Source: a bacterium
GTDB lineage: Bacteria; Hydrothermota; UBA3073; JACQXS01; JAGMCI01
Assembly (NCBI GenBank): GCA_030018315.1
Contig: JASEGA010000019.1
Coordinates: 1-37,166, forward strand
DNA: 37,166 bases
Direction: 5' to 3'
Part shown: one piece after another, positions 1 to 37,166 of the stretch
Position numbering within the stretch: position 1 is the stretch's first letter
Layout: each line of letters starts with the position of its first letter
Notes under the pieces: model-generated
Told to the model about the DNA's origin: nothing
Seen by the model: only the letters and a program-made list of their open reading frames with translations
The model's database searches: none
Program-made: the position numbers and the translations under genes

Positions 1-2
1 GG

Positions 3-68
3 AAGAAAAAGCTTGCAAAGGCAAGAGATATAGAGCATAATAGAGAATATGAGGACATTCTACCTTAA
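3..68 (+). CDS. Possible C-terminal end of a gene entering from the left edge
   Basis: The frame starting at base 3 is open from the window edge to a TAA at 66-68 and reads a charged, helix-like tail (KKKLAKARDIEHNREYEDILP is its visible part). It has no start inside the window and is only about 21 codons, so it could be chance. The composition rich in Lys, Glu and Arg looks coding. If real it would converge on the minus-strand cas6/hutU group. No family can be assigned. Confidence 0.25.
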   Translation, partial: KKKLAKARDIEHNREYEDILP

Positions 69-282
69 CAGTAACATTGAGATTTAACAAAGGGCTGATA
101 CAATTTTAAACTCTTCACCATCGCACTTTTTATTTATAGTAACACAAAGCACAAAAATTGCAAGAGATTAATTCCTATCTCCTTAATTCCATCAATCATT
201 CCTTTGTTAGTTTTGTTAGTTTATTTCTTTGAGGCATCAAGATTCCTCCTCAAATTAAGAAAGGATTGAATCCTTTTCTTGC

Positions 283-447
283 TCAATTTTTCAATATCTT
301 TTTTGGAATATTGTCAAGCATTACACTTAAATTATCAAAGATTTCAAATGCCTCCTCAATGCTCAAGTTTCTGAGTCTACGTCTCTTTTCCTCAGTCTCC
401 CAATCTCTAAAAAGATGCCATCTTTTCAAATTTATTCTTTTAGGCAT
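283..447 (-). CDS. Small charged helical protein, 54 aa, function unknown
   Basis: An ATG at 447-445 opens a 54-residue frame ending with TGA at 285-283. It starts MPKRINLKRWHLFRDWETEE and continues with SIEEAFEIFDNL and a Leu/Ile-rich end. The pattern of aromatic residues and a W-x-x-E-E segment followed by an amphipathic helix resembles short helical proteins often found beside minimal nucleotidyltransferase or HEPN toxin genes, but that is only an impression. It lies downstream of cas6 on the same strand with a 64-base gap and no clear Shine-Dalgarno site. Downstream (bases 69-282) I find no intact partner gene: only a 13-codon frame with a good AGGAGGAA site at 237-196 that stops at once, possibly a decayed partner. 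Confidence 0.4.
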   Translation of the reverse strand: MPKRINLKRWHLFRDWETEEKRRRLRNLSIEEAFEIFDNLSVMLDNIPKKILKN

Positions 448-511
448 TTTTCTATTGGTAACAAGCTATTATTAGATGAATTATATCCCACATCTTTCAT
501 CTTTATAAAAA

Positions 512-979
512 TCAAGGTTTAGTTTCAAACATCCCAAACCCTTGTGAATTCTTGCTGCCAAGTCCAGTATCATAAGCGATTGATATTAGACTGGGTGACC
601 CTTTTAACTTAAATTTACCCATCCATCCTTTTATTATGGTTTCTTTATACTTAAGAATCTTTTCATACACTCCATCTACAGGTTCTATTATAAGACTGCG
701 TTTCCCAGGCTCTTTATGATGTACAAGCTTAAACTTTTTCCTTAGATTATCAGTAACAAGATTAGAGAACTCTTTCTCATAAGGAGAGTAGTAATATGTC
801 TTCTTCCTGTTGTCTCTTGTATTTAGGGTACTATAAACTGTTATAGGAGCAAGTGTGTTAATTAGCACTTCTTTACCAAACTTTCTGTTAGGATGCACTT
901 CAATTGAACTTACAATTATTAACTCTCTTGCAAGCCTCACCTTTCCAGCTTTTATTAAGCTATTAGCAAACTCTTGCAA
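512..979 (-). CDS. cas6: Cas6 CRISPR endoribonuclease, C-terminal part (frameshifted from N-terminal part)
   Basis: This 155-codon frame is the C-terminal RAMP half of Cas6. Its end carries the glycine-rich loop of the family (GLGSKNSQGFGMF), and the middle has the Cas6-like sequence IEPVDGVYEKILKYKETIIKGW. The listed Met is probably not a true start: the same frame is open upstream to about 1021, reading [20 protein letters not shown], the expected central strand and linker. It continues directly from the N-terminal half at 1000-1248 after a +1 shift at a run of six G (1017-1022 on + strand). Cas6 cuts CRISPR precursor RNA within its repeats. No CRISPR array or other cas gene is visible here, so it is an orphan copy. 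Confidence 0.85.
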   Translation of the reverse strand: MQEFANSLIKAGKVRLARELIIVSSIEVHPNRKFGKEVLINTLAPITVYSTLNTRDNRKKTYYYSPYEKEFSNLVTDNLRKKFKLVHHKEPGKRSLIIEPVDGVYEKILKYKETIIKGWMGKFKLKGSPSLISIAYDTGLGSKNSQGFGMFETKP

Positions 980-999
980 GAATTGGGTATCAGCCGCTG

Positions 1000-1248
1000 C
1001 TATATGAAGATGGATAGGGGGGCAAAATAAATAGTATTAGTTCCTTTATTTAACCTAAACCTACCATATAGACGCGAGAATGTGAACAGCTTAAATGCCC
1101 TTTTCCCATAAATATAGCCTTTTTGGTGTAGGAATTTAGCTAATTTTTTTGATATATTGTCGTATATAAAGCCTTGAATAATATGGTTGTAGTGGATAGG
1201 TAGACTCAAAGCTCGGTCTTCAGTCTCAAGTATGATTGTAATCCTCAT
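1000..1248 (-). CDS. cas6: Cas6 CRISPR endoribonuclease, N-terminal part (broken by frameshift)
   Basis: Starts [20 protein letters not shown] and shows the N-terminal ferredoxin-like RAMP fold of Cas6, with the family pattern [34 protein letters not shown]. His residues in the first 45 positions could include the catalytic one. The frame ends with [13 protein letters not shown] and TAG, whereas Cas6 should continue. Adding one base, or removing two, at the C-run (G6 on + strand, 1017-1022) joins it to the frame at 512-1021 and gives a normal protein of about 245 residues. The start overlaps the hutU stop (ATGA), so the two are translationally coupled. It may be a real inactivation, a homopolymer sequencing error, or slippage. 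Confidence 0.82.
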
Positions 1249-2891
1249 TTCATCATTGGTATTTTGACTTTCTTTTTCTTAGCAGTCTCAATTGCAATAT
1301 CATAGCCAGCATCTGCATGGCGTGCTACTCCTATGCCTGGGTCGTTTGTGAGGACACGGTCAAGACGCGCTTCCATTTCATTTGTACCATCAGCTACAAT
1401 TACAAAGCCAGCATGGATTGAGTTCCCTATCCCTACACCGCCACCATGATGGACTGCTACCCAGCTTGCACCTGATGCAGTGTTGAGTAATGCATTTAGA
1501 ATAGGCCAGTCAGCTACGGCATCGGAGCCATCTATCATCTTTTCTGTCTCCCGATAAGGTGATGCTACAGAGCCGGAGTCAAGGTGGTCTCTCCCTATTA
1601 CTATAGGGGCAGAAATCTTACTATCTCTAACCATTTTATTAATTATTTTACCAAAATGCGCCCTCTCCTCATAACCGAGCCAGCATATTCTGGCAGGTAA
1701 GCCTTGGAATGGCACTTTTTTGTGTGCAAGTGTAATCCAGCGTCTGAGTATCTCATCTTCTTTAAACTCACGCACAATGACTTCATCAGTTGCATAAATA
1801 TCTTTTGGGTCACCAGAAAGAGCTACCCACCTAAACGGACCTCTACCTTCACAGAAATACGGTCTTATGTATTCAAGCACAAAGCCGGATATCTTAAATG
1901 CATCCTTAACTCCGCCCTTCTCTGCTTGTCCTCTTAAATTATTTCCATACTCAAAGGTAACTGCACCCTGTTTTTGCATATCAAGCATTGCAGAAACTTG
2001 GCGTGCCATTGATTCATACGACCGTTTTATATAATCTTCAGGCTTCTTTTTTCTAAGTTCAATAGCTTCATCAAAACTCATCCCCCCTGGCACATAGCCA
2101 TTTAATTCATCGTGTGCAGAAGTTTGGTCAGTTAATACATCAGGTATAATCCCCATTTTAACAAGCTCCGGATGTGTCTCAGATGCATTGCCAACAAGCC
2201 CAATTGAAAGTGGTCTCTTATTTTTCACTGCCTCATTTACAAGCTTTATTGCAGAATCAAGTGACTCCACTATTTTATCACAAAACCCTTGTCTCACCCT
2301 ACGTTCAATCTTCTTGCGGTCAACTTCTACATCAAGTATTACTCCCTCATTCATAGTGGCTGCAAGTGGCTGAGCGCCACCCATACCACCCATACCAGCA
2401 GTGAGTATAAATTTACCTTTAAGTGAGCCACCAAAGTAGCGAGTTGCACAGGAGGCGAGTGTTTCGTAGGTTCCTTGTATAATACCTTGTGCCCCTATGT
2501 ATATCCACGAGCCGGCAGTCATTTGACCAAACATTATCAACCCCATTGCTTCAAGGTGTCTAAAATAATCCCATGTCGCCCACTTTGGGACAAGTAAAGC
2601 ATTAGTAATCAATACTCTTGGTGCATATGTAAAAGTTTTGAATACCCCAACAGGCTTACCTGATTGAATAAGTAAAGTTTCGTCATTTTCTAACTCTTTC
2701 AGAGTCTCAACAATCTTATCATAGCAGTCCCAGTTCCTTGCTGCCTTCCCTGTTCCACCGTAAACTATGAGCTGTTCTGGAAGTTCAGCGACATCTGTGT
2801 CTAAGTTATTCATCAGCATACGCATAGCAGCTTCAGTATGCCACGATTTGCAAGTTATAGTATTACCTATCGGTGCTCTGATAACTCTCAT
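1245..2891 (-). CDS. hutU: Urocanate hydratase (urocanase)
   Basis: Converts urocanate to imidazolone propionate in histidine breakdown, using tightly bound NAD+ as an electrophile. The 548-residue length matches the family. Visible signatures are [11 protein letters not shown] near the N-terminus, the NAD-binding [10 protein letters not shown] loop, [16 protein letters not shown], and the active-site Cys region [20 protein letters not shown]. The start is set by AGGAGG seven bases before ATG at 2891; a longer in-frame extension upstream (to 2975) has no family similarity. A near-perfect promoter lies just upstream (2914-2942). No hutH, hutI or hutG is in the window. It is followed with a 4-base overlap by cas6, an odd partner. 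Confidence 0.96.
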
Positions 2892-2913
2892 ATTGCCTCC
2901 TTTTTTTGTGTTA

Positions 2914-2942
2914 ATTATAAATATGGAAATAATATCAGTCAA
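2914..2942 (-). promoter_or_regulatory. Sigma-70-type promoter for hutU-cas6
   Basis: On the minus strand TTGACT (2942-2937), a 17-base spacer and a perfect TATAAT (2919-2914). The predicted start is about 2907, giving a 16-base leader that contains the AGGAGG site of hutU. Confidence 0.7.
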
Positions 2943-2968
2943 GCAATAATTATTGCAAGCTAAATTTA

Positions 2969-2997
2969 TTGACATTTAAGCAATTTTATAATAAAAT
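2969..2997 (+). promoter_or_regulatory. Sigma-70-type promoter for thiD2-thiE-pdxJ
   Basis: TTGACA (2969-2974), 17-base spacer, TAAAAT (2992-2997). The predicted start, near 3004, leaves a leader of about 65 bases before thiD2. I looked for a TPP riboswitch (CTGAGA and the downstream conserved P4/P5 sequence) in this leader and do not see one; it is also too short. The -35 boxes of this promoter and the hutU promoter are back to back, 26 bases apart. Confidence 0.6.
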
Positions 2998-3068
2998 GCT
3001 AAAAACGAATGGAGCGAATGAGAGCAAATAAGGCGCTGTCATTAGGGTAATTTTGTTACATTTATATT

Positions 3069-3515
3069 ATGGAAGACAAAGTTTTACAGATTATAGATGC
3101 CAACCTAAACCGTGCAAGAGAAGGGCTTCGTGTTGTTGAGGACGTAGCAAGATTTGTGCTACAAGATGAAAAGTTAACTAAAGAGATAAAAGCTGCACGC
3201 CATAAATTGAGCAAATTATTAGAGATTCTTCCCCCGCCGAGGCGGGGTCAGAATGACATATGGGGGACAGCGCTTATTAAGGTTAGAGATACGACAAAAG
3301 ACTTAGGTAAATATAGTGACTTTGATACCTGTTCTTATAAGGATTTGAGAGAAGTAGTTAGAAGTAATCTAATACGAGCACAAGAGGGCTGTAGGGTTAT
3401 AGAGGAATTTAGTAAGTTGTTTAGCAAGGAGCTTCCACCTAAAGTTAAGGAGATAAGGTTTAAGGTTTACGATATTGAAAAAGTAGTTATTCAAGCACTC
3501 AATGCCAGACTTTAG
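3069..3515 (+). CDS. thiD2: ThiD2-family hydroxymethylpyrimidine phosphate kinase (alternative ThiD)
   Basis: 148 residues matching the ThiD2 domain, an HMP-phosphate kinase unrelated to ordinary ThiD and often found fused to the N-terminus of ThiE. Two similar halves carry the signature: NLNRAREGLRVVEDVARF (residues about 13-30) and NLIRAQEGCRVIEEFSKL (about 98-115). Here it is a separate gene overlapping thiE by 14 bases, so the fusion is split but coupled. Residues about 52-63 (LPPPRRGQND) come from a palindromic repeat inserted in frame (3223-3257); relatives lack this stretch. There is no clear Shine-Dalgarno site before the ATG. The ThiD2 function is known from family work; activity of this copy, with its insert, is inferred. 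Confidence 0.85.
   Translation: MEDKVLQIIDANLNRAREGLRVVEDVARFVLQDEKLTKEIKAARHKLSKLLEILPPPRRGQNDIWGTALIKVRDTTKDLGKYSDFDTCSYKDLREVVRSNLIRAQEGCRVIEEFSKLFSKELPPKVKEIRFKVYDIEKVVIQALNARL
3223..3257. repeat. Palindromic repeat, family C (GTCATTCTGA...GAAGAATCT), inside thiD2
   Basis: AGATTCTT at the left and GAATGAC at the right bracket a GC-rich palindrome CCCCGCCGAGGCGGGG. The outer ends match three other places: 11443-11468, 17727-17752 and 25700-25725. It adds about 11 residues to ThiD2 without breaking the frame. Confidence 0.8.
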
Positions 3516-4128
3516 TTTATATGTCATACTTGACGAGAAGTATATCAGGGATAGAAATTTGACCTCTACTATTATTGAGCTTGCTCAAGGTGGTGCTACA
3601 ATTATTCAGCTACGTGAGAAAAGTAAAAATACAAAAGAGTTCTTACAAGATGCAATAAAAGTGAAAGAGGTGACTCGTAAATTTGGTATCCCATTTATTG
3701 TTAACGATAGAATAGATGTAGCAATTGCAGTAGATGCTGATGGAGTCCATCTCGGTGAAGATGATATGCCTATCTCTTACGCAAGAAAGATTCTTGGTAA
3801 TCGTATAATTGGAAGCTCTATAAGAAGCGTAGCTCAAGCATTAGAGGCAGCCAATTCTGGTGCTACTTATTTAGCTGTAGGCTGTCTGTTTCAATCAAGT
3901 ACTGCATCTAAGCCAATTGTGCCATTAACACTTATTTCTGAAATTAAGAAAGCTGTTAGAATTCCGGTAGTTGGGATAGGTGGTATAACTATTGACAGGA
4001 TTGCTGATGTCCTTGCTGCAGGTGCAGATGGTATATGTGTAGCAGGTGATTTGTTTAACTATCCCAATTTGAGAGACAGAACATATGAATTTAAGCTCAA
4101 AATCCAAAAGAAGATCAAAAAGTGCTGA
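3502..4128 (+). CDS. thiE: Thiamine-phosphate synthase
   Basis: Couples HMP pyrophosphate and thiazole phosphate to thiamin phosphate in the cytoplasm. The TIM-barrel signatures are all present: GGATIIQLREK (pyrophosphate site), FIVNDRIDVAIAVDADGVHLGEDDM (Mg2+ and HMP site), SGATYLAVGCLFQSSTASK (phosphate loop), and VVGIGGIT. The 208-residue length is normal. The start ATG lies inside the end of thiD2 (14-base overlap), consistent with translational coupling of two enzymes of one pathway that are a single polypeptide in other bacteria. The C-terminal tail KLKIQKKIKKC runs into an AT-rich word repeat (aatccaaaag), so the last dozen residues may be repeat-derived. Confidence 0.95.
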   Translation: MPDFSLYVILDEKYIRDRNLTSTIIELAQGGATIIQLREKSKNTKEFLQDAIKVKEVTRKFGIPFIVNDRIDVAIAVDADGVHLGEDDMPISYARKILGNRIIGSSIRSVAQALEAANSGATYLAVGCLFQSSTASKPIVPLTLISEIKKAVRIPVVGIGGITIDRIADVLAAGADGICVAGDLFNYPNLRDRTYEFKLKIQKKIKKC

Positions 4129-4131
4129 TGC

Positions 4132-4199
4132 TTTTGGAGTGCAACAACTCAGTTGTTGCAGCATTCGGAGTGTTACAATGTCAGGAGACATTACACTCC
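4132..4199. repeat. Palindromic repeat, family B (two adjoining hairpin units) between thiE and pdxJ
   Basis: Unit 1 (4132-4166) contains TGCAACAACTCAGTTGTTGCA-type dyad symmetry. Unit 2 (4167-4199) is GGAGTGTTACAATGTC, AGGA, GACATTACACTCC. Unit 2 matches 8637-8667 in inverted orientation with only two differences over 31 bases. Both hairpins would form in the thiE-pdxJ mRNA. Confidence 0.8.
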
Positions 4200-4217
4200 A
4201 GAATAAGGGGGTGTAAA

Positions 4218-4925
4218 ATGAGGCTTGGTGTAAATATAGACCATATTGCAACTATAAGGGAGGCAAGGAAGGCAGATTTTCCAGACCCTGTCCAAGCAGC
4301 TGTCCTTGTTGAGCTTGCCGGTGCCTATGGAATAACAATACACTTACGCCAAGACAGGCGCCATATAAAAGAGAGGGATGTTGAACTTTTGAAGCGGACG
4401 ATAAAATCGCATCTTAATGTGGAGCTCTCATTGAATAAGGAAATACTCGACTTCATTCTTAAAGTTAAGCCGGATGCTTGCTGTCTTGTGCCTGAAAGAG
4501 TTGAAGAAGTCACTACAGAAGGTGGGCTTAATATCATAAAATTTATGGAGTCAACTAAAGATGCAATTAAGGAACTAAAAAATGCAGGAATATTAGCTAC
4601 TGTTTTTATAGAGCCTGAAGAAGAGTTAATAAAAACTGCACCAGCCTGTTATGCCGATGCTATAGAGATAAATACAGGTAAGTATTCAGATGCTAAAACT
4701 ACCAAAGAGAGAGAATGTGAGCTTAATCGGATTAAATCTGCTGCTAAACTTGCGCACTCATTGGGACTTGAAGTGCATGCAGGTCATGGTCTCAATTACC
4801 ATAATGTCCAGCCTATTGTGAAGATATCAGAAATTGTAGAACTAAACATAGGACACTCAATTATCTCAAGGGCTGTATTTGTGGGGCTTGAGAGAGCAGT
4901 GAGAGAAATGATGACACTTATTTAA
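4218..4925 (+). CDS. pdxJ: Pyridoxine 5'-phosphate synthase
   Basis: Makes pyridoxine 5'-phosphate from deoxyxylulose phosphate and 1-amino-3-phosphohydroxyacetone in the DXP-dependent vitamin B6 pathway. The 235-residue protein begins MRLGVNIDHIATIREAR and keeps ITIHLRQDRRHI (active-site His and Arg), CCLVPERVEEVTTEGGL, the Glu of AIEINTGKYSD, EVHAGHGLNYHNV and ELNIGHSIISRA. The start is chosen from family alignment and the GGGGGTG site at 4207-4213. An in-frame upstream extension to 4122 merely translates the family B repeat and is rejected. It lies with thiD2 and thiE in one cofactor operon; both pathways use deoxyxylulose phosphate. Confidence 0.96.
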   Translation: MRLGVNIDHIATIREARKADFPDPVQAAVLVELAGAYGITIHLRQDRRHIKERDVELLKRTIKSHLNVELSLNKEILDFILKVKPDACCLVPERVEEVTTEGGLNIIKFMESTKDAIKELKNAGILATVFIEPEEELIKTAPACYADAIEINTGKYSDAKTTKERECELNRIKSAAKLAHSLGLEVHAGHGLNYHNVQPIVKISEIVELNIGHSIISRAVFVGLERAVREMMTLI

Positions 4926-4936
4926 TTACTTTTAAC

Positions 4937-4970
4937 GGTAATTTAACGGCAACATTGCCGTTAAATTACC
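4937..4970. repeat. Perfect 16-bp hairpin after pdxJ
   Basis: GGTAATTTAACGGCAA, a 2-base loop CA, then the exact reverse complement. No T-run follows, so it is not a standard terminator, but it sits right after the operon and could stabilise the 3' end or stop transcription on either strand. Single copy in this window. Confidence 0.7.
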
Positions 4971-5063
4971 TCGCAGTGGGACTACGAATTATAATACAAA
5001 TTGTTACAGAATTACCAGTGTTAATCAGTGTCTATATCTGTGTTCATCTGTGCTAAACTTAAG

Positions 5064-5079
5064 TGTCACAAGATTTGCT
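5064..5079 (+). promoter_or_regulatory. Possible sigma-54 promoter for the pilin gene
   Basis: TGTCAC, five bases, TTGCT fits the sigma-54 consensus TGGCAC-N5-TTGCW, except that the second G of the essential -24 GG is T. Spacing is exact. The predicted start near 5090 is just ahead of the AAAGGAGGTG site of the pilin. Sigma-54 control of major pilins is known in other bacteria. No regulator gene is in the window. Confidence 0.25.
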
Positions 5080-5110
5080 ATTTAAATAAAGTGAAAGGAG
5101 GTGAAATAAA

Positions 5111-5509
5111 ATGAACAGGAAAGGCTTTACCCTAATTGAGCTTATAGTGGTTATCGTGATTATCGGTATTCTAGCTGCCATCGCTATTCCAAGGTTTATG
5201 GGCGCTCAGGATAGGGCAAGGATTGGGGCTGCAGAGGCTGATGTTACATTGATGAGACAAGCTTTGGGGCTTTATGAGATAGACTACTCTACTTATAACG
5301 CTACCGGTGGACCGACCACCGATTATGCTAACTTTGTAGCTGCGATAAAAGGACCCGATGGCAAGCCATATATGTCTCTACCTGATACAACTAACTTTAC
5401 TGACTTTAGCTTTACACCTCTGGGCGATAGTTCCTTCACAATAACTGTTAAAGCAAAGGATGTTGCTAAGACTACAGTTACCGGTACTCCTACTAAGACA
5501 TACCACTAA
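5111..5509 (+). CDS. Type IV pilin / GspG-like pseudopilin
   Basis: A prepilin: short basic leader MNRKG, then FTLIELIVVIVIIGILAAIAIP, the class III signal with cleavage between Gly and Phe and Glu at mature position 5. The transmembrane/assembly helix continues into QDRARIGAAEADVTLMRQAL, as in GspG and short type IV pilins. 132 residues. It has a strong Shine-Dalgarno site (AAAGGAGGTG), stronger than most in the window, suggesting high expression. It heads a cluster with a paralogue, prepilin peptidase and minor pseudopilins. It could be the major pilin or the major pseudopilin of a secretion system; no ATPase or secretin gene is here to decide. Confidence 0.9.
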   Translation: MNRKGFTLIELIVVIVIIGILAAIAIPRFMGAQDRARIGAAEADVTLMRQALGLYEIDYSTYNATGGPTTDYANFVAAIKGPDGKPYMSLPDTTNFTDFSFTPLGDSSFTITVKAKDVAKTTVTGTPTKTYH

Positions 5510-5526
5510 GAGGTTAGACCTCTCAA

Positions 5527-5560
5527 TTAGTAGGGGTTTGATTAATCAAACCCCTACTAA
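5527..5560. repeat. Palindromic repeat, family A, copy 1 (perfect 34-bp palindrome, intergenic)
   Basis: Half-site TTAGTAGGGGTTTGATT followed by its exact reverse complement. This is the longest perfect copy of the family, which also occurs at 13743, 17284, 22463, 23880 and 24307. Confidence 0.95.
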
Positions 5561-5561
5561 T

Positions 5562-5611
5562 CCCGATAAATTAGAGCCCTACGGTTCATGGTTTATCGGG
5601 ATTCTATTTTT
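5562..5611 (+). terminator. Possible Rho-independent terminator after pilin 1
   Basis: CCCGATAAA (5562-5570) pairs with TTTATCGGG (5592-5600), loop of 21 bases, followed by ATTCTATTTTT. The long loop and imperfect T-run make it weaker than a textbook terminator; it may be another repeat. Confidence 0.4.
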
Positions 5612-5614
5612 ACA

Positions 5615-5663
5615 GAATGTCAGAAGCAATCTCAAGATTGCTTCGGCTGCGCCTCGCAATGAC
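5615..5663. repeat. Repeat, family E (GTCATTGCGAGG...GAAGCAATCT), with a partial second copy
   Basis: AGATTGCTTCGGCTGCGCCT then CGCAATGAC at 5635-5663, preceded by a truncated copy (TGTCAGAAGCAATCTC). Ends match those at 22559-22597 and 26802-26868, with different central palindromes. Confidence 0.75.
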
Positions 5664-5710
5664 AGTATATTCCTTAATTTACACAAAATCCCTGACATAG
5701 CCTTATTTTT

Positions 5711-6112
5711 ATGATAAAGAGACAGACATATAGGAGTGGTTTTACACTTGTTGAACTCATAGTTGTTATTGTGATTATGGGTATCCTTTCGGCTATGATG
5801 GTGAGAGTTAGGACAGCACAAGATAGGGCAAGGATTGGGGCTGCAGAGGCTGATGTTACATTGATGAGGCAAGCTTTGGGGCTTTACGAGACAGACTATT
5901 CTACTTATAACATTAAAACCATCTCATCGTATGCTGATTTTGTGGGTAAGTTGAAGAGACCCGATGGTACAGCATATATGACTTTACCTGATACGACTAA
6001 CTTTACTGATTTCACCTATTCTGGGAACGATTCTACCTATACTATAACAGTGAAAGCCAAAGATAATAGGAAGACCATAGTAATTGGAACCCCCAAGAAG
6101 ACTTATCACTAA
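5711..6112 (+). CDS. Second type IV pilin / pseudopilin-like protein, tandem paralogue
   Basis: 133 residues with prepilin signal SGFTLVELIVVIVIMGILSA after a longer leader (MIKRQTYRSG). Residues from QDRARIGAAEADVTLMRQAL to YSTYN are nearly identical to the first pilin, also at DNA level, and the end PDTTNFTDF...TITVKAKD is conserved. In contrast the end of the membrane helix differs (MMVRVRTA against AIPRFMGA) and brings Arg residues close to the membrane face. There is no Shine-Dalgarno site and a repeat cluster separates it from the first copy. It is likely a recent duplicate, partly homogenised by gene conversion; whether it is expressed is unclear. Confidence 0.82.
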   Translation: MIKRQTYRSGFTLVELIVVIVIMGILSAMMVRVRTAQDRARIGAAEADVTLMRQALGLYETDYSTYNIKTISSYADFVGKLKRPDGTAYMTLPDTTNFTDFTYSGNDSTYTITVKAKDNRKTIVIGTPKKTYH

Positions 6113-6145
6113 AAATGACGAAATCCGAATGACTAATGACGAATT
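6113..6145. repeat. Word-type repeat, family I (AAATGACGAAATCCGAATGA...)
   Basis: The same sequence, apart from one base, occurs at 12756-12787 directly before ileS. Both copies lie immediately after a stop codon and before the next gene. Here it continues into AATTTCGTCATT, giving partial dyad symmetry. Confidence 0.75.
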
Positions 6146-6180
6146 TCGTCATTCAGATTTAGGGTTTCGGAATTATTTTT

Positions 6181-6930
6181 ATGTATATTTTATTCTTCAT
6201 CTTAGGTGCCTGTTTTGGTAGCTTCTTCAGTGTATGCATACATAGAATACCAAAAGGATTATCTATTATTTCGCCTCGTTCTTATTGTCCGATGTGTAAG
6301 CATGTAATTAAATGGTATGATAATATACCTATCATTTCATATTGCATACTTAAAGGGAAATGCCGCTATTGTGGTAAAAAGATATCTATGCTGTACATCG
6401 GGGTTGAACTTATAACTGCAGGTGTATTTCTTATAGCTTTAATAAAATTTGGAATCTCAATTAAATTTTTAATCTATCTTATATTATTCTCGTTACTTAT
6501 CATTATTTCATTTATTGATATGAGAACAGAAATAGTGCCAGATATTATTACCATGCCAGCTATCATTATTGGAATAATGGCAAGTATTTTTACAGTCTCT
6601 GTTATTAGTTCATTAAAGCCACTTGGTAACATCGGTAAGATATACAGTTCTATCATAGGTGGGACAGTAGGTGCATCAGTCATTGCTATATTTGCTATAA
6701 TTGGTAGATTAATTTTTAAACAAGAGGCAATGGGGGGTGGTGACATAAAATTACTTGCTATGATAGGCACCTTTATCGGTTGGCTAAATGTGTTATGGAC
6801 TATTTTTATAGGCTCTTTTATAGGCTTAATATTTGGAATTATTATGAGGCGCCGTAAGATACCGTTTGCACCCGCTTTATCTATAGCTACATTTATAATT
6901 GTTGTAATTGGAACCCCTATAATTGCTTGA
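6181..6930 (+). CDS. pilD: Prepilin peptidase / N-methyltransferase
   Basis: A 249-residue integral membrane aspartic protease that cleaves and N-methylates prepilins such as those on either side. Seen: the N-terminal ACFGSFFSVCIHRIP motif, two CxxC pairs (CPMC and CRYC) of the zinc-binding methyltransferase loop, catalytic Asp in FIDMRT and in MGGGDIK, and about seven hydrophobic segments. Both CxxC pairs are intact, so it should be bifunctional. No clear Shine-Dalgarno site precedes the ATG. Its position between pilin and pseudopilin genes supports a complete processing module. Confidence 0.95.
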   Translation: MYILFFILGACFGSFFSVCIHRIPKGLSIISPRSYCPMCKHVIKWYDNIPIISYCILKGKCRYCGKKISMLYIGVELITAGVFLIALIKFGISIKFLIYLILFSLLIIISFIDMRTEIVPDIITMPAIIIGIMASIFTVSVISSLKPLGNIGKIYSSIIGGTVGASVIAIFAIIGRLIFKQEAMGGGDIKLLAMIGTFIGWLNVLWTIFIGSFIGLIFGIIMRRRKIPFAPALSIATFIIVVIGTPIIA

Positions 6931-6954
6931 CAAAATAAAATTTTAGGTTATATA
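6927..6954 (+). promoter_or_regulatory. Promoter giving a leaderless pseudopilin transcript
   Basis: TTGACA (6927-6932), 16-base spacer, TATATA (6949-6954); an 18-base alternative is TATATA at 6951-6956. The ATG is at 6963, so the predicted start is within 0-3 bases of it. It overlaps the end of pilD. Confidence 0.55.
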
Positions 6955-6962
6955 TAAAGAGT

Positions 6963-7382
6963 ATGAGACAGAAGGGATTTACAGTTATTGAGACTACACT
7001 TGTATTAATCATTCTTGGTATTATATTAGGCATAAGTATGGCTTCTTACAGGAACTATATTCCGAGAATGAGACTAAATGCAGCAAAAGATGAGGTGTTA
7101 GCAACATTACGACTTGCCCAAACTAAGGCAATAGCTGAGAGGAAGATTTATCAAGTCATATTTGAGAAAGCTACTAATAGTTATAGGATTAATCCGGATG
7201 GTGAGTCTAAGCCTTTGCCACAGGGTATTTCAATCGCTAACTCTTTTGATATTACATATCAATTTAATCCTGACCATACTGCAAAAATGATACCATGTGA
7301 TGTCACCCTTGTCAATCCTCGTAATAAATCTGTTATATTTTATGTCATCCCAGCTACAGGTTATATAAGGGTAAAAGAATGA
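6963..7382 (+). CDS. GspH/FimT-type minor pseudopilin
   Basis: 139 residues: prepilin leader MRQKG, FTVIETTLVLIILGIILGIS membrane helix with Glu5, then RLNAAKDEVLATLRLAQTKAIAER, the helix typical of GspH/FimT, and a beta-rich C-terminal part. A Thr replaces Leu at mature position 6-7, which is tolerated in minor pseudopilins. It begins a string of three minor pseudopilins with overlapping ends (this stop overlaps the next start as ATGA), which presumably form the tip of the pilus or pseudopilus. The promoter at 6927 suggests the string is transcribed separately from pilD. Confidence 0.85.
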   Translation: MRQKGFTVIETTLVLIILGIILGISMASYRNYIPRMRLNAAKDEVLATLRLAQTKAIAERKIYQVIFEKATNSYRINPDGESKPLPQGISIANSFDITYQFNPDHTAKMIPCDVTLVNPRNKSVIFYVIPATGYIRVKE

Positions 7383-7753
7383 ATAAAGGTTTTAGTATCA
7401 TTGAAGCAATAGTGACCTGTGTTATACTTGGAGTTATAGTACTTGCAGTTATTAGACTATTCCCTACATCAGCTGTTGTTAATGCAAGGGCTGATAGGAT
7501 GAGTGAAGCTACAGTAGTTGCTGAAGATAAGATTGAACAGTTTAGGTCTATGGGATTTGATGAACTTAAGAATCTTATAATAACTGGGTACAATACTGGA
7601 ACTGACACAATTGGCTATATAACAAGGAGTTGGGCACTCACAGACTCAATTGAAAATGTAGTTCGTGTTGATGTTACTTGCTCATGGCGAGTCCCGGGTA
7701 GCACGGGGTATTCAAGTACTCGTGTCATAACACAAATCTCAAAACATGACTAA
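7379..7753 (+). CDS. PilV/GspI-type minor pseudopilin
   Basis: 124 residues: leader MNKG, FSIIEAIVTCVILGVIVLAVIRLF helix with Glu5, then a variable part with MSEATVVAEDKIEQFRSMGF, typical of the GspI/PilV group (a conserved A-E-x-K-I-E-x-x-R-S-x-G pattern). The C-terminal half is beta-rich. The start overlaps the previous stop by four bases and its own end overlaps the next gene by eight, implying coupled translation in fixed ratio. Confidence 0.85.
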   Translation: MNKGFSIIEAIVTCVILGVIVLAVIRLFPTSAVVNARADRMSEATVVAEDKIEQFRSMGFDELKNLIITGYNTGTDTIGYITRSWALTDSIENVVRVDVTCSWRVPGSTGYSSTRVITQISKHD

Positions 7754-8393
7754 TACCTGTCTGCCAACAGGCAAGAAAGGACTAACACTTGTTGAATTAC
7801 TTATCACACTTGTAATCTCAAGTATAATAATAGGAGCTGCTGTTGCGTTACACATACATAATCAAAGGACTTTTGCTAAAGAAGAAGCATTAACTGATGC
7901 CCGAAGCAATACAAGGGGAGGACTTGGGATTTTAATTGATGATTTGAGAATGGCTGGCTGTAATCCGAGGGAGGCAGCTGATTTTACACCCGGAATTAAG
8001 AGTGCATACTCTGATTCTATAAGGATAGCAATTGATATAGATACTAATGGCACAGTGAGCAGGGATGACGAGCGGCGTGGCTATTATCTATCTGGAGATA
8101 ACCTTTACAGGTACATATTACCACTGGCAGGTGGGATAGATACTATAGTTGTTGCAGAAAATATAGATTACCTTGAGTTTAGGTATTTTGATTCTAACGG
8201 AACTGAATTATTAAGACCAGTTGATGTGTCACAGTTAGAAAATATCAAGTCAGTAAAAATTGTAATTGTGGGTAGGACAGCTAAAGAGTTTTCTGACCAC
8301 AAAGACTCAGGTATGTACCCAAATGGACAAATATACGATGATAGATACTATAGGTGTTGGGACTCTACATATGTGAGACTCAGAAATTTATAG
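7746..8393 (+). CDS. PilW/GspJ-type minor pseudopilin
   Basis: 215 residues. The leader is unusual: MTNTCLPTGKKG before LTLVELLITLVISSIIIGAA. Bases 7754-7775 encoding TCLPTGK form a small palindromic repeat (CCTGTCTGCC, AACAGGCAAG) of the type found also in the glycosyltransferase and Lon genes, so the leader was lengthened by repeat insertion while the processing site KKG-LTLVE remains. The rest, with LGILIDDLRMAGCNPR and a beta-rich end (VRLRNL), matches PilW. It is followed after 11 bases by the exported beta-propeller gene, so that protein may be a partner or cargo. Confidence 0.85.
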   Translation: MTNTCLPTGKKGLTLVELLITLVISSIIIGAAVALHIHNQRTFAKEEALTDARSNTRGGLGILIDDLRMAGCNPREAADFTPGIKSAYSDSIRIAIDIDTNGTVSRDDERRGYYLSGDNLYRYILPLAGGIDTIVVAENIDYLEFRYFDSNGTELLRPVDVSQLENIKSVKIVIVGRTAKEFSDHKDSGMYPNGQIYDDRYYRCWDSTYVRLRNL

Positions 8394-8404
8394 ATGAAAG
8401 CAAA

Positions 8405-10132
8405 ATGATTGTATTCCTTTTTATTTTGTCTGCTTTCTGGTCACAAACTGACTGGTCAGGTGGGAGTGGCCAAGGGACTTGGGCTAATACTACAAAATAT
8501 TTTAGTGGCTCAAATATTGATTGTACAAGGCTTCCTGGCAATATTTTGCTTAATGCACCAAACGGCTGGAATGGGACTGGACAACTTAATGCGACCGGCA
8601 TTTGGGCATTTGTTGGGGGCAGCAATTCTAAATTTTGGAGTGCAATGTCTCCTGACATTGCAACACTAATTTATGCGGCCGGCGATAGCGCTGCCCTTAA
8701 AGGGTTTGTATTTAAATCAGCGGATGGTGGAAACAGCTGGATAAATGCTGGAATACCCGCATGTAATTGGGTGCATGACATTATAGAAATAGGACAGGAT
8801 ACAATTTTAGCAGCTACAAGTGCAGGTGTGTTTAGGTCAACAAATGGAGGTGTAAGTTGGAGCCCTACTTCGCTTACTATTGCTACACATTGTCTGCTGC
8901 GTTCAAGATTAGGTGTCCTATATGCAGGAACAGAAGGAGGTGCCGTTTATAAGTCACTTGATGATGGAATAAATTGGTCAAATACAGGAACCTTGACTAA
9001 TGCTACTTCTATATGGACACTGATTGAGGCAAGTGGTGATACCTTATATGCTGGAGGAACAAAGAACCCAACAGGACCAGTAGATGAGCTTGTATGTGTA
9101 TTTAAGTCAGCTAACGGGGGGATAAGCTGGGGTGATGTTAGCTTTAACACCAAAGATAAGCGTGTGTATTCAATGATACAAGCACAAAATTTAACAATTT
9201 ATGCAGGAACAGGACCGGACTCAGGTGAAGTATGGAAAACACAAAATGGTGGTGCGACCTGGACACGTACACAACACTTACCTTATGCGGAAGCTGTCTA
9301 CTCTTTATTACAGAGCGACAAGGGAACAATCTATGCAGGAACAGGAACGTTAGCAGGTTATCTGTATAAATCAACAGATGGGCAAAACTGGACGTACGAA
9401 ACGATAAACACAACTGTTAGTTGCATATACTCTTTGTTACAAACAAATAATGGATTCTTATATGCTGGCACAATCAAGGGGGTAGGCAGTACCACAGCTG
9501 TCTGGAAGGCTGGCTATTTCTCTACAGGACAGCTTAAGTCGTCAAGCTACTTAGCGAGTACTACAAATCAGGTTGATTATGATACAGTAACTTGGGATGC
9601 AGATTTACACGGTGGAAGTATTCAAGTATGGATTAGGACTAATACCGGCCCTGATATGTATGGAGTAGACTCTTTTCGTGTAATGACAAGTGGTGATACG
9701 ATACCGACTCAATTCAACAATAAGGGATATATACAGTACCAGGTCAAATTAGCTACACCAAACAATGACTCTACACCTGTATTTAAGTATATAAAGATAA
9801 GTTATACCTGTCCTAGCAGGATAGAACTGACCTGTGAGTCACAAAATGACTATGTGTTATTTGATGGTTTACCTAATCCGTTTAATCCAGACAGAGTTGG
9901 GACACGAATCAGTTACAAACTACCTGCTAAAAGTAGTGTATCACTTAAAATATACGATTTCACAGGTAGACTTATAAGAACACTCGTAAATCAAAGTCAA
10001 CCACCCGGTTATTATACAGTTGAATGGGATGGGAGGCAAGACAACAGAATGAGAGTAGCGTCTGGAGTATATTTCTATAGACTTGCTACCCCATCCTTCT
10101 CGGAGGCTAAAAAAATAATCCTTATCCGGTAA
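8405..10132 (+). CDS. Exported BNR/sialidase-type beta-propeller protein with C-terminal sorting domain
   Basis: 575 residues. Start ATG at 8405 with GAAAG upstream gives signal sequence MIVFLFILSAFWSQ; an earlier in-frame Met at 8354 is inside the previous gene. At least six BNR-like repeats of the form (V/L)(F/Y/W)KS-x-(D/N)GG-x-SW occur between about residues 90 and 345 (for example VFKSADGGNSWINAG, VFRSTNGGVSWSPTS), forming a propeller. The C-terminal 80 residues are a FlgD-Ig-like sorting domain: FDGLPNPFNP, VSLKIYDFTGRLIRTLV, ASGVYFYRL. A family B palindrome is inserted in frame at residues about 78-88 (FWSAMSPDIATL), inside the first blade. It follows the pseudopilins with an 11-base gap, so may be surface-displayed via them or by a type IX-like route. 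No enzymatic residues are recognised. Confidence 0.85.
   Translation: MIVFLFILSAFWSQTDWSGGSGQGTWANTTKYFSGSNIDCTRLPGNILLNAPNGWNGTGQLNATGIWAFVGGSNSKFWSAMSPDIATLIYAAGDSAALKGFVFKSADGGNSWINAGIPACNWVHDIIEIGQDTILAATSAGVFRSTNGGVSWSPTSLTIATHCLLRSRLGVLYAGTEGGAVYKSLDDGINWSNTGTLTNATSIWTLIEASGDTLYAGGTKNPTGPVDELVCVFKSANGGISWGDVSFNTKDKRVYSMIQAQNLTIYAGTGPDSGEVWKTQNGGATWTRTQHLPYAEAVYSLLQSDKGTIYAGTGTLAGYLYKSTDGQNWTYETINTTVSCIYSLLQTNNGFLYAGTIKGVGSTTAVWKAGYFSTGQLKSSSYLASTTNQVDYDTVTWDADLHGGSIQVWIRTNTGPDMYGVDSFRVMTSGDTIPTQFNNKGYIQYQVKLATPNNDSTPVFKYIKISYTCPSRIELTCESQNDYVLFDGLPNPFNPDRVGTRISYKLPAKSSVSLKIYDFTGRLIRTLVNQSQPPGYYTVEWDGRQDNRMRVASGVYFYRLATPSFSEAKKIILIR
8637..8667. repeat. Palindromic repeat, family B, in-frame copy in the propeller gene
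   Basis: GGAGTGCAATGTC, TCCT, GACATTGCAACACT: inverse orientation of 4167-4199 with two substitutions over 31 bases. It is translated as part of FWSAMSPDIATL. Confidence 0.85.
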
Positions 10133-10226
10133 GGAATGTAAGCCCCGTCGTTAAACACACAGCCAGTCAAACTTAACAAAAATTAACAGAAGGTTATGAA
10201 AAACTATCACAAAAAACTTTTTTGCG

Positions 10227-10254
10227 TTGACAAAATGAAATTAAAAAGTATAAA
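10227..10254 (+). promoter_or_regulatory. Promoter of the decayed M28 peptidase gene
   Basis: TTGACA (10227-10232), 16-base spacer, TATAAA (10249-10254), then GGGAG at 10263-10267 and ATG at 10275. The control region is intact although the gene is broken. Bases 10133-10226 show nothing else convincing. Confidence 0.6.
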
Positions 10255-10274
10255 TAAGATTAGGGAGTGAAATT

Positions 10275-10641
10275 ATGAATAAACGAGTTATTTTAATCAT
10301 CACTTTTTCAGCTTTATTATTTAATTTGGGTGTAGCTAACTCTTTTGAGAGAAAGCCAAAAAGATATCGGTAGCTACCTAACAAAGGTGGAGATTGAAAA
10401 GCGTAAAGATATTCACAAGCTTTATAATTTAGGGCTTCCAATCTATGAGGATATGCATAGCTACATTATTGCAGATGCTACTCCTAATTTTATTAGATTG
10501 CTTATAAAGGAGAAGTTTAAATTCCAGGTCTTAGATACAAATCCATAAGATAAAGATTATTACCTCGTCTTTCTTGTAGCCGAAAAGAATCTTGTCCCGA
10601 CTCTGTCTGGATTTGGTAAAATTATATTCTTTTATGAGTAA
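10275..10641 (+). pseudogene. Decayed exported M28-type peptidase, N-terminal remnant
   Basis: An ATG with a Shine-Dalgarno site begins a good signal peptide (MNKRVILIITFSALLFNLGV ending ANS), but the frame hits TAG at 10370-10372. A second frame takes over near 10345 and reads KDIGSYLTKVEIEKRKDIHK...LGLPIYEDMHSYIIADAT...FKFQVLDTNP, the N-terminal region common in exported M28 peptidases of this kind. It then has an in-frame TAA (10546-10548) and continues KDYYLVFLVAEKNLVPTLSG to TAA at 10641. So one frameshift and one nonsense codon are visible. The first metal-binding part of the catalytic domain, which should follow, is absent: an internal deletion joins this to the fragment at 10659. Confidence 0.75.
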
Positions 10642-10658
10642 CTATAATTTTAGCTCAT

Positions 10659-11438
10659 ATGATAGGCTACAATGCAGGTAGTAATACTGTTGAAGTACAC
10701 ACTAACAGCGCTTCTGAATGGCTTGCCGATTTCCTTATAGCATGTGTAGATAGCTATGTTACAGATTTAGAAACCTACAAAGTGCTACCCGGGCCTCCGT
10801 ATAGTGACCATGCTTCTTTCTGGGATGAAGGCTACAATGCTCTATGTTCACATGAGTATGATTTCAATCCTGAGTATCACACTACTGGTGATTTAATAAT
10901 TACTTTGAAGAATACCGGGACAGCAAAAGCAAAAGGAGTAAGTGCAACTCTAATCACAGCTGACCCATATGTTACTGTGAATGTAGGGGCTGGAAACTGT
11001 GTAGATATAGAACCTGATTCAACAGCTAATCTCTCCCCTCTAAATGTATGGCGGTTTGGTAGTGATGGCTCTGTAACTGAAGAGGGTTGGTACATTGATG
11101 ATATTTATGTTGGACCTCATACTGGAGTAGAACTAAGCGAATATACTCCTTCAAGTTTTGCTATCTTACAGAATAGACCAAACCCATTTACAAAGTCATC
11201 AGTTATTAGTTACCAGTTGCCAGTTAAATGTCATGTAAGCTTAAAGATTTACGACTGTGCAGATAGATTTATTAGAACTCTTGTTGATGATAATAAGAAA
11301 CCTGGCTATTATTCAGTTAAGTGGGATTGCTATGACTCTTCTGGGAGGAGAGTCCCTTCCGGAGTGTACTTCTACAGATTTGAAAGCAATAGATTTAATA
11401 AAACTATGAAGCTATTACTTTGTAGGAGGAACCTTTAA
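10659..11438 (+). pseudogene. Decayed M28-type peptidase, C-terminal remnant with sorting domain
   Basis: The open frame begins MIGYNAGSNTVEVHTN, which in intact M28 enzymes is the (D)MIGY segment after the second metal ligand; here the codon before Met is His instead of Asp. Next come YSDHASFWDEGYNALCSHEY and FNPEYHTTGD, the metal-binding DHxxFW and substrate-side H of the family, then a fragment of an adhesion-like domain (EEGWYIDDIYVG). The C-terminus is a complete sorting domain: ILQNRPNPFTKSSVISYQLP, SLKIYDCADRFIRTLV, PSGVYFYRFES. The catalytic core is incomplete, so no peptidase activity is expected. The 780-base frame could still be translated, but it lacks its own signal peptide. It belongs to the same ancestral gene as 10275-10641. 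Confidence 0.75.
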
Positions 11439-11442
11439 GGAT

Positions 11443-11525
11443 GTCATTCTGAACGAAGTGAAGAATCTCATTTTCTTTTGCAAGGCTACCCATTCCGACA
11501 TGGAACGGGTCGGGAAAGCCTTGCC
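11443..11525. repeat. Family C repeat followed by an 8-bp stem hairpin
   Basis: GTCATTCTGAACGAAGTGAA then GAATCT (11443-11468) matches the family C ends. Next, GCAAGGCT (11480-11487) pairs with AGCCTTGC (11517-11524) around an inner CCATTCC/GGAACGG stem. Located between the convergent M28 remnant and the adenosine-kinase-like gene. Confidence 0.7.
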
Positions 11526-11535
11526 CTATACGTCT

Positions 11536-12018
11536 TTATAGTTTATATCCAATATCTCTAAGGAATTTCTTTCTCTCTTTTATTTCTTTTTCACTTTCTA
11601 TTCCAGTAGTAGATAAGCCATCAACAATACCAAGTATAGCCCTACCTTTTTCTGTCTCTCCTATAATGACTTGAGTTGTATTTGCAGTAGCACAAAATAT
11701 ACTACAAACTTCCGGTACTGCCTTTATTCTTGGCAATAAATTCATTGGGAAAGCATTACGGATAAAAATAATAAATGAATGCCCAGCCCCAATATTTAGG
11801 GCGTTATTTTTTGCAAGTGTGATGAGTTCATCATCATTACCAGACCATCTTACAAGTCTAGGACCCGAGGATTCACAAAATCCTATCCCAAACTTGATAC
11901 CAGGAACGCTTGATATTAGGGCTTCATGTAAGTCTTCGACAGTCTTTATAAAATGAGACTGCCCAAGTATGAAGTTTACATCGCTTGGCTTGTCAATTTC
12001 GACAATTTTAATTTCCAT
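11536..12018 (-). CDS. Adenosine-specific kinase family protein (DUF355)
   Basis: 160 residues with the full family pattern: VNFILGQSHFIKTVEDLHEA, GIKFGIGFCESSGPRLVRWSGND, LNIGAGHSFIIFIRNAFP, and VCSIFCATANTTQVIIGETE...RAILGIVDG. The family, common in archaea and thermophiles, is named from structural and binding work suggesting adenosine phosphorylation; the in vivo role is not well settled. Length is normal and no insertion is seen. AGGAGGG precedes the ATG. It is a single-gene unit divergent from upp, another nucleotide-salvage gene, which fits a salvage role. Confidence 0.88.
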   Translation of the reverse strand: MEIKIVEIDKPSDVNFILGQSHFIKTVEDLHEALISSVPGIKFGIGFCESSGPRLVRWSGNDDELITLAKNNALNIGAGHSFIIFIRNAFPMNLLPRIKAVPEVCSIFCATANTTQVIIGETEKGRAILGIVDGLSTTGIESEKEIKERKKFLRDIGYKL

Positions 12019-12132
12019 ATTCCCTCCTACATGTTTAAATAAAGTGGTTTAATTTTATACTGTTTCACTGAAGAAGTCAACTCAAAATTGAGAAACAAAT
12101 ACATTTTAGGCATTTGATTTTCTATATAAAAC

Positions 12133-12160
12133 TTGACTTCTTATAATCATTTTGTATAAT
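12133..12160 (+). promoter_or_regulatory. Promoter for upp-ileS operon, predicted leaderless
   Basis: TTGACT (12133-12138), 16-base spacer, perfect TATAAT (12155-12160). The upp ATG is at 12170, only nine bases after the -10 box, so the predicted transcript starts about at the start codon. No Shine-Dalgarno sequence fits in between (TTTTTAATCT). Confidence 0.7.
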
Positions 12161-12169
12161 TTTTAATCT

Positions 12170-12754
12170 ATGATTAAAGTAATTAGACATCCAGTTGCTG
12201 AGTTAGAGCTCTCAATAATAAGGGAGAGAAGTATACCATCAGCTACATTTAGGGCAGGTATTGATAAGATAACAGAAATCCTAATGCTTGAGCTTATAAA
12301 AGGAGCCCGCATATATAATTATGTGCTGGATACTGTCCTTGTCCCTATTTTACGGGCAGGAATTTTCATGCTTCCGGGTGCTATCAAATTTTTACCAGCA
12401 TCAAAAATAGGGCTTATAGGATTAAAAAGGGAGGTATCACCTCAAGATGATAAGACACTTGTGCCTCATACTTATTATGTAAATTTACCCCAAAAATTAA
12501 GCACCGTCGTAATCCTTGACCCAATGCTTGCTACAGGTGGGACAATGGTAAAGGCGTGCGAAATATTAAAGGGCTATGGTGCAAATTCTATTTACGCGCT
12601 TACTATCGTTTGTGCGCCTCAAGGGGTAAAGCTTGTTGAGAAAATGGTGCCAGAACTTGAGCTTCTGACTGTATCAGTAGATAAAGGGCTTGATAAGAAC
12701 GGTTATATTGTTCCCGGTATAGGAGATGTAGGGGATAGGCTGTTTGGGCGGTAA
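12170..12754 (+). CDS. upp: Uracil phosphoribosyltransferase
   Basis: Salvages uracil with PRPP to UMP. 194 residues, slightly shorter than the usual 208. Seen: the N-terminal IRHPVAELELSIIRER...STFRA-type region, VLVPILRAGIFMLPGA, LPQKLSTVVILDPMLATGGT (the PRPP-binding loop with two acidic-type positions), and GYIVPGIGDVGDRLFG at the uracil site. The start has no ribosome site and lies on the predicted transcription start. First gene of a run of five on the + strand (upp, ileS, dksA-like, lspA, ppiD) with gaps under 40 bases. Confidence 0.95.
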   Translation: MIKVIRHPVAELELSIIRERSIPSATFRAGIDKITEILMLELIKGARIYNYVLDTVLVPILRAGIFMLPGAIKFLPASKIGLIGLKREVSPQDDKTLVPHTYYVNLPQKLSTVVILDPMLATGGTMVKACEILKGYGANSIYALTIVCAPQGVKLVEKMVPELELLTVSVDKGLDKNGYIVPGIGDVGDRLFGR

Positions 12755-12755
12755 G

Positions 12756-12787
12756 AAATGACGAAATCCGAATGACGAATGACGAAA
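12756..12787. repeat. Word-type repeat, family I, between upp and ileS
   Basis: AAATGACGAAATCCGAATGA followed by CGAATGACGAAA; matches 6113-6145 with one difference. It supplies an in-frame ATG (12779) four codons before the likely native ileS start. Confidence 0.75.
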
Positions 12788-12790
12788 AAC

Positions 12791-15640
12791 ATGGGGTATA
12801 AAGATACTGTTCATTTACCACGTACTGATTTTTCTATGCGTGCCAATTTGCCTAAAAAAGAAATAGATATCTTGGGCTTTTGGGATGAGCTTGATATCTA
12901 CAAAGAGGTACGTAAATCACGTTCCGGTAAAGAGAAGTTCGTCTTACATGATGGCCCACCTTACACGAATGGTCATATCCACCTCGGGCAGGCATTGAAC
13001 AAGATTTTGAAAGATACTATTGTGAAATATAAAGCAATGATGGGTTTTGATACCCCTTGTATACTTGGTTGGGATTGTCATGGTATGCCTATTGAGCATG
13101 AAGTTATAAAGACAGAAGCGAGAAGTGAGAATCGAGAAGCGAAAGACCAGAAGACAGAAGATATAAGGCGTATAGAAATAATCAAAAAATGTCGCCTCTA
13201 TGCAGAAAAGTTTGTACATATCCAGATGGCCGAATTCAAGCGGCTTGGTGTTTTTGGTGATTGGGCTAACCCATACTTAACAATGGATAAGAGCTACGAG
13301 GCAAAGATTATTGAAAACTTTGGTGCTATGTTAGATAAAGGTTATGTTTATAGGGGACTACGTCCAATTTACTGGTGTTTTCACTGTAAGACAGCTCTGT
13401 CAGAACATGAGGTTGAATATGCGGAGTGTAAATCGCCATCAGTATATGTTAAATTTACTGTCAAAGATACTATTGCCGATATCCCATATCAAACAAATTT
13501 TATCATCTGGACAACAACACCATGGACTATACCTGCAAATGTAGGTATAGCAGTAAATCCAAATTATGAGTATAGCTTTGTCCTTATGAATAATGAAGTA
13601 TATGTGGTTGCTAAAGAGTTAGTTGAAAGTATAATGTCAGTAATTGGATTCTTCGAAGGATCCCGTGGAAAAGGTTATAAAATAATAAAAACTGTAAAAG
13701 GCGTAGAGCTTGAAAACTTACATTGTCAACACCCATTAGGAGGTAGGGGTTTGATTAATCAAACCTCTACAGTAGTATTAGCTGATTGGGTAGGTCTTGA
13801 ACAAGGGACTGGTTGTGTCCACATAGCACCGGGACATGGGTATGAAGATTATCAAGTTGGTCTTAAATACAAATTACCTATAATTTCACCTGTTGACGAG
13901 TCAGGTAAGTTCACTGAAGAGGCAGGCGAATTTGCGGGTAAGCAAGTTTTTGATGCTGACCCATATATTTGCAATGTTTTAAGGGATAATGGATTTCTAC
14001 TTTACGAGGGTAAAATTTTACACTCCTACCCCCATTGTTGGAGGTGTCGTAAGCCGTTGATATTTAGGGCTGCATACCAGTGGTTTTTGGCCATTGACCA
14101 CAACAATTTAAGAAATGAATGCCTTGCAGAAATAGAAAATATAAACTGGATTCCTTATTGGAGTAAAGATAGGATTAAAAATATGGTTGAGGAGCGTCCC
14201 GATTGGTGCCTTTCAAGGCAAAGATATTGGGGTGTTCCTATTCCTGCAATTTACTGTAAGAATTGCGACTCCCCTATTTTAGAAAAGGGTATTATTAAGA
14301 GGGCACAAACAATTATCAAAAATGGTGGTGGAGAAGCATGGTTTACTTGTGATATTTCCGACTTAGTCGGCTCCGCTTCTGGCGGAAAAGAATTGACCTG
14401 CCAGCAATGTGGTAAAAAAGAGTTTAGAAAGGGAACAGATATTTTAGATGTATGGTTTGATTCTTCTTGTTCTTACAGTGCTGTTTTGAAGAAGAGCGAT
14501 GACTTAAAGTATCCAGCAGACTTGTATCTTGAGGGTGCAGAACAAGCGAGGGGCTGGTTCCAATTATCTCTTATTGAGAGCCTGATTACTGATAAGAAGG
14601 CGCCTTATAAATCAGTAGTTTCGCATGGTCTTATACTTGATAGTTCGATGAGGAAGATGTCAAAATCGCTCGGTAATGTAATTTCGACAGATAAAATATT
14701 GAAAAAGTATGGTGCTGATATATTAAGATTACAGTTTTTGTCAGTTGATTACACTCAAGATTTCCCATTTAGTGAGGAGTTGTTTCTACCAGTGATAGAT
14801 TCGTATCGTAAAATAAGGAACACTTTTAGATTCTTGCTTGGTAATCTTTATGATTTTAATCCAGAAAATAAAGTATCATATAATAAACTTTTAGAAATTG
14901 ACCAGCTAATTTTACATAGACTCCAAAAACTCATAGAGAGAGTGACTGCTGCTTATGAAGAGTTTACATTTTATAAAGTGTGCTCTCTATTTCATAACTT
15001 CTGTGTAGTTGACCTATCCAAATTTTATCTTGACATCTTAAAAGATAGACTTTATACTTATGGGCTATCATCTATAGAAAGGAGGGCGGCGCAGACAGTT
15101 CTGTATGAAATATTGGATACATTGGTCAGACTTATAGCTCCTATCTTACCATTTACTGCAGAAGAGGTATGGCAATCAAAAATCAAAAATAGAAAGGAAT
15201 GTGAGAAGTCAGTTCATCTATCACTTATGCCTAAGCCAAATGAAGCTTTGCTTAATAATGAGTTATCACTTAAATGGGATGAGCTTAACTCAGTAAGAGA
15301 TGAAGTTTTACTTGCACTTGAACTTGCACGAAAAGACAAATTTATCGGGAATTCGCTTGAAGCAAGTGTAGTTATATGGACACAGGATAAAAGGCTTAGA
15401 GAGCTACTTAAGAAGGAACTACACCAACTACCTAGTATATTTATTGTATCACAGGTGAGTATTTCACAGGTGAAAGGTATGCTTAAAGGCAAGAAAGTAG
15501 ATGTAAAGATACAAAGGGCGGCTGGTAAGAAGTGTGAGCGGTGTTGGATTTTTTCTCAAGAAATAGGTAAAAACATGGATTACCCAACCCTCTGTCCTAA
15601 GTGTATAGGAGTAATAAAAAGGGGTGACTATGGAGGCTAA
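12791..15640 (+). CDS. ileS: Isoleucyl-tRNA synthetase
   Basis: Charges tRNA-Ile. About 949 residues of the bacterial type. Order: class I HIGH region PPYTNGHIHLGQAL (about residue 57), the CP1 editing domain with WTTTPWTIPANVGIAVNP and EQGTGCVHIAPGHGYEDY, DILDVWFDSS, the KMSKS loop (MRKMSKSLG, about 622), anticodon-binding domain, and C-terminal zinc module CERCWIF...CPKC. I start at MGYKDT from family similarity; an alternative ATG at 12779 is repeat-derived. Three probable insertions are tolerated: a word repeat at 13112-13158 (ARSENREAKDQKTED), the family A palindrome at 13743-13770 (GRGLINQTST) inside the editing domain, and paired hairpins at 14357-14385 (SDLVGSASGG). It overlaps the dksA-like gene by 11 bases. 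Confidence 0.97.
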   Translation: MGYKDTVHLPRTDFSMRANLPKKEIDILGFWDELDIYKEVRKSRSGKEKFVLHDGPPYTNGHIHLGQALNKILKDTIVKYKAMMGFDTPCILGWDCHGMPIEHEVIKTEARSENREAKDQKTEDIRRIEIIKKCRLYAEKFVHIQMAEFKRLGVFGDWANPYLTMDKSYEAKIIENFGAMLDKGYVYRGLRPIYWCFHCKTALSEHEVEYAECKSPSVYVKFTVKDTIADIPYQTNFIIWTTTPWTIPANVGIAVNPNYEYSFVLMNNEVYVVAKELVESIMSVIGFFEGSRGKGYKIIKTVKGVELENLHCQHPLGGRGLINQTSTVVLADWVGLEQGTGCVHIAPGHGYEDYQVGLKYKLPIISPVDESGKFTEEAGEFAGKQVFDADPYICNVLRDNGFLLYEGKILHSYPHCWRCRKPLIFRAAYQWFLAIDHNNLRNECLAEIENINWIPYWSKDRIKNMVEERPDWCLSRQRYWGVPIPAIYCKNCDSPILEKGIIKRAQTIIKNGGGEAWFTCDISDLVGSASGGKELTCQQCGKKEFRKGTDILDVWFDSSCSYSAVLKKSDDLKYPADLYLEGAEQARGWFQLSLIESLITDKKAPYKSVVSHGLILDSSMRKMSKSLGNVISTDKILKKYGADILRLQFLSVDYTQDFPFSEELFLPVIDSYRKIRNTFRFLLGNLYDFNPENKVSYNKLLEIDQLILHRLQKLIERVTAAYEEFTFYKVCSLFHNFCVVDLSKFYLDILKDRLYTYGLSSIERRAAQTVLYEILDTLVRLIAPILPFTAEEVWQSKIKNRKECEKSVHLSLMPKPNEALLNNELSLKWDELNSVRDEVLLALELARKDKFIGNSLEASVVIWTQDKRLRELLKKELHQLPSIFIVSQVSISQVKGMLKGKKVDVKIQRAAGKKCERCWIFSQEIGKNMDYPTLCPKCIGVIKRGDYGG
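13743..13770. repeat. Palindromic repeat, family A, copy 2, in frame in ileS
   Basis: GTAGGGGTTTGATT then AATCAAACCTCTAC; one mismatch (CCTC for CCCC). Encodes GRGLINQTST at IleRS residues about 318-327 in the editing domain, just before VVLADWVGLEQGTG. Confidence 0.95.
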
Positions 15641-16007
15641 AAGACTTGTATACTTTAAGAGACTACTTTTAAAAAAGAAAGAAGAGCTTGAAGACCAGTT
15701 AGCTGAAATTGAGGCCAAATTTGTAAGTTCACAGCAAGAAGCTTCAAACGACCTATCTGCATATCCGCTACATACAGCTGACCTTGCCACAGATGCAGAG
15801 ACAAGAGAGGAGGAATCGCTCGTTATTAGTTCAATTGTAAACGAACTTGATAAGGTTAACAAGGCTATTGAGAAGATAGATTCTAATACTTATGGCCTGT
15901 GTGAGAAGTGTGGCAGTGAAATATCTGAGAGGCGGCTTAAGCTCATCCCTTATGCAGAATTTTGCACTAAATGTGGTTCACCGTGGAGTGGGGAAGAAAA
16001 GCGATAA
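15630..16007 (+). CDS. DksA/TraR-family zinc-finger protein
   Basis: About 125 residues. An N-terminal coiled coil (KRLLLKKKEELEDQLAEIEA), the central AYPLHTADLATDAETREEE pattern of the YteA/DksA group, and a C4 zinc finger CEKCGSEISERRLKLIPYAE followed by FCTKC. Such proteins bind the RNA polymerase secondary channel and modulate transcription; the role of this copy is inferred from the fold. ATG at 15630 fits an AGGGGTG site; GTG at 15624 is an alternative. It starts inside the end of ileS and overlaps lspA by 37 bases. The order ileS-dksA-like-lspA is a familiar bacterial arrangement. Confidence 0.9.
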   Translation: MEAKRLVYFKRLLLKKKEELEDQLAEIEAKFVSSQQEASNDLSAYPLHTADLATDAETREEESLVISSIVNELDKVNKAIEKIDSNTYGLCEKCGSEISERRLKLIPYAEFCTKCGSPWSGEEKR

Positions 16008-16414
16008 TTGTAAGCTTAAGTGTGTTAGGAGCTGACCAATTGAGCAAATTATGGGTATCAAGTCAATTTAGTCAATCACAATCAGTTAAGGTTATAGGTG
16101 ATTTTATGAGAATTACACTTATACAAAATCCACACGCCATCTTTGGGCTACAAGTTAAGCTCCCGTTCATACCACTTGTAATCCTTGCAGTTTGTGCAGT
16201 ATGTCTTTTCTTATGGAGGTCGAGAGCTACTGCACTCTCATTTATATTAGGGGGTGCTGTTGGAAACCTAATAGATAGAATAAGAATTAAAGCAGTTATA
16301 GATTTTATTGATTTGGGGGTAAGTAAATTAAGGTGGCCTGTCTTTAATATTGCAGATTCCTGTATAACTATTGGAATACTGTGGCTAATTATTAAAGGGT
16401 TAAAAGCAAAGTAA
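15971..16414 (+). CDS. lspA: Lipoprotein signal peptidase (signal peptidase II)
   Basis: Inner-membrane aspartic protease that removes signal peptides from lipoproteins. 147 residues, four membrane segments. Catalytic Asp residues lie in GGAVGNLIDRI and FNIADSCITIG; the N-terminal ADQLSKLW and the LIQNPHAIFGL segment (usually N-x-G-A-x-F/W) also fit, with His for Gly in this copy. The ATG is inside the dksA-like gene with no clear ribosome site; GTG at 15983 is an alternative start. Its position after ileS is conserved in many bacteria. Confidence 0.93.
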   Translation: MWFTVEWGRKAIIVSLSVLGADQLSKLWVSSQFSQSQSVKVIGDFMRITLIQNPHAIFGLQVKLPFIPLVILAVCAVCLFLWRSRATALSFILGGAVGNLIDRIRIKAVIDFIDLGVSKLRWPVFNIADSCITIGILWLIIKGLKAK

Positions 16415-16427
16415 TCTAGAGGTTACA

Positions 16428-18092
16428 ATGGTAATGCGTAAATTAAGAAAAAAGATGACGGTATTTCTATGGTTTGCTGCGACTGCATTCATATTATTTT
16501 TATTCCTTGAGTGGGGAATGCGATTTAGCTCGTCAAAGAGATTGAGCCCGAGAGAGAGGGGTATAATTGGTGTAGTTAACGGTAAGCTACTATCTTACAG
16601 TGCTTATTCAAGCCTCATTGGAGTACATAGGGAACGTGGGATTGCACCGTATGAGGCAGAAAAGATTGCATTTAATGTGCTTGTTGAAGAGGCACTACTT
16701 GACGAGGTATTTGAACGTATGAAACTTAAACTTACAGATGAAGAGGTGGTCGAAATTATAAGAAATAATCCACCACCTGAATTATTAAAAGATACTTCAC
16801 TACAAACAGATGGCAGATTTGATTATGCCAAATATCATTCCATTATAGCCAGTCCAGCTAATCTTGGATGGGTTAAGTCATACCAGGCATTGATAAAGAC
16901 ACAGCTACCAAGACAGCTAGTGTATCAGAATATAGTGGCTACTGTTAGACCTACTACAATTGACTTATCTGAGGCATACTTACATGAAAATGTGAGCCTT
17001 AAGCTTGAATATGTGGTCATTGAGCCAAGAGGTGCGACCTCAAGTAAATTAGAAGTTAAGCCAGATGAGGTAAGAGAATATTACGAAAAACATAAAGAGG
17101 AGTTCAGAGTTCCGGAAAAGCCTTTGATACATTATGTATATTTTCAAGTCTTACCTACTATTGATGACGAATCTTATATAAAAGAGGAGGCTGACGAAAT
17201 ATTTGACCGCGCCAAGCAAGGGGTTCCTCTTGATACCCTTGCAATAGAATACAATTGTAAAATAACAGTTGCTGAAAATACAGGTAGGGGTTTGATTAAT
17301 CAAACCCCTACTGGTGCTCCAGTGAAGAGAGCCGATGGATATCACATTATTCAAGGGGATAAAGAGTTAGTCCTCCCAATACGACCGTCTGACGAAACTA
17401 TTGCAAAAGTAGAAGAGATGGCAACTAATTTTGTAGAGGCAGCTCGAGGTCGTACCTCTAAGGCTGGATTTGATGATGCAGTTGTAGATTATGGATTAAA
17501 AGTTGAAAAGAGTTACGGTGAAATAGGGGAACTCGACCTTTCTTACATAGACTTTAAGAAACCGAATAAAATTATAGGTCCAATTGAGGGCAATAATTGC
17601 TTCTATGTATTAAAGACTATGGGAACCGAGCCTTCCCGGGTACCAGATTTATCTGAAGTAGAACCTATTGTACATGAGAAATACTTAATGGAGCGAGCCA
17701 TTACTTTTGCTAAAGAGTTGCTCCATGTCATTCTGAGCGAATCGAAGAATCTATCCAAAGAAGATGAGTTCAAAAAAGCTATGTCTCAAAATGGACTGCA
17801 AGTCAAAACTACAGGCTTAATAAAACTCGAAAATTCACCCGAAGGCACCGATTTCTTCATTCAAGCTTTAAATATTCAGAAGGACAAAGTTGGTATTGTG
17901 GTGACTGACAAAGATGTGTACCTCGTCCATTGTTTGGATAGGGTTGAGCCATCGCAGGAGCAAATCAATAAGGAGTTACCAGAATTTGCTGGTAAATGGA
18001 TGAATGAGGAAGGTAAAAAAGTCTACACTGATTGGCTTAATAACTTAAAGACGACCGCAAACATCAAAGACTATAGATACGAAATACATTAG
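16428..18092 (+). CDS. ppiD: PpiD/SurA-like periplasmic peptidyl-prolyl isomerase
   Basis: 554 residues. A basic start and one membrane anchor (MTVFLWFAATAFILFLFLEW), then the SurA_N/PpiD helical region (VNGKLLSYSAYSSLIG; TDEEVVEIIRNNPP; LQTDGRFDYAKYHSI), typical chaperone features of PpiD, and parvulin-like segments (LEVKPDEVREYYEKHKEEFR, RADGYHIIQ). It probably helps folding of exported proteins at the outer face of the inner membrane. It is crowded with probable insertions: a family A palindrome at 17284-17311 (GRGLINQTPT, before the parvulin core), a family C copy at 17727-17752 (HVILSESKNLS), and two mini-palindromes (17029-17041, 17446-17458). Last gene of the upp operon. Confidence 0.85.
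   Translation: MVMRKLRKKMTVFLWFAATAFILFLFLEWGMRFSSSKRLSPRERGIIGVVNGKLLSYSAYSSLIGVHRERGIAPYEAEKIAFNVLVEEALLDEVFERMKLKLTDEEVVEIIRNNPPPELLKDTSLQTDGRFDYAKYHSIIASPANLGWVKSYQALIKTQLPRQLVYQNIVATVRPTTIDLSEAYLHENVSLKLEYVVIEPRGATSSKLEVKPDEVREYYEKHKEEFRVPEKPLIHYVYFQVLPTIDDESYIKEEADEIFDRAKQGVPLDTLAIEYNCKITVAENTGRGLINQTPTGAPVKRADGYHIIQGDKELVLPIRPSDETIAKVEEMATNFVEAARGRTSKAGFDDAVVDYGLKVEKSYGEIGELDLSYIDFKKPNKIIGPIEGNNCFYVLKTMGTEPSRVPDLSEVEPIVHEKYLMERAITFAKELLHVILSESKNLSKEDEFKKAMSQNGLQVKTTGLIKLENSPEGTDFFIQALNIQKDKVGIVVTDKDVYLVHCLDRVEPSQEQINKELPEFAGKWMNEEGKKVYTDWLNNLKTTANIKDYRYEIH
17029..17041. repeat. Mini-palindrome, family D (GAGGTGCGACCTC), in ppiD
   Basis: Five-base arms GAGGT/ACCTC around three bases; read as RGATS. 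Other copies: 17446-17458, 22603-22615, 24521-24533, 26686-26698. Confidence 0.65.
17284..17311. repeat. Palindromic repeat, family A, copy 3, in frame in ppiD
   Basis: Perfect 28-bp palindrome, half-site GTAGGGGTTTGATT. Encodes GRGLINQTPT at residues about 286-295. Confidence 0.97.
17446..17458. repeat. Mini-palindrome, family D (GAGGTCGTACCTC), in ppiD
   Basis: Same arms as 17029-17041; read as RGRTS in the same frame relative to the element. Confidence 0.6.
17727..17752. repeat. Repeat, family C, in frame in ppiD
   Basis: GTCATTCTGAGCGAATCGAA then GAATCT; encodes VILSESKNL. Same outer ends as 3223-3257, 11443-11468 and 25700-25725. Confidence 0.85.
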
Positions 18093-18114
18093 ATAACCAG
18101 AGTACAAGAAATTC

Positions 18115-18231
18115 TAAATCCGAAATTCTAAACAATACCTAAATTCCAATTCACCAAATCCCAAACAGTGTTTGGAACATTGGAATTTGGATTTTGGGAT
18201 TTGTTTAGAATTTAGTGCTTCGGATTTAGGA
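18115..18231. repeat. Long imperfect inverted repeat between convergent ppiD and activase genes
   Basis: AAATCCGAAATTCTAAACAA at the left is mirrored by TTGTTTAGAATTT...CGGATTT at the right; inside, ATTCCAATTCACCAAATCCC-type sequence pairs imperfectly with CCAAATTCCAATGTTCC. It fills the whole gap of 133 bases and may act as a two-way terminator. Composed of the word AATTCTAAATCC and its complement. Confidence 0.6.
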
Positions 18232-21200
18232 TTTATTTCTTATCATATATTGGTGGGCTTGATGCATGAAGGCTTCAAGTCTTGTATATGCTGTTGATTG
18301 CTCAAGCCCATCGTATGCCATATTTAAATATGGGATACCATATTGTTCTTTTACAGTTGCCATAACAGCAGCTGTATTTGTGCCGGGCATACATGTAAAT
18401 GGCATCACAGTTATTATACCGGATGCGCCTTTAAGGATGAACTCTATACACTTACCTACTGATAGGACTGCCTCACCTTCAACTGTTTGGTGTAAATAAG
18501 GGTTACTGTAGCGGAATAATGTCTCAATGTTAGGTTCTTCAAAATTTAAATTGTATTTCTTATCCCGATAAGGTTGGGACAGGAATCTTTTTTGTAGCCT
18601 GTGTTCAGCCCAGTGTAGATATTTACCTGTAACCCAATATGTAATTAGCTCCTTATAATTTTTATTTACAACACTATCTTCTTTTCTTCTAAAGTTGACA
18701 TAGAAAAACCATTCAGCAGTTGATGCCTGCCACACTTCACCGCCCAATTCTTCTATAGTTCTAACCAGATTATCATTTGAAAAATGATGCGACCTCACAT
18801 ATATCTCACCTGTAACCCCTATCACAGGTTTAGTCCCGATAGAATCGGAATTAATAGGTACAGATTCAAATTCTCTCCTTATAGCTGGCATTACTTTGTT
18901 TACATCTCTACCGGCTTCAATTTGTTTACATATGAGGTCAAGGCATTTAAAATAAACTCTATCTGTCTCCCCCTTATTAATCTCATACGGTCTTGTCTTT
19001 CTTACAAGTTTATCAATTACGTCAACTGCACATACACCTGCCCATGCTATTTTGTCAAAATTTAGTCCATACTCTTTTAAAGTTTCATAAAATTTAGACG
19101 CCTGATTTGGTGATACTATAGGGACATTATCGTAACCCATTTCAGAAAGTATAATTCTTTGTAGTTTATTATATTGGCCAAATCTACAAGGACCGCAAGA
19201 TTCGGGCATAAAGAATGCTATACTTTTAGGGTTAAAGTTTAAGTCAGCTAAAACCTTTACCATATCTCCTGTTGTTAATATACATGGAAAACATTCCTTA
19301 CCTGTAGTGTATTTTCTTCCAAGTTCAAGTGACCGCTCATCTGCGATTGGTATAACTTCTGCATTTATTTTACAATGTCTAAATGCGGCAGCAACAGCAT
19401 ATGAGTGATAGCCCATAAATGGGATAAGTAAAGTCCTACCATTGTAGTCAGTTCGGTGAGTTTTAAATATTTGCACAGCTGGCTCAGTCCTGACACTTGT
19501 TGGTACATTCTCTATTGAATCTAAAAAGGCTTCGCACCTCGTTATAACACCAGCAGGTGCAGAGTGTTCGTCTACCTCTATAACTAAGTAAGGCTTTTTG
19601 CCCATCTCTTTACTGAAGTATTTTAAGATAAATGAATCTGGACCGCAGCCAAAATTTGTTATATATAAAGGATAGAGGTTTGGCTTTTGCTTTATTATCC
19701 GGAGTGCAGATAAAATTTGTTGCCCATATCTCCAATACATATTTGGCCAATCATTTCCTATATCTATTGCCTCTATGGATAAAAAGTCCATAGGAATAGC
19801 AAGCACGCCTAGGTCGCCTAATATTTTGGGTATATTAAGGTTTAAGCCTGTATCACAGGTATTGTATGGCCTACCAACTATCACAATAGCAAGTTCTTCA
19901 AGTGAGTCAATTATATCTTTTCCCATTAATTTTATAGCCTTGTAAAACTCACTTTGTGCCTCATCTGCCTTATTAAGTGCGTGAATAACAGCAGACTTAC
20001 CTTTACCTAATTTATTACCAACTTTAGTCATAACTTCTTCAATATGCTTCTTCCCTCTCTTCAGGTATAAGATAGGTTTAATTAGCTTTATTTCTTTAGC
20101 CTCTGGATTAAGTGCTGCATCTATCACATAAGGGATAGCCTGCTCAAATGGGCAAGTATAACTTTCCTGTATTTTATGGTCTTCTTTTTGCATGGATATT
20201 ATAGATGGTATAAATATATAATCTACTTTTTTCTCAATTAAATTCAATATATGACCGTGACATGCCTTAACTGGAAAACAATGCTCAGATGTCACAACTT
20301 CAACTCCATCATGTACAATCTTTCTATTTGTTGCATTAGATAAAATAACCTTACACCCGAGTTCCTGAAAAAATGTTACCCAAAATGGCAAATATTCATG
20401 AAATATGAGCGACATCGGAATACCAATTACTGGTTGTGAATCGTGAGCCGTGTGTTGTGGGTTATAAGATTTAAGAAGGAGTTCATTCCGAATATCAAAT
20501 AAATCAACTTTTAACTTTTTACTTTTAACTTTTAACTTCTTTTCGTACCTCTCACACCTCGACCCATAGTATAATGGCTCCTCGCCTTCAAGCATAACCT
20601 TTTTTATCTCACATGAATTCGGACATTTGTCGCATTCAAAACTCTCAACATTATATCTCTTTTTGCACAAATCAAATCCTTTGAACTTACTTATTATTCT
20701 GTCTCCTGACTCCTGTATTCTGTCTTTCATACGCTCCATAGCAATTATAGCAACCCCTATTGCACCAGTCACATCATTATGAGGCGGCACTGTTACAGGC
20801 TTATTCAAGACAGACTCAAAAGCAGCCACTACCCCTTTATTATGGGCAACTGCACCCTGGAAGAATATATTATCGCCAATTGGTTTATTGCCTACAACTT
20901 TATTTAAGTAGTTATATACAATAGAATACGAAAGCCCGGCTGCCAAGTCTTCACGGTTTGCCCCTTTTTGTTGCCATGCAGTCAAATCAGATTGCATAAA
21001 TACAGTGCAGCGCTCACCAAGTCTAATTGGCGATTTACTATCAAGTGCACACTTACCAAATTCATCCTTTATATTCAAGTTAAGTCGCTCTGCCTGCTCT
21101 TCAAGGAAAGAGCCAGTCCCTGCAGCACACACTTTGTTCATCTCAAAATCCAAAATAGTCCCATTCTGCAGTGATATATATTTTGAATCTTGTCCCCCTA

Positions 21201-22554
21201 TCTCAAATATTGTATCAACTGTAGGGTCTACTTCAATTGAAGCCCTTGCCTGAGCTGTTATCTCATTCTTGACAACATCTGCACCTACAAGGTCGCCTAT
21301 CATATATCTACCAGACCCAGTAGTCCCAACTCCCTTAACTTCTACTCTGTTACCAACTTCTTCTCCTATTTCCTTAAGTCCACGTAGGACAGCATCTATT
21401 GGCCTGCCAGCAGTCCACAAGTAGCGACGAGCAATAATATTCTTGTTCTCATCTACAAGCACTACATTTGTTGAAATTGAGCCCACATCTATACCAAGCC
21501 ATACAGGGAGGGGTGTATTGCTATCCCGACCCGTCACGGTTCGGGACGGGTACGCCCCTACATCTGATAGTACTGTAGACTGTAGCCAGTGATGGGCTAT
21601 AACCTTTGGACGTACTTCCTTAAGAGGAGGCAATCCTTTATGCTCTTCTTTACGGTTGGCTAAAAATTCAGGTATTTTTTCAATTTCTAATTTCCAATTT
21701 CTAATTTCCAATTTTGCATTTTTGATTTGATTTAATGCGCACCCTATAGCACCCATAGATGCAAAATAAGTTGGTATAATAAGGTCACCATCTTTTCCAT
21801 AGGATACTTCAGATAGTTCAAATGTCTCTTTAAATGCTCTCACCATCCCTTTATTTGCAGCTACACCCCCTTGAAATGAGACGGGCTTTGTAACTTTTTT
21901 CCCTTTTGCAATAACACTCTTAAAGTTCCTTGCCAGTGCAAAACATAGACCTGCAACTATATCATTAACTGGGGTAGCTTCTTGCTGTAAGTGTATCATA
22001 TCCGTATTTGCAAACACACTACACCTGCCAGCTATTCTTGGTGGATGTATAGATGTGAGTGCAAGTTTACTAAATTCATCAATCCCAATCCCAATCCTTG
22101 CTGCCTGCTGGTCTAAAAATGAGCCAGTCCCAGCAGCACAGATTGTGTTCATAGCAAAGTCCTTTATTACATGCATACCAAGATTCTTATCATATTCTAT
22201 AAGTATAAGTTTTGAATCCTCGCCCCCTATTTCAATGATTGATTTTACTTGTGGATAGAGTGTGCCAGTTGAGATTGTATGGGCAAGTATTTCGTTAACA
22301 AATGGAATATTTAGTATCTTAGACAGAAGTTTACCACCCCTTCCTGTAGCAGACATACCAGCAAATTCTGACTCATGGTAGCTATTGAATACAAGCTTAA
22401 GAGTGTCATAAGTCCTTTTTAGTGGCTCACCCTCTATCCTTACATACCAGTCTTTTAGTACAGTAGGGGTTTGATTAATCAAACCCCTACTGTCCAGAAC
22501 TGCCACATTTATTGAAACTGACCCTATGTCTATACCTATGTATAAATCTCTCAT
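18226..22554 (-). CDS. Giant acyl-CoA dehydratase (2-hydroxyglutaryl-CoA type) activase
   Basis: About 1442 residues with two ASKHA ATPase domains and a C-terminal DUF2229/CoA-activase region. First domain: GIDIGSVSINVAV, EIGGEDSKLI, CAAGTGSFLDQQAARI (bridging-Cys loop of the [4Fe-4S] activator); second: GIDVGSISTNVVLVDE, EIGGQDSKYI, CAAGTGSFLEEQAERL. Then CDKCPNSCEI and GSRCERYEKK, and ECFPC and CGPCRFGQY Cys motifs. Such activases drive ATP-dependent electron injection into 2-hydroxyacyl-CoA dehydratases or relatives; no dehydratase is nearby, so the partner is unknown. The start at 22554 is set by homology; the 13 residues upstream are repeat-derived. Probable insertions: family A (22463-22490), a GC-rich repeat (21520-21559), and word repeats at 20506-20541, 20699-20731 and 21681-21720, mostly in linkers. 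Confidence 0.9.
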   Translation of the reverse strand: MRDLYIGIDIGSVSINVAVLDSRGLINQTPTVLKDWYVRIEGEPLKRTYDTLKLVFNSYHESEFAGMSATGRGGKLLSKILNIPFVNEILAHTISTGTLYPQVKSIIEIGGEDSKLILIEYDKNLGMHVIKDFAMNTICAAGTGSFLDQQAARIGIGIDEFSKLALTSIHPPRIAGRCSVFANTDMIHLQQEATPVNDIVAGLCFALARNFKSVIAKGKKVTKPVSFQGGVAANKGMVRAFKETFELSEVSYGKDGDLIIPTYFASMGAIGCALNQIKNAKLEIRNWKLEIEKIPEFLANRKEEHKGLPPLKEVRPKVIAHHWLQSTVLSDVGAYPSRTVTGRDSNTPLPVWLGIDVGSISTNVVLVDENKNIIARRYLWTAGRPIDAVLRGLKEIGEEVGNRVEVKGVGTTGSGRYMIGDLVGADVVKNEITAQARASIEVDPTVDTIFEIGGQDSKYISLQNGTILDFEMNKVCAAGTGSFLEEQAERLNLNIKDEFGKCALDSKSPIRLGERCTVFMQSDLTAWQQKGANREDLAAGLSYSIVYNYLNKVVGNKPIGDNIFFQGAVAHNKGVVAAFESVLNKPVTVPPHNDVTGAIGVAIIAMERMKDRIQESGDRIISKFKGFDLCKKRYNVESFECDKCPNSCEIKKVMLEGEEPLYYGSRCERYEKKLKVKSKKLKVDLFDIRNELLLKSYNPQHTAHDSQPVIGIPMSLIFHEYLPFWVTFFQELGCKVILSNATNRKIVHDGVEVVTSEHCFPVKACHGHILNLIEKKVDYIFIPSIISMQKEDHKIQESYTCPFEQAIPYVIDAALNPEAKEIKLIKPILYLKRGKKHIEEVMTKVGNKLGKGKSAVIHALNKADEAQSEFYKAIKLMGKDIIDSLEELAIVIVGRPYNTCDTGLNLNIPKILGDLGVLAIPMDFLSIEAIDIGNDWPNMYWRYGQQILSALRIIKQKPNLYPLYITNFGCGPDSFILKYFSKEMGKKPYLVIEVDEHSAPAGVITRCEAFLDSIENVPTSVRTEPAVQIFKTHRTDYNGRTLLIPFMGYHSYAVAAAFRHCKINAEVIPIADERSLELGRKYTTGKECFPCILTTGDMVKVLADLNFNPKSIAFFMPESCGPCRFGQYNKLQRIILSEMGYDNVPIVSPNQASKFYETLKEYGLNFDKIAWAGVCAVDVIDKLVRKTRPYEINKGETDRVYFKCLDLICKQIEAGRDVNKVMPAIRREFESVPINSDSIGTKPVIGVTGEIYVRSHHFSNDNLVRTIEELGGEVWQASTAEWFFYVNFRRKEDSVVNKNYKELITYWVTGKYLHWAEHRLQKRFLSQPYRDKKYNLNFEEPNIETLFRYSNPYLHQTVEGEAVLSVGKCIEFILKGASGIITVMPFTCMPGTNTAAVMATVKEQYGIPYLNMAYDGLEQSTAYTRLEAFMHQAHQYMIRNKS
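21520..21559. repeat. GC-rich repeat, family F, in frame in the activase linker
   Basis: TATCCCGACCCGTCACGGTT, CGGGACGGGTACGCCCCTAC. CCCGACCCGT pairs imperfectly with ACGGTTCGGG/ACGGGT. Encodes VGAYPSRTVTGRDS. The GTAGGGGC end is shared with 26030-26059 (ychF). Confidence 0.65.
22463..22490. repeat. Palindromic repeat, family A, copy 4, in frame in the activase
   Basis: Perfect; dyad symmetry extends to 22461-22492 (32 bp). Read from the minus strand it again gives SRGLINQTPT, at residues about 22-31, between the first beta strand (SVSINVAVLD) and LKDWYVRIEG. Confidence 0.97.
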
Positions 22555-23795
22555 CTTGAGATTGCTTCGTCCCGACAGGGTCGGTCCCTGCAATGACAGT
22601 TTGAGGTGCCACCTCTTTTCTTCTCAGCTATCTCGTAATAAAACTGCTCTATTTTTCTTGTCACCTTATCCCACGAATATCTAAGTGCTGCCTCCCTCCC
22701 CTCTTTTGCTAATCGTGTCCTGAGTTCATTGTTCTTGAATATTCCTATTATAGCATCTGCAATAGACTTAGGATTTTTAGGTTCAACTAATATTCCATTT
22801 AAGCCATTAGTTATGACTTCCCTATATCCTGGTATATTAGTAGCAACTACTGGCTTTCCTGAAGCCATTGCCTCAAGTAGGACTATACCAAAACTTTCCA
22901 TCCCTATTGCAGGTGAACAAAAAACATCACACGACGTATAATATCGGGGTAAAATCTCTGGTGATATAAACCCTTCAAAATAAATATTTTTGATTTTTGC
23001 ATTTTGATTTTTGATTTTACTTAACCATCCTTTGCCTACGACAATGAGCTTGGAATCGTGAAACTCTTGGCGTACTATCTGGAACGCCTGAATCAGATAT
23101 TTTAATCCTTTTCTTGGCTCAAATCTGCCAATAAATAGAATATTATGCCCGGCTTCAGATGATACCTGTCTGAATTTTTCAAGTCCATCAACCTCAGGAG
23201 AAAACCTTTTGGTATCTACCCCATTAGGAATGATTGTGTACGGTATTTGTATGCCTGCCTGGCGGTAAGACAGGTATCTTTGCATAGTAGTGAGAGCTAC
23301 ACGAGATACTGCAATTGCAGCATCTATTTTCCTTATATAGGGCTGTATTATATATGTAAAATATTTATACAATTTTAGGTCAGGTGCATGAGCATGAAAT
23401 GTCAGAATATTTATTGCACTTGAACACCTGAGTGCTATAAGTGGTAAAGAAGGGCTAGGCCCATGCATATGAATTATGTCAAAGCTACCCGATGAGTTTA
23501 GCACTTTTTTAACCTTTTCATTTAGTCTAAACCCAATAGGGATAACACCGACTGACCTATTTGTCGGATATGGGATTGCTATGCCAAGTCTAATTACATC
23601 TTCAGGTGATACCTGTTTATCTCTACTATCTATCTCATAGGTTTCGTAGTCCCGCCATAGGTATGTCTTGTAAGATGTTGTCAATATCTTAACTTCATGC
23701 CCCATCTTCATAAGCTCGTGAGAAGTATGGTATACATGCTCTGAGACCCCACCCGGGTATGGATAATATAAGTCAGACACAATACAAATTTTCAT
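22551..23795 (-). CDS. GT4-family glycosyltransferase
   Basis: 414 residues, GT-B fold. N-terminal domain: ICIVSDLYYPYPGGVSEHVY (nucleotide-sugar transferase start), DIIHMHGPSPSLPL. C-terminal domain: IPNGVDTKRFSPE, ILFIGRFEPRKGLKYLIQAF, and SPAIGMESFGIVLLEAMASG with the EX7E motif. It resembles phosphatidylinositol mannosyltransferase-like and sugar transferases; acceptor unknown. ATG at 23795 or GTG at 23801 is the start; a TATAGT box at 23813-23808 suggests a near-leaderless transcript. Repeat-derived parts: RYLSYRQAG (23252-23275), SKIKNQNAKIKN (22986-23018), and the C-terminal tail KRGGTSNCHCRDRPCRDEAI, which is a repeat that reaches exactly the ATGA overlap with the activase. Confidence 0.9.
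   Translation of the reverse strand: MKICIVSDLYYPYPGGVSEHVYHTSHELMKMGHEVKILTTSYKTYLWRDYETYEIDSRDKQVSPEDVIRLGIAIPYPTNRSVGVIPIGFRLNEKVKKVLNSSGSFDIIHMHGPSPSLPLIALRCSSAINILTFHAHAPDLKLYKYFTYIIQPYIRKIDAAIAVSRVALTTMQRYLSYRQAGIQIPYTIIPNGVDTKRFSPEVDGLEKFRQVSSEAGHNILFIGRFEPRKGLKYLIQAFQIVRQEFHDSKLIVVGKGWLSKIKNQNAKIKNIYFEGFISPEILPRYYTSCDVFCSPAIGMESFGIVLLEAMASGKPVVATNIPGYREVITNGLNGILVEPKNPKSIADAIIGIFKNNELRTRLAKEGREAALRYSWDKVTRKIEQFYYEIAEKKRGGTSNCHCRDRPCRDEAISR
22559..22597. repeat. Repeat, family E, forming the end of the glycosyltransferase
   Basis: AGATTGCTTCGTCCCGACAG, GGTCGGTCCCTGCAATGAC: family E ends around GTCCCGACAGGGTCGGTCCC dyad. The mini-palindrome GAGGTGCCACCTC (family D) is next to it at 22603-22615. 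Confidence 0.8.
23252..23275. repeat. Repeat, family G (CCTGCCTG...AGACAGG), in the glycosyltransferase
   Basis: Minus strand reads TACCTGTCTTACCGCCAGGC then AGGCA, coding YLSYRQAG. The Lon gene copy (29445-29468) codes YLPDNRQAG and the PilW copy (7754-7775) is similar. Confidence 0.65.
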
Positions 23796-23879
23796 TGACA
23801 CTAAACTACTATACTTTTAGTTAAAAGTCAACAATAAAAACTTGATTTTAAAGCTTTAAAGCTGTATCTTTTTAAAATT

Positions 23880-23903
23880 GTAGGGGTTTGATTTATCAAA
23901 CCC
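23880..23903. repeat. Palindromic repeat, family A, copy 5, degenerate, intergenic
   Basis: GTAGGGGTTTGATTTATCAA then ACCC. One base changed at the centre and the right arm shortened. Only ten bases before the TonB-receptor-like start, so it would shape that mRNA leader. Confidence 0.9.
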
Positions 23904-23912
23904 AAATTAGAG

Positions 23913-25076
23913 ATGCTCATCCTACTATTATTAAGTTTAGAAACTCCTTTTAGGTATCCTAAAATGTTAATCACTACCCCATCCAATGCTTACTCTTTAT
24001 CCTTTGCAATTGATACACCTACTGAACTCTTCATCTCTTATCCATTTATAGAGGTAAGGAATGACTCTGTTTATTTCAGGGGTTCTTCTAATGTCTTACT
24101 TCTAAAAGATGGTGTACCAATCTCTTCTCTTAATGATGTGTGTTTCACATCAATTGAAAGAATTGAACTTCTTTGTGAGGATGCGAGTTCTACTTATGGA
24201 GATTGTGATGCAGTCATCAATATCATAACAAAAAGGGGTAAAGGAGGACAGCCTTACTCAAGTATTAAGCTTATTAAAAATCCAAACCATATCCAATTTG
24301 AATTATGTAAGGGTTTGATTAATCAAACCCCTACATTAGACTTCTACTTAGCGGGTGATTTGAATTCGGGCTCCAAATTTAGTGGTAATATTGGACATAA
24401 GTCAAGATGGACAAATCTTAGGCTCTACTTAGATAAAGATTTCTTAATCAAAGGCTCGGTGAACAACTTGAGGTTTTCGCTGAAACGCAACTTTTGGAGT
24501 ATAACCCAAAAATTCAATTTGAGGTCTCACCTCTTGAGTGGACACGAACTCCTATTAGGTGCCGAGAAGGATATAGGCGTATTTATCCAAGACTACTGGG
24601 AGCTACGTCCTCTTGTGTATGTTGTCCCAAGTCTTAGGTATAATCATGTAATAAGTAGAATCTATCCTAAAATTGCAATTGGCTGGATTCCAAAGTTTAA
24701 TATGATTATTTTTGGTAGCTTAACTCAAACTCAATCAAATCTTGGAATTAGGTGGCTGGAGTCAAGCATCAACCTGTTTAAAAACGATGAAAATAATGGC
24801 ATAGAAATAAGGCTTGTAAGCCCATGGATATACAATTTTAGATTTATAGGAGCAGCTAGCTTGCTTCACCTTGCAAATCAAGGCTGGGGCGATGAATTGG
24901 CAATTTTTGGCGAGTACAAAAAGGAGTTTAGGAATGGAGACATTGGAATATACATACTCGGCGACTTGGCAAGTGAGACTATACGAGCTGAACTAAAAAT
25001 ATTAGACGCAAAAATATTTTATAAACTAAAATCTACGGAACCATCCTACGGCTTATTCTGGGAATTCTGGGACTAG
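23913..25076 (+). CDS. Short TonB-dependent-receptor-like outer-membrane protein
   Basis: 387 residues. A brief hydrophobic start (MLILLLLSLETPF) then a plug-like domain: VLLLKDGVPISSLNDVCFTS, IERIELLCEDASSTYGDCDA, VINIITKRG, which follows the plug pattern (V-x-V-D-G-x-P, I-E-R-I-E-V-x-x-G-x-x-S-x-x-Y-G, I-N-I-I-T). The remainder is alternating aromatic strands (RLYLDKDFLI, FSLKRNFWSI, AIGWIPKFNMII) ending in Trp-Asp after FWEF, as a beta barrel would. It is about half the usual receptor length, has no TonB box that I see, and so is either a reduced transporter or a plug-barrel protein of other use. A family A palindrome lies in frame at residues about 132-141 (CKGLINQTPT). The Shine-Dalgarno site is weak (TTAGAG). 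Confidence 0.7.
   Translation: MLILLLLSLETPFRYPKMLITTPSNAYSLSFAIDTPTELFISYPFIEVRNDSVYFRGSSNVLLLKDGVPISSLNDVCFTSIERIELLCEDASSTYGDCDAVINIITKRGKGGQPYSSIKLIKNPNHIQFELCKGLINQTPTLDFYLAGDLNSGSKFSGNIGHKSRWTNLRLYLDKDFLIKGSVNNLRFSLKRNFWSITQKFNLRSHLLSGHELLLGAEKDIGVFIQDYWELRPLVYVVPSLRYNHVISRIYPKIAIGWIPKFNMIIFGSLTQTQSNLGIRWLESSINLFKNDENNGIEIRLVSPWIYNFRFIGAASLLHLANQGWGDELAIFGEYKKEFRNGDIGIYILGDLASETIRAELKILDAKIFYKLKSTEPSYGLFWEFWD
24307..24334. repeat. Palindromic repeat, family A, copy 6, in frame
   Basis: GTAAGGGTTTGATT then AATCAAACCCCTAC; one mismatch. Encodes CKGLINQTPT in the first barrel strand region of the TonB-receptor-like protein. Confidence 0.95.
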
Positions 25077-25090
25077 AGTCTCTTATTAAG

Positions 25091-26128
25091 TTACACATGG
25101 AATTTAAATTCAATTATGTCACCATCCTTGACTACGTGGTCACGATTTACAAGTCTAATCAAGCCCTTTTCTTTAGCCTCTTTAAATGAGCCAGCAGTCT
25201 TAAAATCATTATAACTAATCACCTGTGCTCGTATAAAACCGCGTTCCATATCTGAATGCACCTTACCAGCTGCCTTAAGTACTGTAGTCTCTGCCTTAAG
25301 TAGCCAAGCTTTGACTTCGTCACCTACTACAGTAAAAAAAGTAATAATCCCTAATCCGGGATAGCCGATTCTGATAAATTTTTTTAATGGAGGCTCACCT
25401 GTCCCAAACTCCTTCTCGTACTCATCCCTCTCTTCTGGATTAAGTTCAGCTATCTCAAGTTCAAGTTTTGCATTAAAATCAATGAGAGGCAACCCATCAC
25501 TTTCTGCTTTTACTTTTAATTCATCACTCATTTTCTCATTTTCTCTATTAAGTATGAGCACTATTGGTTTTTGTGAAATGAAACCTACCTCTTTTATTAA
25601 CTTTAGCTCATTTTTTCCAAGTTTCACCTGTTCAAGTCTTCTGAGTGGTGTAGCTTTTTCAAGTACAGCTTTACATTGCTCTAAAAATTTGAGTTCAAGA
25701 GATTCTTCGCTACACTTAGAATGACGGTCTTTTATTTTTGAGAATTTATCAAGCCTTGCCTCACATAGCTCAAGGTCTCTCAAGACAATCTCGTTTGATA
25801 CTTCATTCATATATTTAACAGGCTCTTTGAACTCACCAAAAAATGGTATTACATTGACCAATGCATCAGCTGTTTGTAGCATTGCTAATGTAGACTTTGT
25901 AAATCCGGGTAAGTCAATAAATTCAATCTCAGCATATGTTATCTTTTTAGGCTTAAATACAGTTGAAATGAAATCAAGCCGTTCGTCAGGAACTGGTACA
26001 GATACAACATTAGGTTCCTGTGCTTTAGTATTATAGGGACGCGCTAACCTTGCCCCTACTCCATAAGTTAGTGCCCTAAATACTGTCGTCTTACCTGCGC
26101 CCTGAACTCCTATAATGCCAAGCTTCAT
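25091..26128 (-). CDS. ychF: Obg-family P-loop ATPase/GTPase YchF
   Basis: 345 residues, close to the family norm. G1 loop GVQGAGKTTVF, G3 IDLPGFTKS, the G4-like LNREN (YchF prefers ATP because of N-x-x-E), a helical insert and the C-terminal TGS-type region with IGYPGLGIITFFTVVGDEVK, AAGKVHSDMERGFIRAQV and VKDGDIIEFKF. It is ribosome-associated and linked to stress control in other bacteria. Two in-frame repeat insertions: GVGARLARPYN (26030-26059) just after the G1 helix, where normal proteins go straight to A-x-x-x-x-F-x-T-x-x-P, and DRHSKCSEES (25700-25725) in the helical insert. Last gene of a minus-strand run after GWxTD and nth. Confidence 0.95.
   Translation of the reverse strand: MKLGIIGVQGAGKTTVFRALTYGVGARLARPYNTKAQEPNVVSVPVPDERLDFISTVFKPKKITYAEIEFIDLPGFTKSTLAMLQTADALVNVIPFFGEFKEPVKYMNEVSNEIVLRDLELCEARLDKFSKIKDRHSKCSEESLELKFLEQCKAVLEKATPLRRLEQVKLGKNELKLIKEVGFISQKPIVLILNRENEKMSDELKVKAESDGLPLIDFNAKLELEIAELNPEERDEYEKEFGTGEPPLKKFIRIGYPGLGIITFFTVVGDEVKAWLLKAETTVLKAAGKVHSDMERGFIRAQVISYNDFKTAGSFKEAKEKGLIRLVNRDHVVKDGDIIEFKFHV
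25700..25725. repeat. Repeat, family C, in frame in ychF
   Basis: Minus strand GTCATTCTAAGTGTAGCGAA then GAATCT. It is read in a different frame from the ppiD copy, giving RHSKCSEESL. Confidence 0.8.
26030..26059. repeat. Repeat, family F, in frame in ychF switch I region
   Basis: Minus strand GTAGGGGCAAGGTTAGCGCG then TCCCTATAAT. Encodes VGARLARPYN. The GTAGGGGC start matches the activase copy (21520-21559) and resembles the nth copy near 26918-26965. Confidence 0.7.
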
Positions 26129-26216
26129 AAACTACAAATAGCCACAGAATTACATATTCTCAGAGATTTATAGAGACTTATGGAAATTTGTAGAAACTTA
26201 TAGCACCAATAAATCT
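26129..26216. repeat. Word-type repeats between nth and ychF
   Basis: Variants of TTTATAGAGACTTATGG, TTTGTAGAAACTTATAG and, on the other strand, AGAAACTTGCAGAGATTCGT. They run into the last codons of nth, so its end (KYRNLQRFVENL) is probably repeat-derived. Confidence 0.55.
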
Positions 26217-26990
26217 TCATAAATTTTCTACGAATCTCTGCAAGTTTCTATATTTGCATAATTTATTTAGTTCGCATCCCTTACATCTTGGCTTTACTGG
26301 TCTACAGATTTCTTTACCAAATTCAACCATTGCTGTATTTAATGTGCCCCAGTACTCTCGTGGTATCACCTGCATCAGAGCTTGCTCTGTCTCATAGGGG
26401 GTATTTGTTTTCACAATCCCTAACCTGTTAGATATACGGTGCACATGTGTATCAACAGGAAGCGCTGGTATTCCAAACCCGTATGCGAGTACACAGTTTG
26501 CAGTCTTTCGTCCAACTCCGGGTAAAGAAAGTAACTCAGATAGTGTATTAGGAACTTTAGAATCAAATTTATCTACAAGAATAGCTGCGATCTCCTTTAT
26601 CCATTTTGCCTTGACCTTATAGAAGCCAACTGGCTTAATCAGTGACTCAATTTCCTTAGTTGAGAGTGATTTAAACTCATCTGGTGAGGTCGCACCTCTG
26701 GCAGTAGAATATTTTGAGAATAATCGTTTGGTTACAGTATGTGTAACCCCATCTTTAGTGCGTTGTGAAAGTATAGTTGATATGAGAACTTTATAAGGAT
26801 GAGATTGCTTCCCCTGAAACAAGCCTGCCCTGGCAGTCAGGCCAGGGTTCAGGGTCGCTCGCAATGACAAAAGAGGGGTCAATCCATATTTTCTTTTAAA
26901 GAAAGATAGAATGGCAGGTACATCCGTCCCGACACAGAACAGGGCGTGAAGACCTGCCCCTCCTTTATTGTTTGATGTTAATTTTTTCAT
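26217..26990 (-). CDS. nth: Endonuclease III (DNA glycosylase/AP lyase) with repeat-expanded N-terminus
   Basis: Base-excision repair enzyme for oxidised pyrimidines. All catalytic parts are present: LISTILSQRTKD, the helix-hairpin-helix LPGVGRKTANCVL with catalytic Lys, VDTHVHRISNRLG with catalytic Asp, and the [4Fe-4S] cluster C-x6-C-x2-C-x5-C (CRPVKPRCKGCELNKLC). I chose ATG 26990; a frame extension to 27038 overlaps the GWxTD gene without similarity. The N-terminal 65 residues are abnormal: GGAGLHALFCVGTDVP is a family F-like repeat, and TPLLSLRATLNPGLTARAG plus LFQGKQSHP (26802-26868) is a 67-base family E copy that splits the first helix (ILSFFKRKYGL...YKVLISTILS). The mini-palindrome at 26686-26698 adds RGATS. 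The end is also repeat-like. Catalytic core residues are untouched. Confidence 0.93.
   Translation of the reverse strand: MKKLTSNNKGGAGLHALFCVGTDVPAILSFFKRKYGLTPLLSLRATLNPGLTARAGLFQGKQSHPYKVLISTILSQRTKDGVTHTVTKRLFSKYSTARGATSPDEFKSLSTKEIESLIKPVGFYKVKAKWIKEIAAILVDKFDSKVPNTLSELLSLPGVGRKTANCVLAYGFGIPALPVDTHVHRISNRLGIVKTNTPYETEQALMQVIPREYWGTLNTAMVEFGKEICRPVKPRCKGCELNKLCKYRNLQRFVENL
26686..26698. repeat. Mini-palindrome, family D (GAGGTCGCACCTC), in nth
   Basis: Read on the minus strand as ARGATS between FSKYST and PDEFKSL. Confidence 0.6.
26802..26868. repeat. Repeat, family E, 67 bases, in frame in nth
   Basis: Family E ends (AGATTGCTTC at left; TCGCTCGCAATGAC at right) with a nested palindrome CCTGCCCTGGCAGTCAGGCC, AGGGTTCAGG. 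The longest single in-frame element seen here, about 22 residues. Confidence 0.85.
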
Positions 26991-28059
26991 CCCAGTATTT
27001 AGGGTAAACAAGGATATAGTCACCAAATCCATGTTCATCTACAAATATAAATTCCAGCTTCTTTAAGTAATAACGCCATACTTCGTAAGGCTTTTGACTA
27101 ATCTCAAATGGGTGGCTATCAACCTCATCTGGTGGCCCCAGTTTAATGTATACCCTACCCCTATCTGTTTTCCACCCTTTTCTAGCACATGAGAAGTTCT
27201 CATTTGCATAATCTACTCGCTTAAAATATTCATCTTCAAACTCGTTACGCTCAGTTTCTGGACTTGGGTCTCTCTTTTTCCAGAACTCTTTCCAGCATCT
27301 TTCCCTTTCAGAAATGGGAGCAGCAAGCAATGAGTCAATCTCATCTGGCTTTGCAATATAAGTTAACTCTTCTATCCTTTTCTCGTAATCCTTAACCCAA
27401 AACGGTTCCTGTATGTAGAAACTGTCGCTAACCTCAATACTGCCAACTGAGATTATAACCTTTTGAGTTCCGTATTCAAGTGAGTCAACTGGTATTTCAA
27501 TTCTTACTGGGTTGATAAACTTTGGCTGGTCAAATTTTACAGAGTTATTAAATTTGCCTATCCAATAACTGAGTTCAAATGGTGAACCAGAAAAATTATA
27601 AACTTCAAATAGACAAGCCTTTCCGTCTATAAATCTAATGCTTGAAATAGACTGTGGATAATAAGTACTGAGGTCCTTAAGGACTATAGATTCTATTTTT
27701 TTACCCACTCTTTGTGAATTTAAATCCTTTATTTCAAGTTTAAGTTTATATTTACCTGGTGCTACACTCATATTCAGCTCCCTTTTAATTATAGACTTAA
27801 GAATTGTAGCTTCATAAGTATAAAGTGAATCTTCTACAACCCACACATCACCAATTTCCTTATCATTTTGGGTTAAGGTACAAGAAATTTGTAGTCTTGC
27901 AATAAATATTTTATTAGATTTTATATACACAAGTTCATCTCTATTGATTTCGTAAAAAATTCTAAGTTCAGGAGATTTTGTCTCGTTTAGAAAAGAACCT
28001 GTACTAAACCTAAATTCTATATTATCTATATTAAATAGGTAAAGTAAGATTGGAATCAT
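26965..28059 (-). CDS. GWxTD domain-containing exported protein
   Basis: 364 residues. Short hydrophobic start (MIPILLYLFNI), beta-rich middle, then the C-terminal GWxTD domain: YFKRVDYANENFSCARKGWK, TDRGRVYIKLGPPDEVDSHP, PYEVWRYYLKKLEFIFVDEH. The domain occurs in FCB-group and related bacteria; its function is unknown. The promoter just upstream is one of the best in the window and predicts a 2-3 base leader. The stop codon overlaps the nth start by 26 bases. Start chosen as the first Met after the promoter. Confidence 0.85.
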   Translation of the reverse strand: MIPILLYLFNIDNIEFRFSTGSFLNETKSPELRIFYEINRDELVYIKSNKIFIARLQISCTLTQNDKEIGDVWVVEDSLYTYEATILKSIIKRELNMSVAPGKYKLKLEIKDLNSQRVGKKIESIVLKDLSTYYPQSISSIRFIDGKACLFEVYNFSGSPFELSYWIGKFNNSVKFDQPKFINPVRIEIPVDSLEYGTQKVIISVGSIEVSDSFYIQEPFWVKDYEKRIEELTYIAKPDEIDSLLAAPISERERCWKEFWKKRDPSPETERNEFEDEYFKRVDYANENFSCARKGWKTDRGRVYIKLGPPDEVDSHPFEISQKPYEVWRYYLKKLEFIFVDEHGFGDYILVYPKYWDEKINIKQ

Positions 28060-28068
28060 TATAAGTTA

Positions 28069-28096
28069 ATTATATCTTGCCTTAATAATTTGTCAA
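28069..28096 (-). promoter_or_regulatory. Consensus promoter for GWxTD-nth-ychF, predicted leaderless
   Basis: Minus strand TTGACA (28096-28091), 16-base spacer, TATAAT (28074-28069). The ATG begins at 28059, ten bases after the -10 box, with no Shine-Dalgarno site. Confidence 0.75.
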
Positions 28097-28151
28097 ATAT
28101 TATTATATTATTAGACACAGATTACACAGATGATAATTTCTTGAGAACTAC

Positions 28152-28179
28152 TTGACAAAACTGTAGTTTTAAGTAATAA
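28152..28179 (+). promoter_or_regulatory. Promoter for ligD-PE and lon-like genes, predicted leaderless
   Basis: TTGACA (28152-28157), 16-base spacer, TAATAA (28174-28179). The ATG is at 28188. A word repeat AGACACAGATTACACAGATG lies upstream at 28113-28132. Confidence 0.55.
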
Positions 28180-28187
28180 TTAGTTCG

Positions 28188-28631
28188 ATGTCTAAAACAC
28201 TGAGCTACACGGATGTGAACACTGATAGGGATGGTGTTTTTGTAATCCATGAACATCACGCAACTCACTTGCATTGGGATATGCGGCTTAGTATGGATGG
28301 TGTGCTTAAAAGTTGGGCACTCCCTAAGATACCACCAACAGAGTGTGGTATAAAGAGGCTTGCTCTCCAGACTCAAGACCATTCACTTGACTATGCTAAT
28401 TTTGAGGGCATAATCCCTAAAGGCTTATATGGAGCAGGTGAAGTTAAAATATGGGATAAGGGTAAGTATGAACTTATTACAAGGGCTCAAAATAAGATAG
28501 AATTTACACTTTATGGTAAAAAGTTAAAAGGAACCTATGTACTATTTAAATTTAAAAAGGGGGGCAATAACCAGTGGCTATTTTTAAAGGAAGGGCATAA
28601 AAATAATATCAAATATCAAAAATGGGGGTAG
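28188..28631 (+). CDS. Stand-alone LigD-type 3'-phosphoesterase
   Basis: 147 residues equal to the PE domain of bacterial NHEJ ligase LigD: FVIHEHHATHLHWDMRLSMD, GVLKSWALPKIPP, DHSLDYANFEGIIPKGLYGA, GEVKIWDKGKYEL, then VLFKFKKGGNNQWLFLKEG. Catalytic metal ligands (HEHH...H.H.D.R and the EG-IP-G-YG loop) are present. The enzyme trims 3'-phosphates and ribonucleotides from DNA ends. No Ku, ligase or polymerase domain is in the window; stand-alone PE proteins are known in archaea and some bacteria. Followed after four bases by the Lon-like protease gene, so both probably share one leaderless transcript. Confidence 0.92.
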   Translation: MSKTLSYTDVNTDRDGVFVIHEHHATHLHWDMRLSMDGVLKSWALPKIPPTECGIKRLALQTQDHSLDYANFEGIIPKGLYGAGEVKIWDKGKYELITRAQNKIEFTLYGKKLKGTYVLFKFKKGGNNQWLFLKEGHKNNIKYQKWG

Positions 28632-28635
28632 AGAT

Positions 28636-31107
28636 ATGAAAAATGTATCAAATTTTACCGAAGTCCCTATTGATAAGCTAAGGTGGAGGTGTGACCCAGA
28701 TAGTTTAGGATTTGAGACAACAGAAGAGCTAAAATTGCAGCCTGCCATAATTGGTCAAAAGAGGGCAGTTAATGCGCTACGGATTGGGCTTGATATTGAA
28801 AGCTTAGGGTATAATATATTTGTAGCCGGTCCTGTAGGGACTGGTAGGAAGACAGCTGTCACTCATCTATTAAAGGAAACTGAGCGCTTCAAGCGACTAC
28901 CTGATGACAAATGTTATGTTAATAATTTCAAGAATCCTGATGAGCCAATACTTATCAGACTGAAAGCAGGACAAGGTAGAGGCTTCAAAAAAGACATGGA
29001 TGAGCTTATTGAGTACTTGGTTAAGAATATACCTTTAATTTTTAAGAGTGAAGATTACCAGAAAAAAAGAAAAGAAATTATAGAGAAATTTAAAAAGAGA
29101 CAAAACGAGCTTGTAAAGAATTTTGAGAAAGAGGCATCTAAGGAAAACTTCACTTTAGTTCAATTACAAGTAGGTCCATTTGCAAGACCAGATATAGTGC
29201 CTATAATTGATGGCAAGTCTGTAAATTTTCAAGAGCTCTCAACATTAGTTGAGAAGGGCAAATTTTCAAAAACTGAGTTTGCAAAACTTGAGCAGAAGCG
29301 TTCTAAACTCGTTGATGAGCTTGAGTCTGTTCTCAAAGAAATAAGAGACATTGAGAAAGCAATTCATGATAAGTTAAGGGAGTTAGACTATGGGGTAGCT
29401 ACCCCGTTAATTGAGCGTAAAATTGATGAGATAAAAGATAAATACCTGCCCGACAACAGGCAGGCGGGTAAGAATGAAAAAATAAATCAATATTTAGACG
29501 AAGTAAAGAATGATATTATTGAGAATTTGGACAGATTTCAGGAGAAACCTGAAAGAGAAACTCCGCTGGATATACCGCCTTCACCTATAGACCTATTTCT
29601 TCGCTATCGTGTTAATCTAATTGTAGATAATTATGGTGCAAAGCGGGCGCCTGTCATCTTTGAGACCTCCCCTACTTATCGTAATCTATTTGGTGCTATA
29701 GAGGCTGTATCTGACAGATTTGGTCAATGGCGGACTGATTTTACAAGAATAAAAGCTGGCTCTATTATAAGGGCTGATGGTGGTTATCTCATTATAGAAG
29801 CATTAGATGCATTAATAGAACCGGGAGTTTGGTCTACTTTAAAAAGGACACTCCGAAATAGGAAAGCAGAGATACAAAATTACACCCCATTTTATATGTT
29901 ATCTATGCCGGCACTTAAACCTGAGCCTGTAGAATGTGATGTAAAAGTTGTAATGGTAGGCGATTATTTTTTATACAATTTACTATACGAACATGACGAA
30001 GATTTCAAGAAAATATTTAAAATAAGGGCAGACTTTGATTCAGTAATGGATATAAATACAGAAGCTATAAAGGAGTATGCTAATTTTATAAAGAAGATAT
30101 GTTCACAAGAAAAACTTATCCCATTTGATAAAGGGGCTTGTGCATCAGTTATTGAATACGGGGTTAGAATATCCGGGAGACAGAGTAAACTTTCTACTCA
30201 CTTTAATCAGGTTGCCGATTTACTGCGGGAAGCTAATCATTGGGCACATAAAGAAGGTAGTTCTATAGTAACTAACAAGCATGTAGAAAAGGCAATTGAT
30301 GAGAAGATAGAACGTTCAAGACTTATTGAAGAGAAGATTCAAGAGTTGATAGAAGATGGCACAATTATGATTGATACTTCTGGTAATGTAATAGGACAGG
30401 TAAATGGACTATCAGTTTATGATACCGGGGACTACACTTTTGGTAAGCCTTCTCGTATAACTGCTAAGACATCAGTAGGTAGCTCAGGCATAATTGATAT
30501 TGAAAGGGAGGCTGAGTTAAGTGGTAGAATTCATAGTAAGGGAGTGCTAATACTTGCTGGCTATCTACGTTCAAAGTATGCCCAAGATAAGCCACTTGCA
30601 ATGAGTGCAAGTCTCTGTTTTGAGCAATCTTATACTGGAGTAGAAGGTGATTCTGCATCATCTTCAGAAGTATATGCTTTGTTATCTTCTCTCTCTGAGC
30701 TCCCAATAAGGCAGGATATAGCAGTCACTGGCTCAGTGAATCAGAAGGGTGAAATCCAGTCTATTGGTGGAGTAAATCAAAAGATAGAAGGCTTTTACGA
30801 TGTCTGTAAAGCCAAAGGACTAACTGGGACACAGGGGGTTATAATTCCATATCAGAATATCAACGATTTAATGTTACGTAAGGATGTAATAGAAGCAGTG
30901 AAGAAGGGCAAGTTTCATATCTATCCTGTAAAAACTATTGATGAAGGGATTGAGATACTAACAGGTATGAAGGCAGGTGAGCGAACAAAAGATGGTGAGT
31001 ATGAGGATGGGACAGTCAACTGGATGGTTGACCGCAAATTACGTGAGTTTGCTAATAAATGGAGAGATTTTAGACTTGGCGAAGGCTCAGAAAGGACGAA
31101 CTGCTAA
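28636..31107 (+). CDS. Lon-family (LonB/LonC-like) AAA protease
   Basis: 823 residues. AAA domain with Walker A GPVGTGRKTAV (about residue 67), a long charged coiled-coil insertion (about 115-300), Walker B GGYLIIEALD, the LID region, and the C-terminal Lon protease domain: catalytic Ser in GVEGDSASSSEVYALL (about 672) and Lys in SIGGVNQKIEGFYDV (about 717). This is the cytoplasmic LonB-like type with its AAA_32 region, lacking the LAN domain of classic Lon. A GGGGGTAG ribosome site precedes ATG. In the coiled coil a palindromic repeat (29445-29468) codes YLPDNRQAGK in frame. Confidence 0.93.
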   Translation: MKNVSNFTEVPIDKLRWRCDPDSLGFETTEELKLQPAIIGQKRAVNALRIGLDIESLGYNIFVAGPVGTGRKTAVTHLLKETERFKRLPDDKCYVNNFKNPDEPILIRLKAGQGRGFKKDMDELIEYLVKNIPLIFKSEDYQKKRKEIIEKFKKRQNELVKNFEKEASKENFTLVQLQVGPFARPDIVPIIDGKSVNFQELSTLVEKGKFSKTEFAKLEQKRSKLVDELESVLKEIRDIEKAIHDKLRELDYGVATPLIERKIDEIKDKYLPDNRQAGKNEKINQYLDEVKNDIIENLDRFQEKPERETPLDIPPSPIDLFLRYRVNLIVDNYGAKRAPVIFETSPTYRNLFGAIEAVSDRFGQWRTDFTRIKAGSIIRADGGYLIIEALDALIEPGVWSTLKRTLRNRKAEIQNYTPFYMLSMPALKPEPVECDVKVVMVGDYFLYNLLYEHDEDFKKIFKIRADFDSVMDINTEAIKEYANFIKKICSQEKLIPFDKGACASVIEYGVRISGRQSKLSTHFNQVADLLREANHWAHKEGSSIVTNKHVEKAIDEKIERSRLIEEKIQELIEDGTIMIDTSGNVIGQVNGLSVYDTGDYTFGKPSRITAKTSVGSSGIIDIEREAELSGRIHSKGVLILAGYLRSKYAQDKPLAMSASLCFEQSYTGVEGDSASSSEVYALLSSLSELPIRQDIAVTGSVNQKGEIQSIGGVNQKIEGFYDVCKAKGLTGTQGVIIPYQNINDLMLRKDVIEAVKKGKFHIYPVKTIDEGIEILTGMKAGERTKDGEYEDGTVNWMVDRKLREFANKWRDFRLGEGSERTNC
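29445..29468. repeat. Palindromic repeat, family G, in frame in the Lon-like gene
   Basis: CCTGCCCGACAACAGGCAGG then CGGG: CCTGCC pairs with GGCAGG. Relatives at 23252-23275 and 7754-7775. Confidence 0.75.
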
Positions 31108-31125
31108 ATAACCTACACACCTCTC

Positions 31126-31991
31126 TTATCTCATTATAATTATCTGCTTAGTAAGAATAGTTTTATCCACTTTTAGCTTACAAAAATAAATGCCACTTGG
31201 TAATTTATTTCCATTATCATCACTACCAACCCAAGTAACATCTCCACAGGATCCTTCGGAGTTAACCGTAAATCGTAAATCGTTAATCGCAAAAGATTTA
31301 ACTAATCTACCAGTGAGGTCGTGAATCGTTAATCGTGAATCGTTAATCGTATAATCGTTCCGTTTAACGAATAACGAATAACGGTCTTTTCACTAAATGG
31401 ATTAGGATAGACTTCAAGCCTCTTGTCTTGCTTCCATCTTGGTAAACTCTTAACTTCTTCAATTCCAACATTTGTGTTGCGAAAAAGGACATCCGGTGCG
31501 TTATCAACACCAACTGCTAAGTCTAAGCTAATTGAATAAGTGTAGTAAATTAGTATATTATCTGTCCCACTTTGTGGTGCATTTCTTAAAGATATCCAGC
31601 CAGCATTCCGGTCATAACAATAGCTTTTTCCCCCTACTATTGAACCATCCACTTTAATTGAATCGATTGAGTGCGCTGGGTAGCGTGTAATATAAAATAG
31701 CTTCATTACACCATTGCCACTTAGTGTATCCACCTTATTTTTTATTCCAGCACAATCAACATCTGCCCAAGCTATACTCATACTCATCCCGTAATAGCCT
31801 GAAGCCCATGAAGGTGTAGTCTCTAAAGTGCCACCAAGATTTTGGTAAACAGTAGTTGACCCAATCTCATTTGATGCACCCAAATCCATGTAGCCATCAC
31901 CGTCTACATCTGCAAATGCTATATCCCATGTGAGGCTTTGATAACTCGATTTCCAAGAAGGTGTCTGCTCAAGTTTGCCATTATGACTCAT
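31126..31991 (-). pseudogene. FG-GAP repeat protein, C-terminal part, broken by a TA tract and a 14-bp duplication
   Basis: Continues the protein of 31988-32821 in another frame. It opens MSHNGKLEQTPSWKSSYQSL and has FG-GAP units (IAFADVDGDGYMDLGASNEI) and a sorting-domain start LEVYPNPFSEKTVIRYSLNG, then stops (TAA at 31331-31329). The lost end is intact in the next frame: IHDLTGRLVKSF...SGIYFCKLKVDKTILTKQ, to TAA at 31128-31126. The stop lies in an exact tandem duplication of GTGAATCGTTAATC (31321-31334, 31335-31348); taking one copy out restores the frame through the whole sorting domain. As it stands the product lacks a complete sorting domain. Start at 31991 overlaps the previous stop (ATGA), so reinitiation is possible. 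Confidence 0.78.
31321..31348. repeat. 14-bp exact tandem duplication in the FG-GAP gene sorting domain
   Basis: GTGAATCGTTAATC twice, back to back; length not a multiple of three. The surroundings (31261-31290 and 31349-31384) are made of the same words (CGTTAATCG, CGTAAATCG, AACGAATAACG), which favours slippage. Confidence 0.95.
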
Positions 31992-32821
31992 ATATATATA
32001 GCAACAACACCCAAAGAATCCCCGTATCCAGTATTTCCTATGCCAAGGTCAAGCCAGCCATCATTGTTTACATCACAAAAAGCCATACCCTCTGGAGTGC
32101 AATAATACCATTCCTCTGATAGCCACGAGGCAGCTGTCTCAAGAATAGTGTCCTGATTAAAATATACACGAACCGTAGCCCCAACACTCGTACGACCAAC
32201 AGCAAGGTCAAGTTTGCCATCATTATCTACATCACCCCATGCACATGAGCTGGTATTCACAAGATCAGTAGCTTGCCAAGATGGTCTTGTCTCTAGTACA
32301 CCTTTCAAGTTAAGATAGACATTCGGAGAGTAAAACCAATCAGTTGTTGCAAGGTCAAGCCAGCCATCGCCATTCATATCACCAAAACTTATATCCATAC
32401 CACCACCCATTTCTGATGTCCAAGAGGGGGTAGTCTCAAGCTCGCCATTATTGTTCATATAGAGACGAACTCTCCCTCCCCCAATGGCAGCGTAGGCAAC
32501 TGCAAGGTCTTGGTAGCCGTCATTATTTACATCACCCCACGCTAAAGCCACATTACTCACAGTTGCTGCTACCCATGATGCAGTAGTCTCAAGTTGCCCC
32601 CCTATGTTCCTATACACACGGTCAGGACCAATCTCAACAGAAACTGCAAGTTCTGGATAACCATCGTTATTCATATCTCCAAATCCTATCTCCCAGTCAT
32701 CCCAGTCGCTCTCAGTTGACATCCAACAAGGTGTATCCTCAAGTGGAATATCAGCACTCGCATTAGAGGCAACAAGAAGTGCTATAGCCACAAAATATAT
32801 AATTAAGTTTGACTTAAACAT
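31988..32821 (-). CDS. Exported FG-GAP/VCBS repeat protein, N-terminal part
   Basis: 277 residues with signal peptide MFKSNLIIYFVAIALLVASNASA and five FG-GAP type repeats, each with a calcium-binding-like D-x-(N/D)-x-D-G loop followed by (Y/W/K)-x-(D/E)-L-A (DMNNDGYPELAV, DVNNDGYQDLAV, DMNGDGWLDLAT, DVDNDGKLDLAV, DVNNDGWLDLGI) and spaced by LETTPSW-type linkers. The frame ends in GVVAIYI within a TATATATATA tract (31991-32000), and the next repeat follows in a shifted frame (31991 leftwards). Removing one TA unit fuses both. GGGAGGATGG precedes the ATG. A surface or secreted protein, function unknown. Confidence 0.85.
   Translation of the reverse strand: MFKSNLIIYFVAIALLVASNASADIPLEDTPCWMSTESDWDDWEIGFGDMNNDGYPELAVSVEIGPDRVYRNIGGQLETTASWVAATVSNVALAWGDVNNDGYQDLAVAYAAIGGGRVRLYMNNNGELETTPSWTSEMGGGMDISFGDMNGDGWLDLATTDWFYSPNVYLNLKGVLETRPSWQATDLVNTSSCAWGDVDNDGKLDLAVGRTSVGATVRVYFNQDTILETAASWLSEEWYYCTPEGMAFCDVNNDGWLDLGIGNTGYGDSLGVVAIYI
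31991..32000. repeat. (TA)5 dinucleotide tract at the frame break of the FG-GAP gene
   Basis: TATATATATA preceded by A. Contraction by one TA or expansion by two puts the two halves in one frame. Confidence 0.9.
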
Positions 32822-32964
32822 GCCATCCTCCCTTTAGGCATACAAATTACACAGCTAATTCCTGTATCAATTTGTAGCCAATTTACTGAACACGGTCACC
32901 TTATTCACTCTCTTTATCCAATCATACACATCACCTCCTCTTGCATCTTTGTGTTTGTCTTCGG

Positions 32965-35900
32965 CTACTTTAAAAATACTAACTTCATTATCTTATTAAA
33001 CTCTTTGCTCTCAAACTTATAAAAGTAGACTCCAGATGAAACTCTCCTACCACTACTATCTTTACCATCCCAAATAGCTCTATAATAGCCTGGTTTATGT
33101 ATCCTATCTACAAGTGTACAAATAAGTCTACCTGTGATGTCATATACTTTAAGAGAGACCCTGCTTTTAACTGGCACCTCATAATTGATACTTGTTAGAT
33201 GTGCAAATGGATTAGGAGTATTTTGATACATTACAAGAGAGTTAGGCACTTTAGTTAATATCTCATCTACCCCAGGCTGAGTAGGTGGCCATGGGTAAAA
33301 GCCTTCCACTTTGGATATACTTCCCTTTCCACATAATGTGAGTACCCAATAGTCGCCTGTAACTTTGTCATACTCTACACCTGTTCCTCTTTTAAGTGGC
33401 CCCCTAAATGAATGACCGGATACCAGATTGCCATCTCTTGTAATCTCATAAACTACACAGGAGTCACACCCTTGTTGAGTAGCAAATGTCATCATAAGGA
33501 GCAAATTTTGGCTGTTCTGCTCAAATGCAAGTTCCATTGCTCCATATACCTGAGGTTGTGGAACTGGGACAGTAAAACTCGATAAAACATTACCATTAGC
33601 AGTATCTATTTTAAATATCTTGTGCGCTCCCCAATGACATGTCCACAAATACTCACCATCAAAAGTAAGCCCATTACTACCTCTTGCTAGGAATGATTTT
33701 ATTATAGTCCCGGTAGTGTCAATTTTATAAATTTTACCAGTCTTCTCATTATTTACCCATAAGAAACCGCTATCATAGGTTATACCTATACAATCGTAAC
33801 CTCCGGGTGCAGGTATTGTTTTTATCACACTGCCATTTATAGGATTTACTGCATAGATGAGGGAAGGAATCGCAACAGTCACCCATAACTTCTCACCATC
33901 TGATGCTATCCCATAAGACCAATCACCGGGAGCATAAAATCCATACATAACATCACCGGGAGCCACTGGCTTAATATAGAAGCTATCTATCCAGTCATGT
34001 GTAGATGTGTCTATATCAGATATTGTTAAATATAAATTCACCAAGTGATGGTTTGGGCAGTTTCTATCAAGCCTGAAAACAAAATTGTCAAAAGCAGTTA
34101 CTGTATCTAAATGAGATATATCACCAAAGTAGCTTTCAGAATCAATTATTGCCACAAAAGTATCGTAGGTAAATAGAACCGCATTCACATTATATGCGTC
34201 TATATCACCCCAATTCCCTAAAACCGTTATAAGTTCAATTGTTTCACCGCGTTCTAAAAATTTATCACCATCACCTTGACTTTGACCAAACATATCATCA
34301 TCTATTGAGTAGGAATGCAATTTTAAAATAGGCGTGACTACAGGAATAGAAAAATGCCACACCCATTCACTATTATTTTTATCACTTATTACAAGTTCAA
34401 ATGCAATATTATAGCAATTGGGAGTACTTAATGCGACATTCAACCCGAACTCACCTGTCTTGTATGAATCAGGCGCAACATCACCACAATCTTCAGTTGA
34501 ATCCACAATAGTAATATATTGGTCAGCTGTTCTCAACACAGCTTCAACCTGATAAGCTGTATCTACTCCGACATTGTGTATAGTTACTTGTAACTTTATA
34601 GGTTCACCCGGTTGGACTGTGCCATTATTATTACCAGAACTATCGTTTACTTCATAATGGTCGTAAACCACACAGGCACCACTTGGCACTACAACATTAA
34701 CTACACCTTCATAAGGTATAAAATTATGTTTTGTAACTGTCACCCACATAGTACCGGGAGAAATAAGTGGGCTGGGTAAGTTAAATACCACATCTCCAGT
34801 TGCATCAGTATAATCTCGCATATAAAGTTCACCTTCTTTAAATATACACACATACGCACTATCAACACCTACTCCGTTAGCTGTGACTTCAACTTTGAAG
34901 TTTGTCTCTTCTGTTGTTATTATAGTATCATATAGAGCAAATAAGCTCTCTGGCTCAGCACTCCACATAGGCAGTTCTGGGTCACCAAATAGAGTAAGCT
35001 CATAGAGACACCAAGGCCACACATCCCAGTCTTCCCATGTAATTCCTGAAATATAACGGCTTTTTGACATAGCATTAGTCACTCCTATACGCTCATGGTA
35101 TTGGTAATTATTACAAAAAAACTCGTGATAAAAGGTTGTATCAATAGCATCTGAGAAAGCTATGTGTGCATCTTCGCCCCACCCATATCTTGTGTTTGCA
35201 ATTATAGCTACTGCACCTCCGCTGTTGTTATTAACAAAATGCTCCGCAAAACAGTCGCCTCCCGGAACTTCATCAACTGCACCACAGTAACAAGCTACTC
35301 CGGTAAGGACTATTGTAAGCTTATCACCGTTTATAAGATTGTCAACATTATCTGAGTTCAAGATTACAGTCCCATCTGCGTATGATAAACGGTTTGTCCA
35401 CCCATGAGAAGCTGAGTTCATAAATCCAAATCCAGAATTTAATGAATCCACAAGTGCTGCTGTAGATAAGTTGCCCAGCGACTCATATAATTTTGAGTCC
35501 TGCCAATCAATTGGGTCAATTCTTGCAATGGCATTGTTTACTGTATCACCCCAGTAATTATACATTGGGAATAGCTTAACTGCTGGGAGTAGAATCTTCT
35601 TAAGATAACCGAAAGGTGGGCTTTTCTCATATGTAATAACCTTATTTACAAATGTAGTTGCTTGGACTGAATCATAAACTGGTGCACGTCCAACGAACAC
35701 ATCTGGATAAAAATCAACTCCATCAGTAGATTCACCCCATATACCGTCATCGTCTGCATTCCATGTGCCGTCTAAGTCTGAGAAATACAGGTCGCTCGGG
35801 ATAGTATCCTCACCAGGATAATAATCATCAGGATAATCCCAGTACCATACATCCCTTCTTGGTATTACTTCTTGTCCATTTTCAAAGTCACATTGACCAC

Positions 35901-36771
35901 CAAGTAGAACCCAAGTTGTACCCCAATTTGAGTTTGCATCTTTAATAAAGTTTCGTATTCTCTCAGCGTCATCTATGCCCGTGTAATTTGCGTATATGAA
36001 CTCACGTGTCACTACTTTAGCAGGTACACCTTTCTTTGTTTTCCAATCAGCAAGTGGCTGAAATGCAGAACCAAATGAGCCAGCTGTTATTATCACATAT
36101 TCAACTGTATCTGGAGGAAGTACCTTTGAATTACATACCATTTCTATATCAGGAGCCCATATCTCAACTGCTTCAGGATTTATTACCATTGACTTAACCA
36201 TAGGGTTAAACAACTTTTTCTGTTCCGACGTGATAGTGGGTATAGCATACACTCCTTCTTTGTAGGTAACTCGAAGTTCAACCCTTGAGTTAAAAATAAG
36301 TTCACCTTTAACTGGAATGTATTGAAGCGGGTAAACAAAAATACCAATAATTCTATAGCCTCCCATATTACCAGTGTGTCCATAGTCAATTAATTCAGTA
36401 GGAAAATATCCTGCTCCGGAATAAACTTTTGCATCAGGTTCTACCCATTTTACTTTTTCTCTAAATGAAAACGGATAAGGAGGTTGTGCCGGGCAGATTT
36501 GATATTTTCCTGGTATAACTTTACTCTCTTTAGATATTACTTCAACTTTCACAATACTTGCACCCGGCGGGATAAGGCAGGATATAACTTTTACAGGAAG
36601 CATAGGAGAGCCCAGCTTACGAGTAAAGTTACATCCATTAAGTCCAACTATATCGTATCCTTTAAGTTTTCTAAAATTAAGGTCACTTGTCTTAAACCTA
36701 ACCGTCTGCTGTATTTCACCAGCCAATAAATAAGCTGGAAGTAACAGCAAAATTAAAAAATTATACCTCAT
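32965..36771 (-). CDS. Exported C25 (gingipain-type) cysteine peptidase with sorting domain
   Basis: About 1268 residues. ATG 36771 with GGAGGTG upstream gives signal peptide MRYNFLILLLLPAYLLAG. The gingipain N-terminal propeptide-like region (GLNGCNFTRKLGSPMLPVKV) leads into the catalytic part: YVIITAGSFGSAFQPLADWK, DLYFSDLDGTWNADDDG, YPDVFVGRAPV, His456 in NSASHGW, Cys494 in VLTGVACYCGAVD, and CFAEHFVNNNSGGAVAII. After it come CARDB/Ig-like domains (NNGTVQPGEPIKLQVTIHNV), a WD/NHL-like propeller segment (GLTFDGEYLWTCHWGAHKIF), and the C-terminal sorting domain YQNTPNPFAHLTSINYEVP, SLKVYDITGRLICTLV, SSGVYFYKFES. It is likely cell-surface or secreted, digesting external protein. Catalytic His and Cys are both present; no repeat insertion seen. 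Proteolytic specificity unknown. Confidence 0.9.
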   Translation of the reverse strand: MRYNFLILLLLPAYLLAGEIQQTVRFKTSDLNFRKLKGYDIVGLNGCNFTRKLGSPMLPVKVISCLIPPGASIVKVEVISKESKVIPGKYQICPAQPPYPFSFREKVKWVEPDAKVYSGAGYFPTELIDYGHTGNMGGYRIIGIFVYPLQYIPVKGELIFNSRVELRVTYKEGVYAIPTITSEQKKLFNPMVKSMVINPEAVEIWAPDIEMVCNSKVLPPDTVEYVIITAGSFGSAFQPLADWKTKKGVPAKVVTREFIYANYTGIDDAERIRNFIKDANSNWGTTWVLLGGQCDFENGQEVIPRRDVWYWDYPDDYYPGEDTIPSDLYFSDLDGTWNADDDGIWGESTDGVDFYPDVFVGRAPVYDSVQATTFVNKVITYEKSPPFGYLKKILLPAVKLFPMYNYWGDTVNNAIARIDPIDWQDSKLYESLGNLSTAALVDSLNSGFGFMNSASHGWTNRLSYADGTVILNSDNVDNLINGDKLTIVLTGVACYCGAVDEVPGGDCFAEHFVNNNSGGAVAIIANTRYGWGEDAHIAFSDAIDTTFYHEFFCNNYQYHERIGVTNAMSKSRYISGITWEDWDVWPWCLYELTLFGDPELPMWSAEPESLFALYDTIITTEETNFKVEVTANGVGVDSAYVCIFKEGELYMRDYTDATGDVVFNLPSPLISPGTMWVTVTKHNFIPYEGVVNVVVPSGACVVYDHYEVNDSSGNNNGTVQPGEPIKLQVTIHNVGVDTAYQVEAVLRTADQYITIVDSTEDCGDVAPDSYKTGEFGLNVALSTPNCYNIAFELVISDKNNSEWVWHFSIPVVTPILKLHSYSIDDDMFGQSQGDGDKFLERGETIELITVLGNWGDIDAYNVNAVLFTYDTFVAIIDSESYFGDISHLDTVTAFDNFVFRLDRNCPNHHLVNLYLTISDIDTSTHDWIDSFYIKPVAPGDVMYGFYAPGDWSYGIASDGEKLWVTVAIPSLIYAVNPINGSVIKTIPAPGGYDCIGITYDSGFLWVNNEKTGKIYKIDTTGTIIKSFLARGSNGLTFDGEYLWTCHWGAHKIFKIDTANGNVLSSFTVPVPQPQVYGAMELAFEQNSQNLLLMMTFATQQGCDSCVVYEITRDGNLVSGHSFRGPLKRGTGVEYDKVTGDYWVLTLCGKGSISKVEGFYPWPPTQPGVDEILTKVPNSLVMYQNTPNPFAHLTSINYEVPVKSRVSLKVYDITGRLICTLVDRIHKPGYYRAIWDGKDSSGRRVSSGVYFYKFESKEFNKIMKLVFLK

Positions 36772-36794
36772 ATTGCACCTCCATCCTTCGTAAA

Positions 36795-36900
36795 TCAAAA
36801 ATCAAATTTCAAATATCAAAATTACATATCAAAATGCAAAATTGACAACGAAGTTGTCACATTGGAGCGCCATTTTTAATTTTTGATATTTGATATCTCA
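36795..36900. repeat. Nested inverted repeat upstream of the C25 peptidase
   Basis: AATTTCAAATATCAAAAT at the left mirrors ATTTTTGATATTTGATATC at the right. Inside, TTGACAACGAAGTTGTCA is an 18-bp near-palindrome next to CATTGGAGCGCC, which resembles family B. It lies between the upstream gene end (36928) and the C25 start, and would form a long hairpin in RNA. Confidence 0.6.
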
Positions 36901-36927
36901 TAATTCAACCCAAAACTGAATTATGTC

Positions 36928-37166
36928 CTACCCTCTTATTTTTACTACCTTATGTATTTTTGTAAACTTACCTACTCGCATATGGATGAAGTAAACACCT
37001 GAAGATAACTCACTGCTATCCCAGTTAATTGTATACCGATTAGCGGGCTGCTTCTTATCTACAAGCACCTTAATAACTTTACCCGTTATGTCATAAACCT
37101 TTATGCTAACAATTGCCTCTTTTGGTAATATATAGCTTAAAATAGCAGTCTTTGTGAAAGGATTAG
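36928..37166 (-). CDS. C-terminal sorting domain of a further exported protein (partial)
   Basis: The minus-strand frame open from the right edge to TAG at 36930-36928 reads NPFTKTAILSYILPKEAIVS, IKVYDITGKVIKVLVDKK, SSELSSGVYFIHMRVGKF, a complete FlgD-Ig-like sorting domain of the same type as at 33000, 11400 and 10130. The main body of the protein lies outside the window. It is upstream of the C25 peptidase on the same strand, so the two may form a pair. Confidence 0.85.
   Translation of the reverse strand, partial: NPFTKTAILSYILPKEAIVSIKVYDITGKVIKVLVDKKQPANRYTINWDSSELSSGVYFIHMRVGKFTKIHKVVKIRG

Follow-up and report, generated by a model that had tools for sequence, protein, structure and literature searches.

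The minus strand of the window (the whole 37,166-bp stretch of DNA that was analysed) encodes, from position 32821 down to 31126, a secreted-looking FG-GAP/VCBS protein with a C-terminal T9SS sorting domain, in three pieces. The first open piece (31988-32821, minus strand; 277 amino acids) begins with a hydrophobic N-terminus that, judged by eye, resembles a Sec signal, and continues into FG-GAP/VCBS repeats (FG-GAP_3, E = 6.5e-35). The body frame breaks at a TA tract (TATATATATAT; 31990-32000, minus strand), and a second open piece (31329-31991, minus strand; 220 amino acids) carries the remaining FG-GAP body, the linker and strands s1-s2 of the sorting domain before stopping at a TAA (31331-31329) that lies within a heptamer array. 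Strands s1-s2 (LEVYPNPFSEKTVIRYSLNG; 31359-31418, minus strand; local profile positions 1-27) are in the same frame as the body, whereas strands s3-s7 (31126-31356, minus strand) are in another frame, which runs for 87 codons without a stop up to the TAA at 31128-31126; the strand names s1-s7 were assigned by motif analogy with RgpB (PMC4804311) and not from a structural model. The s3-s7 region matches TIGR04183 (E = 6.7e-08) as well as FlgD_ig and Por_Secre_tail, its frame scoring 32.4 bits against TIGR04183, above the curated cut-off of 23 bits, with the s1-s2 half in the other frame. By sequence profile the sorting domain also matches the PorU and RgpB chains. Instead of closing a single continuous frame, the sorting domain is thus split at the array, and the gene has two disabling frame breaks set against paralogous sorting domains that are open. 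It is probably a broken cargo gene. At 31988-31991 (ATGA) the TGA of the first piece overlaps the ATG of the second, so that translational coupling could restart translation there, although the second piece would have no signal peptide. The neighbouring gene (32965-36798) encodes a C25-family (gingipain/PorU-like) peptidase whose own sorting domain is intact.

At the site where the sorting domain is split, GTGAATCGTTAATC stands twice, head to tail (31321-31334 and 31335-31348). This exact 14-bp tandem pair (31321-31348, minus strand), two heptamers per copy, was described in the earlier note and is real: about 0.0003 exact 14-bp tandem pairs would be expected in a window of such composition, which rules out a chance repeat as its origin. 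The pair is, moreover, part of a longer heptanucleotide array (31319-31359, minus strand), which is made of ACGATTN units and one 8-mer and encodes the s2-s3 loop together with the first part of s3. Tandem Repeats Finder describes this array as period 7 with 5.7 copies or alternatively as period 14 with 2.9 copies; the real repeat unit is 7 bp, reading ACGATTN on the coding strand. A second heptamer array (GCGATTAACGATTTACGATTTACGG; 31264-31293, minus strand) codes the s4-s5 loop, a short one (CGTTATTCGTTATTCGTTA; 31365-31383, minus strand) codes strand s2, and a dispersed mini-repeat, CCGAAGGATCCTGTGG, lies in frame within the s4-s5 loop (31244-31259, minus strand). As 14 leaves a remainder of 2 on division by three, losing one 14-bp copy would mechanically join both frames, just as the earlier note had it. 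That one-copy removal rejoins the frames is nonetheless arithmetic and not history, as comparison with paralogues indicates.

We examined one by one the 128 sorting-domain profile matches of the host genome (1.95 Mb in 74 contigs). Four paralogous domains carry the same-sized array in frame (C37:12764, C14:6629, C44:6263 and C45:3494, by contig and position), with the 14-bp pair exact in C37:12764 (two copies of ACGATTAACGATTT) and matching at 13 of 14 positions in each of the other three. In C37:12764, C14:6629 and C44:6263 the array consists of a GATTAYACG unit followed by four heptamers, and the frame is unbroken from s2 (VIRYS) across the array to LTIYDL.GR. C45:3494, which was found via its array, likewise keeps four heptamers behind the GATTAYACG unit; it is almost identical to the studied gene across the array (AAACGGAACGATTATACGATTAACGATTCACGA-TAACGATTCACGA) and is in frame from s2 to s3, breaking later, in the next loop. 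On the evidence of the four paralogues that read a same-sized pair in frame, we rejected the pair as the lesion. The earlier note took the duplication to be recent or reversible and to be the event that killed the sorting domain; this comparison supports neither a recent origin nor the killing role, and by it the pair is an old, inherited array, neither a lesion nor recent.

The frame was most likely lost instead at 31353-31361 (minus strand), where the studied gene (GGAACGATT) shows a net length change relative to intact paralogues. Its alignment with C37:12764 has few mismatches over 89 bp and a single 7-bp gap, and its alignment with C45:3494 has near identity through the array and a single 43-bp gap, the paralogue being the longer sequence in both cases. 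Both gaps sit just upstream of the 14-bp pair and, as 7 and 43 each leave a remainder of 1 on division by three, either accounts for the loss of frame. The polarity of this length change rests on paralogues and not on orthologues: no orthologue of the studied gene was found in the only other genome of its family, which belongs to a different genus, and no close orthologue was found elsewhere, the best match outside the host genome having 43% identity. A more complex history, with a larger loss followed by a gain of 14 bp, is possible, given that C37:9106 has a shorter array from which the GATTAYACG unit is absent. When the studied gene was examined for relaxed constraint after the lesion, changes were few and their codon positions flat; the third-position share (5 of 14) falls inside the range of more distant intact domains. 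A Tyr-to-His change that might have been taken as a sign of decay is also present in C45 and was dropped. A recent change, or a reversible one, would likewise be consistent with the downstream frame being intact.

To survey frame breaks, we searched all three frames around each sorting domain. Five domains have their halves in different frames (the studied gene on C19, C4:3634, C29:19415, C17:26943 and C54:2120), in addition to the C45 domain. The domain at C4:3634-3765, which follows a 1380-amino acid cargo frame, is broken inside a TTTCCAA array, its halves scoring ~40 bits each in different frames, and that at C29:19415-19588 loses its frame in a TA-rich tract at the IYN motif, much as the body of the studied gene does at its TA tract. 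The C45 break lies in loop 2, beside a palindromic insert; those of C17 and C54 fall outside arrays. Several further sorting domains are orphans, with no long frame ahead of them. Cargo genes, then, break often in this genome, for several reasons of which heptamer arrays are one.

Short dispersed repeats were also observed. The palindrome GGGGTTTGATTAATCAAACCCC occurs in the window at 5533-5554, 13746-13767, 17287-17308, 22466-22487, 23883-23904 and 24310-24331 and, with up to three mismatches, at 40 places in the genome (0 for a control pattern); several times it lies within genes and in loop 1 of sorting domains, translated in frame (GLGRGLINQTPT). The mini-repeat CCGAAGGATCCTGTGG is present in the window not only at 31244-31259 but also at 13653-13668, and a longer relative of it is found in loop 1 of C44 and C45. 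Counted across the genome by match to CCGAAGGATCNNGTGG, this mini-repeat is present at 18 places without mismatch and at 30 with at most one.

More interesting than the pair itself is the way in which seven-base repeats cluster in T9SS sorting domains, in their linkers and loops. Exact period-7 runs (of at least 10 matches) numbered 16 in an unbiased genome sample of 400 kb, compared with 0-5 for periods 4-6 and 8-13, and the harmonics 14 and 21 were likewise raised. Within the sorting domains we counted 18 period-7 runs, against 0.85 after synonymous codon resampling and 0-4 runs at periods 4-6 and 8-13. Per 10 kb, period-7 runs number 10.9 in linkers (the 90 bp before the domain), a figure that includes two runs coding s2 (in the studied gene and C44:6263) where the profile matches start late, 6.2 in sorting domains, 1.5 downstream of them and 0.25 in coding sequence 120-450 bp upstream; the corresponding value for the 400-kb sample is 0.6. 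Relative to the genome at large, the linkers of the 128 T9SS cargo genes are therefore enriched ~18-fold and their sorting domains ~10-fold. The arrays, built from many unrelated 7-mers (ACGATTN, AGATTAC, TTACCAA, TTTCCAA, CTCAATT, CAGTTAC), encode strand s2 itself and the two loops s2-s3 and s4-s5. The conserved peptide T-I-Y-D, written as ACG ATT TAC GAT, is the start of an ACGATTT repeat, and this motif may seed arrays. The host genome has the T9SS machinery, including the channel: SprA/Sov scores above its cut-off, and PorV-like proteins score below theirs. Period-7 arrays are also seen in housekeeping-type genes of the window, namely those for IleRS and for the acyl-CoA dehydratase activase and its neighbour (13109-13161, 20506-20538, 21677-21714 and 22986-23018), where they are apparently read in frame.

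ACGATTN arrays occur in many phyla. In genomes of the same phylum, 6 of the ~22 loci examined fall within sorting domains and on the same strand; the others are elsewhere. In three relatives, little period-7 signal was seen in the 30 best-scoring sorting domains, a sample in which high scores favour domains with short loops. A literature search for any connection between T9SS sorting domains and either heptamer repeats or phase variation found no paper.

Taken together, these comparisons suggest that the 14-bp pair represents two turns of an old (ACGATTN)n array coding the s2-s3 loop of a T9SS type A sorting domain. Arrays of this kind would arise and change length via replication slippage or unequal recombination, and would accumulate in the linker and inter-strand loops, where extra residues are presumably tolerated; in the RgpB structure, the parts equivalent to the arrays are loops of a seven-strand beta-sandwich (PMC4804311). 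Selection would retain copies whose total length is a multiple of three, for example through mixed 7- and 8-bp units. In the studied gene, s3-s7 would have been shifted out of frame by a net change in length immediately ahead of the pair. With the second break at the TA tract, what is left is most likely a pseudogene whose truncated product would lack the C-terminal export signal. In P. gingivalis this signal resides in the final 22 residues of the domain (s6-s7; PMC4804311), and by this analogy the truncated form should not be exported by the T9SS. We put the probability of this whole account (an old array, an upstream length change and a broken cargo gene) at about two in three. The earlier note's interpretation is supported in part: the gene codes for a secreted FG-GAP protein whose T9SS sorting domain has lost its frame at a slippage-prone array, and a second break falls at a TA tract.

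The earlier note further proposed two independent switches in this gene, one for the body and one for the anchor, the latter turned off by slippage through a recent or reversible 14-bp duplication. Such phase variation is compatible with an exact pair that has open frames on its downstream side in both registers and with the TA tract of the body; surface proteins are common targets of the process, and in H. influenzae one hmw1a gene carries (AATTTTG)14 within its open reading frame, with a shift of frame (PMC2651432). The TA tract and the frame break at it stand. The reading of the duplication as a switch is not supported. Its copy number is far below that of the hmw1A/hmw2A heptamer tracts of Haemophilus influenzae, which have 13-38 copies, are mostly in the promoter and have been shown to vary (PMC2651432, PMC8262952). 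Where a contingency locus would hold many uniform copies, the array here is short and interrupted, with 5.7 heptamers at 85% match or two exact 14-mers; four paralogues read the same-sized pair in frame; and both presumed switches are off simultaneously. Of the array-bearing domains in the genome, only about two lose their frame within an array. We consider a phase-variable anchor unlikely, and regard as slightly less likely still the broader idea that the heptamer arrays of sorting-domain linkers and loops are genome-wide contingency sites, at which 7-bp steps would choose, cell by cell, which of the ~128 cargo proteins reach the surface.

A broken frame could also come from an error in the assembly or the consensus, and in a draft of 74 contigs, with several domains broken and with ~30 bp adjoining the break common to two paralogues, such an error deserves consideration. 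However, homologous frames lie on both sides within ~60 bp, so that paralogues joined in assembly would not by themselves give a shift; a net change of 7 bp is atypical of base-calling; and long housekeeping genes in the window (IleRS, Lon and the acyl-CoA dehydratase activase) are open. We judge an artefact to be about as improbable as a phase-variable anchor. The overlap of the two frames across the array would, finally, allow the full domain to be made still, through programmed frameshifting there, but by eye we saw no slippery heptamer at the overlap, the paralogues need no such event, and the break at the TA tract would call for a second one, making this by far the least credible explanation. 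A cargo gene broken by a length change beside an old array remains our preferred reading.

An excess of heptameric repeats is known from bacteria, mostly in intergenic DNA; in this genome such repeats are concentrated within the T9SS export signal of a cargo family of ~128 members. Repeat dynamics at the DNA level can thus shape, and break, a secretion signal. Annotators should bear in mind that a short cargo protein or an orphan sorting domain may in some cases represent a broken gene. Should the arrays prove variable within populations, they would constitute a new kind of surface-display switch.

With known T9SS type A sorting domains (TIGR04183/PF18962; the RgpB CTD, 5HFS and 5AG8; PorU, 6ZA2), the domain described here shares the motifs PNPF, I-Y-D-x-x-G-R, W-D-G and S-G-I-Y-F, but differs from them in the 7-bp repeats and mini-repeats of two inter-strand loops and the linker, and in being split between frames. 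The translation of short dispersed repeats in frame, in tolerant loops, recalls the Rickettsia palindromic elements, small palindromes read in frame within genes, the likeness being one of kind. As at hmw1A/hmw2A, 7-bp tandem units are found at genes for surface proteins; unlike those tracts, the arrays here are coding, short and interrupted. A genome-wide excess of heptameric repeats, mostly intergenic and G-rich, has been described in Xanthomonas, Nostoc and similar bacteria (PMC4692102). The excess reported here resembles it in that period 7 is favoured over neighbouring periods, and differs from it in being concentrated in the coding sequence of one domain type.
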